A stretch of 64,000 nucleotides of DNA, taken from a bacterium SCSIO 12643 (GTDB lineage: Bacteria; Bacteroidota; Bacteroidia; Flavobacteriales_G; Salibacteraceae). The notes beneath the pieces were generated by a model. The model worked only from the letters and a program-made list of their open reading frames with translations, ran no database searches and had not been told where the DNA came from. The stretch lies in NCBI GenBank assembly GCA_024398135.1, contig CP073750.1, positions 62,001 to 126,000 on the forward strand. The letters run 5' to 3'. Made by a program: the position numbers and the translations under genes. Positions 1 through 64,000 of this stretch are shown here, piece by piece; the first letter of the stretch is position 1, and every line of letters starts with the position of its first letter.

Positions 1-1
1 C

Positions 2-1225
2 TTTGCATTTATGTCGGCTGCATGGGTAGAAGCCGATTTAAAGGTTTGCTACCTTACAGAGCAATATAGACAAAGCAATAACTCTTTGAATAGCATCTTA
101 AATGAGATTCGGTCCGGTGAGGTTTCTCGAAATTCGATCCTACACTTAGAAAATGCAGCACATACTGTGTTAAAAGACAATTGGGAACCCACCAAGCTTT
201 ATACCCATAATGTGGATGTAGATAGAATCAATAAAGCTGAACTAAGCCAGCTTACAGGGAAAACCAAAATATTCAAAGCCAAAACACAGGGGAATCCTAA
301 AATACTGGAAACGTTCAAAAAATCAGTTCAGGCTTCAGAAGTGATTGATCTAAAAATTGGAGCTAAGGTGATGTTTGTCAAAAACAATCCGGATTTAGGG
401 TATATCAATGGTTCTTTAGGAGAAGTGGTTGATTTTGATTCTGAAATTGGTTTCCCAATCGTTCGATTGCTTAATGGGAAAAAAATAACAGCAGTACATG
501 ATTCATGGAGCATTGATGACGATGGTGGAAAATCACTAGCCAAATACGAACAAGTTCCTTTAAGATTAGCCTGGGCCATTACCGTACATAAAAGTCAGGG
601 AATGACCTTGGATGCGGCAGAAATAGATTTGAGTAAAACCTTTGAAAAAGGTCAGGGTTATGTGGCTTTATCTCGATTAAAAGAGCTGGACAATCTAAAA
701 CTATTAGGGTTTAATCCCACAGCAATCGAAGTAGAACCTCTGGCACTTAAAGCGGATAAACGCTTTTTGGAATTATCTGGTGAAAATGAAATTCGTTTTA
801 TTGAGTCTTCCAAACTGGAACAAAACGCTAAAGAATTCATGGAATGGTGTGGTGGACTAACCGATCCAAAGGAAATTGAACGAGAAGCCAGAAAGCAAAA
901 ACAAAAAGCTTTTAAGAAGTCTACTTATGAGCAAACCAAAGAATTGGTTGAAAAGGGCTTAAATATCCTTGAAATTGCTGAAGAAAGAGGTTTGGGTGTG
1001 AGTTCGATTATCACACATCTGATTAAGTTAAAAGCTGAATATCCGAAGCTGGATTTAAGTCAATTTAAACCCAATGCGAAAGATTTAAAAGTGATTAAAG
1101 AAGCTCATCAAAAAGTAATGAAAAACAAAAAACCGGATGAGCCTTTAAAACTCGGAGTTCTGTATAATACGCTTAAAGGCGCTTATGAATATTCCGACAT
1201 TAAATTGGCACTTCTCTTTATATAA
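2..1225 (+). CDS. PIF1/RecD-like ATP-dependent DNA helicase, C-terminal part (5' end outside the window)
   Basis: The open frame already runs before the first in-frame ATG at 11 (Phe-Ala-Phe precede it) and the text there reads like the interior of a helicase, so the gene starts upstream of the window. What remains is the second half: the motif YLTEQYRQ near the beginning, then LAWAITVHKSQGMTLD and YVALSRLKEL (superfamily 1 motifs V and VI) around residues 185-230. The last ~110 residues form a helix-turn-helix segment like the helicase/RNase D C-terminal domain. The family unwinds DNA with ATP and often handles G-quadruplex or R-loop substrates. The Walker A and B motifs must lie upstream and cannot be checked. 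Helicase identity is secure; whether it is closer to PIF1 or RecD2 is not resolved. Confidence 0.85.
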   Translation, partial: FAFMSAAWVEADLKVCYLTEQYRQSNNSLNSILNEIRSGEVSRNSILHLENAAHTVLKDNWEPTKLYTHNVDVDRINKAELSQLTGKTKIFKAKTQGNPKILETFKKSVQASEVIDLKIGAKVMFVKNNPDLGYINGSLGEVVDFDSEIGFPIVRLLNGKKITAVHDSWSIDDDGGKSLAKYEQVPLRLAWAITVHKSQGMTLDAAEIDLSKTFEKGQGYVALSRLKELDNLKLLGFNPTAIEVEPLALKADKRFLELSGENEIRFIESSKLEQNAKEFMEWCGGLTDPKEIEREARKQKQKAFKKSTYEQTKELVEKGLNILEIAEERGLGVSSIITHLIKLKAEYPKLDLSQFKPNAKDLKVIKEAHQKVMKNKKPDEPLKLGVLYNTLKGAYEYSDIKLALLFI

Positions 1226-1433
1226 CGCGGCATTTATTTGGCTGATCACCTACCAATCCAATTATTATTTTAACTTATTTTCAATTTAAGGCAACTATTT
1301 TAACCGCTTTTACGTTTAGTAAGTAGTTTATTTATTGTATTTTAAAATAGATAAACTAGACGAAGAACTTAATACTCGATACGAAATTTTATTTCATAGT
1401 TAGTTAATAGTTTTAAGTTAATCAGGGCTCAAG

Positions 1434-1464
1434 AAAAGATCGCTAAAACCTGGCGATCTTTTTT
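1434..1464. terminator. Bidirectional intrinsic terminator between helicase and ABC exporter
   Basis: A perfect 10-bp inverted repeat (AAAAGATCGC at 1434-1443 and its complement at 1453-1462) with a 9-base loop is followed by T residues on the plus strand and preceded by A residues, so it can stop both convergent transcripts. The rest of the gap 1226-1477 is AT-rich and shows no gene. Confidence 0.8.
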
Positions 1465-1477
1465 GTTTTAAGTCCTT

Positions 1478-3214
1478 TTATATTCTTGCTTGATACGTGA
1501 ACAATTTATGATATCTACCTTTTAGTTCGATCAACTCATCATGGGTTCCTCGTTCTTCTATCTTTCCTTGCTCTACAACCAGAATCTGATCTGCCTGACG
1601 AATTGTACTTAATCTGTGTGCAATCACAAATGTGGTTCTCCCCTTCATCAATTCAGTTAAACTATCCTGAATCATGCTTTCACTTTCGGTATCCAAATTT
1701 GAAGTCGCTTCATCCAGAATCAGGATTTTTGGATCAGCCAATACGGCTCTGGCAATAGCAATACGTTGTCTTTGACCACCGGATAATTTCACCCCTCTCT
1801 CTCCGATCACCGTTTCCAGTCCATCTTCGAATCTATTGGTAAATTCACTTACATATGCGGCCTCAACCGCTTTTTGAATTTGCACTTCAGTGGCATGTGG
1901 ACGTGGGAAAATGATATTTTCTCGAATCGTTCCTTCAAAAAGGAAATCATCTTGCAATACAACTCCTAAATTGGCTCGATAACTTGCTAAGGTGACTTTT
2001 GAAAGGTCGTTACCATCAATCGTTACTTTTCCGGATTCCGGATTCATAAATGAAGAAACCAACCCGGCAATCGTACTTTTACCCGAACCTGAAGACCCCA
2101 CCAAAGCTGTAACTGTTCCACTTGGTGCGTCAATATCCACCCCATGTAAAACCTCTTTATCTTCTTCATAAGAAAATGTGACGTTCTCGAATCTAATATC
2201 TCCTTTAACGTTTTTCAATTCAATCGTACGATCAGTTAAATCATGTTCTTCAGTTAAATTCATTAACTCTTCTGTACGATCTAATCCCGCAAAACCCTCT
2301 GTTAATTGACTTCCGATATTGCTCATTTGCACCAAAGGAGTAATCATAAACCCCAGATAAATCGTAAAGGATAAGAAGTCACCAAAAGTCAATGATCCAT
2401 CTATCATTTTATAACCTCCCAGTCCCATAATTCCTGCGGATGCCAAACCCAATAATAAAGTGGCAGAACTAGTCACCAAAGCGGTTGAGGTCAAACTCTT
2501 CTTAATATTATGATATAAGCGCTCTACTCCTGACTGGAACGTCTTAATTTCTTGTGCTTCGGCATTAAATCCTTTAATCACTCTTACCCCATTTAAGGTC
2601 TCCGTCAAACGACCGGTCACCTCTGCATTAATCTTTCCTCGCTCTCTAAAAATTGGGCGAATAAAACTGAATGCTTTCATGGCCACAAAGGCAAAAATGG
2701 ATACCGGAATCAAAACATATGCGGTCATTTTAGGGCTAATTCTAATCAATAAAAACAAGGAAGCCACTGCGGTTAATGATCCGCCTACCATTTGAACCAA
2801 ACCAGTACCTACCAGATTTCGCACTCCTTCAACATCTGTCATAATTCTGGAAACCAATTCTCCTGACTTACTGTTATCAAAGAAATTAATAGGCAGTCCC
2901 AAAACTTTCTTCTGTACTTTAACTCTCAGTTCCGCAATCAAAAATTGCGCTTCTACACTTAGTAATCTCGTTAATAGAAATGAAGTGATCGCCTGGACAA
3001 TAATCGATGCGACTACAACCATAAGCACCGTCCACAGCATATCAATATCTTTATTCACTACCACGTCATCAATTAAATACTTGGAAGCACCTGGTAATAC
3101 TAAACTGGCCAATCGGCTGATGACAATTAATATCAGCCCCACAAACAAAAGCTTTCGTCTGGGCCATACTATAGTTTTAAATACATTGGATATACTGGTA
3201 GTAGATTTACTCAT
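1478..3214 (-). CDS. MsbA-type ABC exporter, fused permease and ATPase
   Basis: Half-transporter of 578 residues from the ATG at 3214; a TTG four codons further out is possible but unnecessary. The first ~320 residues are a six-helix type 1 exporter membrane domain. The nucleotide-binding domain carries Walker A GSSGSGKST near residue 370, signature LSGGQRQR near 475, Walker B ILILDEATS and switch IAHRLST. Such proteins work as dimers in the inner membrane and export lipids, lipopolysaccharide precursors, peptides or drugs; the substrate cannot be told from sequence. It stands alone, convergent with the helicase. A second paralogous exporter lies at 53689-55443, so the two could form a heterodimer or act separately. 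Confidence 0.9.
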   Translation of the reverse strand: MSKSTTSISNVFKTIVWPRRKLLFVGLILIVISRLASLVLPGASKYLIDDVVVNKDIDMLWTVLMVVVASIIVQAITSFLLTRLLSVEAQFLIAELRVKVQKKVLGLPINFFDNSKSGELVSRIMTDVEGVRNLVGTGLVQMVGGSLTAVASLFLLIRISPKMTAYVLIPVSIFAFVAMKAFSFIRPIFRERGKINAEVTGRLTETLNGVRVIKGFNAEAQEIKTFQSGVERLYHNIKKSLTSTALVTSSATLLLGLASAGIMGLGGYKMIDGSLTFGDFLSFTIYLGFMITPLVQMSNIGSQLTEGFAGLDRTEELMNLTEEHDLTDRTIELKNVKGDIRFENVTFSYEEDKEVLHGVDIDAPSGTVTALVGSSGSGKSTIAGLVSSFMNPESGKVTIDGNDLSKVTLASYRANLGVVLQDDFLFEGTIRENIIFPRPHATEVQIQKAVEAAYVSEFTNRFEDGLETVIGERGVKLSGGQRQRIAIARAVLADPKILILDEATSNLDTESESMIQDSLTELMKGRTTFVIAHRLSTIRQADQILVVEQGKIEERGTHDELIELKGRYHKLFTYQARI

Positions 3215-3334
3215 CTTAATTCTCAATTGATTGTTTAGGGTACGAAAATGTTTTTTTCATACGGGTGCAAATTTAGAATTATAAATAGAGCCAGTGTTTT
3301 AAAAGAATGGTATAGAATTCTTAATTTTCTTTAA

Positions 3335-5665
3335 TTATTCCAACACTTCAAACTTTTTAACCAATTCATTACCGTTTTCGTCCACAACCACTAAAACATG
3401 TGTTCCTGCTGATGCAATGATTTCTAATTGATGAAAATCCTGCGTCACCCCAATATAATTACCATCCAGGTGCCAGTAAACTTTAAGTTTAGGATGTCGA
3501 TGCACCAATTCAAAAACAGCTCTACCCTTTTGACCGGATAATTCTTTAGGAATAAAAATTTTGTTAGGGAATTTAGGGTAAATAAAATCCATTAAATGGT
3601 CATCAGCCGCTTCGCAGTCCGGTCGGATGGGTGGCAATGGTTTGTATAATGGCGATTTGATTTTGTAAAACCATTCTTGAACCGGAGGAAGCACAAACCA
3701 GCTTTTATGTAAAATCCGATCTGCCGATTCACAATTCATATTCACCCGGTATTGCTCTTGCATATCCACATGTACTTTAATGTGATATGGACACACTTTG
3801 GTGTTTTGAATCACATTTGGAATTAAAACAGTATCCACCAGATCACAGTCTTGTGAAGCTTTATGTCCACTTATCGCACAAACTCTGGTCTCCTGATAAT
3901 CAGAAACAGGTTGTTCAAACCAAACCGTATCCTTTAAATGATCAAATACATCAAACATCACCGGAGCAGCATAACCGGAGCCTGTCAGAGATGCTCGCCC
4001 TTCCCCGTCTGCGTTTCCTATCCAGACCCCGACCACATAATTTGGCGTCACTCCAATAGCCCAGGCATCTTTATTTCCAAAGCTGGTTCCCGTTTTCCAG
4101 GCAATTTTACGAGACGAACCAAATGACTTCCACCCCGTTCGACTTATCGGTCGATTTACTTCCGTTAACGCTTCAAATGTTTCGTAAATCGCAGCTGCAC
4201 TCAGGCGATCTGCTCCTACTTCCTCCTTATTGGGTATTTGCTTAAAATGACTACTGAGATACATATTAGAGCGTGAATAGGTTCCCGTTTTATTATAATG
4301 CTGTAAACGCCTTACCATTCCGGCATACATACTCGTCATTTCAATAAGTTTTCCTTCGGCTCCACCTAAAATCAAAGACAGTCCATAATGATCAGAATTA
4401 TATACTAATGAACGCATTCCCATTGCAGTTAAGTCATTATAAAATCGATCTACTCCATGTTGCTTTAGCAATCTTACAAATGGAACATTCAAAGAGCGAG
4501 ATAAAGCTTCATCGGCAGGTACGGCTCCATCAAATGTCATGTAAAAGTTCTTTGGAGAATAACCTGAAAAGTATGTGGGTATATCCGCAACCAACATTTT
4601 AGGCAGTAGTTCTCCCTGACTTAACATCGTAGCATACAGGAATGGTTTTAATAAACTTCCGGTACTTCGTGGAGCTTTGATCACATCTACATCATTTCCA
4701 TGTTTTTTAGCGGTGGTCGCATTACCCACATAAGCCACTATGCGCCCTGTCTTTGGTTCGAGAATCAGAATAGCTCCGTTATAAATATCATTATATTGAT
4801 ATTGTTTTACATAGCTATTCAGAACATTCTGTGCAGACTTTTGCAAATGCGCAGAAATATCGGTTTGTACTCTTTCTCCATTCTTTTGCTCAAATGCACG
4901 ATCCAACAGGTGATTGGCATATTGAGGTAAAGGATATGGTTTACCCGGCAAACTTTCCAATAACGCCAATTCCAAATTCTCCTCGGTGAGATATCCTTCC
5001 TTTTGCAGTTTCTTTAGCAAACGATCTCTTTTCGCTCTTAAAATTTCAGAATTCTTGCCTGGGTAAATTAATGCCGGAGCATTCGGCAACACGGCTAAAG
5101 CCGCCATTTCTGCCCAGGATAAATCATCAGCAGATCGATTGTAGTATCTCCAGGCTGCGGCATCTAATCCTACCACATTTCCACCAAAGGGCGCATTTGA
5201 AGCATACAGATTTAAGATTTCAGACTTACTATAATTGATTTCCAAATGCAATGTCCAAAACAATTCGATTAGCTTTTGAGACATCGTTCTGGACTTATTT
5301 TCTCGGAGCATTCTGGCTACCTGCATGGTGAGCGTACTTCCACCTTGCCTGATCTTTCCTGCTTTTGCGTTGACTTTAATGGCTCTGTATATTGAAAAAG
5401 GATTTATCCCTGGATGCGCATAGAAATATTGATCTTCAAAGAGTAAAATACACTTTTCAAACTTTTCGGGAACCTCCTCCATCGCAGGAAATCTCCATTG
5501 ACCATCATTCGCAATTCTGGCACCGATTAAAACACCTGTAGAATCTTCCAAAATGGTAGATGTAGGTGATTTAAATTCAGGATTTGGAATAACAAATCTG
5601 GATAGTAAAATCAGGAGCAAGATCATTCCTGCTCCCCATTTCAAGCCTATTTTGAATCTTCGCAC
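3335..5665 (-). CDS. pbpC: Penicillin-binding protein 1C (bifunctional glycosyltransferase/transpeptidase)
   Basis: 776 residues. A transmembrane anchor (about 9-27) is followed by the family 51 glycosyltransferase domain with EDQYFYAHPG (catalytic Glu77) and GGSTLTMQ (108-115). The transpeptidase domain has the S337-x-x-K340 nucleophile motif, SLN at 391-393 and KTGT at 524-527. The last ~90 residues match the PBP1C-specific C-terminal domain. It polymerises and cross-links peptidoglycan on the outer face of the inner membrane. The start is GTG, five bases after the stop codon of the alpha-2-macroglobulin gene, so the two are co-transcribed and perhaps translationally coupled. All catalytic motifs are intact. 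The symbol is given by domain layout and neighbour. Confidence 0.93.
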   Translation of the reverse strand: MRRFKIGLKWGAGMILLLILLSRFVIPNPEFKSPTSTILEDSTGVLIGARIANDGQWRFPAMEEVPEKFEKCILLFEDQYFYAHPGINPFSIYRAIKVNAKAGKIRQGGSTLTMQVARMLRENKSRTMSQKLIELFWTLHLEINYSKSEILNLYASNAPFGGNVVGLDAAAWRYYNRSADDLSWAEMAALAVLPNAPALIYPGKNSEILRAKRDRLLKKLQKEGYLTEENLELALLESLPGKPYPLPQYANHLLDRAFEQKNGERVQTDISAHLQKSAQNVLNSYVKQYQYNDIYNGAILILEPKTGRIVAYVGNATTAKKHGNDVDVIKAPRSTGSLLKPFLYATMLSQGELLPKMLVADIPTYFSGYSPKNFYMTFDGAVPADEALSRSLNVPFVRLLKQHGVDRFYNDLTAMGMRSLVYNSDHYGLSLILGGAEGKLIEMTSMYAGMVRRLQHYNKTGTYSRSNMYLSSHFKQIPNKEEVGADRLSAAAIYETFEALTEVNRPISRTGWKSFGSSRKIAWKTGTSFGNKDAWAIGVTPNYVVGVWIGNADGEGRASLTGSGYAAPVMFDVFDHLKDTVWFEQPVSDYQETRVCAISGHKASQDCDLVDTVLIPNVIQNTKVCPYHIKVHVDMQEQYRVNMNCESADRILHKSWFVLPPVQEWFYKIKSPLYKPLPPIRPDCEAADDHLMDFIYPKFPNKIFIPKELSGQKGRAVFELVHRHPKLKVYWHLDGNYIGVTQDFHQLEIIASAGTHVLVVVDENGNELVKKFEVLE

Positions 5666-5670
5666 TTATT

Positions 5671-8600
5671 CTATTGCTCTCCCGGTTTCACCACCTTCAC
5701 CCATTGTCCAGCCTCATTGGCATTAATTCTATTGTCATACATCGATTCCGCTTTCACTGCTGGGAGATAATACTCTCCCAAATAAGCGGCATTCAACAGA
5801 ATTCTAAATGTTTTGGTATGATGATTATTGTAACTCGAAAAACGGCTCAGACTAAAGTATGTATACACACGATCATCACGAATATCCTGATATTCCGGAA
5901 CATCTGCTTCATGAACATTCGGGCCTTCATCCATTCTGGTATTGTGAATCTCCCACCCTGATGGGAAAATCTGTGTCAACGCCAGATCATTTACATATTC
6001 ATGTGCATTTGGATTAGTTATCTGCACTTCTGCCATAAAATCCGTTCCTTGTTCTAAACGTGACACATCAATTTCTTCGCCTTGCATATTGGTATATTTC
6101 ACTTGAATCTTCAAGTTATTCTCAGCTGCAGCTTCTTCTCCTCTTGTAGGCGTTCCTGTAATTACTACTCTCGCATACATCAAACCTTTCCCTCTATTTT
6201 CCAACTCAATACTTCCTGAATCTGATATAGGTTTGTGTGTCTCTATATCAATCATTTTCAGCGGTAAAATAGAAGTCATTTGATCTTTCTGTTTGTTATT
6301 GATATTGAACGCAAATTTCATTTCTTTCGAAATTCCATTTTCTCCGGCAAACTTTACCATCGCCATCAAACAATAAGCGGTAGTCTGCGTACTCATCCAC
6401 CTTTTATCAGTCAAAGAGTTTGAGATCTTTTTACTTAAAGTCAAAGCTTCTTTCTTTTTACCCATAATACTCATAGACTCTAAAATCATCGCCTGATCCC
6501 GATCAACCGAACCATAAGTGTAGCTATTGGTATAATTCCCATTAGTACCCACATAGGTACTCAAGCCAGCCACCATATCTTCTGCAATTTGCTTTTGACC
6601 TGCTAAATAATAAGCGGTAGCCAATCTCCAAAGTCCAGTATCGTCCAAATCATGTTTGGCTTTAAGACGATTCATAGCACCCATTTCAGGTGATCCTGCT
6701 AATGCTAAAGTATATAGTCGATAAGCTTGCGCCATATCCAAATACCTTCTCCAATGTGTTCCACGATAAGAAGTCAATGAATATGGATTGTAGCCGTTCG
6801 CAGCACGTTTTTGATATGAAATCCATTTGTCTTTCATACCGGATGGAATCACATACCCTTTGGCTTCAGATTCCAGAATAAAATGCCCCACATAAGTAGA
6901 CCCCCAATCGCTTGAGCGGATTGCCCCAGGCCAAAAACCAAAACCACCTTCTGAATTTTGGAATAATCTCAATCGATCTAATGCGGCTTTCACATTTTCA
7001 CTGGCTCGCTCAAACGCTCTTTGATCTGTTCCGGGATCCATTACATCTTTTAAGTACAACTGTGGGAATGCTCTGGAAGTGGTTTGTTCTACACATCCAT
7101 GCGGATAGTCTAGCAGATATTTCAATCTGCGTTCAAAATCAACTGGTGGCATATTGGATAATTCCAGAGTAGCTGAGTTGGTCCCTTCTACTCCAAACAA
7201 CTGATATCCTGTTTGCCATGTTTTCCCTCCATATACGACTGCATCAATGTATTTCGTCATTGGTGGGTTTGGATTTCGTACAGCCAGTTCTATATCATAA
7301 CTTGCCTTTTCTCCCGCTCCCGAAACCTCAACATGCACCGTTCCTTTCCCAATCTTCTCTAAAACCTCCAGATCAAAGGTGACCACCTGATCATCAGGTT
7401 GTGTGAATGTGATCATTTTTTCTTTGACATAGTCCGATTTAAACATTCCATTGGCTTTTACCTTCACTTTTACCTTTTTCACCTTTTTGTCCATCGCAAA
7501 AACGGTAACTGGGAGTTTTACTTTCTCTCCCGGACCTAAAACTCTTGGTAATGTGGCCAATACCATCAATGGCTTTTTAACCGGAGTTGTTTTCTCCGCA
7601 CTTCCGTATCGCTGATCTTCAGCAGCAATCACCATGGTACGCACCGATCCCACATAATTCGGAATAGAAATCACATGCTCATTTTCATCTCCCGATTTCA
7701 ATTCAAATGGTCCAATAAACTTAACCATCGGTTTGAATCGGTTGACTTTGTCTTTGTCAGAATTATTCATTCCTTCATCTCCACCAATACTTAAAATACG
7801 CTCAATCTCTCCTCCGTATGCGCCAATCACCTCATCATACATATCCCAGGTTTTCACACCTAATGCTTCTCTCGCATAGAAATTTGCATGTGGTTTTGGC
7901 GTTTTGAATCGTGTTAAATCTAAGAGGCCCTCATCAACCATTGCCACTACATAGGTCATTGGTTTACCTTCTTTCTCTTTAATAGAGATTTTCAGGTCCG
8001 TTTCAGGCGCCAATTCATCCGGCATTTCTATGATTGGTTCCAACTTCGTATCCGGGTCTTCTACTTCAATTGGCATCACGCCATACATACGAATTGGAAG
8101 GTTATTTTCATGGGCATGAGGCTGCACCAATGTGACGCTGACATAAGCATTAGGTGCCATTTCAGGAGTAATTTTAATGGTATGATGTAATTCTCCACCT
8201 GATACTTCCAGCCATTGCGCATCGATCACTTTCGTTCCGTTTTCAATGGTCACTAATGCACGTCCACTTGCACTGGTTGGGACCACAATCTTAGCTTCTT
8301 CTCCCACTTTATACGAATCCTTATTCGTTGAGAAACTCAATACAGAAGCGCCTCCGGGATTTTCCCGGTTTCCACGATTCACCCAGGCTGGCCAATCTAC
8401 ATAGAATATGGTTCCTGTACTATGTCCACCATCTCGATCAATCACACGAACCAGATATCTTCCCCAATCCGGATATTCAATTTGAATCGGAATTTTCCCT
8501 TTGCCATTTTTGGTATGTATCACTGTTTTTGAAACCAGATTTTTATACGAGTTTCCGGTATAGTTTGCCAGGTATTCATGAGAAACATCCCACCACCAAC

Positions 8601-11292
8601 GCCAGGATAGCTTGTAAATTCTAACTTCCAACCCAGATATGTCTACTGGTTCCCCATACTCATTTACAGTTCTTACATCAGCATAATAGGTAGAGTCCGT
8701 ATAATATGTAGCATTAGATTTTGGCTTTGGGAGTTTTACACCAACATAACGTTTAAATGGCGAATAAGGCATTGTAAATCGATCAATACTATAATCCCCT
8801 CCTTCCTCAAACACTCGGGTCACAAAACTCGCACGTAACATTCCTGGGGCTGCATCCATGACTTTGATATCCGGTTGAATAATGGCTTTTCCCTCATTAT
8901 CAATTTTACCATCAAAAATGACTTGTTCACTCGGGGTATATCGTTTAGCGATGTCTCTGAATTGATACTCCGAATATTTTTCAAAAGCAGTAATTCCGGG
9001 AGATAATGTCACCGCAATTTTTGCCTTTAAATTCTTTGCGGTAGCTCCATGTAACCATTGTACTGCAAGCTCTCCTCTATTGTCGGATTGGTTTACGGTT
9101 AAAATCTCATTATCAAATGTGTATTTGATTTTAAGACGATTCGGTTTAACGGTTTCTATTCTGATATACTTGCTAAATGTGGCTCCTCCCACTTTAATCT
9201 TAGCCAACCAGGAACCTGTTAAATCTTCAGGATCAGTAATTACTTTAAAATGATAGAAATCATTCAGTCCATCCTTTTTTACGATTCTCTTCTTTAATTG
9301 TCCTCTCGGATCAATCAACTCTAATTTCACCGGATGTCCTTTTGGCAATACATCATTTTCATCTTCTAAAATGAAATTCAGGAATAAGGTATCTCCTGGT
9401 CTCCAAACCCCTCGTTCACCGAAGATATATCCTTTAATCCCATCCTGAATCACTTGTCCACTCACATCAAAATGGCTCATAGAAAGAGATACTCCATCAT
9501 CTAATTTTAAATACCCTTTTTCGCTTCCTTTGGATGCCACCAGCAAAAAAGGTTTTTCGGTTAAGTCAATCCATACCAATCCATCCGATGAGGATGTTGT
9601 AGTTCCAATCTTTTGATTTTGGTAATTGTAAATATCTAATTCAACTCCGGATAAAGATTGAGCCGTTCGAAGATCATTCACTGCTATCAATAGCTTTTTG
9701 TCTTTTCCTGACTTTACAATTAACCCGATATTACTGGCCAGAATATTCTTACTGACTCCTCGATGTGTTCTGTAATATGCTCTGTTACATGGATTGTCTC
9801 TTTCATTCCAGTCGTAATCATAATACCCGTAATCATAGTCATATTCGTCATAATATCCCCATTCATCGTAACGTACTTCTTCATCCCAACTGTCTGATAG
9901 TTCTTCATCATCCAATTCATCTTGCACTTCTTCACATGGATAGAGAGAGTAACTCTTTTTAAAACTTAAACTCACGCGGTATATCGCCCCTGGTTCAGCC
10001 TGAATCAACTCTGATAAATCCAATGAAAAATTATTCCATACACCATAATCAATAGGTTGTTCACTGGTTAAATTGACTTTCTTACGCAATACAGTTTTTC
10101 CGACTCTGGACATTTGATATGAACCATTGAGATTATTTGTTTGCAAGAATTGCAAAATGTTGTTCTCAAATATCCTTGTAATTTTCACATCAACCGCACT
10201 CAAATTCACCGCTTCAAATGGAAATATTAATCCGTCTGTTGAGGGTAATATGACGCCTTCTCCATTGATTCTCACTAAAGGTTTTACTTCAATAAATTCT
10301 ATTTCGTATTTATCTACAGGTTGGAGATTATAGTCTACTGCATTCTTAATCTCCGTTTCAACCATCAGATATCTTACACCGGAAAGTCGTTTCTTCGGAT
10401 ATGCTTTGACAATGTTTCCTGAAATCTCAAATTTAAAGTTGTTATAATCCTGTAATCGAATCAGTCCATTTAAGTCCTGCGGGACTTTTAACGGGTCAGA
10501 AAAACTCAATTTCACATGTTGTTCTGGTTGTTGCACCACACTCACTTCCATGAGTTTAAAATCATTCAACGATGGGATTTCATATTCCAATTCTCCCGAG
10601 ATTTCAATTCCAGCCTCATCTCCGTCCCATTCCAAGAATAGTATCTGCGCATCCACTTTACGTTCTACACTATCCACATAAAATTCATGCAGCGTCCCTG
10701 CAGCATCATGCATCCAATGGATTTCAAATGCTTCTGCATTTTGGGTAATCTTTAATAATTTCTCCGCTTCTCCATCATCCAAAAAATCAGCTGTTCTGAT
10801 ATTCCCGGAAAACTTATTCCATTCTAGCTTTTGAGTTTCGTAAGTTGTAATTCCATCGATGTTTACCGTAAAACTCTGTGTTTTGGTTACTACAGAAAAC
10901 TCAAATACCTCAAAGTTCGGTTTTACATCAGCGACCTTTCCCAACTCAAATTCTATATCATATGTGATTCCTGACTCTAAATAACCATCCGGGATAAAAA
11001 CCACGGTTTGCTGATCTCTCCAATAGGTTTTTCCGTCCACAGATGGTGAAAAATCAAATAACTCCTCCTTGACTTCTCCATTCATTTCGGTGAAATGTTT
11101 ACTAGGTTCTGCCAATCGAATCACAAACTCGGACTTCTTCGAAATAACTCCTGAAGTAAACCCGGAAACGTATTGACTAAACGCTGGATCTACTTGTTTG
11201 ACTTCATTCTTTTTATCGGAGCAAGAGTGAACAAATAATACACTAATAATCAGCAGGAAGTGTGTTAAGTTTTTCTTTAAAGTCATGGTCAT
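5671..11292 (-). CDS. Alpha-2-macroglobulin family lipoprotein with intact thioester
   Basis: A very large envelope protein (1,873 residues). The N-terminus is a lipoprotein signal ending in VHSC (Cys24). It has macroglobulin-type beta domains, a bait/A2M region and, at Cys1400, the thioester motif GCVEQ followed by the alpha-helical thioester domain. Bacterial members are thought to trap attacking proteases in the periplasm by covalent capture after bait cleavage. Their pairing with PBP1C, seen here with a 5-base gap, is the textbook arrangement (E. coli yfhM-pbpC): protease defence plus wall repair after envelope breach. An unusual Asp/Glu/Tyr-rich stretch lies at about residues 452-501. 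The frame also contains an in-frame ATG two codons downstream; either start keeps the signal peptide. Confidence 0.93.
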   Translation of the reverse strand: MTMTLKKNLTHFLLIISVLFVHSCSDKKNEVKQVDPAFSQYVSGFTSGVISKKSEFVIRLAEPSKHFTEMNGEVKEELFDFSPSVDGKTYWRDQQTVVFIPDGYLESGITYDIEFELGKVADVKPNFEVFEFSVVTKTQSFTVNIDGITTYETQKLEWNKFSGNIRTADFLDDGEAEKLLKITQNAEAFEIHWMHDAAGTLHEFYVDSVERKVDAQILFLEWDGDEAGIEISGELEYEIPSLNDFKLMEVSVVQQPEQHVKLSFSDPLKVPQDLNGLIRLQDYNNFKFEISGNIVKAYPKKRLSGVRYLMVETEIKNAVDYNLQPVDKYEIEFIEVKPLVRINGEGVILPSTDGLIFPFEAVNLSAVDVKITRIFENNILQFLQTNNLNGSYQMSRVGKTVLRKKVNLTSEQPIDYGVWNNFSLDLSELIQAEPGAIYRVSLSFKKSYSLYPCEEVQDELDDEELSDSWDEEVRYDEWGYYDEYDYDYGYYDYDWNERDNPCNRAYYRTHRGVSKNILASNIGLIVKSGKDKKLLIAVNDLRTAQSLSGVELDIYNYQNQKIGTTTSSSDGLVWIDLTEKPFLLVASKGSEKGYLKLDDGVSLSMSHFDVSGQVIQDGIKGYIFGERGVWRPGDTLFLNFILEDENDVLPKGHPVKLELIDPRGQLKKRIVKKDGLNDFYHFKVITDPEDLTGSWLAKIKVGGATFSKYIRIETVKPNRLKIKYTFDNEILTVNQSDNRGELAVQWLHGATAKNLKAKIAVTLSPGITAFEKYSEYQFRDIAKRYTPSEQVIFDGKIDNEGKAIIQPDIKVMDAAPGMLRASFVTRVFEEGGDYSIDRFTMPYSPFKRYVGVKLPKPKSNATYYTDSTYYADVRTVNEYGEPVDISGLEVRIYKLSWRWWWDVSHEYLANYTGNSYKNLVSKTVIHTKNGKGKIPIQIEYPDWGRYLVRVIDRDGGHSTGTIFYVDWPAWVNRGNRENPGGASVLSFSTNKDSYKVGEEAKIVVPTSASGRALVTIENGTKVIDAQWLEVSGGELHHTIKITPEMAPNAYVSVTLVQPHAHENNLPIRMYGVMPIEVEDPDTKLEPIIEMPDELAPETDLKISIKEKEGKPMTYVVAMVDEGLLDLTRFKTPKPHANFYAREALGVKTWDMYDEVIGAYGGEIERILSIGGDEGMNNSDKDKVNRFKPMVKFIGPFELKSGDENEHVISIPNYVGSVRTMVIAAEDQRYGSAEKTTPVKKPLMVLATLPRVLGPGEKVKLPVTVFAMDKKVKKVKVKVKANGMFKSDYVKEKMITFTQPDDQVVTFDLEVLEKIGKGTVHVEVSGAGEKASYDIELAVRNPNPPMTKYIDAVVYGGKTWQTGYQLFGVEGTNSATLELSNMPPVDFERRLKYLLDYPHGCVEQTTSRAFPQLYLKDVMDPGTDQRAFERASENVKAALDRLRLFQNSEGGFGFWPGAIRSSDWGSTYVGHFILESEAKGYVIPSGMKDKWISYQKRAANGYNPYSLTSYRGTHWRRYLDMAQAYRLYTLALAGSPEMGAMNRLKAKHDLDDTGLWRLATAYYLAGQKQIAEDMVAGLSTYVGTNGNYTNSYTYGSVDRDQAMILESMSIMGKKKEALTLSKKISNSLTDKRWMSTQTTAYCLMAMVKFAGENGISKEMKFAFNINNKQKDQMTSILPLKMIDIETHKPISDSGSIELENRGKGLMYARVVITGTPTRGEEAAAENNLKIQVKYTNMQGEEIDVSRLEQGTDFMAEVQITNPNAHEYVNDLALTQIFPSGWEIHNTRMDEGPNVHEADVPEYQDIRDDRVYTYFSLSRFSSYNNHHTKTFRILLNAAYLGEYYLPAVKAESMYDNRINANEAGQWVKVVKPGEQ

Positions 11293-11427
11293 TGATTTTG
11301 TGTAAAGTAAAAATAAAGTTTAAAAACGTAGGATAAATAGTAGCATTCAGTTCCGCTAGTTTTCAACGGGTTTTCCAAGGTATAGTATGGGGTAAATTGT
11401 TTTTTAACTTTTATTATCATTCAAAAA

Positions 11428-11453
11428 AAACAGCGAACCCAAGTCCGCTGTTT
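11428..11453 (-). terminator. Intrinsic terminator after the TonB-dependent receptor gene
   Basis: An 8-bp inverted repeat (AAACAGCG at 11428-11435, CGCTGTTT at 11446-11453) is followed on the minus strand by a run of T. It lies 15 bases past the receptor's stop codon. Confidence 0.8.
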
Positions 11454-11467
11454 CTTCCTTGTTTTTT

Positions 11468-13879
11468 TTAAAACCTGGCATTGAGTGATAGAATGAAATT
11501 TCGGCCAGCCGCTGATACTCCGGAACTATACGGTCGATAACGTTGATCCGTAATATTCTCTATCCCCGTGCTTACCCAAAATGCTTTTGAAAGCTGATAT
11601 TTCACTTTCAAATTCAGGGTATACCAGGATGGAGAATAATTGTTACCATCTGCATCTTTTGCATAGATTTCATCTTTATTCCGCTCTTCAACTGCTAAAT
11701 CTGCAAATTTTCTTTCGCCCTGATAATTCATGTAGAACTGAATATTGAGCTTATCTACATGATATGTTAATCTGGAAATTCCGAAAAATGGTGCCGCATG
11801 TCTGGAGGGACTTATACTACCATCATCCAATTCTTCCTTACCTTCTTGAAAATTCAAGTCAGTAGAAAAGCTAAAACCTTCCGGTAGTTTTAATTCCAAT
11901 CCAAACTGAACCCCATAAACATTGGCTACCGCAGCATTTTGGATAGCTTGAACCTGACTTAATTCTCCATCGTACATGATACTATCCTGTCCATTGATTT
12001 GGTAATTTCTACGTACCATAGCATTCTCTAGACGCGTAAAATACCCGGTTAGATCGATCTTTAATATCCCCGCAAAAACCTTAGCCATACCAATGTCCAA
12101 ATTATAGGCATATTCTGCTTCTAAATTGGGATTAGGCACTGTAACTGCTCCGGGTTCGGAATCAAACACTTTACCTATATCATCCACATTTGGCGCTCTA
12201 AAGGCAGTCCCAAAATTGGTTTTAAACACCCATGTATCGGTTGGCCGATACACTCCTCCAAAACTTCCGGTTATTGCGCCATTGCTACTGCTTGATTCCT
12301 CAAATGGCAATGGATAAAAAGCCTGATTTTGTCTATAATCTGCTTCTAACATATACTGATTATAGCGTACTCCGGTTTGTAACGTTAGTTTCGGATTCAC
12401 CTTGAATTCATCATTTACATATGCCGCAATCGACATCCATTGGGCTTGCGGATATCTGGAAGCATCCTTTTGCTCAATTCCTGTTGTAATATCCAAACTC
12501 ACACCTTCAGATTTGACATCATTTAAAACATATTCCGCTCCATAGAAAACAGAATGACGTTTCCCCATTGACTTAATAAAATCCAGATTTACAGAATACG
12601 CATTTACCTTCTCCGTATTTGTGCTCTGATCGACTTTATTAAAGTTTCTGGTGATTCTACTCTCTTTAAACTGTTGTTGCGCCAATCGCACAGTCATGAT
12701 ATCAAAAGCCTTCTTATTTCCTTGATATATTACATTCAAATTATTCATCATCCACTTTTGTGGTCCATAATCCCAAACCGCATATCTAGGCAGCCCGTTT
12801 CTCACTCGATTATGTCGATCATAACGTCCATAAGACGAGGTCTCCGAATAATGATATCCATAGACAAAATCCCAGTTGGCATTAGGTTTAAAACGAACCT
12901 TCTGCATGAAATTCATCTGTGAATATGCCGTGGGTACCTGAAGCAATTGATCTGACTGAGTGACTACATGATCGATGGAATCTTGTCTTTCGACATAATA
13001 CGGCTTTAAATAATCATCCGGTCCGTGGTTTCCCTGACGTAAATGGTCATAATCCCATGAACTAAAACTAGTCACCAAAGACCACTTATTCCATCCTATA
13101 TTTACATCAAAGTGACCCGTTTTTTCTTTGTTCGCAGAAGAATATCTGGTATTCACCTTTCCTGAAACAAACGGTTTTCCATTTAAAGATAATTGAGGTT
13201 TCAATGTTTGAAATCCCATCACACCTCCAATGGCGTCACTCCCATAAATTACAGATTCTGGTCCGAATAGCACTTCGGTATTGGCCACAGCAAACGGATC
13301 AATGTTAATCACGTTCTGGATATTTCCGCCACGAAAAATGGCTGTATTCATCCGTACACCATCAACGGTATACAAAAGTCTATTGGTCGCAAAACCTCTA
13401 ATCATAGGGCTTCCTCCTCCTTGCTGACTTTTTTGAACGAATACTTTTCCTGAAATTCCAAGTAAATCTGCTGCGGTTTGCGGATTTTGCAATGCGACTT
13501 CTTTACTGGAGATCGAAATAATCTTCTCAGGAATATTTGAGGTAGATTGTCGCCACCTCGTTGCAGAAACCACAGATTCATTTAAACTCAGGTTGGTTTC
13601 TTCTAAAACAATTTCAAAGTTTCGAGACTTTAGATCCTCAAAACTCCAGGTTTCTGTTTTATATCCAAGTGACCTGATTTCAATTTCTGTAGCTCCTTTA
13701 AATGCTGATATATCAGCTTGCCCGGAAGCATTTGTTGTGGCAAATGCTTTGGGCGATTCGCTGGCCAATGTGACCAGCTCTAATGGTTCCCCGGTTTCTT
13801 TATCTTTAATGGTAATGGTTTGAGACCATCCCACGACACAGAAACTCAACAAGAAACCAATCATTATAATTTTTTTCAT
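11468..13879 (-). CDS. TonB-dependent outer-membrane receptor
   Basis: 803 residues with a signal peptide (cleavage expected after about residue 19), a carboxypeptidase-regulatory-like beta domain (about 20-95) typical of Bacteroidota receptors, a plug domain (about 110-230, including the stretch GSPMIRGFATNRLLYTVDGV, common in catecholate/haemin-type receptors) and a 22-strand barrel. The chain ends with an aromatic residue (Phe), as outer-membrane barrels do. It imports a ligand using TonB-ExbBD energy. There is no SusD partner, so it is not a glycan-type receptor; siderophore, haem, vitamin or metal uptake is likelier, but the ligand is not determined. A small anchored protein gene lies 71 bases upstream in the same direction. 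Confidence 0.92.
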   Translation of the reverse strand: MKKIIMIGFLLSFCVVGWSQTITIKDKETGEPLELVTLASESPKAFATTNASGQADISAFKGATEIEIRSLGYKTETWSFEDLKSRNFEIVLEETNLSLNESVVSATRWRQSTSNIPEKIISISSKEVALQNPQTAADLLGISGKVFVQKSQQGGGSPMIRGFATNRLLYTVDGVRMNTAIFRGGNIQNVINIDPFAVANTEVLFGPESVIYGSDAIGGVMGFQTLKPQLSLNGKPFVSGKVNTRYSSANKEKTGHFDVNIGWNKWSLVTSFSSWDYDHLRQGNHGPDDYLKPYYVERQDSIDHVVTQSDQLLQVPTAYSQMNFMQKVRFKPNANWDFVYGYHYSETSSYGRYDRHNRVRNGLPRYAVWDYGPQKWMMNNLNVIYQGNKKAFDIMTVRLAQQQFKESRITRNFNKVDQSTNTEKVNAYSVNLDFIKSMGKRHSVFYGAEYVLNDVKSEGVSLDITTGIEQKDASRYPQAQWMSIAAYVNDEFKVNPKLTLQTGVRYNQYMLEADYRQNQAFYPLPFEESSSSNGAITGSFGGVYRPTDTWVFKTNFGTAFRAPNVDDIGKVFDSEPGAVTVPNPNLEAEYAYNLDIGMAKVFAGILKIDLTGYFTRLENAMVRRNYQINGQDSIMYDGELSQVQAIQNAAVANVYGVQFGLELKLPEGFSFSTDLNFQEGKEELDDGSISPSRHAAPFFGISRLTYHVDKLNIQFYMNYQGERKFADLAVEERNKDEIYAKDADGNNYSPSWYTLNLKVKYQLSKAFWVSTGIENITDQRYRPYSSGVSAAGRNFILSLNARF

Positions 13880-13950
13880 TATTGATTTTAATTAAGCTTT
13901 CATTGTTATTTTATTTCATCAACTCTGATGAAAATAATATGACTTGTGGT

Positions 13951-14481
13951 TTAGCTTAATTGTGGTGGAGGACTATGTTGCTGTGGATTACACTGTTTTA
14001 TCGAAAAACAGTAAGGTGTATTTGAATCTTGAAAAATGATATCCTCAGGACTAATTTCTAGTACCTGTTTGTCGTAATAAAGTGTTTTAATGATCTGTTG
14101 AATCTGCCACTTTTGATTCTGATTTTGTGGACTTCCATTTAACGCTATCGAAACCAATTGTGCCAACTGTTTATTTAATCTGGTTTCTTTATGATCCCAC
14201 CAACACCAGTAGATTATAGAATCTCCATTGACTTCGGTTTCCACAATATCATACATATCTCCATTATACTCAAATTCTCTGGAATGTTTCCATTTAAGTT
14301 GAGTTTCTGTTTCTTCCTTGCTGAACTTCAATAGGGCTAACTCTTCACGATCCAGATCATGTATCATTTTCCACTTTATTTCACGTTTCACCTGTTTTTT
14401 CTGATAATTCAACCACAAATAAGTCACACCAATAGGCCCGACCAATACCAGAAACAATATGATTGACTTAATTCGTAACAA
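13951..14481 (-). CDS. Small membrane-anchored protein upstream of a TonB receptor, function unknown
   Basis: I do not recognise a named family. The product (176 residues) has one N-terminal transmembrane helix (about 6-24), then a charged helical stretch, a WCWW aromatic cluster and a tail rich in His, Pro and Gln (C-x5-QC, then HSPPPQ). No ATG is available early in the frame; TTG at 14481 fits because a TAnnTTTG box sits 22 bases upstream. The topology suggests a periplasmic domain held to the inner membrane. Its position just before the receptor gene suggests a helper for that receptor or a co-regulated envelope protein; this is inference from neighbourhood only. Confidence 0.7.
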   Translation of the reverse strand: MLRIKSIILFLVLVGPIGVTYLWLNYQKKQVKREIKWKMIHDLDREELALLKFSKEETETQLKWKHSREFEYNGDMYDIVETEVNGDSIIYWCWWDHKETRLNKQLAQLVSIALNGSPQNQNQKWQIQQIIKTLYYDKQVLEISPEDIIFQDSNTPYCFSIKQCNPQQHSPPPQLS

Positions 14482-14503
14482 AGCAATGTACGTGTAGAAT
14501 ACG

Positions 14504-14511
14504 CAAACTTA
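14504..14511 (-). promoter_or_regulatory. Candidate -7 box (TAAGTTTG) for the receptor operon
   Basis: It matches the Bacteroidota consensus TAnnTTTG on the minus strand, 22 bases before the TTG start of the 176-residue protein. No clear -33 TTG is seen at the right spacing, so support is moderate. Confidence 0.45.
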
Positions 14512-14616
14512 ATATTACTTACGTGAACTTGCTTTTATAGTGAGGGTTAAAGTGATTTTTATTTCTAAATCGTTAATCTTTTGAAATAGCATCCCGTACC
14601 GTCAAATCATGATTTT

Positions 14617-15540
14617 TTATTTGTATTCGACTCTTTTCCCGGATTTATCAATATCAAACCATTCCGATCCTAGTTGGACTCTTGCGTATTTGTTTTTTCT
14701 CAGGAACCCCATTGTTGAATCATAAATTGCAGGAATAACCAATTCACCCGCTCTATTTATAAAACCATATTTCCCATTTAATATCACCGGAGCTCTATCT
14801 AAACTATAACTTCCAATTTGCTCATATATGGGTTCACAGATAACCTCCCCATCCAGGGTCATTAATCCAAACTTAGATTCTTTCGAAAACATCAAATAAT
14901 CATCTATCAAATAGAGTTCGCCTTTAATTGGTGGTATGATATCATTAAATTTTAAGTCTGTAAACCGAGATATTCCATTATTCTGCCATAAAATATAATG
15001 GTCTTCCGCTTCAATGATATTGTTATGAATCAATGGTAAAACTACTTGTCCTAATGTATCAATAAATCCTACTCCAGTTTCTGACCATACTTTATAAAAT
15101 CTATTGAATGCTTTTATTTGAACAACACCATTATATGGGTACGTTACGAATGGACCAATAAATCTATATTGATGCGGCACAATCATTTTTTCTGATTTTT
15201 TGACCGATTTCAAGTCCCAATCACCAGGCTTATAGGTCTCCATATTATACTGTTTTATGACTTTCCCAGATCGATTTCTTATCAAAATAGGGTTGCCTTT
15301 AGGTTTTGGATACACCATGCTCCACGTCAATGCTCTGGGATGTTCTGATTCCAGAATCCTAATTTTTTGGTTCCATAAACCAATGACATCAACTTCAATA
15401 ATTTGCGTTCCATTATAGAAAGGACGATAAAATACCGTTGGTTTCCTTTTATTCAATTCTTTCTCTGTTTTACTCCAATGTTGCCCCTGACAAGGAACAA
15501 AAATCAAAAGAATTAAAACCAATAGAAAATATCTTTTCAT
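14617..15540 (-). CDS. Secreted WG-repeat protein
   Basis: 307 residues with a signal peptide (to about residue 20). The second half contains WG-type repeats of the form KYGFINRAGELVIPAIYD and FGLMTLDGEVICEPIYE at about residues 155-295. WG repeats make beta-rich modules of unclear binding role, common in Bacteroidota envelope proteins. The first half is beta-rich without a recognised domain. It is the last gene of the minus-strand run that begins with the metallophosphoesterase, 53 bases after the preceding gene, so probably in the same transcript. Exported location is well supported; the function is not known. Confidence 0.78.
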   Translation of the reverse strand: MKRYFLLVLILLIFVPCQGQHWSKTEKELNKRKPTVFYRPFYNGTQIIEVDVIGLWNQKIRILESEHPRALTWSMVYPKPKGNPILIRNRSGKVIKQYNMETYKPGDWDLKSVKKSEKMIVPHQYRFIGPFVTYPYNGVVQIKAFNRFYKVWSETGVGFIDTLGQVVLPLIHNNIIEAEDHYILWQNNGISRFTDLKFNDIIPPIKGELYLIDDYLMFSKESKFGLMTLDGEVICEPIYEQIGSYSLDRAPVILNGKYGFINRAGELVIPAIYDSTMGFLRKNKYARVQLGSEWFDIDKSGKRVEYK

Positions 15541-15593
15541 ACCACAATTTTAAAACAAATCGTGACAACAAAAATTGATCCGTTTTAGGATAC

Positions 15594-16160
15594 TCATATG
15601 AATCTAGGTTCTATTGGCAAGTTTTCTTTCTTAAGCTCCTTTTTTCTACAATATTTATGATTCATGAGCATTGATCTTAATGTTTGAATCTCATGAATCA
15701 GCTCTATCTTATACATATACATTCGATAAGCACAGTTTCCTTTTTCAAACAAAAGCAGTTCTTTTTGAAGTTGATATTCTGCATTAAGTAATTTCAGTTG
15801 TCTTTTGCCCGGAATACTGATGACACTATCATTCCCGTCTTCTTCCTGCGTGACATGATTCTTAATACTATCGCAATGCGACTTTATAAACTGGAACTCA
15901 CCAACCATTAAATCAATTTTTCGCATTTGGTCTTGAATTTCTCTGAGTTTGATAATTTGTTTCTTTGAAATAAAAATTGCGTTACCCTCTTTAATATGTT
16001 GATCAATAGAATCAATCATTTTGATATCAAACTTGGATGATAAAAAATCATTACTGATATCTTGATTGATTTGACATAAATCGTCTTTCAATTTTGATTT
16101 CTGCCCCATGCCCAGATTGGCTACAAAAAAGATCAATATGATTAAACTCCCTACTTTCAT
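15594..16160 (-). CDS. Small secreted helical protein, function unknown
   Basis: 188 residues with a signal peptide ending near LGMGQ (residue 20). The mature part looks almost entirely alpha-helical, rich in Lys, Glu, Ile and Gln, with four cysteines and a basic C-terminus. I do not recognise a family. Its ATG overlaps the stop codon of the 742-residue membrane protein gene (TAATG), so the two are translationally coupled and likely work together. A periplasmic or surface partner of that membrane protein is a reasonable guess. Confidence 0.7.
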   Translation of the reverse strand: MKVGSLIILIFFVANLGMGQKSKLKDDLCQINQDISNDFLSSKFDIKMIDSIDQHIKEGNAIFISKKQIIKLREIQDQMRKIDLMVGEFQFIKSHCDSIKNHVTQEEDGNDSVISIPGKRQLKLLNAEYQLQKELLLFEKGNCAYRMYMYKIELIHEIQTLRSMLMNHKYCRKKELKKENLPIEPRFI

Positions 16161-18388
16161 TATTTCTTTGCCTTCTGTTTTTCATCCGGAAAATCTCCAT
16201 GATTTTCAAATCTGATATTCAATGTATCTAAATCTCCACGCATGGATTCAATGTTCTGATGGGTTCTATCTAACTGCTCCAGATTCAACTCCTTTATTGG
16301 AGCCAGAGCCGCATCTATACGATCCAATGTTTCATTTATGGATTCCAGACTTCTAACCAATTTTTTGTGATCATTCTTAACTACAATTGTTGTTGGAGCC
16401 GGCTCTTTTTTCTTCTCTTCTCCCCATGAACTTATGGCAAAATCCGTATGACTATACCAATTATCCAAATTCATCATCCAATGCGGTTTTTCAGGATTTA
16501 TATTTCCGGCTTCAATAGGTCTGGCGATATAAGCCAATGTAACTAAAACACTCAAAAACCAAACAATCACAAAACCAAATGAAGTATCCGAATTCATGTC
16601 GGTATCCTTTTTATCATGATACCAAAACCACAAGAACAAAATGGCAATAATCAATGCATATAGGAGCATATAAACTCCGACTCTCTGAGCGTCTTTCAGA
16701 TAAACATGGAATATGATTTGTGCCTTTTCATAACGCTCTCTGTACTCCAGATTTTTATGTCTGGAATACAATTCGAATACTTTTAAACTCTTCCCAATAT
16801 CCACCTCATCACCAAGATCAATATTCTCGAATTCATAGATTTCCGATAATTGTGTTTTTACTTTATCGGTCTTTTCTTTTCTAAGTATTTTATAATTCCA
16901 TGAGGATAAATTTGAGTTATCTGACTGTTTGTACAAACTATCCATTCTTAAAATAAACTCAGACAACACCAGTACACTGTCTATTTTTTCCAATCTCTGT
17001 TTATAAAAATTCAATGTCTTGGTGTAATAGTTTATGGGGTGGTAATAATTCTCAAATTTGGAAAACTGCTCCTCAGGAATCTTACCTTTTAACGCATTAA
17101 TCGATATTAGGGTATTGTCAATAATTTCACTGTGGATGTACTGGTAATTTGCATTATAGAACTTGTTCAAGCTTTTTTGATCCTCTAATTTTAAATTCGA
17201 ATTATAGTTTCTAAAGAAAAAAGTCCGAACATTATAATCTGCCTTTAATTTTATCCAGGATTGAATATCAATTGTGCCTTCCTGAGACAATAAAGAATCC
17301 GTGTAGTTTCCTTTCGACAAACCTTTTGAAACGTACGCCCATTTATGATTGTCCTTTATCAACTCGTTAATGTTGTGCACATCCGTGCCATCTATCGCCT
17401 CAGTTTTTCGATCCGATGTCCTCAAATATTTATACGCTACTAATGGATTAATTTTATTCTTAGAAATCATGGTTGAAGCTTCTTTACGCTCCAGGAAATA
17501 GTTTTTGTTACTATGTAGCATCAAAGCTCCATGAAAAGCCAGTAAAATTACCAATACAGTACCTACCAAAATAAGATTAATCCATAAGGGATGATTTCTT
17601 TTATCGACTTGAAACAATCTTACTCCCAGAGCTAATACGCCAACGAGAACGATTAGAATCCCACCAAAGGCTACCCAATAATTGTAATTAACAGCTGGAA
17701 ACCCTCCTAACAAAAATGGGATCACTAAAAGTCCAACAGCTAAATCTTTATAATCATTTTCAACCCTATCCTCTCGTATTCGGTAAAAAGCAAACAAGCT
17801 TACAAAAGCATAAATAACTCCTACTCCAACCGCTTCATAAATGAAATCGGTTTTATAGTTCGCCCAGGGTTCTATAAAACTGACTACTCCAATGCCCAAA
17901 ACGACATCTAATGAGAAAATAACGGTATTGACTTTAAGTAACTTTGCTCCGGACTCCGGATAAAACAACCAGGAAACCAATAACAATTCGGTAATTGCTA
18001 TGAGTAAATAAAACCAAATGGTAAACTCAAAAAAATTGAACCATGAATAAGAGGAATGAACAAAAAACGGATCTGCTATAAAACCTAAAATTGGAAGTAA
18101 CTTTAACCCCAAACATAGAATAAAAGCACTGCTTTTATAGCTAGATTCAGAGCGACTTCCTTCATACTGCTCTATCCCCCAAATCCACCAATAGGAAGTG
18201 ATTAAAAATATGATGGATAAAAAGAATACTATTGAGAAAATCCTCAAAGCACTGTAACTTCCTAATTCAGCTACGTCCCCTAGAATTTCTAATAAATTTG
18301 GAAATAATTGGGTAAAACCTCCCCATCCCAGAAGTAACCCAATAAAACCATTGAACAGTAATCCTTTTATTTCATTTAATTTTTCCAC
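16160..18388 (-). CDS. Large multi-spanning membrane protein with periplasmic helical domain, function unknown
   Basis: 742 residues from a GTG at 18388, 15 bases after the metallophosphoesterase stop. About eight hydrophobic helices fill residues 10-290. A charged, helix-rich soluble stretch follows (about 300-565), then two more membrane helices (about 570-635), and a C-terminal tail with a heptad-like coiled coil (about 680-735). I recognise no domain. The layout resembles a membrane scaffold with a large loop rather than a classical transporter. It sits in the middle of an operon with an envelope phosphoesterase and two exported proteins. Confidence 0.72.
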   Translation of the reverse strand: MEKLNEIKGLLFNGFIGLLLGWGGFTQLFPNLLEILGDVAELGSYSALRIFSIVFFLSIIFLITSYWWIWGIEQYEGSRSESSYKSSAFILCLGLKLLPILGFIADPFFVHSSYSWFNFFEFTIWFYLLIAITELLLVSWLFYPESGAKLLKVNTVIFSLDVVLGIGVVSFIEPWANYKTDFIYEAVGVGVIYAFVSLFAFYRIREDRVENDYKDLAVGLLVIPFLLGGFPAVNYNYWVAFGGILIVLVGVLALGVRLFQVDKRNHPLWINLILVGTVLVILLAFHGALMLHSNKNYFLERKEASTMISKNKINPLVAYKYLRTSDRKTEAIDGTDVHNINELIKDNHKWAYVSKGLSKGNYTDSLLSQEGTIDIQSWIKLKADYNVRTFFFRNYNSNLKLEDQKSLNKFYNANYQYIHSEIIDNTLISINALKGKIPEEQFSKFENYYHPINYYTKTLNFYKQRLEKIDSVLVLSEFILRMDSLYKQSDNSNLSSWNYKILRKEKTDKVKTQLSEIYEFENIDLGDEVDIGKSLKVFELYSRHKNLEYRERYEKAQIIFHVYLKDAQRVGVYMLLYALIIAILFLWFWYHDKKDTDMNSDTSFGFVIVWFLSVLVTLAYIARPIEAGNINPEKPHWMMNLDNWYSHTDFAISSWGEEKKKEPAPTTIVVKNDHKKLVRSLESINETLDRIDAALAPIKELNLEQLDRTHQNIESMRGDLDTLNIRFENHGDFPDEKQKAKK

Positions 18389-18403
18389 CTTATATCATAT
18401 AGT

Positions 18404-19498
18404 CTATGGCCAGGTCAGGTCGAACGTATCTAAAGCCATAGTTGGTGTCGTTTGTGGTCCATAATCCACTGGAGTAGGAACCACACGACCATGAGATATG
18501 GCTCTTACTGTTCCATCTGACATCACCTGTACTTCTGTAAACCCAAAGTGATTGCCACTATCCAATGTCGTTCCCCCATTTCCGGCAATGATTTGCCAAC
18601 TTGGAGATGTGGTTGGTTGTCCGGCCCAAAACAAATGCTCATGTGCCGAAAGCATCGCTTCACAATGATGGGTATTCATACTTTGCCAAATATCATGTAC
18701 CTGATTGGTATCAAATCCCAATCCCGGATCTGAAGTATCACCTGTAGCAATCCCATTTGCATCATATGCAGGTTTATGTCCTAACAGGAATATATGTCCA
18801 TTTGGATTAGAAGCTCTCCACGTTGAAATATCATTAGTAATCCAATTTACCGGAACTTTTCCCGGTTCATCATAGGTATCTGTATTCATTAATACAAAGT
18901 GATCTCCCTTATGATTGATCGAATAGGTTAACTGACTCTCATTATAGATCAAACTATCCGGGCCTCCTATTCCCGGACCATTATTGCCTACAATAAAATC
19001 AGACATTAATCGCAACCAAATTTCGTTAGCATATTGATTTGGTACTTCATTGTAATATGGTGGCTCAGAATATAAAAATTCATGATTTCCCGGAATAGCT
19101 ACCATTTTGATCGTACTACTTGAAATGGCATGTTGATTATACAATTGTTTCCAGGCGGTTAATTGATCCACCAATTTATTGGTATCAATATTTTCAGCCA
19201 GAACCAAATCTCCAACAAAAAAGAAATAATCTGGTGTATGTGTGAGGTTTATCGCATCATCAAACGTAGCATTTAACTGAACAATATTGGTATGCGCTGC
19301 GTTGTAAAATGCAGATGAATCCCATGCCGGTTTGTTGTCGTGCCAGGAAATCCGGTTACACCCCATCACAATAAAAGAATAATCAATTGTTGGAGCGGCT
19401 GGCTGTTTTTCTTTAGATTCGGTGGTATTTTCCGTGGTATTACATCCGTATAAGATAGTTCCTAAAATCAGTAGATATATTGACGTAGCTTGTTTCAT
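18404..19498 (-). CDS. Calcineurin-like metallophosphoesterase lipoprotein
   Basis: 364 residues with lipobox LYGC (Cys19), so a lipid-anchored envelope enzyme. Metallophosphoesterase motifs appear in order: GDLVL (near 97), GNHEF (near 137), GHKPAYD (near 240) and SAHEHLFW (near 285). The usual first motif D-x-H is replaced by MGCNR, a variant I believe occurs in some Bacteroidota members, so the metal centre may differ. Expected chemistry is hydrolysis of phosphate mono- or diesters. It is the first gene of an operon running to 14617 and has one of four copies of a conserved promoter element 89 bases upstream. Confidence 0.85.
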   Translation of the reverse strand: MKQATSIYLLILGTILYGCNTTENTTESKEKQPAAPTIDYSFIVMGCNRISWHDNKPAWDSSAFYNAAHTNIVQLNATFDDAINLTHTPDYFFFVGDLVLAENIDTNKLVDQLTAWKQLYNQHAISSSTIKMVAIPGNHEFLYSEPPYYNEVPNQYANEIWLRLMSDFIVGNNGPGIGGPDSLIYNESQLTYSINHKGDHFVLMNTDTYDEPGKVPVNWITNDISTWRASNPNGHIFLLGHKPAYDANGIATGDTSDPGLGFDTNQVHDIWQSMNTHHCEAMLSAHEHLFWAGQPTTSPSWQIIAGNGGTTLDSGNHFGFTEVQVMSDGTVRAISHGRVVPTPVDYGPQTTPTMALDTFDLTWP

Positions 19499-19586
19499 AA
19501 AATATAGTATAGTATTTAAGATATTCTGCAGGTAGGTTAGCTCGAACTAGTAGGACAGAAAATTACAAAGTCAAAACCTGATTTGG

Positions 19587-19608
19587 TATCCGTATAAATA
19601 CGTATTTT
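19587..19608 (-). promoter_or_regulatory. Conserved palindromic promoter element, copy 1
   Basis: The plus strand reads ATCCGTATAAATACGTATTT in its core and contains the perfect palindrome AAATACGTATTT. It lies 89 bases before the ATG of the metallophosphoesterase gene. Nearly the same 22 bases recur at 21826, 24500 and 28824, always upstream of a minus-strand gene and in the same orientation. A TGACTTTG sequence resembling a -7 box follows about 15 bases downstream. It is likely a regulator binding site. Confidence 0.65.
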
Positions 19609-19640
19609 ATGATTAGGAGAATTTTACCTGTTGACATAAA

Positions 19641-19667
19641 AAAGCCATCCCAACAATTGGAATGGCT
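19641..19667 (-). terminator. Intrinsic terminator after the low-complexity protein gene
   Basis: Stem AGCCATTCCAA/TTGGGATGGCT (one G-U pair) with a 3-base loop is followed on the minus strand by a run of T. It lies 25 bases beyond the stop codon at 19692. Confidence 0.8.
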
Positions 19668-19691
19668 CGATCTATTTTTTAGAATTCTATT

Positions 19692-20771
19692 TTATCTTTT
19701 CTTACCTCCTCGGCCTCCACCTCCAGCAGGTCTTGCAGCAGGTTTAGCCGCAGGTTTTTGACTTGGTTGGCTTGCTGGTTTTGCTGGTTTTTGTTGAGCA
19801 GGCTGACTTTGCTGCTTTTGTGCAGGTTGTTTTGCGGGTTGCTGAGAAGGCTGCTTTGCAGGTTGTTTAGACTGTTTATTTTGTTGATTATTCGCAGGCT
19901 TTTGTTGCGGTACATTGACTTTACCATCTTTTACATTGCTTTTCTTACCTTGCTTCTCTGCCTCCGTTTTCCAATCTTTTTGTACAGGTTTTCCTGTTGA
20001 AGGTGCGCCACTCGCTTTTTTATTGGCACCACTCTGCTTTAAATCCTGACGGTTTTTTGCCCCATCATTTCTTTTAGCGAAAGATTTATCCGGATGTTTT
20101 GCGCCATAATCGTTTCGTCTGTTTTTGTTTTGAATATTAACAGCAGTTGTACTTCTTCTAACGGTTGTATGTCGGTAGGTATGATTCACATTTATATGAA
20201 CATGTACGTTAGTTCTATAACGGTGAGGAGGATATGGATGCCAAGGACGATAATAAGGCGGATAATACCCCCAATAATATGGAGATCTCCATGGATTATA
20301 ATATGGTCCCCAAAACCAAACATAGATTACCGGAGGGCTCACATATACAGGTTCTATGATGTAATTGCTTCCATACATGTATACATCACCAACTACCTGA
20401 ACTTGTGTTTCTCCTTTGTCATCTTTTTCTACATCAATAGTTGCAACATCCTGAAAAGTATCTTTTCCCAATACGGCTTGAATCGTGATCAGGTGTGTTT
20501 CTTTCTCTGAGTTTTCTACTACTCTTAAGTAATCCACTTCCCCATCTTCGTTTAAATCTAAATTTGAGATTTGTGTTTCCGGATCATTGAGTCTTTTTTC
20601 AAAGTCTTCCAAATCCTTGGATTCCCCAAATACGGAAGCTACCGCTTCTAAATCCAGATTATCGCTTATATCACTACTCGTTGCTTCCACCGTGGTCACA
20701 TCCTGAGCGTGGAGAATTCCTCCAAATAAAAATGCCCCCAGAATTAATATTATATTGAATTTCATTTTCAT
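19692..20771 (-). CDS. Secreted low-complexity protein (EF-hand-like loop, Tyr/Pro/His centre, Lys/Pro/Gln tail)
   Basis: 359 residues with a signal peptide ending at HAQ (residue 23). An acidic first domain contains DLNEDGEVDY, resembling a calcium loop (about 73-84), followed by beta-rich text. The centre (about 150-215) is dominated by Tyr, Pro, Trp and His. The last ~135 residues are basic low-complexity sequence with repeated KPAQ/QPAKQP units ending in a Gly/Arg-rich patch. Frame and composition are continuous, so no frameshift is suspected despite the repeats. Such tails may bind polyanions such as eDNA, polysaccharide or nucleic acid, but that is inference. The gene has its own promoter and terminator. 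Confidence 0.75.
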   Translation of the reverse strand: MKMKFNIILILGAFLFGGILHAQDVTTVEATSSDISDNLDLEAVASVFGESKDLEDFEKRLNDPETQISNLDLNEDGEVDYLRVVENSEKETHLITIQAVLGKDTFQDVATIDVEKDDKGETQVQVVGDVYMYGSNYIIEPVYVSPPVIYVWFWGPYYNPWRSPYYWGYYPPYYRPWHPYPPHRYRTNVHVHINVNHTYRHTTVRRSTTAVNIQNKNRRNDYGAKHPDKSFAKRNDGAKNRQDLKQSGANKKASGAPSTGKPVQKDWKTEAEKQGKKSNVKDGKVNVPQQKPANNQQNKQSKQPAKQPSQQPAKQPAQKQQSQPAQQKPAKPASQPSQKPAAKPAARPAGGGGRGGKKR

Positions 20772-20794
20772 ATCATCCTCTTTTGTATGAAAAC

Positions 20795-20825
20795 CAAAAA
20801 TAGTTTCTTTAAATCATGCGTCCAA
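20795..20825 (-). promoter_or_regulatory. Bacteroidota promoter (TTG-N20-TATTTTTG) of the low-complexity protein gene
   Basis: On the minus strand, TTG (20825-20823) is followed after 20 bases by TATTTTTG (20802-20795), a good match to the -33/-7 consensus. The predicted transcript start is near 20788, and a short AGAGGA element precedes the ATG at 20771. Confidence 0.65.
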
Positions 20826-20886
20826 TATTATGGGCATATGATAAGATTGATTTTCATCATACTATTTGGATATACGATAATTCAGG

Positions 20887-21777
20887 TTAGGAAGTCCTTT
20901 TGATCGCCATTTCAAATGTTTTCCGCAATCTTTTATTGATCACTTTTTGCGGAGGCGTACTGCGACCATAATATAACTGTGCAAAATCTTCTATATCATT
21001 ATATGCTACGATGATTTCCTGATTTTCATTTTCGTAAACTAAAAGTTTCTGACAAAATGCATCTAAACCTAATTTCGGACTATCATGCATCGCTTTGCCT
21101 CCAGGTCCTGGACCACCAAACAATAAAAGGGTTAATGGCTTAAGTTCAATTCCATACGGTACGGCATCTTTTTGATAATCGATCTCGCCAAACCAACGTG
21201 TATCTCCCTGAATTCCTATTATTTCTTTTAACCTCAAGATGGTTGAATCAAATCCGAAATCTGATTTCAAGAATGTAATTCCGTAGTTTTGGTCTACTTC
21301 TTTAAGGGAGGTCCTTGATTTTAAATCATCCGGAAATTCTGAGAGTAAACCATTTAAACGCTCATCGTATTCCTCTAGATCAGATTTCGAAACATTATGT
21401 CGTCTCGCAATAAAATCAGCTGACGTATAAGCTATGCTTACTTTTTGCGTATCCGGCTCTGAATAACACAATACCTTTAATGGCAAATCCAATGCTATCA
21501 AAGGGTTTTCCTGAATCAAACTACTATTCAATTGCGGATCATTAAAAAATGTCACAATCGATGGCGGTGTATAAACGTCTACCTGAGCAGCCAGTCTGGA
21601 ATGATCAATGGCCATCCAAAAATTTGTAGCTCCTTCCTGCTGCTTCAATTCATTTTGTATCGCATCAACTTTACTATAAATATCTTCTTTGATTTCAGGT
21701 GACTGGCATCCTATCAGGGTTAAAATACTTAATACAATAACGCCCCATGAAAGGTTAAAATTCCTAATTAACTGCAT
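20887..21777 (-). CDS. Lipoprotein with two DUF302 domains
   Basis: 296 residues with lipobox LIGC (Cys24). Two DUF302 domains lie in tandem. The first, about residues 70-150, contains NPLIALDLPLKVL and ends FIARRHNV. The second, about 190-275, contains the stretch LKPLTLLLFGGPGPGGKAMH and then LGLDAFCQKLLVY. DUF302 proteins are small dimeric beta-alpha proteins of uncertain role; here two copies on one lipid-anchored chain would form an internal dimer. A copy of the conserved promoter element lies 49 bases upstream of the ATG, so the gene probably belongs to the same regulon as the metallophosphoesterase, sulfatase and nuclease. Confidence 0.82.
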   Translation of the reverse strand: MQLIRNFNLSWGVIVLSILTLIGCQSPEIKEDIYSKVDAIQNELKQQEGATNFWMAIDHSRLAAQVDVYTPPSIVTFFNDPQLNSSLIQENPLIALDLPLKVLCYSEPDTQKVSIAYTSADFIARRHNVSKSDLEEYDERLNGLLSEFPDDLKSRTSLKEVDQNYGITFLKSDFGFDSTILRLKEIIGIQGDTRWFGEIDYQKDAVPYGIELKPLTLLLFGGPGPGGKAMHDSPKLGLDAFCQKLLVYENENQEIIVAYNDIEDFAQLYYGRSTPPQKVINKRLRKTFEMAIKRTS

Positions 21778-21825
21778 AGTATCATTTTAATTCCTTGAAA
21801 ATTAAAACAATTTCTAACAAATTGA

Positions 21826-21847
21826 TATCCGTGTAAATACGTATTTT
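21826..21847 (-). promoter_or_regulatory. Conserved palindromic promoter element, copy 2
   Basis: The core on the plus strand reads ATCCGTGTAAATACGTATTT, one base different from copy 1, and contains AAATACGTATTT. It lies 49 bases before the DUF302 lipoprotein ATG and ends six bases short of the TfoX-N stop codon. Confidence 0.65.
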
Positions 21848-21852
21848 CCCGA

Positions 21853-22218
21853 TTACTTTTTAGACTTCTTTTTGCTCGATTTTGCAAACGGATTGAATGC
21901 CAAACAAAGGTCTACCCAATAATGTAAATCTTCATCCAAATCAAATCCTTCAGGCTTTACGAATACATATCCCTTCATGGGTCTACCGGTAAAATCCATA
22001 GCCAAACATTCTGGCTTTTTTAGTTCTTTTTGATCTGCATCTCCAATCCTGGCCATAAGTAGATCATCACCACTTTTCTTGTCTTTTAAAACACCACACA
22101 ACATTTTATCATCTACCATAAAACATAGTCCTCCCATCATTCTCAATTCTCTGAATGCTGTACCAGTTTCTTTTAAATACATCCTGATTCGATCTGCTAA
22201 AAATTCATCGTAAGCCAT
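21853..22218 (-). CDS. TfoX N-terminal domain protein
   Basis: 121 residues matching the TfoX/Sxy N-terminal domain along its whole length: helix 1, the RMMGGLCFMVDDKMLCGV beta strands and the MKGYVFVKPEGF segment. A Lys/Ser-rich tail (KSSKKKSKK) follows. The competence regulator TfoX of gamma-proteobacteria has an extra C-terminal domain that is missing here. Stand-alone proteins of this type are common, without a settled function. It starts three bases after the preceding lipoprotein gene, so the two are co-translated. Confidence 0.85.
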   Translation of the reverse strand: MAYDEFLADRIRMYLKETGTAFRELRMMGGLCFMVDDKMLCGVLKDKKSGDDLLMARIGDADQKELKKPECLAMDFTGRPMKGYVFVKPEGFDLDEDLHYWVDLCLAFNPFAKSSKKKSKK

Positions 22219-22221
22219 ATG

Positions 22222-22656
22222 TTAATCTTTATAAAGTGAAATGACACCTCCATCGGCCATCCATTTGTGATAGTATTTATGATATCGGTCTTCATATAAA
22301 TCAGATCCGTCCAGCGAATCTACTGAAACCCAATGAAAAGTTTCTACATCTACGATATCTTTTAATTCTCCTATTCCCATTAGAGTATCCGAACCATATA
22401 ATATGCAAGTATCGCAGTAAAGAGTATGCAACCATCGTACCCGTATTCTTCTTTTATTCTCTTCAGGATCCGGGCTATCTGCAGCACTTCGGTCTTCGGT
22501 CCGCAAATACACATTGTCCAAAGAGTCGATATATAACCCATCTCGAACTTCATAATAGGTTCGATCTTTACCTTGATATACATTTCTCTGATGCTCAGAA
22601 TCTGAACTGCATCGACAAAAAACAATTAAGATCAGATGTAGAATTATAATTCGCAT
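22222..22656 (-). CDS. Small lipoprotein or secreted protein, function unknown
   Basis: 144 residues. A short hydrophobic N-terminus ends in VFCRCSS, so Cys14 or Cys16 could be lipidated. The rest is rich in Asp and Tyr, with DRTYYEVRDGLYID and the ending YHKYYHKWMADGGVISLYKD; this is loosely like DKNYY-type proteins but too weak to assign. The ATG follows directly on the T-run of the sulfatase terminator, leaving no room for a Shine-Dalgarno sequence. Either it is expressed by readthrough or the start is leaderless. Confidence 0.65.
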   Translation of the reverse strand: MRIIILHLILIVFCRCSSDSEHQRNVYQGKDRTYYEVRDGLYIDSLDNVYLRTEDRSAADSPDPEENKRRIRVRWLHTLYCDTCILYGSDTLMGIGELKDIVDVETFHWVSVDSLDGSDLYEDRYHKYYHKWMADGGVISLYKD

Positions 22657-22687
22657 AAAAAAAGCAAGTCATTTACAACTTGCTTTC
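22657..22687 (-). terminator. Intrinsic terminator after the sulfatase gene, touching the next start codon
   Basis: On the minus strand AAAGCAAGT (22687-22679), a 9-base loop and ACTTGCTTT (22669-22661) are followed by further T residues that run directly into the ATG at 22656. Confidence 0.75.
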
Positions 22688-22696
22688 AAATATACC

Positions 22697-24421
22697 TTAA
22701 ATCATGTTTTCCTGAACCGGATCAGGTTGTGTAGCCCAGATATCTTCTCCGGATATTTTAGGCCAAATCACTCCATCAGGCATGGTTCCCAATTCATTCA
22801 TTATCCGTGTTAATTCCTCATGTAAAAACTGACGTTGAGGTTCCCCGCTCCCTTCTTCCCAGGCCAAATTATTCATCTCCGCTTTATCATTGACCAAATC
22901 ATACATTTCATACTGGGCTTTCTGTCCATAATGTGGATCAAAATACACAGCATATTTCCACCTTTTGCTCACAATACACCTGATATGAGAAGGTCCCATA
23001 TCCGCTGGATTTTTAGTGGTTAAATAGGTGTCATCGTATGTAAAATGTACATATTGCTGTACCTCATCTCTCGGATTTAACAAAACAGGTGTTAAATCCT
23101 TGCCTTGAAATTTCCAATGATGTTTCTCTACTCCGGCCACTGTGGCTAATGTAGGCATTAAATCAATCAAACCAGACAAAGAATCCGTTTCCAATGGTTC
23201 CGGATAAAGTTTTGGATTAGAAAAGATCATCGGAACATTCAATGTTTCACGATATACGTTATACATTTTCTGACGCTGCATTCCGTGCGCCATCCCCATA
23301 TCGCCATGATCACTAATTCTTACGATTAAAGAATCATCCGTCAAATTATTTTCATCCAGTGCCTGGAGAACTTTATTAATTTCTTTATCAACAAGTGATG
23401 TGAGATACGCATAAAACTGAATATATTTTCTGGCTTTTTCTTCAGTTTGAATTGGCCCATTTCCCTGACACATTTTTTTCCAAACCGTTTGTACGTATGG
23501 CTTTGTATCCAGACTCTCATGTAAAGAAACCGGAAGTTTGACCTTTATATGCTCAAAGTCAGCATCTTTATATCCAGCTGCTTTATAAAGTGGGGTACCA
23601 TCTTTCATAAAATTTTTGACAAACCTTCCGGAATCATCAATAAAATCCTTCGGATCTATATCATGTTCTTCAGAAGCTGCAGTTCCCGGATACGACAAAA
23701 CATCATGCGGGTTGACCAGAGACACTACTAAAAAGAAAGGTTTATCGCCATGTTTGTCTTTATAGGTCTTCAAAAACTCAAGCACACTGGCTTTTTCACG
23801 TAAAGCATCAGGAATAGAATCTTCATACCACGCACTATCTCCATCTCCATCAACAAAGCGACCATCGTTGTTAACATTGCCACCTCCGAAATTGAACATT
23901 TGCATATCATCTCCTGCATCCGGGTAATTCCAACCATTAAATCTCCACTTATTCGCAATATGTTCTGTATCCACAGGAGTCCAATACAGGTTATCTATTT
24001 TATTTTTAGGATTACGTACATTCTCCGTATTGTTTAGATATAAAGCCGGTTTAGTTAAATGCCATTTCCCCTTATACTCCACATGATATCCTGCAGCCTC
24101 CATCATTTTCCCCATGTTCTGATAATTTGAGGATAGGATATTTTGCATGGTTTGTTCTGTGGATTGAGGATCATCAAAACCCAACACTTCTTTTACTTTG
24201 TGATGTGCCGGATATGTTCCGGAAAACAAAGTCGCCCGGCTTGGGGAACATGTACAGGAATTACAATGCGCACGATTAAAAGTTAAACCGTTGGCCATTA
24301 ATCGTTTCATGGCCGGTAGTTCTTTATCCGCCCATTCCGGGTCCCAGTTTTGTATCCATGTTTGCTGATCGGTAATGATCATTATGATATTGGGTTGTTT
24401 CTTTAGCTTTTCAAATCCCAT
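22697..24421 (-). CDS. Sulfatase (formylglycine type)
   Basis: 574 residues of the alkaline phosphatase/sulfatase superfamily. The metal-binding N-terminal motif IIMIITDQQ is present, and the modification site C58-S-P-S-R with following ATLFSGTYPAHH is complete, so Cys58 should be converted to formylglycine by a maturase. It removes sulfate esters, in marine Bacteroidota usually from algal polysaccharides, although the substrate is not visible here. It has no signal peptide (MGFEKLKKQPN), odd for a polysaccharide sulfatase, and no polysaccharide-utilisation genes lie nearby. A copy of the conserved promoter element is 79 bases upstream and a hairpin terminator follows. Confidence 0.9.
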   Translation of the reverse strand: MGFEKLKKQPNIIMIITDQQTWIQNWDPEWADKELPAMKRLMANGLTFNRAHCNSCTCSPSRATLFSGTYPAHHKVKEVLGFDDPQSTEQTMQNILSSNYQNMGKMMEAAGYHVEYKGKWHLTKPALYLNNTENVRNPKNKIDNLYWTPVDTEHIANKWRFNGWNYPDAGDDMQMFNFGGGNVNNDGRFVDGDGDSAWYEDSIPDALREKASVLEFLKTYKDKHGDKPFFLVVSLVNPHDVLSYPGTAASEEHDIDPKDFIDDSGRFVKNFMKDGTPLYKAAGYKDADFEHIKVKLPVSLHESLDTKPYVQTVWKKMCQGNGPIQTEEKARKYIQFYAYLTSLVDKEINKVLQALDENNLTDDSLIVRISDHGDMGMAHGMQRQKMYNVYRETLNVPMIFSNPKLYPEPLETDSLSGLIDLMPTLATVAGVEKHHWKFQGKDLTPVLLNPRDEVQQYVHFTYDDTYLTTKNPADMGPSHIRCIVSKRWKYAVYFDPHYGQKAQYEMYDLVNDKAEMNNLAWEEGSGEPQRQFLHEELTRIMNELGTMPDGVIWPKISGEDIWATQPDPVQENMI

Positions 24422-24499
24422 TGGTAATTAATAGTTGTTAGTGAATAATTTGGATTTTTAGTATGTCCGCGAAAACTACAACTCCCAATCTATTTTCGG

Positions 24500-24521
24500 T
24501 ATCAGGGTAAATACGTATTTT
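24500..24521 (-). promoter_or_regulatory. Conserved palindromic promoter element, copy 3
   Basis: The core on the plus strand reads ATCAGGGTAAATACGTATTT and contains the same palindrome AAATACGTATTT. It lies 79 bases before the sulfatase ATG and adjoins a 28-bp perfect palindrome on its distal side. Confidence 0.6.
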
Positions 24522-24548
24522 ACAAACCCTCTAATTAGAGGGTTTGTA
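24521..24548. repeat. 28-bp perfect palindrome
   Basis: The half-site TACAAACCCTCTAA is followed immediately by its exact complement, giving a 28-bp perfect palindrome (in RNA, a 12-bp stem with a 4-base loop). No T-run follows on either strand, which argues against a normal terminator. It lies between the peptidase-like gene and the conserved element before the sulfatase. Confidence 0.7.
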
Positions 24549-24656
24549 ATTTAAAAAGCATCCTAATTTCCTATTTCACAACAGGTAATCATTATCTATT
24601 CGATGAGATCAAGTCATCAGATAAAAATAGTGGTTTTGCTTCCGTATAGAATGGAA

Positions 24657-25832
24657 CTATGATTTTGCATATTCCCGAATCCAAATCGTTAATTTTTCAT
24701 CAAAATTATCTGCATTTAACCCCAATAATTCTTCGGTTACATTCATGTATTTATTCACACGATCTTTTCTGCCGCTGGAAACTAATTTCAATACACCTTC
24801 TACGCCATGTTGCGTTTCAATTTTATCTACAATTATTCCTGAAATTGTTGATCTTACTGAGATTTCAGTTGAAATATGATCGAATATCTTAGTATTATCA
24901 TTGAATAACTCCCATAAGCTTACTTCCGGGTTTTGTTTCATATACAACTGAAGCTCTTTAGCCAATTGATCTAACTCAATCATATTTCTATCTGCATCAG
25001 TATAATAGGCGTTTCCCCAATAATATGCGACTCCTTCTTCTGCAATCCAGTTACGGTCTTTACGTTCATGGATTTTTGCTGAATAATAATGAAACATATC
25101 ATGTGAAAAGTCTTCATTGTTTTGAATCGCAAATATGGTTTTGGCATCCACGCCATATCCATCTTGCCACTTTCCGTTTAGATTGACGTAATAATCAAAT
25201 CCCTGGAGTTTAATAATCTCTTGTCGATTATCACACATATAAAAATCCAGCTCTTCGGGTTTCTGCCCCAATTTGTGGGCAATCTCTGTGTTTTTTTGAT
25301 CAAATGCTTTGGCTCTATCCAGTTGGATTTCATCTCTAAAATGATACGTAATATTCCCCACTTTTTGCGTCTTCCAATATCGTGTCTGGTAATCCAAAGG
25401 AATAGAAAAACGGACATTTCCTTCTCGCTCTTCCGCCAGTAAAGTCAATTCAAATAGCGGAATAATCTGTTCATCTTTTTTCCTAAAATATCCGATGGTC
25501 AACCAATACATATGATCTGCAACGGGATATATATTCATTAACTGTTTATCCTGAATTTCCTTTTTGGTCGAATCTTTCTTCAATTCATATCTCTGTAAGG
25601 TTTCAAAGGTGGATAAGGTTAATCCCTTTTGCTCTGTTCTTAAATAAATCTCATCCAGTTTTCCTGAAACTAATTGCTTATATAGTCCTTCAATCGCTTG
25701 ATTTATATTCTGTTTGGTTTGATCAGACATTTCATATCTGATATATTTAGGTTTCAAGACATTATCTTGTGAGATTAATGTCATTTGAGATAGCAATATC
25801 CCAATAATTAATAAGGCTTTTTTATTCTTCAT
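24657..25832 (-). CDS. Secreted gluzincin-like protein with HDxxH in place of HExxH
   Basis: 391 residues with a signal peptide (about 1-21). The central part resembles the zinc peptidase MA clan: F-S-H244-D-M-F-H248 followed 16-17 residues later by A-E-E-G-V-A-Y-Y-W-G, which is the HExxH...E layout with the catalytic Glu replaced by Asp. A helical C-terminal region follows, ending KLTIWIREYAK. With Asp the enzyme may be weak or inactive, yet the zinc ligands His244, His248 and Glu265/266 are kept. It could be a protease, a binding protein or a pseudo-enzyme; substrate unknown. It is divergent from the cytochrome c peroxidase gene. Confidence 0.75.
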   Translation of the reverse strand: MKNKKALLIIGILLSQMTLISQDNVLKPKYIRYEMSDQTKQNINQAIEGLYKQLVSGKLDEIYLRTEQKGLTLSTFETLQRYELKKDSTKKEIQDKQLMNIYPVADHMYWLTIGYFRKKDEQIIPLFELTLLAEEREGNVRFSIPLDYQTRYWKTQKVGNITYHFRDEIQLDRAKAFDQKNTEIAHKLGQKPEELDFYMCDNRQEIIKLQGFDYYVNLNGKWQDGYGVDAKTIFAIQNNEDFSHDMFHYYSAKIHERKDRNWIAEEGVAYYWGNAYYTDADRNMIELDQLAKELQLYMKQNPEVSLWELFNDNTKIFDHISTEISVRSTISGIIVDKIETQHGVEGVLKLVSSGRKDRVNKYMNVTEELLGLNADNFDEKLTIWIREYAKS

Positions 25833-26036
25833 ATACTTTAATTGGATTCTAGGTTTTTTAAATGTGTTTTAAGTGATTTAAAACTGTTTTTACTCGGTTT
25901 TGTTAATGATCATTTTCGTAAAGTTGATGCAAATCCTTTCCCCTGAGTTGCCCACTTTTTGAGTTTAACAAAACCATAAGAAACCCTCCCGGGCATTTTT
26001 TGATTTGGGTCAAAATTCAAATGAGATCGCCCTCTT

Positions 26037-26044
26037 AGATTTGC
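26037..26044 (+). promoter_or_regulatory. Candidate -7 box (TAGATTTG) for the cytochrome c peroxidase gene
   Basis: It matches TAnnTTTG and ends 21 bases before the ATG at 26066. No TTG at the ideal -33 spacing is seen. Confidence 0.45.
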
Positions 26045-26065
26045 GATTCATCCAATACATTAAAG

Positions 26066-27139
26066 ATGCGATATATAATTTTTATCTCTATGACTTTACT
26101 TTTCTCTTCATGCCAAAAGAAAAGTACTCCTCCTACACCGTCAGAAACAGCTTATATACTTCAACATGATGGGCTTCCAAAACCGGATTTACCAAAAGAC
26201 AATCCTTTAACCCAATCGGGAATAAAATTAGGCAGAATGTTGTTTTATGAAACAGAACTCAGCAAAGACAATTCTATCTCGTGTGCATCGTGTCATGATC
26301 AAAAAAATGCTTTTTCGGATACCAATCAGTTTTCTATTGGGGTCAAAGGGTTACCAGGAAAACGTCAGGCTATGGCTGTTTTTAACATGGCATGGAACAA
26401 TAATGAATTCTTTTGGGATGGACGTGCTGAATTACTACGCCACCAATCTTTAATGCCTATTGAAGATCCTTTGGAAATGGATGAAACACTAGAACAAGTG
26501 GTTATCAAACTTCAAAAAAGATCAGATTATCAATGGTGGTTCAAAAAGGCATTTCCTGACACGCCAGAAATAAATAGCCTCAATATTTCACTCGCATTAG
26601 AACAATTCATGTATTCTATTGTTTCCAACCAAAGTAAATACGATCAATACTTAAGAAATGAAGTCCGGTTCACTGCTTCTGAAGAAAGAGGTCGATACTT
26701 ATATTTTACGGCTTATAATCCTTCCAATCCATCAAAATCCGGAGCCAATTGTGCCATGTGCCACGGTGGAGCCAACTTTGAAAATGATTCTTATATGAAT
26801 AATGGATTGGACGATGAAAGTGATATCAAAGACCCCGGACGAAAGGCCGTAACAAACTTCTCATTGGATCATGGAAAATTTAAAGTCCCTTCATTGAGAA
26901 ATATTGAATTAACACCACCTTATATGCACGATGGTCGATTTAATACACTGGAAGAGGTTATCGCGCATTATAATAACGGTATCAAAATCTCCAGTACTAC
27001 AAGTCTTACATTAACCAGTATTCAACAAAACGGAGGTTTACATTTATCTGTGCAAGATCAAAAAGATTTAGTGGCATTCTTAAAAACATTAACGGACAGT
27101 AAATTACTTGCAAATCCCGAATACGCTTCCCCTTTTTAA
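26066..27139 (+). CDS. Di-haem cytochrome c peroxidase (MauG/CcpA family) lipoprotein
   Basis: 357 residues with lipobox FSSC (Cys16). Two covalent haem sites are visible: C73-A-S-C76-H77 and C229-A-M-C232-H233. Family signatures such as LGRMLFYE, PSLRNIELTPPYMHDG and LVAFLKTLT near the end are present. Members reduce hydrogen peroxide in the periplasm using electrons from small c-type cytochromes, or in MauG-like branches oxidise protein residues. Length and both sites fit the peroxidase branch. It is monocistronic, and its stop codon lies two bases from that of the convergent gene. Confidence 0.92.
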   Translation: MRYIIFISMTLLFSSCQKKSTPPTPSETAYILQHDGLPKPDLPKDNPLTQSGIKLGRMLFYETELSKDNSISCASCHDQKNAFSDTNQFSIGVKGLPGKRQAMAVFNMAWNNNEFFWDGRAELLRHQSLMPIEDPLEMDETLEQVVIKLQKRSDYQWWFKKAFPDTPEINSLNISLALEQFMYSIVSNQSKYDQYLRNEVRFTASEERGRYLYFTAYNPSNPSKSGANCAMCHGGANFENDSYMNNGLDDESDIKDPGRKAVTNFSLDHGKFKVPSLRNIELTPPYMHDGRFNTLEEVIAHYNNGIKISSTTSLTLTSIQQNGGLHLSVQDQKDLVAFLKTLTDSKLLANPEYASPF

Positions 27140-27141
27140 GT

Positions 27142-27759
27142 CTAATTCATTATGATTTGATGTAACTGCGGGTTTAAAAACACCATTTTCATTGGGTTCT
27201 CACCAAGAATATAGGTTCTTTCATCGGAACCTATTTTTTCCAATTCACTGTTGATAGATTCAGAGAATTTTGTAAAAACGAGATCTGAATATGAATTTGA
27301 TTCCGGGCTGATTTCTACATTATAGCTGGTTTCTCCAATATTAAATTGATGTTGTACCTGATCATTATTTGAAAGGGTTTGAACTACTCCCATTTCAAGA
27401 CCCAATACATTCAATGTCTTATTTAGTTTAACATGATCTAATTCCAATTGATGATCTTGCATTTCCAGGCTAAAACTTCTATAGTCAAATTCAATTTCAT
27501 CCATACAGTTCCAGACCTTTTTAAAATCTCTACAGTTCTGACATGCGCGTATTAATCCTTTACGTGAACTATTCATTTTTCCACGTGGAGTCAGGTTTAG
27601 ATAACCTGCATTTTCAAGTTTTTTGATGCAGCGTTTAGCCCTGAATCGTCTGATTCTGTTTCGCACATAATCAACCATGGTATTTTGATAACCCATAGCA
27701 AATATGACAATCAGACTTGTGGACAAAAGCGCCAGTAATATTGCTTCAAAAATTTTCAT
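27142..27759 (-). CDS. Membrane-anchored protein, function unknown
   Basis: 205 residues with one N-terminal transmembrane helix (about 3-24) followed by a basic linker (RNRIRRFRAKRCIKKLE) and a helix-turn-like stretch, then an acidic soluble domain. By the positive-inside rule the soluble part is probably cytoplasmic. No family recognised. The gene is convergent with the peroxidase gene, with only two bases between stop codons and no hairpin between them. Confidence 0.65.
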   Translation of the reverse strand: MKIFEAILLALLSTSLIVIFAMGYQNTMVDYVRNRIRRFRAKRCIKKLENAGYLNLTPRGKMNSSRKGLIRACQNCRDFKKVWNCMDEIEFDYRSFSLEMQDHQLELDHVKLNKTLNVLGLEMGVVQTLSNNDQVQHQFNIGETSYNVEISPESNSYSDLVFTKFSESINSELEKIGSDERTYILGENPMKMVFLNPQLHQIIMN

Positions 27760-28026
27760 TCAGATAATAGGTATATACGGTTACGATTCAATTAAGTTGC
27801 GTTGGGTTTACTGCGAATTTACAACGTTATTCTCTATTAAGAATAATTAACTATTCGCTAATTTCATCAACAGATTCAACTTCCATTTTTTCGTTTCCGT
27901 AGTCTCATGATATCCAGAATTATGCCAAAAAATTATTTTATTTCATTTCTGAAAAAATCATGTTTTTTAATCGTAGCTTTTTTACATTTATTAACAGTTA
28001 TATCAAACTAATAAACCATGTGCTTC

Positions 28027-28749
28027 TTAATAATCCCACATGGATCTCACTTTATTTTTTTCTTCTCTCACCTTCTTCCCTACTAACCTTTCCCATAGAA
28101 TTAAACCGGATAATTTCTCAATTAGTGTAGTCGGAACTAAAAAATGTTTTAATGATTTATCCGAAGCTTCATTGGCCATTAAAAAAGACCACATTTTGAG
28201 TTTCCCTCTTTTATCTTCCGTTAAGATCGATTTGAAATAAGCATTAGGGATCGGGATACTCACTTCATTATCATCATTTTCACCAATACTCTTCACTGGT
28301 TTATCAAAATAGAAAATGGGGCCACAAATCACATAGGTTTCCCAAATGTCATCATCCGCGTCCAATTTTCTCACTGCTGCTTCCAATTCTCTCCAAATCC
28401 CTCTATTAAATCGTTGATGTTGTGGAGACATATTGGATAATAAGAAAGTCTCACTATTCTGTAGTCTTAATTCATTCTGATTGGCGCTGGCTACTAAATG
28501 CCCTCTATCATATCCTGAACCTCTATAGTCGACCAAATCTGCTCTAAAAGCTTCGGGAATTCTATAATCAGGTCTAAAATTATCTATTCGATCAATATCT
28601 TTTTTCCCTGAATCTACTATTTCTAAAGCCCATTTTGCCTGCCTGAAATAGTACGAATATCCTAAGGCGTAATGTCTATTAAACAATATTTGATCGGCAG
28701 CTGGCATGCCATATCTTGTTTCTCTTTTTAAGCTAGGTAAATCATTCAT
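28027..28749 (-). CDS. DNA/RNA non-specific endonuclease (beta-beta-alpha metal nuclease)
   Basis: 240 residues. The nuclease signature Y-D81-R-G-H84 (His84 general base) is followed by NMSPQHQRFNRGIWRELE, where Asn115 and Glu122 match the metal-binding positions of the Serratia nuclease family. These enzymes cut DNA and RNA. Most are exported, but this product shows no signal peptide at the chosen ATG (MNDLPSLKRE), so it is either cytoplasmic or exported by another route. The last of the four conserved promoter elements lies 75 bases upstream. Confidence 0.9.
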   Translation of the reverse strand: MNDLPSLKRETRYGMPAADQILFNRHYALGYSYYFRQAKWALEIVDSGKKDIDRIDNFRPDYRIPEAFRADLVDYRGSGYDRGHLVASANQNELRLQNSETFLLSNMSPQHQRFNRGIWRELEAAVRKLDADDDIWETYVICGPIFYFDKPVKSIGENDDNEVSIPIPNAYFKSILTEDKRGKLKMWSFLMANEASDKSLKHFLVPTTLIEKLSGLILWERLVGKKVREEKNKVRSMWDY

Positions 28750-28823
28750 TTTAAGACCGTATTTAATCTAATTCAACATCCATTATTTGATCTTCTAAAA
28801 TTACAAAGTGAACACCAAAATGA

Positions 28824-28845
28824 TATCCGTATAAACACCGATTTT
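28824..28845 (-). promoter_or_regulatory. Conserved promoter element, copy 4 (diverged palindrome)
   Basis: The core reads ATCCGTATAAACACCGATTT: the CCGTATAAA half is identical to copy 1, while the palindromic half has three changes. It lies 75 bases before the nuclease ATG, and TCACTTTG, a near match to the -7 box, follows about 14 bases downstream. Confidence 0.5.
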
Positions 28846-28973
28846 TCATGTCCCACCCCTTAAAAATCTCACAAAATCAACACATTACGCTGCATGCATA
28901 TCTTTTTAATGGTTAAATCTTAATTTGTTAATAGATAATTGAATAACCATCATATTCCTCTTTAAGTTGTTTC

Positions 28974-28981
28974 TACCTTTG
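28974..28981 (+). promoter_or_regulatory. Candidate -7 box (TACCTTTG) for hflK-hflC-fmt
   Basis: It matches TAnnTTTG and ends 33 bases before the hflK ATG. A -33 TTG at standard spacing is not evident. Confidence 0.45.
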
Positions 28982-29014
28982 ATACTCTTATTCATATAAA
29001 TTAAATCGATCAAA

Positions 29015-30001
29015 ATGGCAGAATATCAATTTGATCCTAATGGATTACAGCAAAGAATACAACAACTGCTGCCAGATGTTAAGAAACTGGTTTTAGGAGC
29101 TGTGGTGATCTTGATAGGTGTCAACTCCTTCTTTCAAATAGACCCGGAAGAAGTTGGTGTCATTACCAGATTTGGTAAATACTCTCGTACGGTAGAATCC
29201 GGATTAAACTTCAAAATTCCTTTTACGGAAACGGTATATAAGGTACCTGTAGAAAATCAACAAAAGCTTGAATTTGGTTTTAGAACAACCAATGCAGATG
29301 TAAAGTCGGAATACAGACGTTCAAAGGGAGATCGCGAGGAATCATTAATGCTCACTGGCGATCTTAATCTGGCCAGTGTGGAATGGGTAGTTCAATATCG
29401 TATTGACAACGCGTATAATTATTTATTTAAAGTTAGAAACCCGGAAATGACTTTACGGGCTATCTCCGAATCAGCTATGAGACAGATTGTTGGTAACCGT
29501 ACAGTTAATGAGGTGCTTACAGTTGGTAGAGCCGAAATTGGTGGTAAACTGGAAGAATTGATTCAAGACATCTGTAGAGAATATTCTATGGGGGTTAAAA
29601 TTGACCAGGTGGTTTTACAAGATGTGAATCCACCGGAACCGGTAAAAGCAGCATTTAATGCAGTAAACGAAGCACAGCAAGAAAAGGAGACCTTAATCAA
29701 TAAAGCCAAGTCGGAATACAATAAGGTGATCCCACGTGCCAGTGGACAGGCCGAAGAAACGATTCAAAAAGCGGAGGGTTATGCCACGGAACGTGTGAAT
29801 GTCGCCAAAGGTGAAATTGCCAGATTTAACGCGATCTATGGAGAATACGTGAAAGCTCCTGAAGTTACTAAAAGACGAATCTACTTAGAAACCATGTCGG
29901 AAGTCATTCCACAAATGGGTAATGTAATCATTACCGATCAAAAAGGTAATGTACTTCCTCTACTTCAAATGCAATTAGATAAATCTCAAAAAACAGAATA
30001 A
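29015..30001 (+). CDS. hflK: HflK, SPFH-domain membrane protease modulator
   Basis: 328 residues: a short cytoplasmic start, a transmembrane helix (about 27-46), then the SPFH/prohibitin domain beginning EEVGVITRFGKYSRTVESGL and a coiled coil with Ala/Glu/Gln-rich heptads in the last third. HflK and HflC form a large inner-membrane cage around the FtsH protease and tune turnover of membrane proteins. The stop codon overlaps the hflC start (TAATG), as expected for subunits made in equal amounts. Assignment rests on family features plus gene order. Confidence 0.93.
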   Translation: MAEYQFDPNGLQQRIQQLLPDVKKLVLGAVVILIGVNSFFQIDPEEVGVITRFGKYSRTVESGLNFKIPFTETVYKVPVENQQKLEFGFRTTNADVKSEYRRSKGDREESLMLTGDLNLASVEWVVQYRIDNAYNYLFKVRNPEMTLRAISESAMRQIVGNRTVNEVLTVGRAEIGGKLEELIQDICREYSMGVKIDQVVLQDVNPPEPVKAAFNAVNEAQQEKETLINKAKSEYNKVIPRASGQAEETIQKAEGYATERVNVAKGEIARFNAIYGEYVKAPEVTKRRIYLETMSEVIPQMGNVIITDQKGNVLPLLQMQLDKSQKTE

Positions 30002-30942
30002 TGCAAATCAAATCAACCTTATATTTTATTCTAGGATTCGCCTTTATTCTATTATTGAGTCAAAGTGCGTATGTTGTTCAGGAAAAAGAACAAGTTGTAG
30101 TCACTCAATTTGGGCGACCAGTTGGTGATCCTGTATTAGAACCAGGCATCAATTTTAAAATCCCATTTATTCAAAAAGCCAATTTCTTTGAGAAAAGATT
30201 TTTAGAATGGGATGGTGAACCGAATCAAATCACCACGAAAGACAAAAAATTCATATTTGTGGATACTTATGCCAGATGGCAAATCACTGATCCATTGCAG
30301 TTTTTCAAACGTTTAACCAATGAACGAGGTGCGCAATCTCGACTTGATGATATTTTAGATGGTGCAACCAGAGTCTTTATAGCGAAAAACAATATTGAGG
30401 AAGCGGTACGTTCAAGTAATCGTACACCTATTTCTGCAGATACCATGATGAATGCGGTTAAAGATACCCTCCACCCTATTTTTGTGGGGCGTGCAGCCAT
30501 TCAAAAACAGATTTTAGCAGAAGCAAACCTGCAAACGGCAGATTTAGGCATAGAAATTCTGGATTTTAGATTTAAACGTATCAATTATGTTCAGGAAGTT
30601 CAAAACCAGGTTTTTGAGCGAATGAAAAGTGAGCGTTTTAGAATTGCCGATAAATTCCGAAGTGAAGGTCAGGGGGAAGCTTCTCGAATCAACGGACAAA
30701 AAGAGCGTGATTTGAAAGAAATCCAGTCTGTAGCTTTTCGTAAAGCAGAAGAAATCAAAGGTGCTGCTGATGCAGAAGCCGCAGCTATTTATGCCAGCGC
30801 ATACAATAAATCTGCTCAGGCTAAATCCCTCTATGCTTTCCTGAAATCCATGGAAACTTTTGAAAACACCTTTAGCGGGAAAACCTCTATGGTTTTAAAT
30901 ACAGATAATGAGCTGTATAAGTTTTTAAAGAAAATGAATTAA
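30001..30942 (+). CDS. hflC: HflC, SPFH-domain membrane protease modulator
   Basis: 313 residues with an N-terminal membrane helix (about 5-24) and the SPFH domain starting VVQEKEQVVVTQFGRPVGDP. The characteristic HflC segment with NNIEEAVRSSNR and a long coiled coil rich in Ala, Glu and Lys follow. It partners HflK in the FtsH-regulating complex of the inner membrane. It directly overlaps hflK by one base and is followed 22 bases later by fmt, so the three genes form one transcript. Confidence 0.93.
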   Translation: MQIKSTLYFILGFAFILLLSQSAYVVQEKEQVVVTQFGRPVGDPVLEPGINFKIPFIQKANFFEKRFLEWDGEPNQITTKDKKFIFVDTYARWQITDPLQFFKRLTNERGAQSRLDDILDGATRVFIAKNNIEEAVRSSNRTPISADTMMNAVKDTLHPIFVGRAAIQKQILAEANLQTADLGIEILDFRFKRINYVQEVQNQVFERMKSERFRIADKFRSEGQGEASRINGQKERDLKEIQSVAFRKAEEIKGAADAEAAAIYASAYNKSAQAKSLYAFLKSMETFENTFSGKTSMVLNTDNELYKFLKKMN

Positions 30943-30963
30943 CATAAAAGTTGAAGATAATTA

Positions 30964-31911
30964 ATGAAACCTCTTAAAATTGTTTTTTTAGGAACACCTG
31001 ACTTTGCTGTGGCAAGTCTTAAAGCGATTCATGAATCAGAACACGAAGTTGTTGGAGTGGTCACCATGCCCGATAAAAAAATGGGGCGTGGGAGAAAGCT
31101 TCAGGGATCAGCAGTTAAAAAGTATGCTTCTGATCAGGGACTTTTCATCATGCAACCGGAGAAATTAAAAAATCCGGATTTTGTCAACGAACTCCAATCT
31201 CTACAAGCGGACCTATTTGTAGTAGTCGCATTTAGAATGCTTCCGGAAATTGTTTGGAATATGCCTGAACATGGTACACTTAATGTTCATGGCTCTTTAT
31301 TACCTCAGTATCGTGGTGCTGCACCTATCAATTGGGCGATTATCAATGGTGAAAAAGAGACTGGAGTTACGGTTTTCAGATTAAAACATGAAATTGATAC
31401 CGGAGATATTCTTTTAAGAAAATCTATTCCAATTCTTGAAGACGATAATGCAGAATCCGTACATGATAAGCTTATGGCTATTGGCGCAGAGGCTATTGTG
31501 GAAGGGGTACATAAAATAGCAGTTGGAGATTCTAATTTCTTACCTCAATTACAAAGTTCTGATCTCAAATCAGCACCTAAAATTTTTAAATATACTTGTA
31601 AAATTAACTGGGATCAGGATATTGAACATATCCACAACTTTATCAGAGGGTTAAGTCCTTATCCAGCGGCCTGGAGTGAAATTCAGATGGCAGATAAAAT
31701 TTTGAATATCAAAATTTATAAAACACATATTGAGGCTGATAATACTGTTATACCAGGTACAGTATTTACAGATGGGAAGTCAACTTTAAAAATAGCCGGA
31801 AAAAATGGCTGGGTGATTATTGATGAAATTCAAATTGCCGGAAAAAAGAGAATGGCTACCGGAGACCTCCTTCGAGGGTATCAGTTAGATCATGCCGAAA
31901 TCATCTTGTAA
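30964..31911 (+). CDS. fmt: Methionyl-tRNA formyltransferase
   Basis: 315 residues, normal length. The N-terminal Rossmann domain carries FLGTPDFAVASL. The active site has Asn107, His109 and the signature SLLPQYRGAAPINWAI (111-126) with Asp145. The C-terminal OB-like tRNA-binding domain starts near residue 205. It transfers a formyl group from 10-formyltetrahydrofolate to initiator methionyl-tRNA. The usual partner def (deformylase) is not next to it here; instead it follows hflKC. A strong bidirectional terminator ends the unit. Confidence 0.96.
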   Translation: MKPLKIVFLGTPDFAVASLKAIHESEHEVVGVVTMPDKKMGRGRKLQGSAVKKYASDQGLFIMQPEKLKNPDFVNELQSLQADLFVVVAFRMLPEIVWNMPEHGTLNVHGSLLPQYRGAAPINWAIINGEKETGVTVFRLKHEIDTGDILLRKSIPILEDDNAESVHDKLMAIGAEAIVEGVHKIAVGDSNFLPQLQSSDLKSAPKIFKYTCKINWDQDIEHIHNFIRGLSPYPAAWSEIQMADKILNIKIYKTHIEADNTVIPGTVFTDGKSTLKIAGKNGWVIIDEIQIAGKKRMATGDLLRGYQLDHAEIIL

Positions 31912-31915
31912 AATG

Positions 31916-31942
31916 AAAAACGCCACTAGATAGTGGCGTTTT
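31916..31942. terminator. Bidirectional terminator between fmt and the DEAD-box gene
   Basis: A perfect stem CGCCACTA/TAGTGGCG (31921-31928, 31931-31938) with a 2-base loop is flanked by five A residues before and four T residues after, so it serves both converging transcripts. Confidence 0.9.
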
Positions 31943-31947
31943 CTTAT

Positions 31948-33063
31948 TTATCTAATCTGGTTAATCCGAATTCCAAGCTCCCGTTCAATGGCCCGGAGTT
32001 TGGCAACCTCTTTTGCCAGCACAAAACTGATGGCCATACCCTTCTTACCTCCTCGTGCCGTTCTTCCACTTCTATGGGTGTAAAACTCCAATTGAGAAGG
32101 GACATCATAATGTACCACGTAATTCAATCCTTCTATATCAATTCCTCTGGCAGATACATCTGTGGAAATCAGAACCTGCAAACTTTTGTTTTTAATGGCT
32201 CTTAAGACTTTATCTCTATCTTTTTGATGCATATCCCCTTGTAAGGCATCACAGTTGTAATTTTTAGCCTTAAGTTGTTTAGCCAGAGTCACCGCTGTCT
32301 TTTTGGTTGTGCAAAAGATCACACCTCTAGCCCTACCTTGAGATTTTAAGAACTGAATTAACATATCCAACTTGTCATGCTCTCTTACAATTACAAATTG
32401 ATGCTCGATATTCTTATTTACAATCTCATCCTTACTAATCTGCACATACTCCGCATCCGGACTCAGGTAATTATGAATTATCGCTTTAACATCCTTCGGT
32501 AATGTAGCAGAAAAAAGCCAGGTTTGTTTTTTAACTCCGGTTTGGCTTAAAATCGTTTCCAGTTCTTTTTTAAATCCCATATGAAGCATTTCATCTGCTT
32601 CATCCAAGACCACCGTCTTTACATGTTCTAGACTTACCACCTGACGCTCCAACAAGTCCACCAATCTACCCGGAGTAGCTACCAGTATATGTGTGGTACG
32701 TTTCAGTCTATCCAGCTGTTTCGAAATATGTTCTCCACCATATACAGCTTCAGTAAAAATCTTGTTTTTATGATACTTGGTAAACTTAAACAACTGTTTC
32801 GCTATTTGTTGTCCTAACTCTCTGGTTGGGGTTAGAATCAAAGCCTGAATATTTGTGCTTTTCGGATTCATATGATGCAATATCGGAAGTCCGAAAGCTG
32901 CAGTTTTACCTGTTCCTGTTTGTGCCTGAACCACAATATCAGATGTATTCTGAATTAAAAAAGGAATGGTTTTCTGCTGAACCGGTGTAGGTTCATAAAT
33001 TCCAAGTTCGTTAATAGACTTTATATAATCCGGTTTGATTCCCAGCTTTGCAAATTGTGACAC
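31948..33063 (-). CDS. DEAD-box ATP-dependent RNA helicase
   Basis: 371 residues from the GTG at 33063 (reads MSQFAKLGIKPDYIKSI, the usual beginning of this group). The open frame extends 20 codons further to a TTG, but a TAnnTTTG box at 33088-33095 lies inside that extension, so the GTG is preferred. All helicase motifs are present in order: Q motif (PTPVQQK), AQTGTGKT, PTRELGQQ, TPGR, DEAD, SAT and HRSGRTARGG. There is hardly any C-terminal extension. It remodels RNA, for example in ribosome assembly or mRNA decay, often in cold response; the exact role is not determined. Confidence 0.93.
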   Translation of the reverse strand: MSQFAKLGIKPDYIKSINELGIYEPTPVQQKTIPFLIQNTSDIVVQAQTGTGKTAAFGLPILHHMNPKSTNIQALILTPTRELGQQIAKQLFKFTKYHKNKIFTEAVYGGEHISKQLDRLKRTTHILVATPGRLVDLLERQVVSLEHVKTVVLDEADEMLHMGFKKELETILSQTGVKKQTWLFSATLPKDVKAIIHNYLSPDAEYVQISKDEIVNKNIEHQFVIVREHDKLDMLIQFLKSQGRARGVIFCTTKKTAVTLAKQLKAKNYNCDALQGDMHQKDRDKVLRAIKNKSLQVLISTDVSARGIDIEGLNYVVHYDVPSQLEFYTHRSGRTARGGKKGMAISFVLAKEVAKLRAIERELGIRINQIR

Positions 33064-33087
33064 TAATTCTAATTTAAAATTGAAATG

Positions 33088-33095
33088 CAAATGTA
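33088..33095 (-). promoter_or_regulatory. -7 box (TACATTTG) deciding the DEAD-box gene start
   Basis: A perfect TAnnTTTG on the minus strand ends 24 bases before the GTG at 33063 and lies downstream of the alternative TTG at 33123, which makes the longer protein unlikely. Confidence 0.55.
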
Positions 33096-33129
33096 AGGAT
33101 TGCCTTCCATGATACAGGTACAAACCTAT

Positions 33130-33696
33130 CTATGAAAACAAACCTTTAATTTGTACATATGTGGCTCCTATTCCATATTCACCATAATCCGCATCTCTAT
33201 AAATAATGTTTCCGTGGCTATCGAGAACTTTACGAACCTCAAATTTCAGCACCCCTTCACCTACTCCATGGATCACCACAAACTCAGATACCGATTGATG
33301 AATACAAGAATGAATAAACTTTTCCAAACGATTAATTTGAACTTCCAACATTTCTGAATTGGTCATTTTTCCAGGTTGATCAACCAATTCGTGAATATGT
33401 AAGTCCAATTCAGGATGGCCTTTTCGACTCATCTTATCAAACACATCCATCGGGATGTGCATAAGTACTTCCTTGATTTTATTCTTCTTTTCAGTGGTCA
33501 CCAATTCCTCAAAATCTTTTTGATGGGCCTGATGCGTCAAATTATTATCCTCATCTACACGAATCAGACTGGTAGTAGGAAAATCAAATGGGAAACCATC
33601 CAACTCCACAGTAGCCGTATTACCACTCAATTGAACGATAGTTCCTTCACCATCTTCATCCAAAATTTTCACATGATCTCCAACTCGAAAAGCCAT
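33130..33696 (-). CDS. Smr-domain protein with N-terminal beta domain
   Basis: 188 residues. The first ~60 residues form a small beta barrel (FRVGDHVKILDEDGEGTIVQ), resembling the N-terminal domain of DUF2027 proteins. The C-terminal ~90 residues are an Smr domain with LDLHIHELVD and VVIHGVGEGVLKFEVRKVL. Smr domains are nucleases that act on RNA or branched DNA; here the middle segment is short and the MutS2 ATPase is absent. It is probably a nucleic-acid processing protein. A TAnnTTTG box ends only four bases before the ATG, implying a leaderless mRNA. Confidence 0.85.
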   Translation of the reverse strand: MAFRVGDHVKILDEDGEGTIVQLSGNTATVELDGFPFDFPTTSLIRVDEDNNLTHQAHQKDFEELVTTEKKNKIKEVLMHIPMDVFDKMSRKGHPELDLHIHELVDQPGKMTNSEMLEVQINRLEKFIHSCIHQSVSEFVVIHGVGEGVLKFEVRKVLDSHGNIIYRDADYGEYGIGATYVQIKGLFS

Positions 33697-33700
33697 TCGG

Positions 33701-33708
33701 CAAACTTA
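33701..33708 (-). promoter_or_regulatory. -7 box (TAAGTTTG) of the Smr gene, implying a leaderless transcript
   Basis: The box ends four bases before the ATG at 33696, so transcription would begin at or next to the start codon. It lies back to back with the -7 box of the divergent lipoprotein gene. Confidence 0.5.
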
Positions 33709-33714
33709 AAAAAC

Positions 33715-33722
33715 TACATTTG
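33715..33722 (+). promoter_or_regulatory. -7 box (TACATTTG) of the divergent lipoprotein gene
   Basis: It matches TAnnTTTG. An upstream in-frame ATG at 33720 falls inside this box, which supports translation starting at the second ATG, 33741. Confidence 0.5.
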
Positions 33723-33740
33723 CCATATAAAATTATCATT

Positions 33741-34166
33741 ATGAAATTGTCTCATCTTTCGGTTTTAGTTCTATTCTTATTAGGTACATATCAATGTACT
33801 TCTTCTAACAAAGTTATCTCGATCAATACCGAATTGGCTGTGATAGAAGCTACAAAAACCCCAAAGGTGATTCGTAACATTCCAGGCGCATTATTAAAAT
33901 TCACTATTATTTCATCCAAAGACATTACCCTAAATCATATCAGATATTGGGAATATAATGTCCCGGTAAAAATCAATAAACAATCCAATGATACGATTTG
34001 GGCAGAAGCTGAGTTCAGAAAGCCTAATTTAATGCGTGAACAGGTTCACAATGAAGAAATGAGTGCCCAACGTCCAATTGACAGTACATGTACCATATTA
34101 TATACATATAAAGAGGAATCTTTAAAATTGGTCGTGCCTAAACTTAAACTACTTAAAGCAGAATAA
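33741..34166 (+). CDS. Small lipoprotein, function unknown
   Basis: 141 residues from the ATG at 33741. The signal sequence MKLSHLSVLVLFLLGTYQC ends in a lipobox-like TYQC (Cys19). The mature domain is beta-rich with IPGALLKFTIISSKDITLNH and a central Trp-Glu-Tyr. No named family recognised. The reading frame opens seven codons earlier at 33720 but that ATG overlaps the predicted promoter. It is divergent from the Smr gene. Confidence 0.7.
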   Translation: MKLSHLSVLVLFLLGTYQCTSSNKVISINTELAVIEATKTPKVIRNIPGALLKFTIISSKDITLNHIRYWEYNVPVKINKQSNDTIWAEAEFRKPNLMREQVHNEEMSAQRPIDSTCTILYTYKEESLKLVVPKLKLLKAE

Positions 34167-34279
34167 ACATTTATGAGACATTTGTAACCCGCTGAACATT
34201 TAGTCGGATTTACCAAAGGTTTATTACTCTTCGGGAATACATCATTGTATATTGTATTCTCATTTAAAATCCATTGATT

Positions 34280-35074
34280 ATGTCTGATTATACCTATATA
34301 GATCAACGCTTACATTTACTATCTCAAATTATTGCCAAAGCCAATAGGTCTTTTATTCCCAAAAGAGATGATGACAGTCATACCAATTTAGGGTTTGATC
34401 CTATCAGTAATAGAATTCTGGGTAGATGGATTCAAACTTCATCTGAGCGATTAATGCTAACTTATAACCTGAATTTGCAGGAATTCCAGTGGATCAATGA
34501 CCATCAGGAAATAAAGGTTACCATTTCATCTAAAAACAAGTTTATTACTCAAATAGAAATGGAACTGATTCGATTATCTGATTCTTTATCTCTTGAAAAC
34601 TCAGATTTTTCAGCCCCGATGCATTATGAGATTCCAGACTATTCTTTTAAGAATGATCCTATTCCTGAATTTTCATCCGGCCAAATAAAAGAATGGGTAC
34701 ATTATCGAACATTAGCAAATACAGCCAGTTTTGAATTCATCCAGCATGTAGGTATTCATGAAGAAGTACGTATCTGGCCACATCATTTTGATACGGGTAT
34801 CTATATAGTAGTAAATAAGCAACTAGGAATCGGGTTTGGATTAGCTATGGAAGATGGTCTGGCTAATATTCCATATTTCTATATGTCGGGTTATGGATTA
34901 AAAAATGAACTGGAGTATCAAAACCTTTCAGAACCAGGAATCGGTCGTTGGGAAATTGGACCGCATTGGAAAGGTGCGCTACTTCCCATTGATCAAATCA
35001 AATCGGATCAAACACTGCATCAATTTATGAAGGACGCGTCAGGTTATTTTTTAGAAACTTCCAGGACTTCTTAG
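34280..35074 (+). CDS. Conserved-looking cytoplasmic protein, function unknown
   Basis: 264 residues from the ATG at 34280; a TTG two codons earlier is also open. No signal peptide and no membrane helix. The text is beta-rich with WIQTSSERLMLTYNL, a His/Trp-containing stretch (VRIWPHHFDTGIY) followed by LGIGFGLAMEDGL, and a Gly/Trp cluster near the end. The pattern resembles proteins that fold like a lipocalin or plasmid-type sandwich, but I cannot assign a family. Base composition is like its neighbours. Confidence 0.65.
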   Translation: MSDYTYIDQRLHLLSQIIAKANRSFIPKRDDDSHTNLGFDPISNRILGRWIQTSSERLMLTYNLNLQEFQWINDHQEIKVTISSKNKFITQIEMELIRLSDSLSLENSDFSAPMHYEIPDYSFKNDPIPEFSSGQIKEWVHYRTLANTASFEFIQHVGIHEEVRIWPHHFDTGIYIVVNKQLGIGFGLAMEDGLANIPYFYMSGYGLKNELEYQNLSEPGIGRWEIGPHWKGALLPIDQIKSDQTLHQFMKDASGYFLETSRTS

Positions 35075-35219
35075 GCCATATTTTGATTATTTGCATTCAT
35101 TCGTAGCTCATAAATTCATACAAAACAGCTCAGACCCCTTGATATCAGTGGATTTGAGACCCAGTTATTAACAAATGTTGATAGTTTTCAACAAAACGCA
35201 CCAATTTACTCCTAAATCC

Positions 35220-35249
35220 TTGCTATAAGTGAGTTATAGCATATATTTG
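35220..35249 (+). promoter_or_regulatory. Promoter of the HU gene (TTG-N19-TATATTTG)
   Basis: TTG at 35220-35222, 19 bases, then TATATTTG at 35242-35249: an exact match to the Bacteroidota -33/-7 arrangement. A 5' leader of about 35 bases precedes the ATG at 35293. Confidence 0.75.
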
Positions 35250-35292
35250 GACAGAGTAATTAAATATTAATAACCTCTTAATTTAAATTATT

Positions 35293-35565
35293 ATGAATAA
35301 AGCACAATTAATTGATGCTATGGCTGAAGGAGCTGGAATCTCAAAAGCAGCTGCAAAAAGCGCGTTAGAAGCATTTGTTAGCGCTACTGAGTCTACTTTA
35401 AAATCAGGTGGACGTGTTTCTTTAGTTGGTTTTGGATCTTTCTCTGTTTCTAAGAGAAATGCTAGAACTGGACGTAATCCTCAAACTGGAGCTGAAATCC
35501 AAATTGCAGCTAAGAATGTAGTTAAGTTCAAAGCAGGTTCTGATCTTTCTGATTCAGTAAACTAA
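35293..35565 (+). CDS. HU-family DNA-binding protein
   Basis: 90 residues, full length for HU. It has the helical N-terminal half ([20 protein letters not shown]) and the DNA-binding beta arm signature [21 protein letters not shown] with the conserved Pro at the arm tip. HU dimers bend and compact DNA and are abundant, which agrees with the near-perfect promoter and strong terminator. It could equally be named HU-beta; IHF is less likely because the gene is single and the arm matches HU. Confidence 0.95.
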
Positions 35566-35585
35566 TCTGACTTTCAAGAATTTTT

Positions 35586-35619
35586 AAAAGACTGTTACTT
35601 AGTAACGGTCTTTTTTTTT
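35586..35619 (+). terminator. Intrinsic terminator of the HU gene
   Basis: Stem GACTGTTAC/GTAACGGTC (one G-U pair) with a 3-base loop and nine T residues follows. It begins about 20 bases after the stop codon. Confidence 0.9.
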
Positions 35620-35816
35620 GCCCTATTTTTATCTTTACATTTATTAACACTTTCCCGAAATGCTGCTTTTTAAATTCTTCTACCTTTACTCGTTGTTAGA
35701 TTGTTTGATGTAACAAAGCGCTATTTCATATCGAGTATTTTAGATTAAATCGCTATATTTCAGACATTCTAATACAACTCGTATCAGAAAATATATATTC
35801 ATCTAAAAACAATAAC

Positions 35817-36014
35817 ATGGGAAAAGGAGACAAACGTTCAGCTAAAGGTAAAAGAGTTATAGGTTCATCTGGTGTTACCAGACAAAGAAAGAAAAGCACT
35901 TATGTTGCACCAGCTCCTGCTGAAAAGAAAGTTGCCAAAGCAACAACCAAAAAAGCTGCTCCGAAAAAAGCTACTAAAAAGGCTCCCGCTAAAAAAACCA
36001 CCAAAAAAGAATAG
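35817..36014 (+). CDS. bTHX-like small ribosomal protein with Lys/Ala/Pro tail
   Basis: 65 residues, very basic. The N-terminus MGKGDKRSAKGKRVIGSSG with following TRQRKKS matches the ribosomal protein THX core that binds at the top of the 30S head. It is extended by ~38 residues of AAPKK/KAPAKK repeats like histone H1 or HU tails. The core supports the THX call; the tail raises the alternative of a small DNA-compacting protein. It has its own terminator, which lies inside the end of the convergent glycosyltransferase gene. No clear promoter box was found in the 200 bases upstream. Confidence 0.8.
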   Translation: MGKGDKRSAKGKRVIGSSGVTRQRKKSTYVAPAPAEKKVAKATTKKAAPKKATKKAPAKKTTKKE

Positions 36015-36021
36015 ATTTAAA

Positions 36022-37287
36022 TCAATTTATGGAAATGGTGAAGTCTTCGGGTTTCACCATTTTTTTATGTCTTAACGTTTGTAGCATTTCTATAACTTCT
36101 ACATTTGAATTTAAACCCAATTCATTAAATAATAATATACATGCTTTTGAAACCGGTACGTCCTGCTCTCCTTCATCTCTTAAAAAGTGGAAAAACTTCA
36201 TCACCATAAACACATTGAACCATCTGAAGAAACGTTTTCTAAAACTCTCTAAATCTGTGGTGTATAATCTAATTTCCGCAATAATCTCTTTCCAATCCAC
36301 TGTTTCCAAAAACTTTAATGTCAACTCATCATGAATTTCGGGTTCTGAGATGTACAAGGTATCTACTAACTTCAAAAAGCTTTTCAATCGTTTAAAACTC
36401 TCAAACTGTGCTGTTTTATATATCGGAGTTTGGGCTTCATACATTTCCATCATTGCTCTCCCGGTTCCGAAAGGAACTCTAAATGACTGACGTGATGATG
36501 GGTAAACATTACATGTAGTCAATGCAGAAACCTCTCCGGCCATCATGAGCTTCAGCATAAACCAAAAATCCTCACCAGCTTTTCTTCGATTCATTCCTCC
36601 TTGCAGAACGTAAGCATCACGGGTAACTGCCATGGAAGATCCTACGGTAAATTTAGCATGCGGATGTTCTGCAAATGCCAACCCTGCCTGATAATACCTT
36701 AAATGCAATTCATATTGAATGATACTCTCTCTCTCAAAATCAGTCTGATCATTCACAGCTAAAGGATGCTCAAAATTGATACTGCATCCCAATGACTTAG
36801 GATGCTTAATAAAGTGATTACGTAAAGACATCAGGTAACTGCGATCACAAGTCGCATCCGCATCAAAAGCGGCTATGATAGGATTTTCAATTTCAGTTCC
36901 CTCTAACCTTCGTACCGCTTCATCCATTGCCACTTTGCGTGCCAATCCAGCGCCTGCATGCTTTTTAGGAAAAGATACTGGTTCAGATATCAAAAACTGA
37001 ATGTGGCCATTGTTCTTTTCCTTTGCCCATTTTGATGCCTGATCAAAAACTTCTTGATTTAGATTCTTTTGATCTATATCCGCATTCTCAGGATGGTTAA
37101 TCACCACAATAACCTCTACACCACAATCAGGCAAATCAGATTGTAGCAAGGACTCTAAACTTGTGACTAAATTCACTTCAGCATATGCAGGAATTGTCAC
37201 TACCAGCCCCAGGTTCTTAAGTTTATCCTGCTTAAAGAGGGAATCCGTAAAAGTTTGTCTGGATAAATATTTTTGAATTATTGTCAT
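36022..37287 (-). CDS. Family 2 glycosyltransferase
   Basis: 421 residues. The GT-A fold starts with LGLVVTIPAYAEVNLVTSLES, then VIVVINHPENAD and the nucleotide-sugar/metal motif FDADATCD (D-x-D) near residue 140. There is no membrane helix, so it is a cytosolic or peripheral enzyme. It transfers a sugar from a nucleotide donor to an unknown acceptor. The ATG overlaps the pdxH stop codon (TAATG) in the xrtF operon, suggesting a role in the surface glycoconjugate served by that system. The last ~14 codons also encode the stem of a terminator used by the convergent bTHX gene. Confidence 0.87.
   Translation of the reverse strand: MTIIQKYLSRQTFTDSLFKQDKLKNLGLVVTIPAYAEVNLVTSLESLLQSDLPDCGVEVIVVINHPENADIDQKNLNQEVFDQASKWAKEKNNGHIQFLISEPVSFPKKHAGAGLARKVAMDEAVRRLEGTEIENPIIAAFDADATCDRSYLMSLRNHFIKHPKSLGCSINFEHPLAVNDQTDFERESIIQYELHLRYYQAGLAFAEHPHAKFTVGSSMAVTRDAYVLQGGMNRRKAGEDFWFMLKLMMAGEVSALTTCNVYPSSRQSFRVPFGTGRAMMEMYEAQTPIYKTAQFESFKRLKSFLKLVDTLYISEPEIHDELTLKFLETVDWKEIIAEIRLYTTDLESFRKRFFRWFNVFMVMKFFHFLRDEGEQDVPVSKACILLFNELGLNSNVEVIEMLQTLRHKKMVKPEDFTISIN
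36033..36066 (+). terminator. Intrinsic terminator of the bTHX-like gene
   Basis: Stem AAATGGTGAA/TTCACCATTT with a 10-base loop, followed by T residues on the plus strand. It lies wholly within the coding end of the convergent glycosyltransferase gene. Confidence 0.8.
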
Positions 37288-37940
37288 TATGGTGCTACAC
37301 GATATTTCTTCCAGGAATCATTCTCTTTTTCGAATACTATTCGATCATGCAATCTGGCTGGCCTACCCTGCCAGAACTCAAAATAATTCACTGTAATAAA
37401 ATATCCACCCCAATGTGGAGGTCTTGGCACATCTCCTCCTTCAAATTTCTTTCTATACTCATCAGTAAGTCTCATGAGTTCTTCACGGTCTTTAACCAGC
37501 TCACTCTGAGACGATGCCCAGGCTCCTATCTGACTTTCTCGTGGTCGTTCTGCAAAATAGGCATCACTTTCTGCACTACTCAATTTCGTTACCACACCCT
37601 GAATTCTGATTTGACGCTCCATTTCCGACCAAAATACGTTGGCACAGATGTGCGGATTCTTTTCCAAATCGTTTCCCTTTTTACTGGAATAATTGGTATA
37701 AAACTTTATCCCCTCTTCATTCATGCCACGATTGTAAACAACTCTTGATGAAGGTTTATTTTTAGAATCTACCGTTGAAATTACCATGGCTTTAGGATCT
37801 AAAATTTGTGACCCTACCGCCTCCTCCAACCACTTCGCATACAGTTCTAGTGGATTATCACCAGCAGCACTTTCATTCAGTTCCTGGGATGTAAATTCAT
37901 GGCGAATCTTACTTAAATAATTCGAAACCTCTTCTATCAT
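37287..37940 (-). CDS. pdxH: Pyridoxamine 5'-phosphate oxidase
   Basis: 217 residues, normal length. FMN- and substrate-binding segments are intact: SSRVVYNRGMNEEGIKFYTNY, SEMERQIRIQG, RPRESQIGAWAS, and the C-terminal EFWQGRPARLHDR...W...RVAP. It makes pyridoxal 5'-phosphate from the pyridoxine or pyridoxamine form in the last step of the salvage pathway. The start overlaps the end of the exosortase-associated gene (ATGA) and its stop overlaps the glycosyltransferase start, so all four genes are tightly coupled. Confidence 0.96.
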   Translation of the reverse strand: MIEEVSNYLSKIRHEFTSQELNESAAGDNPLELYAKWLEEAVGSQILDPKAMVISTVDSKNKPSSRVVYNRGMNEEGIKFYTNYSSKKGNDLEKNPHICANVFWSEMERQIRIQGVVTKLSSAESDAYFAERPRESQIGAWASSQSELVKDREELMRLTDEYRKKFEGGDVPRPPHWGGYFITVNYFEFWQGRPARLHDRIVFEKENDSWKKYRVAP

Positions 37941-38374
37941 AATTCCTTCTTTTGACCTTTTTCGTGATATAATAAAGCCGGTATCAGAATCAAAGTCAAT
38001 ACCGGATGTATCAATATTCTTCTTACATAAAACAAATATCTGTATTGCTCAGGTTCTGCTTGCCATGCGCCCCATAAAAAGAATGGAAAAAGCGCAATAA
38101 ATACAATCCCAAGTATAGTACCAGTTAATTTTATCAAATCTCTTTTTTGAAAAATTACCTGAACCAAAGCCAAAGTGAGTAATGTATTAATCCCGTACCT
38201 CAACAACATGGCGCTTGAAAACTTCCAAAAATGAATTTCCGGCAAAGGATGGTTTTGATAATCTGGAATATGAAAGAACTCAATCAATGGATCATAAAAT
38301 AAATGTCCTCCTACGAGTCTAACACCGGCTAGTGCGATGACAATTAATACGATATAGATTGACTTTTTGATCAT
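37937..38374 (-). CDS. Exosortase F-associated membrane protein
   Basis: 145 residues with four predicted membrane helices (about 5-22, 45-65, 80-100, 120-140) and a periplasmic segment with FYDPLIEFFH. This matches the small membrane protein regularly found next to xrtF in flavobacteria. It probably forms a complex with the exosortase in the inner membrane; its role is unknown. It starts three bases after xrtF and overlaps pdxH by four bases. The call rests mainly on pattern plus context. Confidence 0.85.
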   Translation of the reverse strand: MIKKSIYIVLIVIALAGVRLVGGHLFYDPLIEFFHIPDYQNHPLPEIHFWKFSSAMLLRYGINTLLTLALVQVIFQKRDLIKLTGTILGIVFIALFPFFLWGAWQAEPEQYRYLFYVRRILIHPVLTLILIPALLYHEKGQKKEL

Positions 38375-38377
38375 GAA

Positions 38378-38908
38378 TTATTTGTCTGCTAAAAACTTCA
38401 CCCAAACCACCCAAAGTAAGAATGTGGTTCCGTATATAATTCCGGGAAAAATATAATCATGTGCCCATGTTGTATAATCCGGTAAATACAATACGATCAT
38501 TCCTATGAAATAAATTCGAATCAGATTGGCTAAATATAAAATCGTAATTCCCAAAGGTATAAACCACAAATATCTTTGAAACTTACCTTTAAAAGCAATG
38601 ACAAAGGCCACAAATAAAATCATGACACTTATCGCATTGCATCCTTCTATGAGTAACACCAGGGGTACATCAAAATATCGGATCTCTGCGACAGGACTTT
38701 CTCCTGAATAGAATGTGGAGATTTCAGGTAACGACCATGAAAATATTCGAGCCACTTGTTCGGTTACACCCTCGGTAATCATATCAATATGAGTTGTATA
38801 ATACCCCAGATAAAAATTATAGAGTAAAACTCCAGTGATATAAACTGCGAAAAACTTAAATAGGAATAACCAAACAGCTCTATATTTTCCCAAAAATTCC
38901 ACTACCAC
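38378..38908 (-). CDS. xrtF: Exosortase family protein XrtF
   Basis: 176 residues with five or six membrane helices. The exosortase/archaeosortase active-site triad is visible: Cys90 in LIEGCNAIS, Arg131 in NLIRIYF and His150 in AHDYIFP. Exosortases cut or transfer C-terminally tagged envelope proteins in the inner membrane, usually in cells making exopolysaccharide. XrtF is the short flavobacterial type whose substrates are not settled. The start is GTG at 38908. It heads the operon xrtF, associated protein, pdxH, glycosyltransferase. No protein in this window shows an obvious exosortase sorting tail. Confidence 0.9.
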   Translation of the reverse strand: MVVEFLGKYRAVWLFLFKFFAVYITGVLLYNFYLGYYTTHIDMITEGVTEQVARIFSWSLPEISTFYSGESPVAEIRYFDVPLVLLIEGCNAISVMILFVAFVIAFKGKFQRYLWFIPLGITILYLANLIRIYFIGMIVLYLPDYTTWAHDYIFPGIIYGTTFLLWVVWVKFLADK

Positions 38909-38958
38909 AAAAGTATTCTATATTGGCTATAAATATTCTCAGATCATTAGAAACCTAT

Positions 38959-38966
38959 TACATTTG
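38959..38966 (+). promoter_or_regulatory. -7 box (TACATTTG) of miaE, implying a leaderless transcript
   Basis: The box ends five bases before the ATG at 38972, so transcription should begin at or next to the start codon. The GTG at 38966 would fall inside the box and is therefore rejected as the start. Confidence 0.5.
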
Positions 38967-38971
38967 TGGGC

Positions 38972-39574
38972 ATGAAAAAACAACTTCCTGAAGATTATAA
39001 AATTCAACTCGGATACGAAACACCTAAAGAATGGGTAGATGCCGCTATTGAGAATTTTGACGCTTTCTTAGTTAACCACGCTGATAATGAACGTAAAGCA
39101 TCAACAATGGCCATGAGTTTTATAGCAAAAGCACCGGATAAAACGGAAATCATTGCGGAACTAATCGATGTGGGATTAGAGGAGTTGGTTCATTTCAAAC
39201 AAGTTTACAAGTTAATGGCTAAAAGGGACTTACAATTCCCAAAGGACATTGAAAAAGATGCTTATATTAATCTCCTGATGAAAAGTTGTCGTTCGGGATG
39301 GCGTGAACGTTTTCTAGACCGACTTTTATTGGTGGCCATTGTGGAGACGCGAGGCGCTGAACGTTTTGGTCTGATTGCGCATAATCACCCGGAAAAAGAT
39401 ATCAGAGAGTTTTATACCATGTTATATAAAAGTGAATTCAGACACGGAAGTGTTTTCGTTGAGATGGCCCTAATCTACTACGAAAAGGAAGACGTTATGA
39501 AAAGATTGGACGAAATGATTGCTATTGAAGCAGAAATTTGTGCCTCTTTACCAATTAGAGGATTAATCCATTAA
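38972..39574 (+). CDS. miaE: tRNA-(ms2io6A)-hydroxylase (MiaE)
   Basis: 200 residues, four-helix ferritin-like fold. Di-iron ligands are visible in EELVHFKQV (Glu, His), ETRGAERFG (Glu) and SEFRHGSVFVE (Glu, His). MiaE hydroxylates the isopentenyl group of 2-methylthio-N6-isopentenyl-adenosine 37 in tRNA, using oxygen. The ATG at 38972 is chosen because the nearby GTG overlaps the -7 box. Its stop codon shares the palindrome TTAA with that of the convergent lipoprotein gene. Confidence 0.92.
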   Translation: MKKQLPEDYKIQLGYETPKEWVDAAIENFDAFLVNHADNERKASTMAMSFIAKAPDKTEIIAELIDVGLEELVHFKQVYKLMAKRDLQFPKDIEKDAYINLLMKSCRSGWRERFLDRLLLVAIVETRGAERFGLIAHNHPEKDIREFYTMLYKSEFRHGSVFVEMALIYYEKEDVMKRLDEMIAIEAEICASLPIRGLIH

Positions 39575-40974
39575 TTGGTATAGTTTCTATAAAAACGCGG
39601 GACAATTTTCTTGCTGATCATCTCTTCTGCTTTTCTATACGCTTCTTTGGATGCTAATGTTTTATTACTTCCCACTCCCTTTACTTTAGTTAGTTTATCC
39701 TGATAGACTATACTGTTGTCTTGCGCATTTTTAACAACAACTCTTCCATTTAATAAAACATTATTCAATCCATTCATTACATTGACAAATTGGGTACTGG
39801 ATTCTATTTCAACCCTTAAATCTGCTGATTTCTTGGAGTCTGCCAGTAAAAATCCCATTTCGGCTGCTTGCAACTCAAAGGCTTTCTTTAAATCTGAATT
39901 TCCGCTTTTACTTAAATCCTGTTCATTAGAAGTCACATAAATACTTGGTGCGGTAACTTCCAGCTTAATCAAAGTACTGGGAGCCTTCACATTATCAAAA
40001 ATTAATGAATTAATCTCATCAGGTCTTTTCGTTCCCATGATCATCTTCTCAAAATCAATTTCAACTTTAACTTCTTGTAAGTTATTGGTACTGGTTACTT
40101 TCTTTAATTCAGTAAAGACTGTGCCTTCTAAACTACTCAAACCATCACGCGGACGGATCATTCCCTCAGAATAAGTAAACTTTACCGGAACCTGAGCAAT
40201 TGGTTTTCCATCAAAATCGGTAATGATAAAACTCAAATCATCAGCATTCACCGCACTTCCCCAAACAGTATTCACCTGACTTTTAACCGGCTTAATATGA
40301 AACACGCGTATTCCCTGAGATATTTGAGCAAGAATAAAGTTTCCTAAATACACTTCTTTGGTCCCGTTTATACTCGCTTCCAATGGCTCTGATAAATATG
40401 GTTTTATTGGAGTAAGTGCATCAAAATAACCTTGCATTCCGGCTTTGTAATTACCCGCATGCCAGGAATGCCCTGCTTGTTCTAAAACCTGAACCGACAT
40501 ATCTATAGCCTTGTTGATCTTGATTTCCTTATCTTTTTGGTATTGTTCCTTTGACAATCTATAATAAACCCAGTACTCATACTCATTTTCCCAAACTGCA
40601 ACGGATTCATAATTTTCAATTTGCTGATTGGTTTTTACCTGAATAAACTCTTTGAACTCATCTCTATACTGATTTTCATTTTCAAATGAAAACAACATAG
40701 AATTGGATTTCACTTTTACCTGAATTTCCGAAGCCAATTCATTTAGTGCATTTCTCTGTGCCACTATAGAATAACTTGTTGGATTTGCTGTTTTGGATGC
40801 CACTCCCACCCCAATATAATACATAGGGTCTGTTGGACGGTTAGTCACCCATTTCGGTTTAATTCCTCCAGTTTTCTGTACCTCCGTTGCAGTTGCTTTT
40901 TCGGAGCTACCGCAACCTGGGGTTACTAAAGAAAAACCAACCAAAAGCAATAAAACAATTAAGCTATTCTTCAT
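39571..40974 (-). CDS. LPP20-type lipoprotein
   Basis: 467 residues from the ATG at 40974, which gives a clean lipoprotein signal ending in TPGC (Cys21); ten extra codons upstream are open but unlikely. Residues ~45-150 (KPKWVTNRPTDPMYYIGVGVAS, then AQRNALNELASEIQVKVKS) match the LPP20/flagellar-associated lipoprotein domain. The rest contains a beta-rich middle domain and a C-terminal region resembling the first domain (ADLRVEIESS...KLTKVKG). It overlaps the upstream TPR lipoprotein gene by 11 bases, so the two are translationally coupled. Probably an outer-membrane lipoprotein complex; function unknown. Confidence 0.8.
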   Translation of the reverse strand: MKNSLIVLLLLVGFSLVTPGCGSSEKATATEVQKTGGIKPKWVTNRPTDPMYYIGVGVASKTANPTSYSIVAQRNALNELASEIQVKVKSNSMLFSFENENQYRDEFKEFIQVKTNQQIENYESVAVWENEYEYWVYYRLSKEQYQKDKEIKINKAIDMSVQVLEQAGHSWHAGNYKAGMQGYFDALTPIKPYLSEPLEASINGTKEVYLGNFILAQISQGIRVFHIKPVKSQVNTVWGSAVNADDLSFIITDFDGKPIAQVPVKFTYSEGMIRPRDGLSSLEGTVFTELKKVTSTNNLQEVKVEIDFEKMIMGTKRPDEINSLIFDNVKAPSTLIKLEVTAPSIYVTSNEQDLSKSGNSDLKKAFELQAAEMGFLLADSKKSADLRVEIESSTQFVNVMNGLNNVLLNGRVVVKNAQDNSIVYQDKLTKVKGVGSNKTLASKEAYRKAEEMISKKIVPRFYRNYTN

Positions 40975-42367
40975 CCGGATTATAGCTACTGATCCCATCC
41001 ACAATATTTTTTGAAATTACTTTTAAAACCTCTAAAGACAACTCGTTATGCGACTTTAAAGATGTTTTCTTTGTTCTGACTTTACTGCGCAGTTTTCTTT
41101 GCTCAAAAAATGAACTATACACTTCATCTCCTTTGGCAAATGTCATCCCCTTAGATGAAAACTTACCCGGATATAAATTCTTATAATTTCCATTATAATT
41201 CACAAAATTGACATAATCAGATTTCTCTTTTCTAACCATATCAGATTTAATCACTTCACCAGTTTCAGTAGAAATCATTTGATATTGAAATTCCATTCTC
41301 ACAGAAGAAGCTCCTTCAAACTCAGTATAATACACACGTTTATAACGGGTTTCATAGTATGTCTTTTTGGTTTCCGGATTTACTTTTTTCACTTGATAAG
41401 ATTCAAATCCTTGTCTTCGGAAACTTTCTATCTTACCTCCTATTGGAACGTATCCTACTAACTTTCCTTTCACTAGAATATTGGCTCCCAACAACTCTCC
41501 GGTCTGAATATTTGAGCCGGAAGATTCCGCTTGCGCTACATTGGTCTTTTGCTCATCCAACAGAACTTTGTCATTGGAACGATCCAATATTTTAACGAAA
41601 GGATCATTTACCTGAATTAAACCGTTTACCACATCTTCCTGTACCATATTTGCATATCCGCCTTTTTGAGGAACATCTGTTTTAAACGGCAATACAGCCA
41701 CAGTAATACTTCCTTCTTCTAATGCACGCTCTTTATAATCGATCGCCTCTTTATACATTGGCTTTTGTGAAAGAACATTAGACATGATACGATAACATCT
41801 ACGATATTTCTCTGTATTAAAAGCTTCTATTCCATCCCGATATAATGGTTCCACTGTAGAATGTAAACTTAACTCTTTGACATCCTTGTATTCGGGATCA
41901 AGCTTTAAAATCTCTTTGTAAATCAGATTGGCCTCTTTAAACTTCTCTTCATATAACAGATCTCCAGCGGTTTCATAACGCTCGGCCAAATAGACTACCA
42001 ACATTTCATCATAGTAAGCTTCATAGTACGGTGGAATTTCAACCGAAACAAAATACCCATAACGCCTTTTATAATTCAAAGCTTCCTGGTACTTATATAC
42101 CGCCTCTTTGTAGTTTGAAACCGAATATGCCTTGTAGAAATCTGTTAGGGTTCGCTCAATTTGAATTTGTCCGGTTTGTTTTAAACCAATTTTCGCATCT
42201 ACATTTTTGGGATTTCGTTGTAAAGCCTGTAAATAAAAAGCAGCCGCCTCATCATTTAAACCTGCCTCCTGTAAATTCCTTGCTTTTTTAGAATAACTCT
42301 TTGATCCTGTGCATCCAGCACCCGTTAAAATGGCAAAAGAAATAACGACATAGTAGATTATTTTCAT
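40964..42367 (-). CDS. TPR lipoprotein with CsgG/LpoB-like domain
   Basis: 467 residues from the ATG at 42367, giving lipobox GAGC (Cys19); an ATG nine codons earlier is possible. Residues ~25-210 carry TPR-like helical pairs (AGLNDEAAAFYLQALQRNPK and later copies). From about 220 comes VAVLPFKTDVPQKGG...ILDRSNDKVLLDEQ...GELLGANILVKGKL, the pattern of CsgG and LpoB-type periplasmic lipoprotein domains. LpoB activates peptidoglycan synthases and CsgG forms a secretion pore; which it resembles more cannot be settled by eye. It pairs with the LPP20-like lipoprotein next to it. Confidence 0.8.
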   Translation of the reverse strand: MKIIYYVVISFAILTGAGCTGSKSYSKKARNLQEAGLNDEAAAFYLQALQRNPKNVDAKIGLKQTGQIQIERTLTDFYKAYSVSNYKEAVYKYQEALNYKRRYGYFVSVEIPPYYEAYYDEMLVVYLAERYETAGDLLYEEKFKEANLIYKEILKLDPEYKDVKELSLHSTVEPLYRDGIEAFNTEKYRRCYRIMSNVLSQKPMYKEAIDYKERALEEGSITVAVLPFKTDVPQKGGYANMVQEDVVNGLIQVNDPFVKILDRSNDKVLLDEQKTNVAQAESSGSNIQTGELLGANILVKGKLVGYVPIGGKIESFRRQGFESYQVKKVNPETKKTYYETRYKRVYYTEFEGASSVRMEFQYQMISTETGEVIKSDMVRKEKSDYVNFVNYNGNYKNLYPGKFSSKGMTFAKGDEVYSSFFEQRKLRSKVRTKKTSLKSHNELSLEVLKVISKNIVDGISSYNPDEE

Positions 42368-42394
42368 GTTTAGTTTCGTTGGTTTTCTTCGCAT

Positions 42395-42725
42395 TTTAGC
42401 AATGTTTATGCCTAAAAAGCCAAATGTATATCAAAGTTATATTTTGCCATAGCCTTTGCTTCTAAAACCCTCTGAATATTTAAATCTATTAACAGTTTGT
42501 TTAAATAAGAAACCGACAAATTTGGAAGAGATAAGCCCTTATCTAAGTCCATTACTATGGTAAGATTTCCAAAGCAATATTCTTTACACAGGAACCAGCT
42601 ATAAAACAACGCTTTACATCATTAAAAATATTCACGCTTCCTATTGCTTTAACCAAAAGATATTTGCACTTTTGCCGCCCAATTATTTATCCGGAGTTTC
42701 GTACTCCACAAAAATAAAGTGCTAT
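42395..42725. other. Intergenic region between the lipoprotein pair and rpsP
   Basis: A 331-base AT-rich gap between divergent units. I see the minus-strand -7 box at 42421-42428 and, near rpsP, a short hairpin GGAGT/ACTCC (42693-42707) in its leader. No convincing gene, tRNA or terminator; a 65-codon minus-strand frame here lacks any recognisable feature. Confidence 0.5.
42421..42428 (-). promoter_or_regulatory. Candidate -7 box (TACATTTG) of the lipoprotein pair
   Basis: A perfect TAnnTTTG on the minus strand, 53 bases before the preferred ATG at 42367 and 26 bases before the alternative at 42394. The second spacing is also possible, so the start is not fully decided. Confidence 0.5.
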
Positions 42726-43295
42726 ATGCCATTAAAATTAAGATTACAAAGACATGGTAAAAAGAGAAAACCTTTTTATCATATTGTTGCAGCTGACTCA
42801 AGAGCTCCACGTGATGGAAAATTTGTTGAAAAAGTTGGAACGTACAATCCAAACACAAATCCAGCGACTATCGATATCAACTTCGAGAGGGCTTTACACT
42901 GGTTAAGTGTTGGTGCGCAACCTACAGACACTTGTCGTGCGATTTTAAGCTACAAGGGAATCATGTTCATGAACCACTTAAACAAAGGTGTGGCTAAAGG
43001 AGCAATGACTCAAGAGCAAGCGCAAGCGAAATTTGACAAATGGATGGAAGGAAAAAATGCTCAAGTTGATGCAAAAGTAGCAAGCTTAGATAAAGCTAAG
43101 AGAGAAGCTGCTGCTGCAACACTTAAAGCAGAAACTGAAATCAAAGAAAAACGTGCTGCTGAATACGCTGCTAAAAATGCTGAGTTAGCTGCTGAGGCTG
43201 CTAAAGCTAAAGCAGAAGCAGAAGCTGCTGCAGCTACAGATACTCCTGAAGATCAAACTGAGGCTTCAGCTGAAGAAACTACAACAGAAGCTTAA
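42726..43295 (+). CDS. rpsP: 30S ribosomal protein S16 with long Ala/Glu/Lys tail
   Basis: 189 residues from the ATG at 42726 (MPLKLRLQRHGKKRKPFYHI); upstream in-frame codons are discarded because the S16 core begins exactly here. The conserved core with SRAPRDGKFVEKVGTYNPN ends near residue 80. The remaining ~105 residues are a charged helical tail rich in Ala, Glu and Lys, ending in an acidic segment. Extended S16 is typical of Bacteroidota; the tail probably projects from the 30S subunit. rimM follows 11 bases later, the classical pair. Confidence 0.96.
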   Translation: MPLKLRLQRHGKKRKPFYHIVAADSRAPRDGKFVEKVGTYNPNTNPATIDINFERALHWLSVGAQPTDTCRAILSYKGIMFMNHLNKGVAKGAMTQEQAQAKFDKWMEGKNAQVDAKVASLDKAKREAAAATLKAETEIKEKRAAEYAAKNAELAAEAAKAKAEAEAAAATDTPEDQTEASAEETTTEA

Positions 43296-43306
43296 TATTT
43301 CTGTTC

Positions 43307-43837
43307 ATGGCTCATTCGGGGTATTTTGAGTTAGGTAAAATTGTTCGTCCACACGGCTTTAAAGGAGCTGTAAAAGTGAAATTTACCCACCCTGCCTTAG
43401 AGCTTATTGAAATTCCGGAATCAGTTTTTATTGAAATCAATAAAAATCTGGTTCCGTTTTTTTTTACCAAATTTAATCCTCAATCCAACGGTTTTGCCAT
43501 TGTCCAATTTGAAGACATCGATACTGAAAATGAGGCTAAGAACCTTTCCGGACAACAAATTTATCTTCCTCAAGAATTAGAACCAGTACCCGAAGGAAAC
43601 GACTTTTATAGTGATGAATTAGTAGGATTCAAAGTGATTGATGCTGTACATGGAGATATTGGAACTCTGGACAATGTCATGGAAGCTCCTGCTCAGGATG
43701 TATTTGAAATCTCTCACCCATCCGGAAAAGAAATCATGGTTCCTGTTTTAGGAAATTTCATTCAGGAAATCGATCGTAAAAACAAGATTCTTAAATTAGA
43801 AGCGCCTGAAGGTCTGATCGATTTTTATTTAGAATAA
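43307..43837 (+). CDS. rimM: Ribosome maturation factor RimM
   Basis: 176 residues, normal length. The N-terminal barrel starts ELGKIVRPHGFKGAVKVKF; the PRC-barrel half contains DELVGFKVIDAVHGDIGTL and IMVPVLGNFIQEIDRKNKIL with LEAPEGLIDFYLE at the end. RimM binds S19 and helps assemble the 30S head. It lies directly after rpsP. trmD and rplS, which often follow in other phyla, are absent, as commonly seen in Bacteroidota. Confidence 0.95.
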   Translation: MAHSGYFELGKIVRPHGFKGAVKVKFTHPALELIEIPESVFIEINKNLVPFFFTKFNPQSNGFAIVQFEDIDTENEAKNLSGQQIYLPQELEPVPEGNDFYSDELVGFKVIDAVHGDIGTLDNVMEAPAQDVFEISHPSGKEIMVPVLGNFIQEIDRKNKILKLEAPEGLIDFYLE

Positions 43838-43962
43838 TAGTTCCATAACCGAGGTATTCTATTGATTCAATTATCCTACTTTTATCGGCTTTAAACCGGG
43901 ATAAAACTGCAATAGGATTTATTTATCTGTAAGCACATTACAGATTCAACTTACTGTTCTAA

Positions 43963-46794
43963 ATGAAATTAAAGGAAATCAAAATAGAAAGTCAAATCGG
44001 ATCTATTTGTTTATTCCTACTTGCCAGTATTTTGATTGCTATCTTTAAAAATCCTGATTTTACCTTAGATGATTTTTCAAACTTGTATCTAGGTCAGGCC
44101 ACTCTTGATGGAATTGATGCTACGAAAAGAGTTTCGTTGCTTTACAACGTTTTAATTCTCTCTGGTTTTATTCTTCCTGGTCTCTATATCTCTATTTCAA
44201 AGCTTAAGCAAACAGGCTTTTTATTAAATCGGGACCTACAGACGCTCTCCATTATTTCTACTACGGGTTTCTTTTTAATTCTCGCTGATATCATGCAAAT
44301 TGAGAATACGTTTACGGTATTCTTCTTTCAATCTTTGTTTGGTTTAACCACCTTATATATCCTGGTCAGAAATCTATTTAATATCGACTTTGCATTTTAT
44401 ACTTTATATCCATTTACCACAACCATCTCCTTTGTATGTCTGCAATTAGGACTTCTTTTATTTAACACCACTGATCTAATCACCCAAAATGCGGTAGTCG
44501 TTTACAGTATTATTCTATTTCTGTTAAACGGATTGGTTTATCTGTCCAAAAGAATATTAGGAGTTTCGTATCAGCAAATTTTCAGGTTCTTATGGTTCAC
44601 ATGTTTGATTCCTTTGGTCTCGTTCTTCTCTATTGAACTTCTGTTTTGGTATAAAACAATACACGATGTTTTTATACCGTATAAAATTGTTCTTGCCGGG
44701 ATTTTGTTTGTGTCGTTTGTGATTAATTTCATATTGGTTCTAAAAAAGAAAATCAATCTCACTCCTACCAAAGCTCTAAACCGATATTTTATTCCCTCGG
44801 CATTACTTTCATTTTTACTATTAACTGTATATCTCCCCTTTCAAAAACAACCGCAAGAGCTCTTTGAATTGGCCAATAGTGCGAATGCCATAATGAAAAT
44901 ATTTAGGTTCAATGAAATTCCATTCATTGATTTTTTTAATTCTCATGTCGCATTTGATTTCGTTTTCGGGTCCATTTATACTTTGATTTTCGGATATCAG
45001 GAAAATCTGGATTTCTTGTCCTATAATTTCATTTATACAGTTCTTATCTTCTTTATTGTACTCGCATTCAATAAAAAGATTTTTAAATCCTCAATCATTG
45101 CATTAATCTTTACTGTTAGTTTTCCTTTTTTCGGAAGTCTCTATTATCACTCCATGATGTTTGGCTTACTGGCATTTCTTATTGCATATCGGCTCGTTAA
45201 AGATCAAAGCATTAAAAACTACTTATTTTTATTTGGTAACCTCATCGCTCTCCTATTTTGGAGATTGGATACCGGGATTGCGGCTTTATTTTCAATTGGA
45301 CTGTTTCTGCCCACATATTTTATTCTGGAAAACCAAAAAGTAAATTGGTCTAATCTATTAAAATCTACAGGTATTACAATACTTATTGGTTCTATGGCGG
45401 TTGTCATAGCAGCCGTAATTAAAACGCCTGAATTACTTTGGGATAATTTTATTGGAGCATTAATCTACGTTAAAGCAAATCAGGCGCATGCCTATACTCT
45501 GGTGGCCAATCAGATGAATCAGCAGTTTTATTTGTATTACGTCTTTATCCCGGCTTTATCATTTATTACTGTACTCTATATCATTTTTACCTTAAAGAAA
45601 AAAGGTACTGAAATATCAACTCAAAATAAGTACTTGCTTTTAGCCTCTTTATTCCTATTCGTTATCTTTTTCTTTAATATCCAAAGAGGAATCATTAGAC
45701 ACGGTTTTATGGAACATACGGAGGGCTTTTTGACCTCCACATTCTTTTTGGCAATAATGCTATTTTTAATGGCTATCAATCCGTTTAAAAGTAAGTCCCA
45801 TAGATATTTTTTGTTTTTTGGAATTGGCTTCTTTCTCATTACAGTGACCAAATATTTCCCTTTTTCGCCACACAAATCCATGTTCGAAAAGCTATTACGA
45901 GAAAATACTCTGGCACAATTGGATTTAAACTTCAATCCTGACACATATTCCAGCAGAGTTATTGAAAACAAAGCATTTGCAAATAAAAATTACATTAACC
46001 TAAAAATATTTTTAGATAAACAAACATCTCAAAAACAAACATTTTTAGACTTTTCGAATACTCCGATGTTACATTTTTACACGCAAAAAAATGTTCCGGG
46101 TTATTTCTGTCAAAACCTTCAAAATACCGTTGATGATTATCTACAAATTCAGCACTTAAAAATGTTGAATCCAACAGATGTTCCTGTGACTATTTTTTCA
46201 AATTATCCTCCAAATGGATATGATCATATGGATGGAGTTCCGGGCACCTTACGTCATTACCTGATTGCGGAATACATATTCAAGAATTACATCCCTTATC
46301 AAGTGATTGATCAAAGAAGTATTTGGACCATTCCGGGATTTGCTCCAACTCCTTTATCAGGTCAAATTGATACAATCTCTGTACAACCACAGACGCATCA
46401 TTATAAATATGCAGCTTTAGCCATTCAAGAACATTTCTCCAAAACTAAAAACCGTAAGCATATCCAATTAATACAAACCATTCCATCTCCTCTTTTAAAT
46501 GATACGATTCCGATTGATCCTGATGTGCATTCGATATCGCATTTATTCATGAGTATTCAACTTTCTTCTCCTCAAAATTTTCAAAATGTAACGGTTGATC
46601 TCTTAAGTCATGATGAAATTATTGCAACAAATACGTTCATAACAAAATCTGATTATAATGCTTATATGATCCGATTAAGCAATCATTATTTGTGGCATAA
46701 GGAAAAAGTGACTTCTTTGGTTATCCATTCAAACCAATCTAATATTGCACAAATTGAATTTTACAAAGACTTAAGACTTGAACACTCAAAGTAA
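43963..46794 (+). CDS. Large polytopic membrane protein, probable GT-C-type glycosyltransferase
   Basis: 943 residues. About 14-16 hydrophobic helices fill residues 12-625, followed by a ~310-residue extracytoplasmic domain. The sequence ...EIPFIDFFNSHVAFDFVFG in the first extracytoplasmic region resembles the loop with acidic residues and aromatic neighbours found in polyprenol-phosphate-sugar dependent GT-C enzymes, but no exact signature is seen. It probably adds a sugar or other group to an envelope glycan in the periplasm. Its 3' end overlaps the GT9 gene by 17 bases. Confidence 0.65.
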   Translation: MKLKEIKIESQIGSICLFLLASILIAIFKNPDFTLDDFSNLYLGQATLDGIDATKRVSLLYNVLILSGFILPGLYISISKLKQTGFLLNRDLQTLSIISTTGFFLILADIMQIENTFTVFFFQSLFGLTTLYILVRNLFNIDFAFYTLYPFTTTISFVCLQLGLLLFNTTDLITQNAVVVYSIILFLLNGLVYLSKRILGVSYQQIFRFLWFTCLIPLVSFFSIELLFWYKTIHDVFIPYKIVLAGILFVSFVINFILVLKKKINLTPTKALNRYFIPSALLSFLLLTVYLPFQKQPQELFELANSANAIMKIFRFNEIPFIDFFNSHVAFDFVFGSIYTLIFGYQENLDFLSYNFIYTVLIFFIVLAFNKKIFKSSIIALIFTVSFPFFGSLYYHSMMFGLLAFLIAYRLVKDQSIKNYLFLFGNLIALLFWRLDTGIAALFSIGLFLPTYFILENQKVNWSNLLKSTGITILIGSMAVVIAAVIKTPELLWDNFIGALIYVKANQAHAYTLVANQMNQQFYLYYVFIPALSFITVLYIIFTLKKKGTEISTQNKYLLLASLFLFVIFFFNIQRGIIRHGFMEHTEGFLTSTFFLAIMLFLMAINPFKSKSHRYFLFFGIGFFLITVTKYFPFSPHKSMFEKLLRENTLAQLDLNFNPDTYSSRVIENKAFANKNYINLKIFLDKQTSQKQTFLDFSNTPMLHFYTQKNVPGYFCQNLQNTVDDYLQIQHLKMLNPTDVPVTIFSNYPPNGYDHMDGVPGTLRHYLIAEYIFKNYIPYQVIDQRSIWTIPGFAPTPLSGQIDTISVQPQTHHYKYAALAIQEHFSKTKNRKHIQLIQTIPSPLLNDTIPIDPDVHSISHLFMSIQLSSPQNFQNVTVDLLSHDEIIATNTFITKSDYNAYMIRLSNHYLWHKEKVTSLVIHSNQSNIAQIEFYKDLRLEHSK

Positions 46795-47980
46795 AATCTT
46801 ATTAGACAAAATTTTTGCGAAGACGGCTGCATTTTTATTGAATATTATTGTCCGTATTGTAGGTAAAATTCTTTCCATTGATCATAACCTGGATAAAGAA
46901 TTTAAAACCATCGCTATCTCAAAGTTCAAGGGTCTTGGAAGTATTCTTCAGTCTACACCAATGATTCATGCGATTCGTCAACGCTATCCTGATGCTGAAA
47001 TCATATATGTCACTACTCCAGTAAATAAAGCTTTATTGGAAAAAATTGATTGGATCGATACTATTATTCTTGTAGATGATAGCGGATTTTTCAAATTTAT
47101 CCAGACCAATATCACCGCACTTTTACAACTCATTAAAAAAAGACCTGAGATTTATTTTGACCTGGAAATATATTCGGATTATAGTACGCTATTTACCACT
47201 TTTACTTTGGCAAAAAACCGCGTAGGGTTTTATTTAAGATCTAGTTCGTTTAGACTTGGAATCTACACGCATATGATGTTTTACAATTCCAGAGTTCCTG
47301 CATCTCAAATCTACCTGCAACTCACAAAACTGATCAATTGTGATACAGATTCTGCTACATTTTATGACTTTTCAAATTATGGAGAACCACGATCCAACCA
47401 GTACATCGTCATCAATCCTAATAGTTCTGATTTAAGAGAGGAAAGAAGATGGGAAAAATCCAAGTTTATTGAACTTACCAGGCGAATCCTTAATGAATTG
47501 CCCGAGTATGAGGTTTTGTTAATCGGTAGCAAAGGTGAAGCTTCATATGTAAATGAAATTTCAGATGCTATAAATCATCCCAGATTGATCAATACGGCTG
47601 GAAAAACCACTTTGAAAGAGCTTATTTCAATCATCAGTCACACCAGTCTACTTATTACCAATGACACTGGCCCAATGCATTTGGCATTTTGTGCGAAGAG
47701 CCCTACCGTATGTCTATATGGCCCAAGTGCTCCGGAGAAATACGTAATGAATGATGCTACTTATATCATTTATCACCGTCTGTATTGTAGTCCATGTGTT
47801 CATGATTTTGAATTCGCTCCCTGTAATGGTGATAATCAATGTATGAAGTTAATTCAGGTTCAGGAAGTATTTGATCAGGTATTACTGGCAATACAAAAAG
47901 AAAAACCACAGACGCTATACAAAAACCCTCCTCATATTTTAAATCAAGAGAAAAAAGTATTCGGGATTATCAATAGATAA
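46778..47980 (+). CDS. Family 9 (heptosyltransferase-like) glycosyltransferase
   Basis: 400 residues with GT9 features: ISKFKGLGSILQSTPMIHAI at the start of the N-terminal domain, NPNSSDLREERRW in the centre and LLITNDTGPMHLAFCAKSPT near residue 295, the ADP-heptose/nucleotide-sugar binding region. Family members add heptose or related sugars to lipopolysaccharide core. No ATG lies early in the frame, so the TTG at 46778, overlapping the previous gene by 17 bases, is used; coupling by overlap supports it. Acceptor unknown. Confidence 0.87.
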   Translation: MNTQSKILLDKIFAKTAAFLLNIIVRIVGKILSIDHNLDKEFKTIAISKFKGLGSILQSTPMIHAIRQRYPDAEIIYVTTPVNKALLEKIDWIDTIILVDDSGFFKFIQTNITALLQLIKKRPEIYFDLEIYSDYSTLFTTFTLAKNRVGFYLRSSSFRLGIYTHMMFYNSRVPASQIYLQLTKLINCDTDSATFYDFSNYGEPRSNQYIVINPNSSDLREERRWEKSKFIELTRRILNELPEYEVLLIGSKGEASYVNEISDAINHPRLINTAGKTTLKELISIISHTSLLITNDTGPMHLAFCAKSPTVCLYGPSAPEKYVMNDATYIIYHRLYCSPCVHDFEFAPCNGDNQCMKLIQVQEVFDQVLLAIQKEKPQTLYKNPPHILNQEKKVFGIINR

Positions 47981-48023
47981 GATTCTAAAATTTAATTTTA
48001 TAACACATCATAAAACTACACTC

Positions 48024-48464
48024 ATGACAACTATAAATCCATATTTAACATTTAACGGCAATTGCGAAGCTGCATTTAATTTTTATAAATCTGTTTTTGG
48101 AGGAGAATTCCCTTACGTAGGGAAATTTAAAGACATGCCTGAAAATCCGGAGTATCAACTAACGGAAAACGACATGGAAAAAATCATGCATATTTCCTTA
48201 CCAATCAGCAAAGAAACCGTTTTAATGGGCAGCGATTCATCTGAGGCATTTGGTAAAGCTTCTGTGGTTGGAAATAACTTTTCTATCTCCATCAATACAG
48301 ATACCTTAGAAGAGGCTGAACGTTTATTCTCAGCACTATCAGAAGGAGGTCAGGTCACAATGCCCATGAACAAAACCTTTTGGGGTTCTCATTTTGGGAT
48401 GTTAATTGATCCATTTCAAATTCAATGGATGGTTTCATTCAGTGAAGAAAAAATGGATATGTAA
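48024..48464 (+). CDS. VOC family protein (PhnB-like)
   Basis: 146 residues of the glyoxalase/bleomycin-resistance (vicinal oxygen chelate) fold in its PhnB-like form: NPYLTFNGNCEAAFNFYKSVFGG at the start and TFWGSHFGMLIDPFQIQWMVS at the end. These small metalloenzymes or binding proteins are widespread and mostly uncharacterised. It shares the plus-strand run with envelope genes but has no obvious functional link. Own start (ATG) with a 43-base gap. Confidence 0.88.
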   Translation: MTTINPYLTFNGNCEAAFNFYKSVFGGEFPYVGKFKDMPENPEYQLTENDMEKIMHISLPISKETVLMGSDSSEAFGKASVVGNNFSISINTDTLEEAERLFSALSEGGQVTMPMNKTFWGSHFGMLIDPFQIQWMVSFSEEKMDM

Positions 48465-48473
48465 TTCTTTGAC

Positions 48474-49679
48474 TTGAGGTTTAAGCTTATTCTTTTGAGA
48501 GCATTTATCATCAGTTGCTTTTTGCTATTACAAACTGTTGTTTATTCGCAAAATCAATTTGTGGAGGGTTATTTTATTGATTCATTGGGAACGAAAACAG
48601 AATGTTATATTCTGAATATGGATTGGAAAGATAACCCTACTGAATTTTCTTATAAACGCGCATTAAATGGAGAATCTGAAATTCAGACTATCCGTGAAGT
48701 AGTAGAATTTGGTATACCATCACAATTTAAATACGTAAGGTTTGATGTTTTAATCGATAAATCCAGTGATCAGATTGAGCATTTAAGTCACACACGTAAA
48801 GCCATTTTTGAAAAGGAAAGGCTTTTTTTAAAAGTACTGGTTGAAGGACAAGCTTCTTTATATAGTTATCGCAAGATAAATCTCATCAGGTATTTTTATT
48901 CTACAGATACCATCGCAATTGAACAACTGGTTTATAAGCAATATCGGGTTGAAGACAAAAACACCATCTTAAAAAATGAGAAATTCAGGTATCAATTGAA
49001 GTTTAATCTTCCTTGTAATCCATCTACCGATTTATTAGCAGAAAACACCAATTACAGAGAAAAGGATTTAATCAAATATTTTATTGAATTTAACTCGTGC
49101 AAAGGCGAATACTATTCTGTTTTTGATAATGATGAAGAAAAAGACCTATTCAACTTAAACTTACGTCCGGGAATCCAGTTTTCCACCTTATCCGTATCGA
49201 GTAGTTTAACCAGTCTTTACGATGTCCAATTCGAAACGGAAACTGGTTTTAGAATTGGGATTGAAACTGAATTTATACTCCCTTTTAATAACGGCAAATG
49301 GGCTATAATCACAGAACCTACTTATCAATATTACCGCTCAGAAGGACACACATCCTCGCAAAATGTTAAAATTGACTATCAATCATTAGAAATTCCGATT
49401 GGTTTAAGACATTATTTTCATTTATATCAAGACACAAAGTTGTTTATCAACGGTTTGGTTGTCTTTGATTTACCTGTTAATTCATCAATAGCATGGGAAT
49501 CTATTCCCGATCAACCTTTAGAATTAAGTACAAACCTTGCACTAGGAGTTGGATATAAGTATAATGAGAGACTTGGACTGGAAATGCGTTATGGGTTTAA
49601 AAGAAACATTCTAAATCGATATCTAAATTGGGGGGCTAATTACAATGGGCTTTCTGTTGTTTTAAGTTATACCATTTAA
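48474..49679 (+). CDS. Outer-membrane beta-barrel protein, function unknown
   Basis: 401 residues with a signal peptide ending in VVYSQ (about residue 25). The first part is a beta-rich periplasmic domain with FVEGYFIDSLGTKTECYI, and the C-terminal ~160 residues are amphipathic strands (LGVGYKYNERLGLEMRYGF) ending GLSVVLSYTI, a porin-like barrel. I believe this domain arrangement is common in Bacteroidota and often carries misleading names. The start is TTG at 48474; no ATG precedes the signal peptide. It lies ten bases after the VOC gene and three before the next. Confidence 0.75.
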   Translation: MRFKLILLRAFIISCFLLLQTVVYSQNQFVEGYFIDSLGTKTECYILNMDWKDNPTEFSYKRALNGESEIQTIREVVEFGIPSQFKYVRFDVLIDKSSDQIEHLSHTRKAIFEKERLFLKVLVEGQASLYSYRKINLIRYFYSTDTIAIEQLVYKQYRVEDKNTILKNEKFRYQLKFNLPCNPSTDLLAENTNYREKDLIKYFIEFNSCKGEYYSVFDNDEEKDLFNLNLRPGIQFSTLSVSSSLTSLYDVQFETETGFRIGIETEFILPFNNGKWAIITEPTYQYYRSEGHTSSQNVKIDYQSLEIPIGLRHYFHLYQDTKLFINGLVVFDLPVNSSIAWESIPDQPLELSTNLALGVGYKYNERLGLEMRYGFKRNILNRYLNWGANYNGLSVVLSYTI

Positions 49680-49682
49680 TAA

Positions 49683-51008
49683 ATGTTTTCATCCCATTCT
49701 TTTTTCACAACAGGTAAACATAACTCAATAGGAGTTTATCTGGTCATATTTATTCTAACAGTGTTTTTCACCAATTTAAGGCAAAACGTTGTTACTAATA
49801 ATCAATGTGAAATTTGTTCAGATAAAGCAGGGTACTACATGTACTTACCTGCCACATTCCATTGGGGGTTTGGTACAAGTCATTATGAAGAAAGTTTTGA
49901 AGAACAACACGGTTATGGATTCAAAATTGACCGAGAAAATGATATTGTAATTACCAAATTCACCAGCGGTGTAGCCATTTTGTTAAGTCCTTTTTACGGA
50001 CTTGGAACAATTATCGATCGGGTCTTTTCTTTAGGAAATCATCCCTACTCTAGATTTTATTTATTCTTTATCAATCTGGGATCTGCTTTTTATTTAACTC
50101 TCGGTCTATATTTTTTACGGAAATGGCTCCACAATTATGTAGACGCAATAAGTTCTTTTTGGACCATTATCACCCTTATTCTTGCTACAAATCTGACTTA
50201 CTATACGTTGGATGAAAACTTAATGAGTCATTTATATTCATTTACATTGTTTGTCTTGATTCTTTACAGCATTAAGCGATTTTATCAATCTTCACATCTC
50301 AAATACTTTATATTATTCTCTTTCGCTCTAGCTCTTAGTATTTTGGTCAGACCCACAAATATTTTGTTCTTGCCTATCGCATTATTTCTGGATATCAAAG
50401 ATTTTGAATCATTGAAAAAGAATCTATTACAGTTGATTTCTTTTAAAACCATTATTCTGGGAAGTCTGATTCTCCTACTTGTTCTATCTCCACAGATGGT
50501 ATACTGGAAAATGGCATACGACAAATACATTGTTTGGTCTTATTCGGGAGAAGGATTTACTCTTTGGAATCGACCTGACTTTTTGATTACCTGGTTTTCA
50601 CCCCAAAGCGGTTTAATCCCATATGTACCGGTTTTTATACTATCTATTATTTTCTGGATAGTTATGTATCGCAGAAAAGCCGCTAATGTCTGGTTAATTC
50701 TAATTACTTTTTTAGCCATTAGCTATATGTGTGCTGCATGGCATAATCCATTTTTTGGCGACTGTAATTTCGGTAAACGTCCAATGGTCGAGTATTATCC
50801 GGTTCTCTTTTTACCAATAGCATTTATGTTCTCTTATTATCCTTCTTTTTCTATACAAATCCAAAAAATTCTGATAGGCAGCTTAATGATATTTAGCTAT
50901 TACCATCTTACACTATTTGGTGTTTTTGATACGTGCTTTTATGGCGAGGTATGGGAATGGGATACATTTGGCGCGCTAGTTAAAAAGGCTATTGTTTTAA
51001 TTCGTTAA
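49683..51008 (+). CDS. Polytopic membrane protein, probable dolichyl/polyprenyl-linked sugar transferase relative
   Basis: 441 residues with about ten membrane helices and a first periplasmic loop (about 40-90) holding DKAGYYMYLPATFHWGF, resembling the acidic loop of mannosyltransferase-type GT-C enzymes in Bacteroidota. Later motifs include LALSILVRPTNILFLPIALF, a frequent stretch in this family. The exact donor and acceptor are unknown. It overlaps nothing but lies five bases before the methyltransferase gene. Confidence 0.7.
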   Translation: MFSSHSFFTTGKHNSIGVYLVIFILTVFFTNLRQNVVTNNQCEICSDKAGYYMYLPATFHWGFGTSHYEESFEEQHGYGFKIDRENDIVITKFTSGVAILLSPFYGLGTIIDRVFSLGNHPYSRFYLFFINLGSAFYLTLGLYFLRKWLHNYVDAISSFWTIITLILATNLTYYTLDENLMSHLYSFTLFVLILYSIKRFYQSSHLKYFILFSFALALSILVRPTNILFLPIALFLDIKDFESLKKNLLQLISFKTIILGSLILLLVLSPQMVYWKMAYDKYIVWSYSGEGFTLWNRPDFLITWFSPQSGLIPYVPVFILSIIFWIVMYRRKAANVWLILITFLAISYMCAAWHNPFFGDCNFGKRPMVEYYPVLFLPIAFMFSYYPSFSIQIQKILIGSLMIFSYYHLTLFGVFDTCFYGEVWEWDTFGALVKKAIVLIR

Positions 51009-51012
51009 GGGT

Positions 51013-51714
51013 ATGTCATTTCAGTTTAAACAGTTTAAAATCAACCATCATCCTGAAGTCTTTAAATTCGGCACGGATGCAGCTTTGTTGGCTACCTGGG
51101 TCAATCTTACGCATTCTAAAACAGTATTAGAAGTGGGAACTGGTTCGGGGGTGATCTCGCTCATTATGGGGCAAAGAAACCCTCACGCAAAATATGTTGG
51201 CATCGATATTTCCTCTCACGCCATTGAATTGGCTCAACAAAACTTAAAGGACTACCCGCTTCCCACACAAATAGAATTTATGCATTCAAAACTTCAGAAT
51301 TTTGAATCCTCCATAAAATTTGATCACATTATATCCAACCCCCCTTTTTTTGAGAATAGTACTAAATCGCCTTCTTTATTAAAGAATAACACCAGACATA
51401 CGGATACCCTCCCACTCCGGGATTTATTGAAGTGTTCTAAACAACTTCTTACTACTCATGGAAAAATAAGCCTTATCTATCCGGTTAGATATCTGGAAGA
51501 TATTTATTCTATTTGTCAGGAAATTCAGTTATTTCCTCAAAGAGTTCACTTAACCAGAAGTAGACCTGAACGCGATATTAAGAGAGTACTTATAGAATTG
51601 GGGGCAACTCCGAATGCAAATCCGGAGCAAACCGAACTCATCATTGAAGGAACCTACAAAGGGTATTCCAAGACAGTTTATGATATGTTTCAACCATTTT
51701 ACCTAAAACTATAA
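51013..51714 (+). CDS. trmN6: tRNA1(Val) (adenine37-N6)-methyltransferase
   Basis: 233 residues of the class I methyltransferase fold. AdoMet binding is in VLEVGTGSGVISLIMGQR, and the catalytic ISNPPFFEN (N-P-P-F) is intact, as in E. coli YfiC. The N-terminal FKQFKINHHPEVFKFGTDAALLA is characteristic of the TrmN6 group, which methylates A37 of tRNA-Val. It ends one base before the convergent M1 peptidase gene. Confidence 0.9.
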   Translation: MSFQFKQFKINHHPEVFKFGTDAALLATWVNLTHSKTVLEVGTGSGVISLIMGQRNPHAKYVGIDISSHAIELAQQNLKDYPLPTQIEFMHSKLQNFESSIKFDHIISNPPFFENSTKSPSLLKNNTRHTDTLPLRDLLKCSKQLLTTHGKISLIYPVRYLEDIYSICQEIQLFPQRVHLTRSRPERDIKRVLIELGATPNANPEQTELIIEGTYKGYSKTVYDMFQPFYLKL

Positions 51715-51715
51715 T

Positions 51716-53626
51716 TTACCTTACAAATCGCAATGGTTGCTTCCAGTCCGGATGTACAATAAAATACATCCCAGCAGGTAAATCCTCAACATTCACCAAC
51801 CACTTTCCACTTTGTTCAGTCCAATTCAGTTCAATTTTATTTCCAGTAACATCATACACATAACAATCGGAAATGTCAGATTGTACATGCACATTAGAAA
51901 TCTGTAAGACATCAATTACCGGATTTGGATATAATGACGGTGTCATTTTAAGATGATCCATTGATTCATCACTTAAAACGATTTCGGAATTTCTCATCAC
52001 CAACCATCGCTCCGGGTCCACTTGAATAAAACCAATTGGTTGATCCCATGTAAAATTAAACCACTGGTTATTTATGGTATTATCAAATGTAATTGACGTA
52101 TCCGAATTTTGACTTAGGAATTTAAGTTCTACCGGCATTTCAAAGAAATCCACCGAACTATGTGTGGTTACCTGACTTATTTCAACAGAGTAATTGGGCT
52201 GACTCCCTGCCAATACTATCTTATAAATAGGATAACCTTCTCCAAAATACCAATCATTAAAGAATTCTGTTAAATCCTTATTACTAGCTGCTTCAAGATG
52301 TCCTTTTAGATCATTGGTGGTTACGAAACCAAAATGAAATTGGGGGTCATTCAGGTAATTTCTTAACCCTTGAAAGAAATCATCATCTCCTAATTTCCAT
52401 CGCAACATGTGCAATAGCATCGCTCCTTTGTTATAGGTTAATCTTGAACTAAACAATCTTCCAAAGTTCAAAGTATCAGTAACAAAAACGCTTCCTCCAT
52501 TCTGGGAAGTAATATTACCTATTTTACTGCTCTTCCAACTAGACCAGGCTAAATCACTTTTTTCAAATTCATTATACAACCCAGTTAAATAAGTCGCGAA
52601 ACCTTCATTTAGCCAAAGCTCTTCCCATGAACGACATGTTACAAAATTCCCAAACCACTGATGCGCCAATTCATGTGCAATTAGATCATCATCGAATGAA
52701 CCCATAGTCGACATCGTCTGGTGCTCCATTCCTCCTCCAATACTACTTTCGGCATGACCATATTTTTCTTCGTGGAAAGGATATGGTGTAAATAGTGAAT
52801 CAAAAAGATCGAAATAGTCCGCAATATTTTCGTTTTGTGCTTCAGCATAAGCCAAATGCTCCGGATATACATAATTCAATACTGGAAATGAATCACTTCC
52901 AAACGGGATGTATTTAGTAAACTCCACATAATTGGTGACCGCTAATGAAACCAAATACGGAACTACTGGATATCTATGTTCCCAATAATATGTCACATCA
53001 TTTCCTACTGTATCAATATGCGTTAATATCCCCTGGGTTCCTGGTACATTACCTAATGAGGTGGTAATCTGAATGTCTAATGAATCTATTTTATCATTGA
53101 GGCCATCTTTACATGGCCACCAGTTTGAAGCTCCATATGGTTGCGAAATGGTCCAAATCTCAGGAATATTATTTCCATGTAATGAATTCACATACGAACC
53201 TGATGGATCTCCTTGATAGAATATGGTGATTGAATCTGTAGTATTTGGAAGCAAAGGTCCGGAAAGAACTATAACTACAGTACCATCTCCAGGGCGAATT
53301 GGAGTCAGTTGAGTTCCATGATATAGAATCGAATCTACCATTAAGTCATCACTCATATCAAAATACAAATGGTTAATTGTATGTTGATTGACCTTAAAAT
53401 AAGTTTGAACGCTTCCACTAATGGTATCATTTCCAGGATAGACATTCCAATGAATATCATGATACAAAACATCCACACTATCAGACAATGTAGCTACTCG
53501 TTCAGACCTTTGCATCGCTATATTTCTTTCAGATTTTACCAAAGCATCGAGTTTTGAAGCTGAATTATACTGTCCTTGAACAATAGAACCTAAAAGAATA
53601 AAAATGCTGAAAAAATAAAACTTCAT
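51716..53626 (-). CDS. M1 family aminopeptidase with T9SS sorting domain
   Basis: 636 residues from the ATG at 53626, which gives a signal peptide ending in VQGQ (about residue 19); a GTG 18 codons earlier is unlikely. Zinc site H318-E-L-A-H322 with Glu341 in the following NEGFATY (HExxH-x18-E) is intact. The GGMEH motif near residue 300 (exopeptidase signature) is present. The last ~75 residues, from SLYPNPVIDVLQI to FRFVR-like ending, are a type A T9SS sorting domain, so the enzyme is exported across the outer membrane. It removes N-terminal residues from peptides outside the cell. Confidence 0.93.
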   Translation of the reverse strand: MKFYFFSIFILLGSIVQGQYNSASKLDALVKSERNIAMQRSERVATLSDSVDVLYHDIHWNVYPGNDTISGSVQTYFKVNQHTINHLYFDMSDDLMVDSILYHGTQLTPIRPGDGTVVIVLSGPLLPNTTDSITIFYQGDPSGSYVNSLHGNNIPEIWTISQPYGASNWWPCKDGLNDKIDSLDIQITTSLGNVPGTQGILTHIDTVGNDVTYYWEHRYPVVPYLVSLAVTNYVEFTKYIPFGSDSFPVLNYVYPEHLAYAEAQNENIADYFDLFDSLFTPYPFHEEKYGHAESSIGGGMEHQTMSTMGSFDDDLIAHELAHQWFGNFVTCRSWEELWLNEGFATYLTGLYNEFEKSDLAWSSWKSSKIGNITSQNGGSVFVTDTLNFGRLFSSRLTYNKGAMLLHMLRWKLGDDDFFQGLRNYLNDPQFHFGFVTTNDLKGHLEAASNKDLTEFFNDWYFGEGYPIYKIVLAGSQPNYSVEISQVTTHSSVDFFEMPVELKFLSQNSDTSITFDNTINNQWFNFTWDQPIGFIQVDPERWLVMRNSEIVLSDESMDHLKMTPSLYPNPVIDVLQISNVHVQSDISDCYVYDVTGNKIELNWTEQSGKWLVNVEDLPAGMYFIVHPDWKQPLRFVR

Positions 53627-53688
53627 ATAGCAGAAAATTGTTTTGACCGTAGCGTCAACATTGAAATCACATGTATACACGTGTAAAT

Positions 53689-55443
53689 CTAAGCTTTGGT
53701 AAACTGAAGTTCAAATAATTTTTGATATACACCATCCTGTTCTAATAATTCCTGATGATGGCCCTGCTCCACTATTTCACCCTGATCCATTACAATGATC
53801 TGATCTGCCTTTTGAATGGTAGCCAAACGATGGGCTATGATAATCGAAGTTCTACCTTTTGTTAAGATGTTAATGGCATTCTGAATCAATCGTTCGGTTT
53901 CGGTATCCACAGAAGATGTAGCTTCATCCAAAATTAAAATCCTTGGATTGTAAACATATGCACGAATAAATGCGATCAATTGTCTTTGACCTGAAGATAA
54001 CATTCCTCCTCTTTCCTGAACATTGAAGTCATATCCTCCAGGAAGTTTTGAAATAAACTCGTGGGCACCAACCGCTTTAGAAGCCGCCACAATTTCTTCT
54101 TTGGTAATATCCGGATTTCTTAATGAGATATTATTTAAAATCGAATCAGAAAACAAAAAGACATCCTGCAACACTACACCTACGACCATTCGAAGTTCAT
54201 CCAGTTTATAATCTCGTACCGAAACACCATCTATACTAATCTCTCCTTTCTGATATTCGTAAAACCTTCCAATCAGATTAATCACAGAACTCTTACCCGC
54301 TCCAGTTGCACCAACAAAGGCCAGAGTCTGACTTTGTTCAACAGTGAAACTTATATTCCTTAAAATCCAGTTTTCATCGATATAGGCAAACCATACATTT
54401 TTAAACTCAATACGTCCGGAAACCTCCATTGCGGAATGCTCTCCCTTTTTCACAATTTCAGCATCAGTATCCAGAACTTTAAAGACACGTTCACTGGCTA
54501 CCATTCCCATTTGTAAAGTATTGAACTTATCCGCCAATTGTCGAATCGGTCTATACAACATATTGATGTATAAAATAAAAGCCATTAAGGTACCCAAAGT
54601 CGTACGATCGGAAATCACATCACCGGCACCCCACCAAACCAGTAATGCCAGTGAAATAGCACTTAAGACTTCAACCACCGGAAAGAATACAGAATTCGCC
54701 CATACCGTACGAATATTAGCTTGTGCATGCTGATAATTGATTTTTTCGAATGCTGCCAATTCTTGCTCTTCTCTGTTGAATACCTGAACGACATTCATTC
54801 CGGTTAAATGCTCCTGTACAAATGTGTTTAGATTAGATATTGCTGCACGCACATCCTGAAAGGCTTTTTTGATATAGTTTTTAAACCAGTAAGTCGCAAT
54901 AAACAAAATAGGCATGGGCAATAAAACCGCTATCGTCAGTCTCCAGTCTTCATAAATCATGAATCCTACAACGACTACCAGTTTTAAGATGTCACCTATT
55001 ATGATCAGAATCCCCTGTGAAAATATATCTGCGATCGTTTCAATATCGGAAACCACTCTGGTTACTAAAGTTCCGATTGGAGTTCTATCAAAGTATTGCA
55101 GTTTAAAATTGTTGATCTTCTTATAGATGTCTACCCGAATATCTTTGATCACGGTCTGACCAATCCAATTCGCCATGTAAGTTTGGGTAAATTGTAAAAT
55201 GGCTTCTAAAACCAATAATGAAACCAATAGCAAAGTGACATTCAAAAGCATAGTTTCGTTCGGAACCAAAATATAATTATCAACCGCATGTTGAATTAAG
55301 AATGGTCGAATGGGAGCTAATAAAGCCAGAATAATCACGAGAACTCCTGTCAAAATGAATGTTCCTTTATAGGGTAAAACATAATCCAAAACACGCTTTA
55401 ATAGCTTTAGATCAAATACATTTCCCGATACTCCTTTTGACAT
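53689..55443 (-). CDS. MsbA-type ABC exporter, fused permease and ATPase (second copy)
   Basis: 584 residues with a six-helix membrane domain (to about 310) and ATPase domain. Walker A GATGAGKSS (near 375), signature LSSGQRQL, Walker B ILILDEATSSVD and switch IAHRLAT are complete. The signature has LSSGQ in place of LSGGQ, a common conservative variant. Same family as the exporter at 1478-3214 but clearly a separate paralogue. The substrate is unknown. It has its own start (ATG) with a 150-base gap to the adhesin gene and a 62-base gap to the peptidase gene. Confidence 0.9.
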   Translation of the reverse strand: MSKGVSGNVFDLKLLKRVLDYVLPYKGTFILTGVLVIILALLAPIRPFLIQHAVDNYILVPNETMLLNVTLLLVSLLVLEAILQFTQTYMANWIGQTVIKDIRVDIYKKINNFKLQYFDRTPIGTLVTRVVSDIETIADIFSQGILIIIGDILKLVVVVGFMIYEDWRLTIAVLLPMPILFIATYWFKNYIKKAFQDVRAAISNLNTFVQEHLTGMNVVQVFNREEQELAAFEKINYQHAQANIRTVWANSVFFPVVEVLSAISLALLVWWGAGDVISDRTTLGTLMAFILYINMLYRPIRQLADKFNTLQMGMVASERVFKVLDTDAEIVKKGEHSAMEVSGRIEFKNVWFAYIDENWILRNISFTVEQSQTLAFVGATGAGKSSVINLIGRFYEYQKGEISIDGVSVRDYKLDELRMVVGVVLQDVFLFSDSILNNISLRNPDITKEEIVAASKAVGAHEFISKLPGGYDFNVQERGGMLSSGQRQLIAFIRAYVYNPRILILDEATSSVDTETERLIQNAINILTKGRTSIIIAHRLATIQKADQIIVMDQGEIVEQGHHQELLEQDGVYQKLFELQFTKA

Positions 55444-55546
55444 CTATTGATTTATCCAGTTAATTTTAGGAAAGCAAATTTGGCGTATTTATTTTACTTA
55501 ATACATATCCTTTGATATAATAAATTGTTATTGAATCTAAACAAAA

Positions 55547-55571
55547 AGGCAGTGTGAAATCCACACTGCCT
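55547..55571 (-). terminator. Intrinsic terminator of the repeat-adhesin gene
   Basis: A 10-bp perfect stem AGGCAGTGTG/CACACTGCCT with a 5-base loop is followed by T residues on the minus strand, 23 bases after the stop codon. Confidence 0.9.
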
Positions 55572-55593
55572 CTAACTTGATTCTTTATTCTAC

Positions 55594-58500
55594 TTAGTTA
55601 ATGATCAGTTTTTCATAAGTTACATTTCCTTCACTCTTCAGTGCTATCGTGTAAACTCCAGTACTTAATCTATTTGATTCATTAAACTGAGTTGAAATGA
55701 TCTCATCTGCTTCTACATAACCATCAAAAATCACATCTACCATATTTCCTGCAAAGTCATATAGTACAATGGTCATTTGAGAAGAATTTCTTACTGAGAA
55801 CTCTACTGTAAACTCACCGTTTGATGGATTAGGATATACACTTTTTGAAATTAGATTTACTTCAGCCTTGTTTACGCCACTGCTTAAAGTAATTCCATCT
55901 TCATCACCTCCATTTTCACTGTTATTTCCATATCCTCGGTAATCGTTTCTATTGCAAACTCCTCCTCCAGTTTTCAGAGTTACACCTCCAGAAGCGGTAC
56001 AGCCATTCGCATCAGTAACGGTTACCACATATGTTCCGGTACACAATCCACTGATGTCATCTGTGTTATCACCATTGCTCCAGGAATACGTATAAGGTCC
56101 TGTTCCACCTTGCATGTAATTGAAATTAATATATCCATTACATGAATACTGTGTGGTAGGATTGTAAGCAGTAAACTGACCTTTCATTTTTGAAGGCTCC
56201 GCAACATTAATAGAAACTACTTTAGAACAACCTGCTGCATCTGTTACAGTCACATCATAATCTCCGGCACATACACCTTGAACATCCTGAGTTGTTGCTC
56301 CATTTGACCAATTGTAAGTATAAGGTGCTGTTCCTCCATTTACTGTTAAATCAATTGCTCCATCACATAATGGATTCTCATCACAATCGAACTTAAAGTT
56401 CCCAACACCACCAGAGTTTTTATAATAGATCACTAATTTCTTCACTCCTGATGCATTCATTGTAATGGTTTGAATAGATCCATCTCCCATATTCACGATG
56501 TTCTTAGATACAATTAAGTTATTATTCGCATCATAAGCTTTTGCTGTTCCGTAAGGTCCTCCATCTTTATCGATAAAGTCAAATGAAATCACCTTTCTTG
56601 TTTTCACAAATGTGAAAGTAATCTTACCTCCGTATCTTGTATCATCAGGTAGGTCATAAAGTCCATCATTATTATTATCTACATTGTTTTCCGGGAAGAT
56701 TAGGATGTTTCCTTGATCCACCTCTAAATCAGAATCTCTGGTATTTGACAAGTCAGTATCAAAAATGATCAAATCATGTAATGAACCTGAGTTCGCTACA
56801 CTTGTTAATGTAAATCCAAGTGAATTATAATTTCCTGACATTACTTCTCCGTTACTGTAGTTCGATAAATCAAACTCACAACTTGTATTTGCTGAGTTAC
56901 AGCTGTTATCCGTAACCACATTTGAAACCTGAATTGCATTTGGCTCAGTAATTACAACTTGTTTATACGCTTTACATCCATTTACATCGGTTACCGTCAC
57001 AGTATATGTCCCTGCATCTAAACTATTCACTGTAGCTCCTGATCTTCCATGTGACCAGCTATACGTAAACGGTCCAACTCCACTAGTCGCAGATACCGTT
57101 GCACTACCATCAGAAGAACCATTACATGTTACATCACTTTGAGCCACAATGCTTGCTGTAATACCATTGTTAATTGTAATCGTAATCCAGTTAGATTCTC
57201 CAATATATCTTGAACAATTGCTTCTTCTTGCACATCTTCTGAATTTAGTTGTTTGTGAAACCACTCCTGGATCATATGACGGTCCATTTGCACCTGGTAT
57301 CACGGTCTGAGCCTGGCCAGGTATTTTTTTCAACCAAACATATTCTAAGGTTCCTACACCACCTGACGGTAAACTTACACTTGTAATTGGTGCCGGATCG
57401 AAACTTCCACAGTTAGACTGTGCTCCTGTGATCACACCTGCACTCGTTACATTACAACACATTGTTGCAATTGAACCACTTTCAGTTGCTGTACATCCAT
57501 TCGCATCTGTTACCGTTACACTGTATGTTCCAGGTGACAAGTTATTTACAGTAGCAGTAGTTTCGCCATTACTCCAGCTATAAGTATACGGAGCAGTACC
57601 AGAGGTTATTACTACATTAGCTGATCCATCATTTAAGTTTGCAGCACAAGTCCCCTGAGTCGTCTGAACTGTTACAGTTACACCACCATGAACAGTCATT
57701 GTAATCCAATTGGTTTCTCCAACATACGTAGTACAGTTACTTCTTCTCGCACATCTTCTATACTTAGTTGTTTGTGTAATCATTCCCGGATCATAAGTCG
57801 GTCCATTTGCACCTGGTATCACAGTATATGATTGACCTGGTAATTTCTTTAACCAGATATACTCTATTGTTCCCACACCACCTGCTGGTAAACTTACACT
57901 TGTAATTGGTGCCGGGTCAAAACTTCCACAGTTTGATTGTGCTCCTGTAATTGCTCCTGCGCTGGTTACATTACAACACATTGTCGCTATAGTGTTACTA
58001 CCTGTTGCTGTACATCCATTGGCATCCGTTACTGTTACTGAATATGTTCCTGGTACCAGACTATTAATTGTTGATCCTGTTGAACCGTTTGACCATGCAT
58101 ATGTAAATGGTGCTGTTCCTCCTGATACAACTGTATTCATACTTCCGTTGGCTAAGTTACCTCCACAAGTCGCTTGTGTGGCCTGAACTGTCGCACTTAA
58201 TGCAGTCGGCTCTGTAATCGTTACTTGTGTACTTCCAGTACATCCATTTACATCTGTTACAGTCACTGAATATGTTCCTGCTGATAAATTACTCAATGTA
58301 GCTGTAGTACCACCATTACTCCAAGCATATGTAAATGGAGCACTTCCTGTTGCATTTACTGTAGCATTTCCATTTGAAGCTCCGTTACACATTACATTAC
58401 TATAAGAAACAATATTTGCGGTTACACCACCATGAACAGTCATTGTAATCCAATTGGTTTCTCCAACATACGTAGTACAGTTGCTTCTTCTCGCACATCT

Positions 58501-61500
58501 TCTATACTTAGTTGTTTGTGTAATCACTCCCGGATCATAAGTCGGTCCATTTGCACCTGGTATCACAGTATATGATTGACCTGGTAATTTCTTTAACCAG
58601 ATATACTCTATTGTTCCCACACCACCTGCGGGTAAGCTTACACTTGTAATTGGTGCCGGATCAAAACTTCCACAGTTAGACTGTGCTCCGGTAATTGCTC
58701 CTGCACTGGTTACATTACAACACATTGTCGCAATGGTGTTACTTCCTGTCGCAGTACATCCGTTCGCATCCGTTACTGTTACACTGTACGTTCCAGGTAC
58801 CAGACTATTAATGGTTGATCCTGTTGATCCGTTTGACCATGCATAGGTAAATGGTGCTGTTCCACCGGTTACTAATGTGTTCATGCTTCCATTTGCCAAG
58901 TTACCGCCACAAGTTGCTTGGGTAGCTTGAACTGTTGCACTTAATACATTCGGTTCAGTAATCGTTACTGAACTTGTACTCGTTGCACCATTAGCATCAG
59001 TTACTGTTACACTGTATGTTCCTGCAGCCAATCCGTTGATAGTTGAAGTTGAAGCTCCATTTGACCATGCGTATGAGTAAGGAGTTACTGCTCCGCTTGC
59101 ACTTGCTGTTGCTGATCCATTAGCATTTCCGTTACAATCTACATTGTTGTTTACTACTGCTGTAGAAGTCAATGCGGTTGGTTCTGTTACCGTTGATGTC
59201 GCTACTGCGGTACATCCATTTGCATCAGTTACAGTCACTGTATATGTTCCTGCTGTTAGACCTGAGATTGTTGCAGTCGTTGCTCCAGTGTTCCATGCAT
59301 AAGTATATGCTGGGGTTCCTCCGTTTGCTGATGCTGCTACTTCTCCGTTAGAGCCTCCGTTGATTAATACGTTTGCGTTTACCACGCTTGATGCGGTTAA
59401 TGCTGTCGGCTCAGTGATTGTTACTGAACTTGTGCTTGTTGCTCCGTTCGCATCTGTTACAGTTACACTGTATGTTCCTGCTGATAGTCCGTTAATTGTA
59501 GCCGTTGAAGCTCCGTTTGACCATGCGTAAGTATAAGGAGTTACTGCGCCACTTGCTGATGCTGTTGCTGATCCGTTCGCATTACCATTACAATCTACAT
59601 TGTTGTTTACTACTGCTGTAGAAGTCAATGCACTTGGCTCTGTTACTGTTGAACTCGCTACTGCGGTACATCCATTTGCATCTGTTACAGTCACTGTATA
59701 TGTTCCTGCTGTTAGACCTGAGATTGTTGAAGTTGTTGCTCCGGTTGACCATGCATAAGTGTATGCTGGTGTTCCTCCATTGGCACTTGCTGCTACTTCT
59801 CCGTTTGATCCTCCGTTGATCAACACATTCGCATTTACTACGCTTGATGCGGTTAATGCTGTTGGCTCGGTAATCGTTACTGAGTTTGTTGATGTTGCTC
59901 CGTTAGCATCTGTTACAGTTACTGTATATGTTCCTGCTGCCAGGTTTGTAATCGTAGCTGTTGTTGCCCCATTTGACCATGCATAGGTGTATGGAGTTAC
60001 TGCTCCGCTTGCTGATGCTGTTGCTGAACCATTTGCATTACCATTACAATCTACATTGTTGTTTACTACTGCTGTAGAAGTCAATGCACTTGGCTCTGTT
60101 ACTGTTGATGTTGCTACTGCGGTACATCCATTTGCATCGGTTACTGTTACTGTATATGTTCCTGCTATTAGGTTTGTGATCGTAGCTGTTGTTGCTCCGG
60201 TTGACCATGCATAAGAGTATGCTGGGGTTCCTCCGTTTGCACTTGCTGCTACTTCACCGTTTGAGCCTCCATTGATTAACACGTTTGCATTTACAGTTGA
60301 TGCTGCTACTAGTACGGTTGGCTCTGTGATCGTTACTGAACTTGTACTTGTTGCTCCGTTCGCATCTGTTACAGTCACTGTGTATGTGCCAGCAGCTAAT
60401 CCATTGATTGTTGAAGTCGAAGCTCCATTTGACCATGCATATGAGTAAGGAGTTACTGCTCCGCTTGCTGATGCTGTTGCTGATCCGTTCGCATTTCCGT
60501 TACAATCTACATTGTTATTTACTACTGCTGTAGAAGTCAATGCCGTTGGCTCTGTTACTGTTGAACTCGCTACTACGGTACATCCATTTGCATCGGTTAC
60601 TGTTACTGTATATGTTCCTGCTGTCAAGTTAGAGATTGTTGAAGTTGTCGCTCCGGTTGACCATGCATAAGTGTATGCTGGTGTTCCTCCATTGGCACTT
60701 GCTGCTACTTCTCCGTTTGATCCTCCGTTGATCAACACATTCGCATTTACTACGCTTGATGCGGTTAATGCTGTCGGCTCGGTAATCGTTACTGAGTTTG
60801 TTGATGTTGCTCCGTTAGCATCTGTTACAGTTACACTGTATGTTCCTGCAGATAGTCCGTTAATCGTTGATGTTGTTGATCCGTTTGACCATGCATATGA
60901 GTAAGGAGTTACTGCGCCACTTGCTGATGCTGTTGCTGAACCATTTGCATTACCGTTACAATCTACATTGTTGTTTACTACTGCTGTAGAAGTCAATGCG
61001 GTTGGCTCTGTTACTGTTGATGTCGCTACTGCGGTACATCCATTTGCATCGGTTACTGTTACTGTATATGTTCCTGCTGTCAAGTTAGAGATTGTTGAAG
61101 TCGTTGCTCCGGTGTTCCATGCATATGTGTATGCTGGGGTTCCGCCATTTGCACTTGCTGCTACTTCTCCATTTGATCCTCCGTTGATTAACACATTCGC
61201 ATTTACTACGCTTGATGCGGTTAATGCTGTTGGCTCTGTGATCGTTACTGAGTTTGTACTTGTCGCTCCGTTCGCATCTGTTACAGTTACACTGTATGTT
61301 CCTGCTGCAAGGTTTGTGATTGTAGCTGTTGTTGAGCCGTTTGACCATGCATATGTATAAGGAGTTACTGCTCCGCTTGCACTTACTGTTGCTGATCCGT
61401 TCGCATTTCCGTTACAATCTACATTGTTGTTTACTACTGCACTTGATGTCAATGCGGTTGGCTCTGTTACTGTTGATGTTGATACCGCAGTACATCCATT

Positions 61501-64000
61501 TGCATCAGTTACAGTCACTGTATAGGTTCCAGCTGTCAAGTTAGAGATTGTTGAAGTTGTTGCTCCGGTTGACCATGCATATGTGTATGCTGGGGTTCCT
61601 CCATTTGCACTTGCTGCTACTTCACCGTTTGAGCCTCCGTTGATTAACACATTCGCATTTACTACACTTGATGCGGTTAAGGCTGTTGGCTCTGTGATCG
61701 TTACTTGAGCTGTTGCATCACATCCTTTGCTATCTGTTGCAGTTACAGTATAAGTTCCTGCTGTTAGATTTGTGATCGTAGCTGTTGTTGCCCCATTTGA
61801 CCATGCATAGGTAAATGGTGCAGTTCCGCCTGTTGCACCTGCAGTTGCTGATCCAGTACTGGTTCCATGACAACTTGCATTAGTTGATGATACAATTGAA
61901 GCGGTTACTGTTGGATTTACTTCAATCGCTATCACATTAGATTCTCCTGCATAGAATGTACAAGTACTTGTTCTTGCACATCTGATGAAATATGTTGTTT
62001 GAGTCAATACGCCCGGATCGTATGTGGCACTTGTTGATCCTGGGATCATTGTCCAATGTGGATTTCCTACAGTGTTTGGTACGTTCACTAAACTTTGTAA
62101 CCAGATATACTCTATTACGCCTACTCCACCTGATGGTAAGCTTACACTTGTAATCGGTGCCGGATCAAAACTTCCACAGTTAGACTGTGCTCCGGTAATT
62201 GCTCCTGCACTGGTTACATTACAACACATTGTTGCGATGGTATTACTTCCTGTCGCTGTACATCCATTCGCATCCGTTACTGTTACTGAATACGTTCCAG
62301 GTACCAGACTATTAATTGTTGATCCTGTTGAGCCGTTTGACCATGCATAGGTAAATGGTGCTGTTCCACCTGTTACTAATGTGTTCATGCTTCCATTTGC
62401 CAAGTTACCGACACAAGTTGCTTGGGTAGCTTGAACTGTTGCACTTAATACATTCGGCTCAGTGATTGTTACTGAACTTGTACTCGTTGCTCCGTTCGCA
62501 TCTGTTACAGTTACACTGTATGTTCCTGCAGCTAATCCATTGATTGTTGAAGTTGAAGCTCCATTTGACCATGCATATGAGTAAGGAGTTACTGCTCCGC
62601 TTGCTGATGCTGTTGCTGATCCGTTCGCATTTCCGTTACAATCTACATTGTTATTTACTACTGTTGTAGAAGTCAATGCCGTTGGCTCTGTTACTGTTGA
62701 TGTCGCTACTGCGGTACATCCATTTGCATCTGTTACAGTCACTGTATATGTTCCTACTGTTAGACCTGAGATCGTAGCTGTTGTTGATCCGGTATTCCAT
62801 GCATAAGAGTATGCTGGGGTTCCTCCGTTTGCTAATGCTGCTACTTCTCCGTTTGAGCCTCCGTTAATTAACACATTAGCATTTACTACGCTTGATACAG
62901 TTAAGGCTGTCGGCTCCGTAATCGTTACTGAACTTGTACTTGTTGCTCCGTTGGCATCTGATACAGTCACTGTGTATGTTCCTGCTGCAAGGTTTGTGAT
63001 TGTAGATGTTGTTGATCCGTTTGACCATGCAAATATATAAGGTGTTACTGCTCCGTTAGCTGATGCTGTTGCAGATCCATTTGCATTACCGTTACAATCT
63101 ACATTGTTGTTCACTACTGCACTTGAGGTCAATGCACTTGGCTCAGTTACTGTTGAAGTTGCTACTGCTGTACATCCGTTGGCATCAGTTACTGTCACAG
63201 TATATGTTCCAGCAGTAAGGTTTGAAATCGTTGAAGTTGTCGCTCCGGTTGACCATGCATAAGTATATGATGGTGTTCCTCCGTTTGCTGACGCTGCTAC
63301 TTCTCCGGTTGACCCTCCGTTGATTAACACGTTTGAATTTACTACACTTGATGCTGTTAAGGCTGTCGGCTCAGTGATCGTTACTTGAGCTGTTGCATCA
63401 CATCCTTTGCTATCTGTTGCAGTTACAGTATATGTTCCTGCTGCTAGATTAGTAATTGTAGCTGTTGAAGCTCCATTTGACCATGCATATGTAAATGGTG
63501 CGGTTCCTCCTGTTGCACTTGCTGTTGCAGAACCAGTACTGGTTCCATGACAACTTGCATTTGTTGATGATACAATTGAAGCAGTTACTGTTGGATTTAC
63601 TTCAATAGTAATCACATTTGATTCACCTGCATAGAATGTACAAGTACTTGTTCTTGCACATCTAATGAAATATGTTGTTTGAGTCAATACTCCCGGATCA
63701 TATGTTGCGCTTGTTGACCCTGGTATCATTGTCCAGTGTGGGTTACCAACTGTGTTTGGTACATTTACATGACTTTGTAACCAGATGTACTCTATTGTTC
63801 CTACTCCTCCTGATGGTAAACTTACACTTGTAATCGGTGCTGGATCAAAACTTCCACAGTTAGACTGTGCTCCGGTAATTGCTCCTGCACTGGTTACATT
63901 ACAACACATCGTTGCAATTGTATTACTTCCTGTTGCTGTACATCCGTTCGCATCTGTTACTGTTACTGAATAAGTTCCTGGTACCAAGCTATTGATTATT
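55594..64000 (-). CDS. Giant SprB-repeat adhesin with T9SS sorting domain (N-terminus outside the window)
   Basis: At least ~2,800 residues, continuing past the window edge, so the true start and signal peptide are not seen. It is built of ~76-residue SprB repeats (consensus around AWSNGxxTxxIxxLxxGTYxVTVTDANGC) and five separate modules beginning CCNVTSAG and containing CGSFDPAPITS (near 57.45, 57.97, 58.72, 62.22 and 63.90 kb). A calcium-type Asp/Asn-rich module follows near 56.4-56.9 kb, then two more SprB repeats and a type A T9SS sorting domain (SVYPNPSNGEF...EKLIIN). SprB is the mobile gliding adhesin of flavobacteria; this relative is a surface adhesin probably displayed by T9SS. The gliding partners are not in this window. 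Confidence 0.9.
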   Translation of the reverse strand, partial: IINSLVPGTYSVTVTDANGCTATGSNTIATMCCNVTSAGAITGAQSNCGSFDPAPITSVSLPSGGVGTIEYIWLQSHVNVPNTVGNPHWTMIPGSTSATYDPGVLTQTTYFIRCARTSTCTFYAGESNVITIEVNPTVTASIVSSTNASCHGTSTGSATASATGGTAPFTYAWSNGASTATITNLAAGTYTVTATDSKGCDATAQVTITEPTALTASSVVNSNVLINGGSTGEVAASANGGTPSYTYAWSTGATTSTISNLTAGTYTVTVTDANGCTAVATSTVTEPSALTSSAVVNNNVDCNGNANGSATASANGAVTPYIFAWSNGSTTSTITNLAAGTYTVTVSDANGATSTSSVTITEPTALTVSSVVNANVLINGGSNGEVAALANGGTPAYSYAWNTGSTTATISGLTVGTYTVTVTDANGCTAVATSTVTEPTALTSTTVVNNNVDCNGNANGSATASASGAVTPYSYAWSNGASTSTINGLAAGTYSVTVTDANGATSTSSVTITEPNVLSATVQATQATCVGNLANGSMNTLVTGGTAPFTYAWSNGSTGSTINSLVPGTYSVTVTDANGCTATGSNTIATMCCNVTSAGAITGAQSNCGSFDPAPITSVSLPSGGVGVIEYIWLQSLVNVPNTVGNPHWTMIPGSTSATYDPGVLTQTTYFIRCARTSTCTFYAGESNVIAIEVNPTVTASIVSSTNASCHGTSTGSATAGATGGTAPFTYAWSNGATTATITNLTAGTYTVTATDSKGCDATAQVTITEPTALTASSVVNANVLINGGSNGEVAASANGGTPAYTYAWSTGATTSTISNLTAGTYTVTVTDANGCTAVSTSTVTEPTALTSSAVVNNNVDCNGNANGSATVSASGAVTPYTYAWSNGSTTATITNLAAGTYSVTVTDANGATSTNSVTITEPTALTASSVVNANVLINGGSNGEVAASANGGTPAYTYAWNTGATTSTISNLTAGTYTVTVTDANGCTAVATSTVTEPTALTSTAVVNNNVDCNGNANGSATASASGAVTPYSYAWSNGSTTSTINGLSAGTYSVTVTDANGATSTNSVTITEPTALTASSVVNANVLINGGSNGEVAASANGGTPAYTYAWSTGATTSTISNLTAGTYTVTVTDANGCTVVASSTVTEPTALTSTAVVNNNVDCNGNANGSATASASGAVTPYSYAWSNGASTSTINGLAAGTYTVTVTDANGATSTSSVTITEPTVLVAASTVNANVLINGGSNGEVAASANGGTPAYSYAWSTGATTATITNLIAGTYTVTVTDANGCTAVATSTVTEPSALTSTAVVNNNVDCNGNANGSATASASGAVTPYTYAWSNGATTATITNLAAGTYTVTVTDANGATSTNSVTITEPTALTASSVVNANVLINGGSNGEVAASANGGTPAYTYAWSTGATTSTISGLTAGTYTVTVTDANGCTAVASSTVTEPSALTSTAVVNNNVDCNGNANGSATASASGAVTPYTYAWSNGASTATINGLSAGTYSVTVTDANGATSTSSVTITEPTALTASSVVNANVLINGGSNGEVAASANGGTPAYTYAWNTGATTATISGLTAGTYTVTVTDANGCTAVATSTVTEPTALTSTAVVNNNVDCNGNANGSATASASGAVTPYSYAWSNGASTSTINGLAAGTYSVTVTDANGATSTSSVTITEPNVLSATVQATQATCGGNLANGSMNTLVTGGTAPFTYAWSNGSTGSTINSLVPGTYSVTVTDANGCTATGSNTIATMCCNVTSAGAITGAQSNCGSFDPAPITSVSLPAGGVGTIEYIWLKKLPGQSYTVIPGANGPTYDPGVITQTTKYRRCARRSNCTTYVGETNWITMTVHGGVTANIVSYSNVMCNGASNGNATVNATGSAPFTYAWSNGGTTATLSNLSAGTYSVTVTDVNGCTGSTQVTITEPTALSATVQATQATCGGNLANGSMNTVVSGGTAPFTYAWSNGSTGSTINSLVPGTYSVTVTDANGCTATGSNTIATMCCNVTSAGAITGAQSNCGSFDPAPITSVSLPAGGVGTIEYIWLKKLPGQSYTVIPGANGPTYDPGMITQTTKYRRCARRSNCTTYVGETNWITMTVHGGVTVTVQTTQGTCAANLNDGSANVVITSGTAPYTYSWSNGETTATVNNLSPGTYSVTVTDANGCTATESGSIATMCCNVTSAGVITGAQSNCGSFDPAPITSVSLPSGGVGTLEYVWLKKIPGQAQTVIPGANGPSYDPGVVSQTTKFRRCARRSNCSRYIGESNWITITINNGITASIVAQSDVTCNGSSDGSATVSATSGVGPFTYSWSHGRSGATVNSLDAGTYTVTVTDVNGCKAYKQVVITEPNAIQVSNVVTDNSCNSANTSCEFDLSNYSNGEVMSGNYNSLGFTLTSVANSGSLHDLIIFDTDLSNTRDSDLEVDQGNILIFPENNVDNNNDGLYDLPDDTRYGGKITFTFVKTRKVISFDFIDKDGGPYGTAKAYDANNNLIVSKNIVNMGDGSIQTITMNASGVKKLVIYYKNSGGVGNFKFDCDENPLCDGAIDLTVNGGTAPYTYNWSNGATTQDVQGVCAGDYDVTVTDAAGCSKVVSINVAEPSKMKGQFTAYNPTTQYSCNGYINFNYMQGGTGPYTYSWSNGDNTDDISGLCTGTYVVTVTDANGCTASGGVTLKTGGGVCNRNDYRGYGNNSENGGDEDGITLSSGVNKAEVNLISKSVYPNPSNGEFTVEFSVRNSSQMTIVLYDFAGNMVDVIFDGYVEADEIISTQFNESNRLSTGVYTIALKSEGNVTYEKLIIN
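56360..56900 (-). other. Asp/Asn-rich calcium-type module inside the adhesin
   Basis: A non-SprB segment with SDLEVDQGNILIFPENN, then NVDNNNDGLYDLPDDTRYGG, FDFIDKDGG and the ending GGVGNFKFDC. I recognise this type of module from other large marine bacterial surface proteins. The closely spaced Asp and Asn residues suggest calcium binding; the role is inferred. Confidence 0.6.
58960..61680 (-). repeat. 456-bp tandem superrepeats in the adhesin, main block
   Basis: The landmark GCGGTACATCC (plus strand, with minor changes) occurs at 59207, 59663, 60119, 60575, 61031 and 61487: six copies exactly 456 bp (152 codons) apart. Each unit holds two different 76-residue halves (type A and type B) in strict alternation. 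No indels are seen between units, which indicates homogenisation. Confidence 0.85.
60780..64000 (-). repeat. 1,680-bp higher-order duplication in the adhesin
   Basis: Positions 62460-64000 repeat 60780-62320 at a constant offset of 1,680 bp. For example, the stretches at 61681 and 63361, at 61021 and 62701, and at 62281 and 63961 match nearly base for base. Each copy includes one CCNVTSAG module and several SprB repeats, and the second copy is cut by the window end. Confidence 0.8.

Follow-up and report, generated by a model that had tools for sequence, protein, structure and literature searches.

In the 64,000-nucleotide window analysed here (C1:62001-126000), the exosortase gene xrtF and the gene for its associated membrane protein probably form one functional unit, placed ahead of an older pair consisting of pdxH and a family 2 glycosyltransferase (GT2) gene, with XrtF acting in trans on a secreted microprotein encoded elsewhere. 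In the organism's own genome the most likely candidate substrate, judged from its sequence, is a single 72-residue PID-CTERM microprotein whose gene adjoins what we take to be gldF (the gene names of that region are likewise presumed). The sequence-only reading had left the natural substrate of XrtF as an open question, and rightly so; one paper describes XrtF targets as not yet known as of May 2025 (PMC12188702). In the open literature searched, no publication that connects XrtF with PID-CTERM turned up, and we offer the microprotein as a good candidate answer that we have not found in print.

Table 1 Features of the xrtF locus (positions in the window) and the candidate substrate gene (genome positions, prefix C1).
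Feature	Position	Strand	Remarks
xrtF, exosortase family protein XrtF, 176 aa	38378-38908	minus	GTG start; TIGR04128 141.7 bits (cut-off 90)
Cys90 codon, presumed nucleophile of XrtF	38639-38641	minus	invariant in 51/51 aligned XrtF/XrtX
Arg131 codon of XrtF	38516-38518	minus	invariant in 51/51 aligned XrtF/XrtX
His150 codon of XrtF	38459-38461	minus	invariant in 51/51 aligned XrtF/XrtX
Exosortase F system-associated membrane protein, 145 aa	37937-38374	minus	TIGR04127 114.2 bits (cut-off 35)
pdxH, pyridoxamine 5'-phosphate oxidase	37287-37940	minus	TIGR00558 251.3 bits (cut-off 180); apparent bystander
Family 2 glycosyltransferase (GT2), 421 aa	36022-37287	minus	PF13632 25.5 bits; apparent bystander to xrtF
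miaE-like tRNA hydroxylase, divergent	38966-39574	plus	PF06175 134.6 bits; edge of the stretch receiving xrtF and partner
PID-CTERM microprotein gene, 72 residues	C1:3012785-3013003	minus	NF046080; 2.9 Mb from xrtF

By its profile matches, the enzyme is a genuine exosortase XrtF with its partner and an intact triad, and with a putative transpeptidase or protease activity. It also matches the model of the exosortase fold family (TIGR04178, 58.2 bits); against exosortase X (XrtX, NF046081) it scores 99.2 bits, below the cut-off of 170, and is thus not assigned to that family. An AlphaFold2 model of XrtF has a mean pLDDT of 94.3 and a pTM of 0.87, and PDB relatives were found neither by sequence nor by fold (best E 2.4). 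The sequence-only reading had described four closely spaced genes and a complete Cys90/Arg131/His150 triad, and both descriptions were borne out: the triad is invariant in all XrtF and XrtX proteins aligned, xrtF and its partner are separated by 3 bases, the partner and pdxH overlap by 4 (ATGA), and pdxH and the GT2 gene overlap by 1 (TAATG). Three of the four family assignments were confirmed; that of the GT2 protein is weak, with a PF13632 score slightly below the cut-off of 27, and a profile scan gave it no NCBIfam match. The TIGR04127 family of the partner is present in 67 of 81 XrtF loci, in 64 of them immediately after xrtF, and the partner protein of one locus (L011) matches both the TIGR04127 and the XrtX-associated membrane protein models, so the partners of the two enzymes are related. 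This relationship suggests that the TIGR04127 protein is an accessory of the exosortase. On the other side of the miaE-like gene, overlapping LPP20-like and CsgG/TPR-like lipoprotein-type open reading frames occupy positions 39571-42394.

The route to the candidate substrate led through the XrtX relatives of XrtF, whose matches to TIGR04128 are mostly near or below the cut-off. They have, directly upstream, a protein of ~75 residues with a signal peptide, a Pro/Gly/Cys stretch, PIDGG, a helix and a basic end, which is PID-CTERM (NF046080, NCBIfam). We searched this model in 100 relatives, 72 exosortase-positive and 28 exosortase-negative, the latter defined solely by TIGR04128 at E<=0.001, and tallied the 2x2 tables by hand. 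PID-CTERM scored above its cut-off in 57 of the 72 positive genomes and in none of the 28 negative ones. A broader profile, A4, at E<=1e-5 matched 71 of the 72 (missing G090) versus 1 of the 28; with its 13 training genomes removed, the count was 58 of 59 versus 1 of 28.

A further profile, A3, was built from 17 microproteins of genomes outside the test set and applied to 24 genomes picked purely for having XrtF (23 named genomes and G061). It matched 22 of them at E<=1e-3, missing G111 (0.062) and G116 (0.71), and matched one of the 28 exosortase-negative genomes (G036, 5.9e-6; next best 0.038). A4 matched all 24, most weakly G116 at 1.6e-4, but was partly trained on these genomes, so the 22 of 24 obtained with A3 is the fair figure. 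XrtF is the only exosortase in 28 of 35 XrtF genomes, and in each of these 28 a tail protein was matched at E<=1e-3. G036, in which a tail microprotein occurs and no exosortase was detected, is a draft of 270 contigs; because its genus-mates G038 and G040 carry XrtX beside a microprotein gene, its exosortase was possibly lost in an assembly gap.

Each XrtF genome encodes 1 to 4 tail microproteins, at scattered loci. The distance from the microprotein gene to the downstream xrtF is 50 nt in G008, and in G054 the two belong to one gene cluster. Some tail proteins of G117 and G118 are encoded beside a second exosortase and so, by position, are not XrtF's own; each of the two genomes encodes another beside a ribE-like gene. 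The second exosortase in these two genomes (L208, L228) has its own PLDGG-tailed small proteins, some of them rich in Lys, Gly and His.

A substrate encoded near xrtF was rejected after two scans of 80 loci and the window. The first, for a helix and a basic tail, covered 1510 genes in the 80 loci together with the window region and returned two chance matches only; its minimum of 70 residues made most microproteins invisible to it. The second, with A4 and starting from 40 residues, detected no substrate microprotein, either within 10 kb of xrtF at the 80 named loci or anywhere in the window. The window as a whole likewise yielded no protein with an exosortase tail, as the sequence-only reading had stated, and the two T9SS-tail proteins it had reported are present, with C-terminal domains (CTDs) in 51716-53680 and in the open-ended 55594-63999. 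Recurrent neighbours of xrtF in Flavobacteriaceae are a divergent 151-aa protein, a TonB receptor, a HYC_CC_PP protein and a CopZ-like protein; we take the 151-aa protein to be GAF-like and other xrtF neighbours in this family to be rod-shape genes. As a functional lead these conserved neighbours were set aside, being judged housekeeping.

XrtF is the single exosortase of its own genome, according to a whole-genome search. The sequence-only reading had proposed searching the genome for a motif followed by a helix and a basic end, and this search returned one protein, the 72-residue microprotein: NF046080 matched once, at C1:3012809-3012880 on the minus strand (44.3 bits versus a cut-off of 26; 43.2 bits when the protein itself was scanned), and A4 found no second tail protein in the genome at E<=0.01. 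The microprotein consists of a signal peptide, ~14 proline-rich residues, PIDGG, a membrane helix and a basic end. Its gene follows genes for proteins of ~260 and then ~97 residues in G000, G001, G002, G012 and G014, and in G005 it follows the first of the two; it adjoins gldF in G000, G001 and G002. Upstream of gldF we saw no microprotein at any of the 29 loci compared from 29 other genomes, so the position is particular to the relatives of the organism's own genome, and we dropped it as a general rule. We also rejected a single operon of the PID-CTERM gene and gldF, since a terminator-like stem with a T-run (L141:9738-9765) directly follows the former and precedes the latter; G001 has a similar stretch. 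In many Flavobacteriaceae (L193, L194, L196, L201, L202, L205, L206, L207, L211, L215, L216, L224, L232) the microprotein gene adjoins two genes that we take, by name, to be riboflavin synthase (ribE)-like, with an MFTGIIE start, and pdxA-like. Vitamin B6 was considered as a shared theme and discarded: the ribE-like gene is convergent, and the pdxA-like neighbours were taken as a coincidence.

We then describe the tail from 45 aligned microproteins, whose rows were chosen by profile match, so that the alignment is a description and not a test. The motif proline is invariant and the motif appears to widen to P-[IVL]-[DNST] (PID 26, PVD 7, PIN 6, PIS 2, PLD 2, PIP 1, PIT 1); the distance from signal peptide to motif is 8-35 residues (median 14), and the C-terminus is net positive in all 45. 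Ten proteins of this wider set were scored with NF046080: three pass (L141, L193, L206), four fall below the cut-off (L197, L226, L215, L233) and three have no match. A cysteine precedes the motif in 28 of 36 tail proteins at XrtX-type loci versus 4 of 45 in the A4 set, so the substrate type differs with the enzyme type.

The neighbours of the tail genes point to the type IX secretion system (T9SS). The 24 XrtF genomes yielded 38 tail genes at E<=1e-4, with 25 close same-strand neighbours of at least 120 aa. Nine of these neighbours carry a T9SS CTD, versus 10 of the 1510 genes around xrtF (Fisher 1.3e-12), and a T9SS neighbour is lacking for 29 of the 38. Seven of the nine also trained the CTD profile, and all seven pass TIGR04183 independently; the other two (L260, L263) were called with the CTD profile only. 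TIGR04183 is passed by nine of ten adhesin-like open reading frames tested, the exception being that of L235, and a T9SS-CTD gene lies directly upstream of 17 of 29 XrtX-linked tail genes. The background frequency of T9SS proteins varies by genome, with at least 150 matches to the type A sorting domain in G000, 72 in G061 and 41 in G054. These adhesin neighbours fit the biofilm loss of xrtF mutants: in a study of F. johnsoniae, deletion of xrtF or Fjoh_1449 abolished zorbs and strongly reduced biofilm, like deletion of porU, porV or porZ (PMC10936215). In the same study, colony spreading was lost in only the sprA mutant of nine, and colonies of the xrtF and Fjoh_1449 mutants still spread (PMC10936215).

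From these observations we infer a mechanism in which XrtF, seated in the inner membrane, would act in trans on a very small precursor that is secreted. The signal peptide suggests that Sec exports the microprotein, and the C-terminal helix may then keep it in the membrane with its basic end inside. By analogy with archaeosortase and the PEP-CTERM exosortase, Cys90 of XrtF would attack near P-[IVL]-[DNST] at the outer face. The ~14-residue proline-rich peptide could next be passed to an acceptor and from there reach the surface; conjugation of the new C-terminus by an exosortase is an idea from other systems, summarised in two papers (PMC7468200, PMC11980579). At the surface, as gene adjacency and the published mutant phenotypes would suggest, the peptide may serve T9SS type A adhesins, often encoded nearby, in biofilm and surface growth. 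Several observations speak against parts of this scheme, among them the distance of the microprotein genes from xrtF at the 80 named loci and in the window, the microprotein of G036, and the many tail genes that have no T9SS neighbour. The gene order of PID-CTERM is tied to the sister enzyme, as the gene directly precedes xrtX for 28 of 36 tail genes, and its assignment to XrtF is therefore by extension. As for a role with adhesins in the organism's own genome, the microprotein gene there adjoins gldF and not an adhesin gene, with the terminator-like stem between them.

A two-helix membrane microprotein would look like a tail substrate, and the microproteins might stay uncleaved and serve XrtF and XrtX as stable subunits or as activators. 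Identical co-occurrence would be expected in that case, and the position directly before xrtX would suit it too, but we consider it unlikely: XrtF genomes have up to four microproteins, scattered and in many cases beside T9SS adhesins, and a three-part tail whose invariant motif lies at the edge of the membrane has the look of a sorting substrate. There is also a small chance that XrtF has other, larger substrates whose tails the profiles missed, the microproteins being a side line or belonging to another enzyme. Tail motifs already range from PIDGG to PINxx and SPVDM, several of them missed by the NCBIfam model; against this, most XrtF genomes (28 of 35) have no other exosortase, and the strong matches covering the tail all lie in short open frames.

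At 36022-38908 an XrtF pair of the usual kind stands next to what looks like a bystander operon, and the meaningful pairing of xrtF with pdxH and the GT2 gene envisaged by the sequence-only reading was not supported by the comparison of neighbourhoods that it had proposed. Other genomes contributed 80 XrtF loci, and two of these (L031, L032), both from the same genus, have pdxH near xrtF; the order is kept whole in L031 and up to pdxH, at which the contig ends, in L032. In the 78 loci outside the genus it is never beside xrtF. Of 100 relatives, 33 were found to have the GT2 gene. It directly adjoins pdxH at every one of the 12 loci compared, with xrtF there in only two (the organism's own genome and G001) and missing in ten. 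It is missing from the XrtF genomes G012, G014, G019 and G023, and occurs in the exosortase-negative G036, G042, G062, G076, G082 and G087. The order in G008, HU - GT2 - pdxH - miaE (divergent), is that of the window minus xrtF, its partner and a small THX gene, and the XrtF of G008 is encoded elsewhere in that genome; G070 likewise has GT2 - pdxH - miaE (loci without xrtF: L273, L274). Since xrtF and its partner stand between miaE and pdxH in this genus only, the simplest history is their insertion there in an ancestor of the genus. Thus pdxH and the GT2 gene look like an older pair, independent of xrtF, and like bystanders; cotranscription of the four genes is possible, and of a common function there is no sign. 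The pair of pdxH and the uncharacterised GT2 gene (36022-37940) is conserved across several families (L247-L258, L273-L275). A functional tie of XrtF to PdxH and GT2, for instance in making a PLP- or sugar-derived acceptor, is very improbable despite the tight spacing and the order conserved within the genus, given the absence of pdxH beside xrtF outside it and the independence of the older pair.

Beyond the action of XrtF in trans on a secreted microprotein, we tentatively propose, with more doubt than confidence, that XrtF and XrtX form an exosortase branch for microproteins, in which precursors of ~70 residues yield ~14-residue proline-rich peptides on an acceptor and the conjugate is a partner or anchor required by T9SS type A adhesins at the cell surface. 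If true, this would connect two sorting systems so far regarded as distinct and account for the resemblance of xrtF mutants to porU, porV and porZ mutants. A candidate substrate offers a reason why the T9SS attachment genes and an exosortase of the inner membrane have a common phenotype, and having 1 to 4 candidates per genome makes the substrate question testable.

The closest known system is that of exosortase X, PID-CTERM and the XrtX-associated membrane protein (NF046082), alike in the tail of the substrates and in related partner proteins; exosortase X is the nearest other family to XrtF among the models scanned (99 bits). The substrates of XrtX adjoin xrtX and mostly have cysteines before the motif, whereas the candidate substrates of XrtF are encoded elsewhere, mostly lack a cysteine and vary to PIN, PVD and PIS. 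PEP-CTERM/EpsH exosortases share with XrtF the fold family, the Cys-Arg-His triad and the succession of motif, helix and basic end, but their motif is PEP and not P[IVL][DNST], and PEP-CTERM substrates are large proteins while the XrtF candidates are microproteins. PorU, which works on the CTD at the outer membrane, PorV and PorZ belong to protein families separate from XrtF. This T9SS attachment complex is nevertheless like XrtF in its F. johnsoniae mutant phenotype (PMC10936215), and the adhesin neighbours of the tail genes link the XrtF system to T9SS.

Follow-up and report, generated by a model that had tools for sequence, protein, structure and literature searches.

Predicted disulfides between neighbouring SprB repeats, and an alternating repeat protein that would lack half of them

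Tandem SprB repeats are very probably chained by disulfides that run from the early Cys of one repeat to the late Cys of the next. In the giant surface protein of a Bacteroidota bacterium described here (4,476 codons), such bonds would staple the A-to-B junctions of its alternating arrays and leave the B-to-A junctions free. Judged from the cysteine patterns, bonds between neighbours are most likely the general rule for SprB repeats, and this protein is the case in which half of them are missing. A sequence-only reading of the window (the whole 64,000-nucleotide stretch that was analysed) had set these repeats apart from ordinary SprB repeats, each supposedly closed within its own domain; that contrast was not supported, as the two Cys of an ordinary repeat do not co-vary. 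The same reading had proposed that disulfides link adjacent domains. This part is very probably right, and the domains would indeed be held as pairs, but the partner was wrongly assigned, the predicted bond joining the early Cys of an A repeat to the late Cys of the next B repeat. SprB-repeat proteins include adhesins that carry load during gliding. We found no explanation in the open-licence literature of how long, thin SprB-type fibers resist force.

Alternating one-cysteine repeats and the protein that carries them

The repeats lie in a minus-strand ORF of 4,476 codons, as read in the whole genome; the part within the window extends from position 55594 to beyond 64000, and the 5' end is about 5 kb outside. 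The ORF encodes an N-terminal Ig-like domain and a propeller-like region, both named by inspection of the sequence, followed by SprB repeats interspersed with CC-type domains and a T9SS sorting domain. All repeats of the protein scored as PF13573, with the modelled A-B-A-B segment reaching 105.6 bits against a gathering cut-off of 28, and PF13573-type repeats were found genome-wide. The C terminus (55597 to 55839, minus strand) is a type A sorting domain by its profile matches, TIGR04183 (50.5 bits, 1.5e-13) and PF18962 (1.7e-14), and thus the protein carries the C-terminal Por_Secre_tail domain of T9SS type A cargo. Among the genome's matches to the type B sorting domain, TIGR04131, other SprB-repeat ORFs were present and the 4,476-codon protein was absent; judged by its sorting domain, it is not SprB itself. 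The type B domain was seen on four further SprB-repeat proteins, of 3,716, 3,306, 2,405, and 2,385 codons. Altogether, about ten large SprB-repeat proteins besides the 4,476-codon one are encoded in the genome (G000), with ORFs of 1,491 to 3,716 codons (loci L032-L039, at 1.16, 1.48-1.53, 1.81, 2.16, and 3.68 Mb of C1). The genome also encodes one DsbA-family protein, and a search of the genome for VKOR found none.

There were 28 alternating repeats of 76 residues in strict B-A order, 14 of each type, with 8 B and 8 A inside the window. The sequence-only reading had described A repeats with the early Cys alone, B repeats with the late Cys alone, and a fixed B-A order, and this description held without exception across all 28. 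Every A repeat has the motif NVDCNG and no late Cys, with DANGAT in 13 and DANSAT in one; every B repeat has NVLINGG and DANGCT, and so the late Cys alone. The repeats form three arrays of 6, 2, and 6 B-A pairs in reading order. The last two are inside the window on the minus strand, the 2-pair array at 62455 to 63366 and a 6-pair array at 58951 to 61686; the remaining array of 6 pairs is past the window end. The interval 58960 to 63350, earlier taken as alternating throughout, does contain these 2 and 6 pairs, but it is not one array, and a non-alternating block with two-Cys repeats separates them.

Identity is 91% among A repeats, 92% among B repeats, and 60% between A and B. The TRF period in the arrays is 456, and the alternation within this protein is largely one duplicated 456-bp unit, so that the 14 copies do not count as independent of one another. 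An orthologue from the same genus (L219) shares this architecture but has a single B-A pair, 64% identical over the pair, and we observed the same Cys states in it. Since the orthologue has only the one pair, the 14-fold amplification is attributed, by this sequence comparison, to the present species, and the orthologue's Cys states lend the alternation pattern independent support.

CC-type domains (MCCNVTSAG...QSNC...RCAR..SNC) occur between two-Cys repeats, in the window at 58414 to 58728, 61900 to 62232, and 63580 to 63912. Each has five Cys, giving seven between stapled arrays when the flanking early and late Cys are counted, an odd number that leaves one partner unexplained. The N-terminal copy of the domain has two Cys only.

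Cysteines kept or lost together across junctions

The co-loss analysis used a repeat profile of 72 columns, in which the early Cys is column 11 and the late Cys is column 61. The main set held 2,101 SprB repeats from 159 ORFs, drawn from the window's own genome, a phylum sample, and 80 GTDB loci. The early Cys of a repeat and the late Cys of the following repeat agreed at 1,552 of 1,565 junctions, both being present at 1,518 and both absent at 34. The 13 discordant junctions comprised 10 with the late Cys only and 3 with the early Cys only (odds ratio of about 1,700; p of 2e-57, a nominal value). Outside the own genome the agreement persisted (1,364 both, 19 neither, 10 late only, 1 early only; nominal p of 1e-34). 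These p values are nominal because repeats within a protein are related by duplication, and the weight rests on separate proteins with both-absent junctions, of which there were 11 in the main set and 19 when the hold-out was included. Some loci were chosen by patterns containing the two Cys, which inflates the share of intact repeats; such selection alone cannot create agreement across a junction. Within a single repeat of the main set there was no association between the two Cys, with 71 repeats retaining only the late Cys, 82 only the early Cys, and none lacking both.

The hold-out consisted of 35 previously unused regions from relatives of the window genome, with 49 SprB-repeat ORFs. Here too, partner Cys were kept or lost together across junctions: 480 had both, 7 neither, and 2 the early Cys only, with no junction having the late Cys only (p of 3e-14). 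Both discordant cases were non-SprB domains. A same-repeat association was weak in this set (nominal p of 0.02), and it traced to four repeats devoid of both Cys, each of them isolated or at an array edge. Ranked by normalised mutual information, the 5,184 inter-domain column pairs were led by column 11 of one repeat with column 61 of the following one, at 0.70; the runner-up scored 0.33. The Cys pair does not come first under APC correction, because both columns are nearly invariant, but it does when the score is normalised by entropy.

The exceptions followed a pattern of their own. At junctions where the early Cys is absent and the late Cys present, a Cys was found in the linker in 9 of 10, compared with 65 of 1,518 ordinary junctions (p of 9e-12); in the examples inspected, the 65 were strand-G Cys, not true linker Cys. 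The early-site codon of the tenth junction was unread. Of the three reverse cases, one had a Cys in the linker, one had a second Cys in the same loop, and the third was a misassigned non-SprB domain. Array ends deviated as well: compared with array-interior repeats, first repeats more often lacked the late Cys (p of 1e-14) and last repeats the early Cys (p of 8e-10). Many array ends nonetheless retain a Cys; the late Cys was present in 167 of 202 first repeats, 60 of which have a Cys close upstream.

Unstapled junctions, those with both Cys absent, occurred in 19 proteins, and partial stapling therefore recurs. In some proteins the loss is periodic, at every third junction in L167 (genome G025) and at every second in L124 (Acidiluteibacter ferrifornacis).

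Domain topology, predicted staples, and rival pairings

Covariation within the repeat gave a consistent layout. Strand A runs parallel to strand G (column pairs 9-69 and 11-72), the F-G turn falls near column 59, and pairs 15-47 and 25-61 mark opposite poles. This topology puts the early Cys at the predicted exit end of the domain and the late Cys at its entry end. Axial distances estimated from it, at 3.3 Å per residue and with a straight, extended linker assumed, are about 12 Å from the early Cys to the late Cys of the next repeat, itself longer than a disulfide, and about 37 Å between the two sites of one domain. AlphaFold2 modelled the A-B-A-B segment at 59635 to 60546 (minus strand) as four 6-stranded beta-sandwiches (pLDDT of 97.5, pTM of 0.76), with strands consistent with the covariation layout and matching those of a normal four-repeat stretch (pLDDT of 97.1, pTM of 0.74). 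Comparison of the two pTM values, alternating against fully stapled, revealed no difference that would indicate a hinge at the unstapled junction. A second Cys pair, at columns 15 and 47, is present in about 13% of repeats and shows the strongest covariation within the domain; its two Cys probably bond to each other at the exit pole. A third, rarer pair occupies columns 52 and 66.

Under the co-loss rule, the early Cys of a repeat, in the A-B turn at the exit pole, would bond the late Cys in the F-G turn at the entry pole of the next repeat, with a staple at every junction of a normal array. Because B repeats lack the early Cys and A repeats the late Cys, A-to-B junctions would be stapled, by Cys 126 residues apart, and B-to-A junctions free; the fiber would then be a series of A-B pairs, each clamped covalently. 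Staples that the rule predicts for the two alternating arrays and their borders, on the minus strand of the window, are given here in reading order. Upstream of and within the 2-pair array, these would join the early Cys of a two-Cys repeat (63550 to 63552) to a B late Cys (63172 to 63174), spanning 63172 to 63552, and an A early Cys (63094 to 63096) to the next B late Cys (62716 to 62718), spanning 62716 to 63096. The early Cys of the array's last A repeat (62638 to 62640) would reach the late Cys of the two-Cys repeat after it (62260 to 62262; span, 62260 to 62640). The 6-pair array would be entered from the early Cys of a two-Cys repeat (61870 to 61872) to a B late Cys (61492 to 61494; span, 61492 to 61872). 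Inside it, five A-to-B staples are predicted, from 61414-61416 to 61036-61038 (61036 to 61416), 60958-60960 to 60580-60582 (60580 to 60960), 60502-60504 to 60124-60126 (60124 to 60504), 60046-60048 to 59668-59670 (59668 to 60048), and 59590-59592 to 59212-59214 (59212 to 59592). The last A early Cys (59134 to 59136) would bond the late Cys of the following two-Cys repeat (58756 to 58758; span, 58756 to 59136).

The pairing put forward in the sequence-only reading differs: B would bond through its late Cys to the early Cys of the A repeat after it, making B-A the clamped pair. Both Cys do occur at every B-A junction here, and their short separation of 26 residues, as that reading counted it, is correct. 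The spacing is not special, since late and next early Cys are 25 to 27 residues apart in 1,391 of 1,462 cases (95%) across SprB arrays generally. Loss statistics, compensating linker Cys, array-end behavior, and domain topology all point instead to a bond from the early Cys of A to the late Cys of the next B. The association between a late Cys and the next early Cys came mainly from the own genome, was weak outside it (odds ratio of 3, p of 0.055), and was not significant in the hold-out (p of 0.12). The pairing would also strand unpaired Cys at first repeats and at borders between arrays and two-Cys repeats. Moreover, a whole strand G, the linker, and a whole strand A lie between the two Cys, which sit at the far ends of two domains, and the distance between them is estimated from the covariation topology at about 86 Å, spanning two whole domains. 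The pair at 61414 to 61494 (B late Cys at 61492 to 61494, A early Cys at 61414 to 61416; minus strand), for example, is predicted by co-loss and topology not to be bonded, and we regard this pairing as the least probable of all those considered. Hardly more credible is an intra-domain disulfide in ordinary SprB repeats, which would leave A and B here with one free thiol each. Most repeats do hold both Cys, as it would require, but the main-set counts within single repeats oppose it, the sites are at opposite poles and rank 1653 of 2346 in covariation, and the pair that behaves as an intra-domain one is columns 15-47.

Two further explanations concern whether and where bonds form. Cys could have been lost by drift without any disulfide function and the alternation merely copied by duplication, and the recent amplification of one 456-bp unit fits this account. 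It is opposed by the 19 proteins that show reciprocal loss across junctions, by the linker compensation, and by the identical Cys states in an orthologue at 64% identity, and it appears improbable, if slightly less so than the others. Disulfides might instead join neighbouring fibers rather than domains of one chain; the closest solved relative, GhpA, reportedly forms a multi-chain assembly. However, the partner is in every case the adjoining repeat of the same chain, and the substituting linker Cys are same-chain too, which makes inter-fiber bonds very improbable, on a par with closure within the domain.

Staples between neighbours of one chain thus remain the preferred reading, and from it we infer both bond formation and a mechanical role. 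The 26-residue stretch that separates a late Cys from the early Cys after it comprises strand G, the linker, and the next strand A. On geometric grounds, such stretches joined by staples would give a covalent cable, nearly taut, running past the sandwich cores. Two cables are expected where every junction is stapled, and the alternating pattern would keep exactly one unbroken. A single-cable (same-parity) rule was rejected as a general principle, as other proteins drop staples with a period of 3 or irregularly. More broadly, it is conceivable, at slightly below an even chance in our judgment, that SprB-type (and probably GhpA-type) fibers across Bacteroidota are covalent cables whose two paths shield the cores, with this protein having one path and clamped pairs with free joints. 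The co-loss rule is simple, can be read from the sequence in any genome, and would predict which junctions are covalently stapled; the alternating protein would be a natural half-stapled control.

Relation to known systems

Searches of the open-licence PMC literature turned up no earlier account of the inter-domain Cys rule, although one may exist elsewhere. The protein shares its Cys sites and its status as T9SS cargo with the SprB-type gliding adhesins of Bacteroidota (SprB repeat, PF13573), differing from them in lacking both Cys at half of its array junctions. In contrast to SprB of F. johnsoniae, it ends in a type A rather than a type B sorting domain.

The best structural match for the four modelled domains was the grappling-hook protein GhpA of Aureispira (PDB 9FLP, 9FLS, 9FLW, and others). 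Its shafts aligned to the A-B-A-B model with Z of 10.8 to 12.0 and rmsd of 6 to 7.5 Å at only 20 to 26% identity, and the profile match (E of 1.7e-26) is spread over many weak segments. GhpA repeats, of about 81 residues, probably belong to a different family, with no alternation seen, unlike the protein here. All 140 scored GhpA junctions have both Cys; one array starts with an early-only repeat and one ends with a late-only repeat. At the sequence level, GhpA-type repeats share the early/late layout and obey the co-loss rule, although they vary so little that the rule is hardly put to the test.

Disulfides are known to join load-bearing components of the machinery for gliding and secretion in Bacteroidota, in SprF-GldK (PMC12635249). 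There, they connect the track with a carrier in the outer membrane, whereas the links predicted here are between adhesin-type repeats of one chain. A giant tandem Ig-like adhesin of Mobiluncus is covalently cross-linked within single domains (PMC10619420), in contrast to the bonds between domains predicted here. In the extenders of RTX adhesins, calcium in the linkers stiffens the junctions between beta-sandwich repeats (PMC7493085), a role for which a disulfide is predicted in the present protein.
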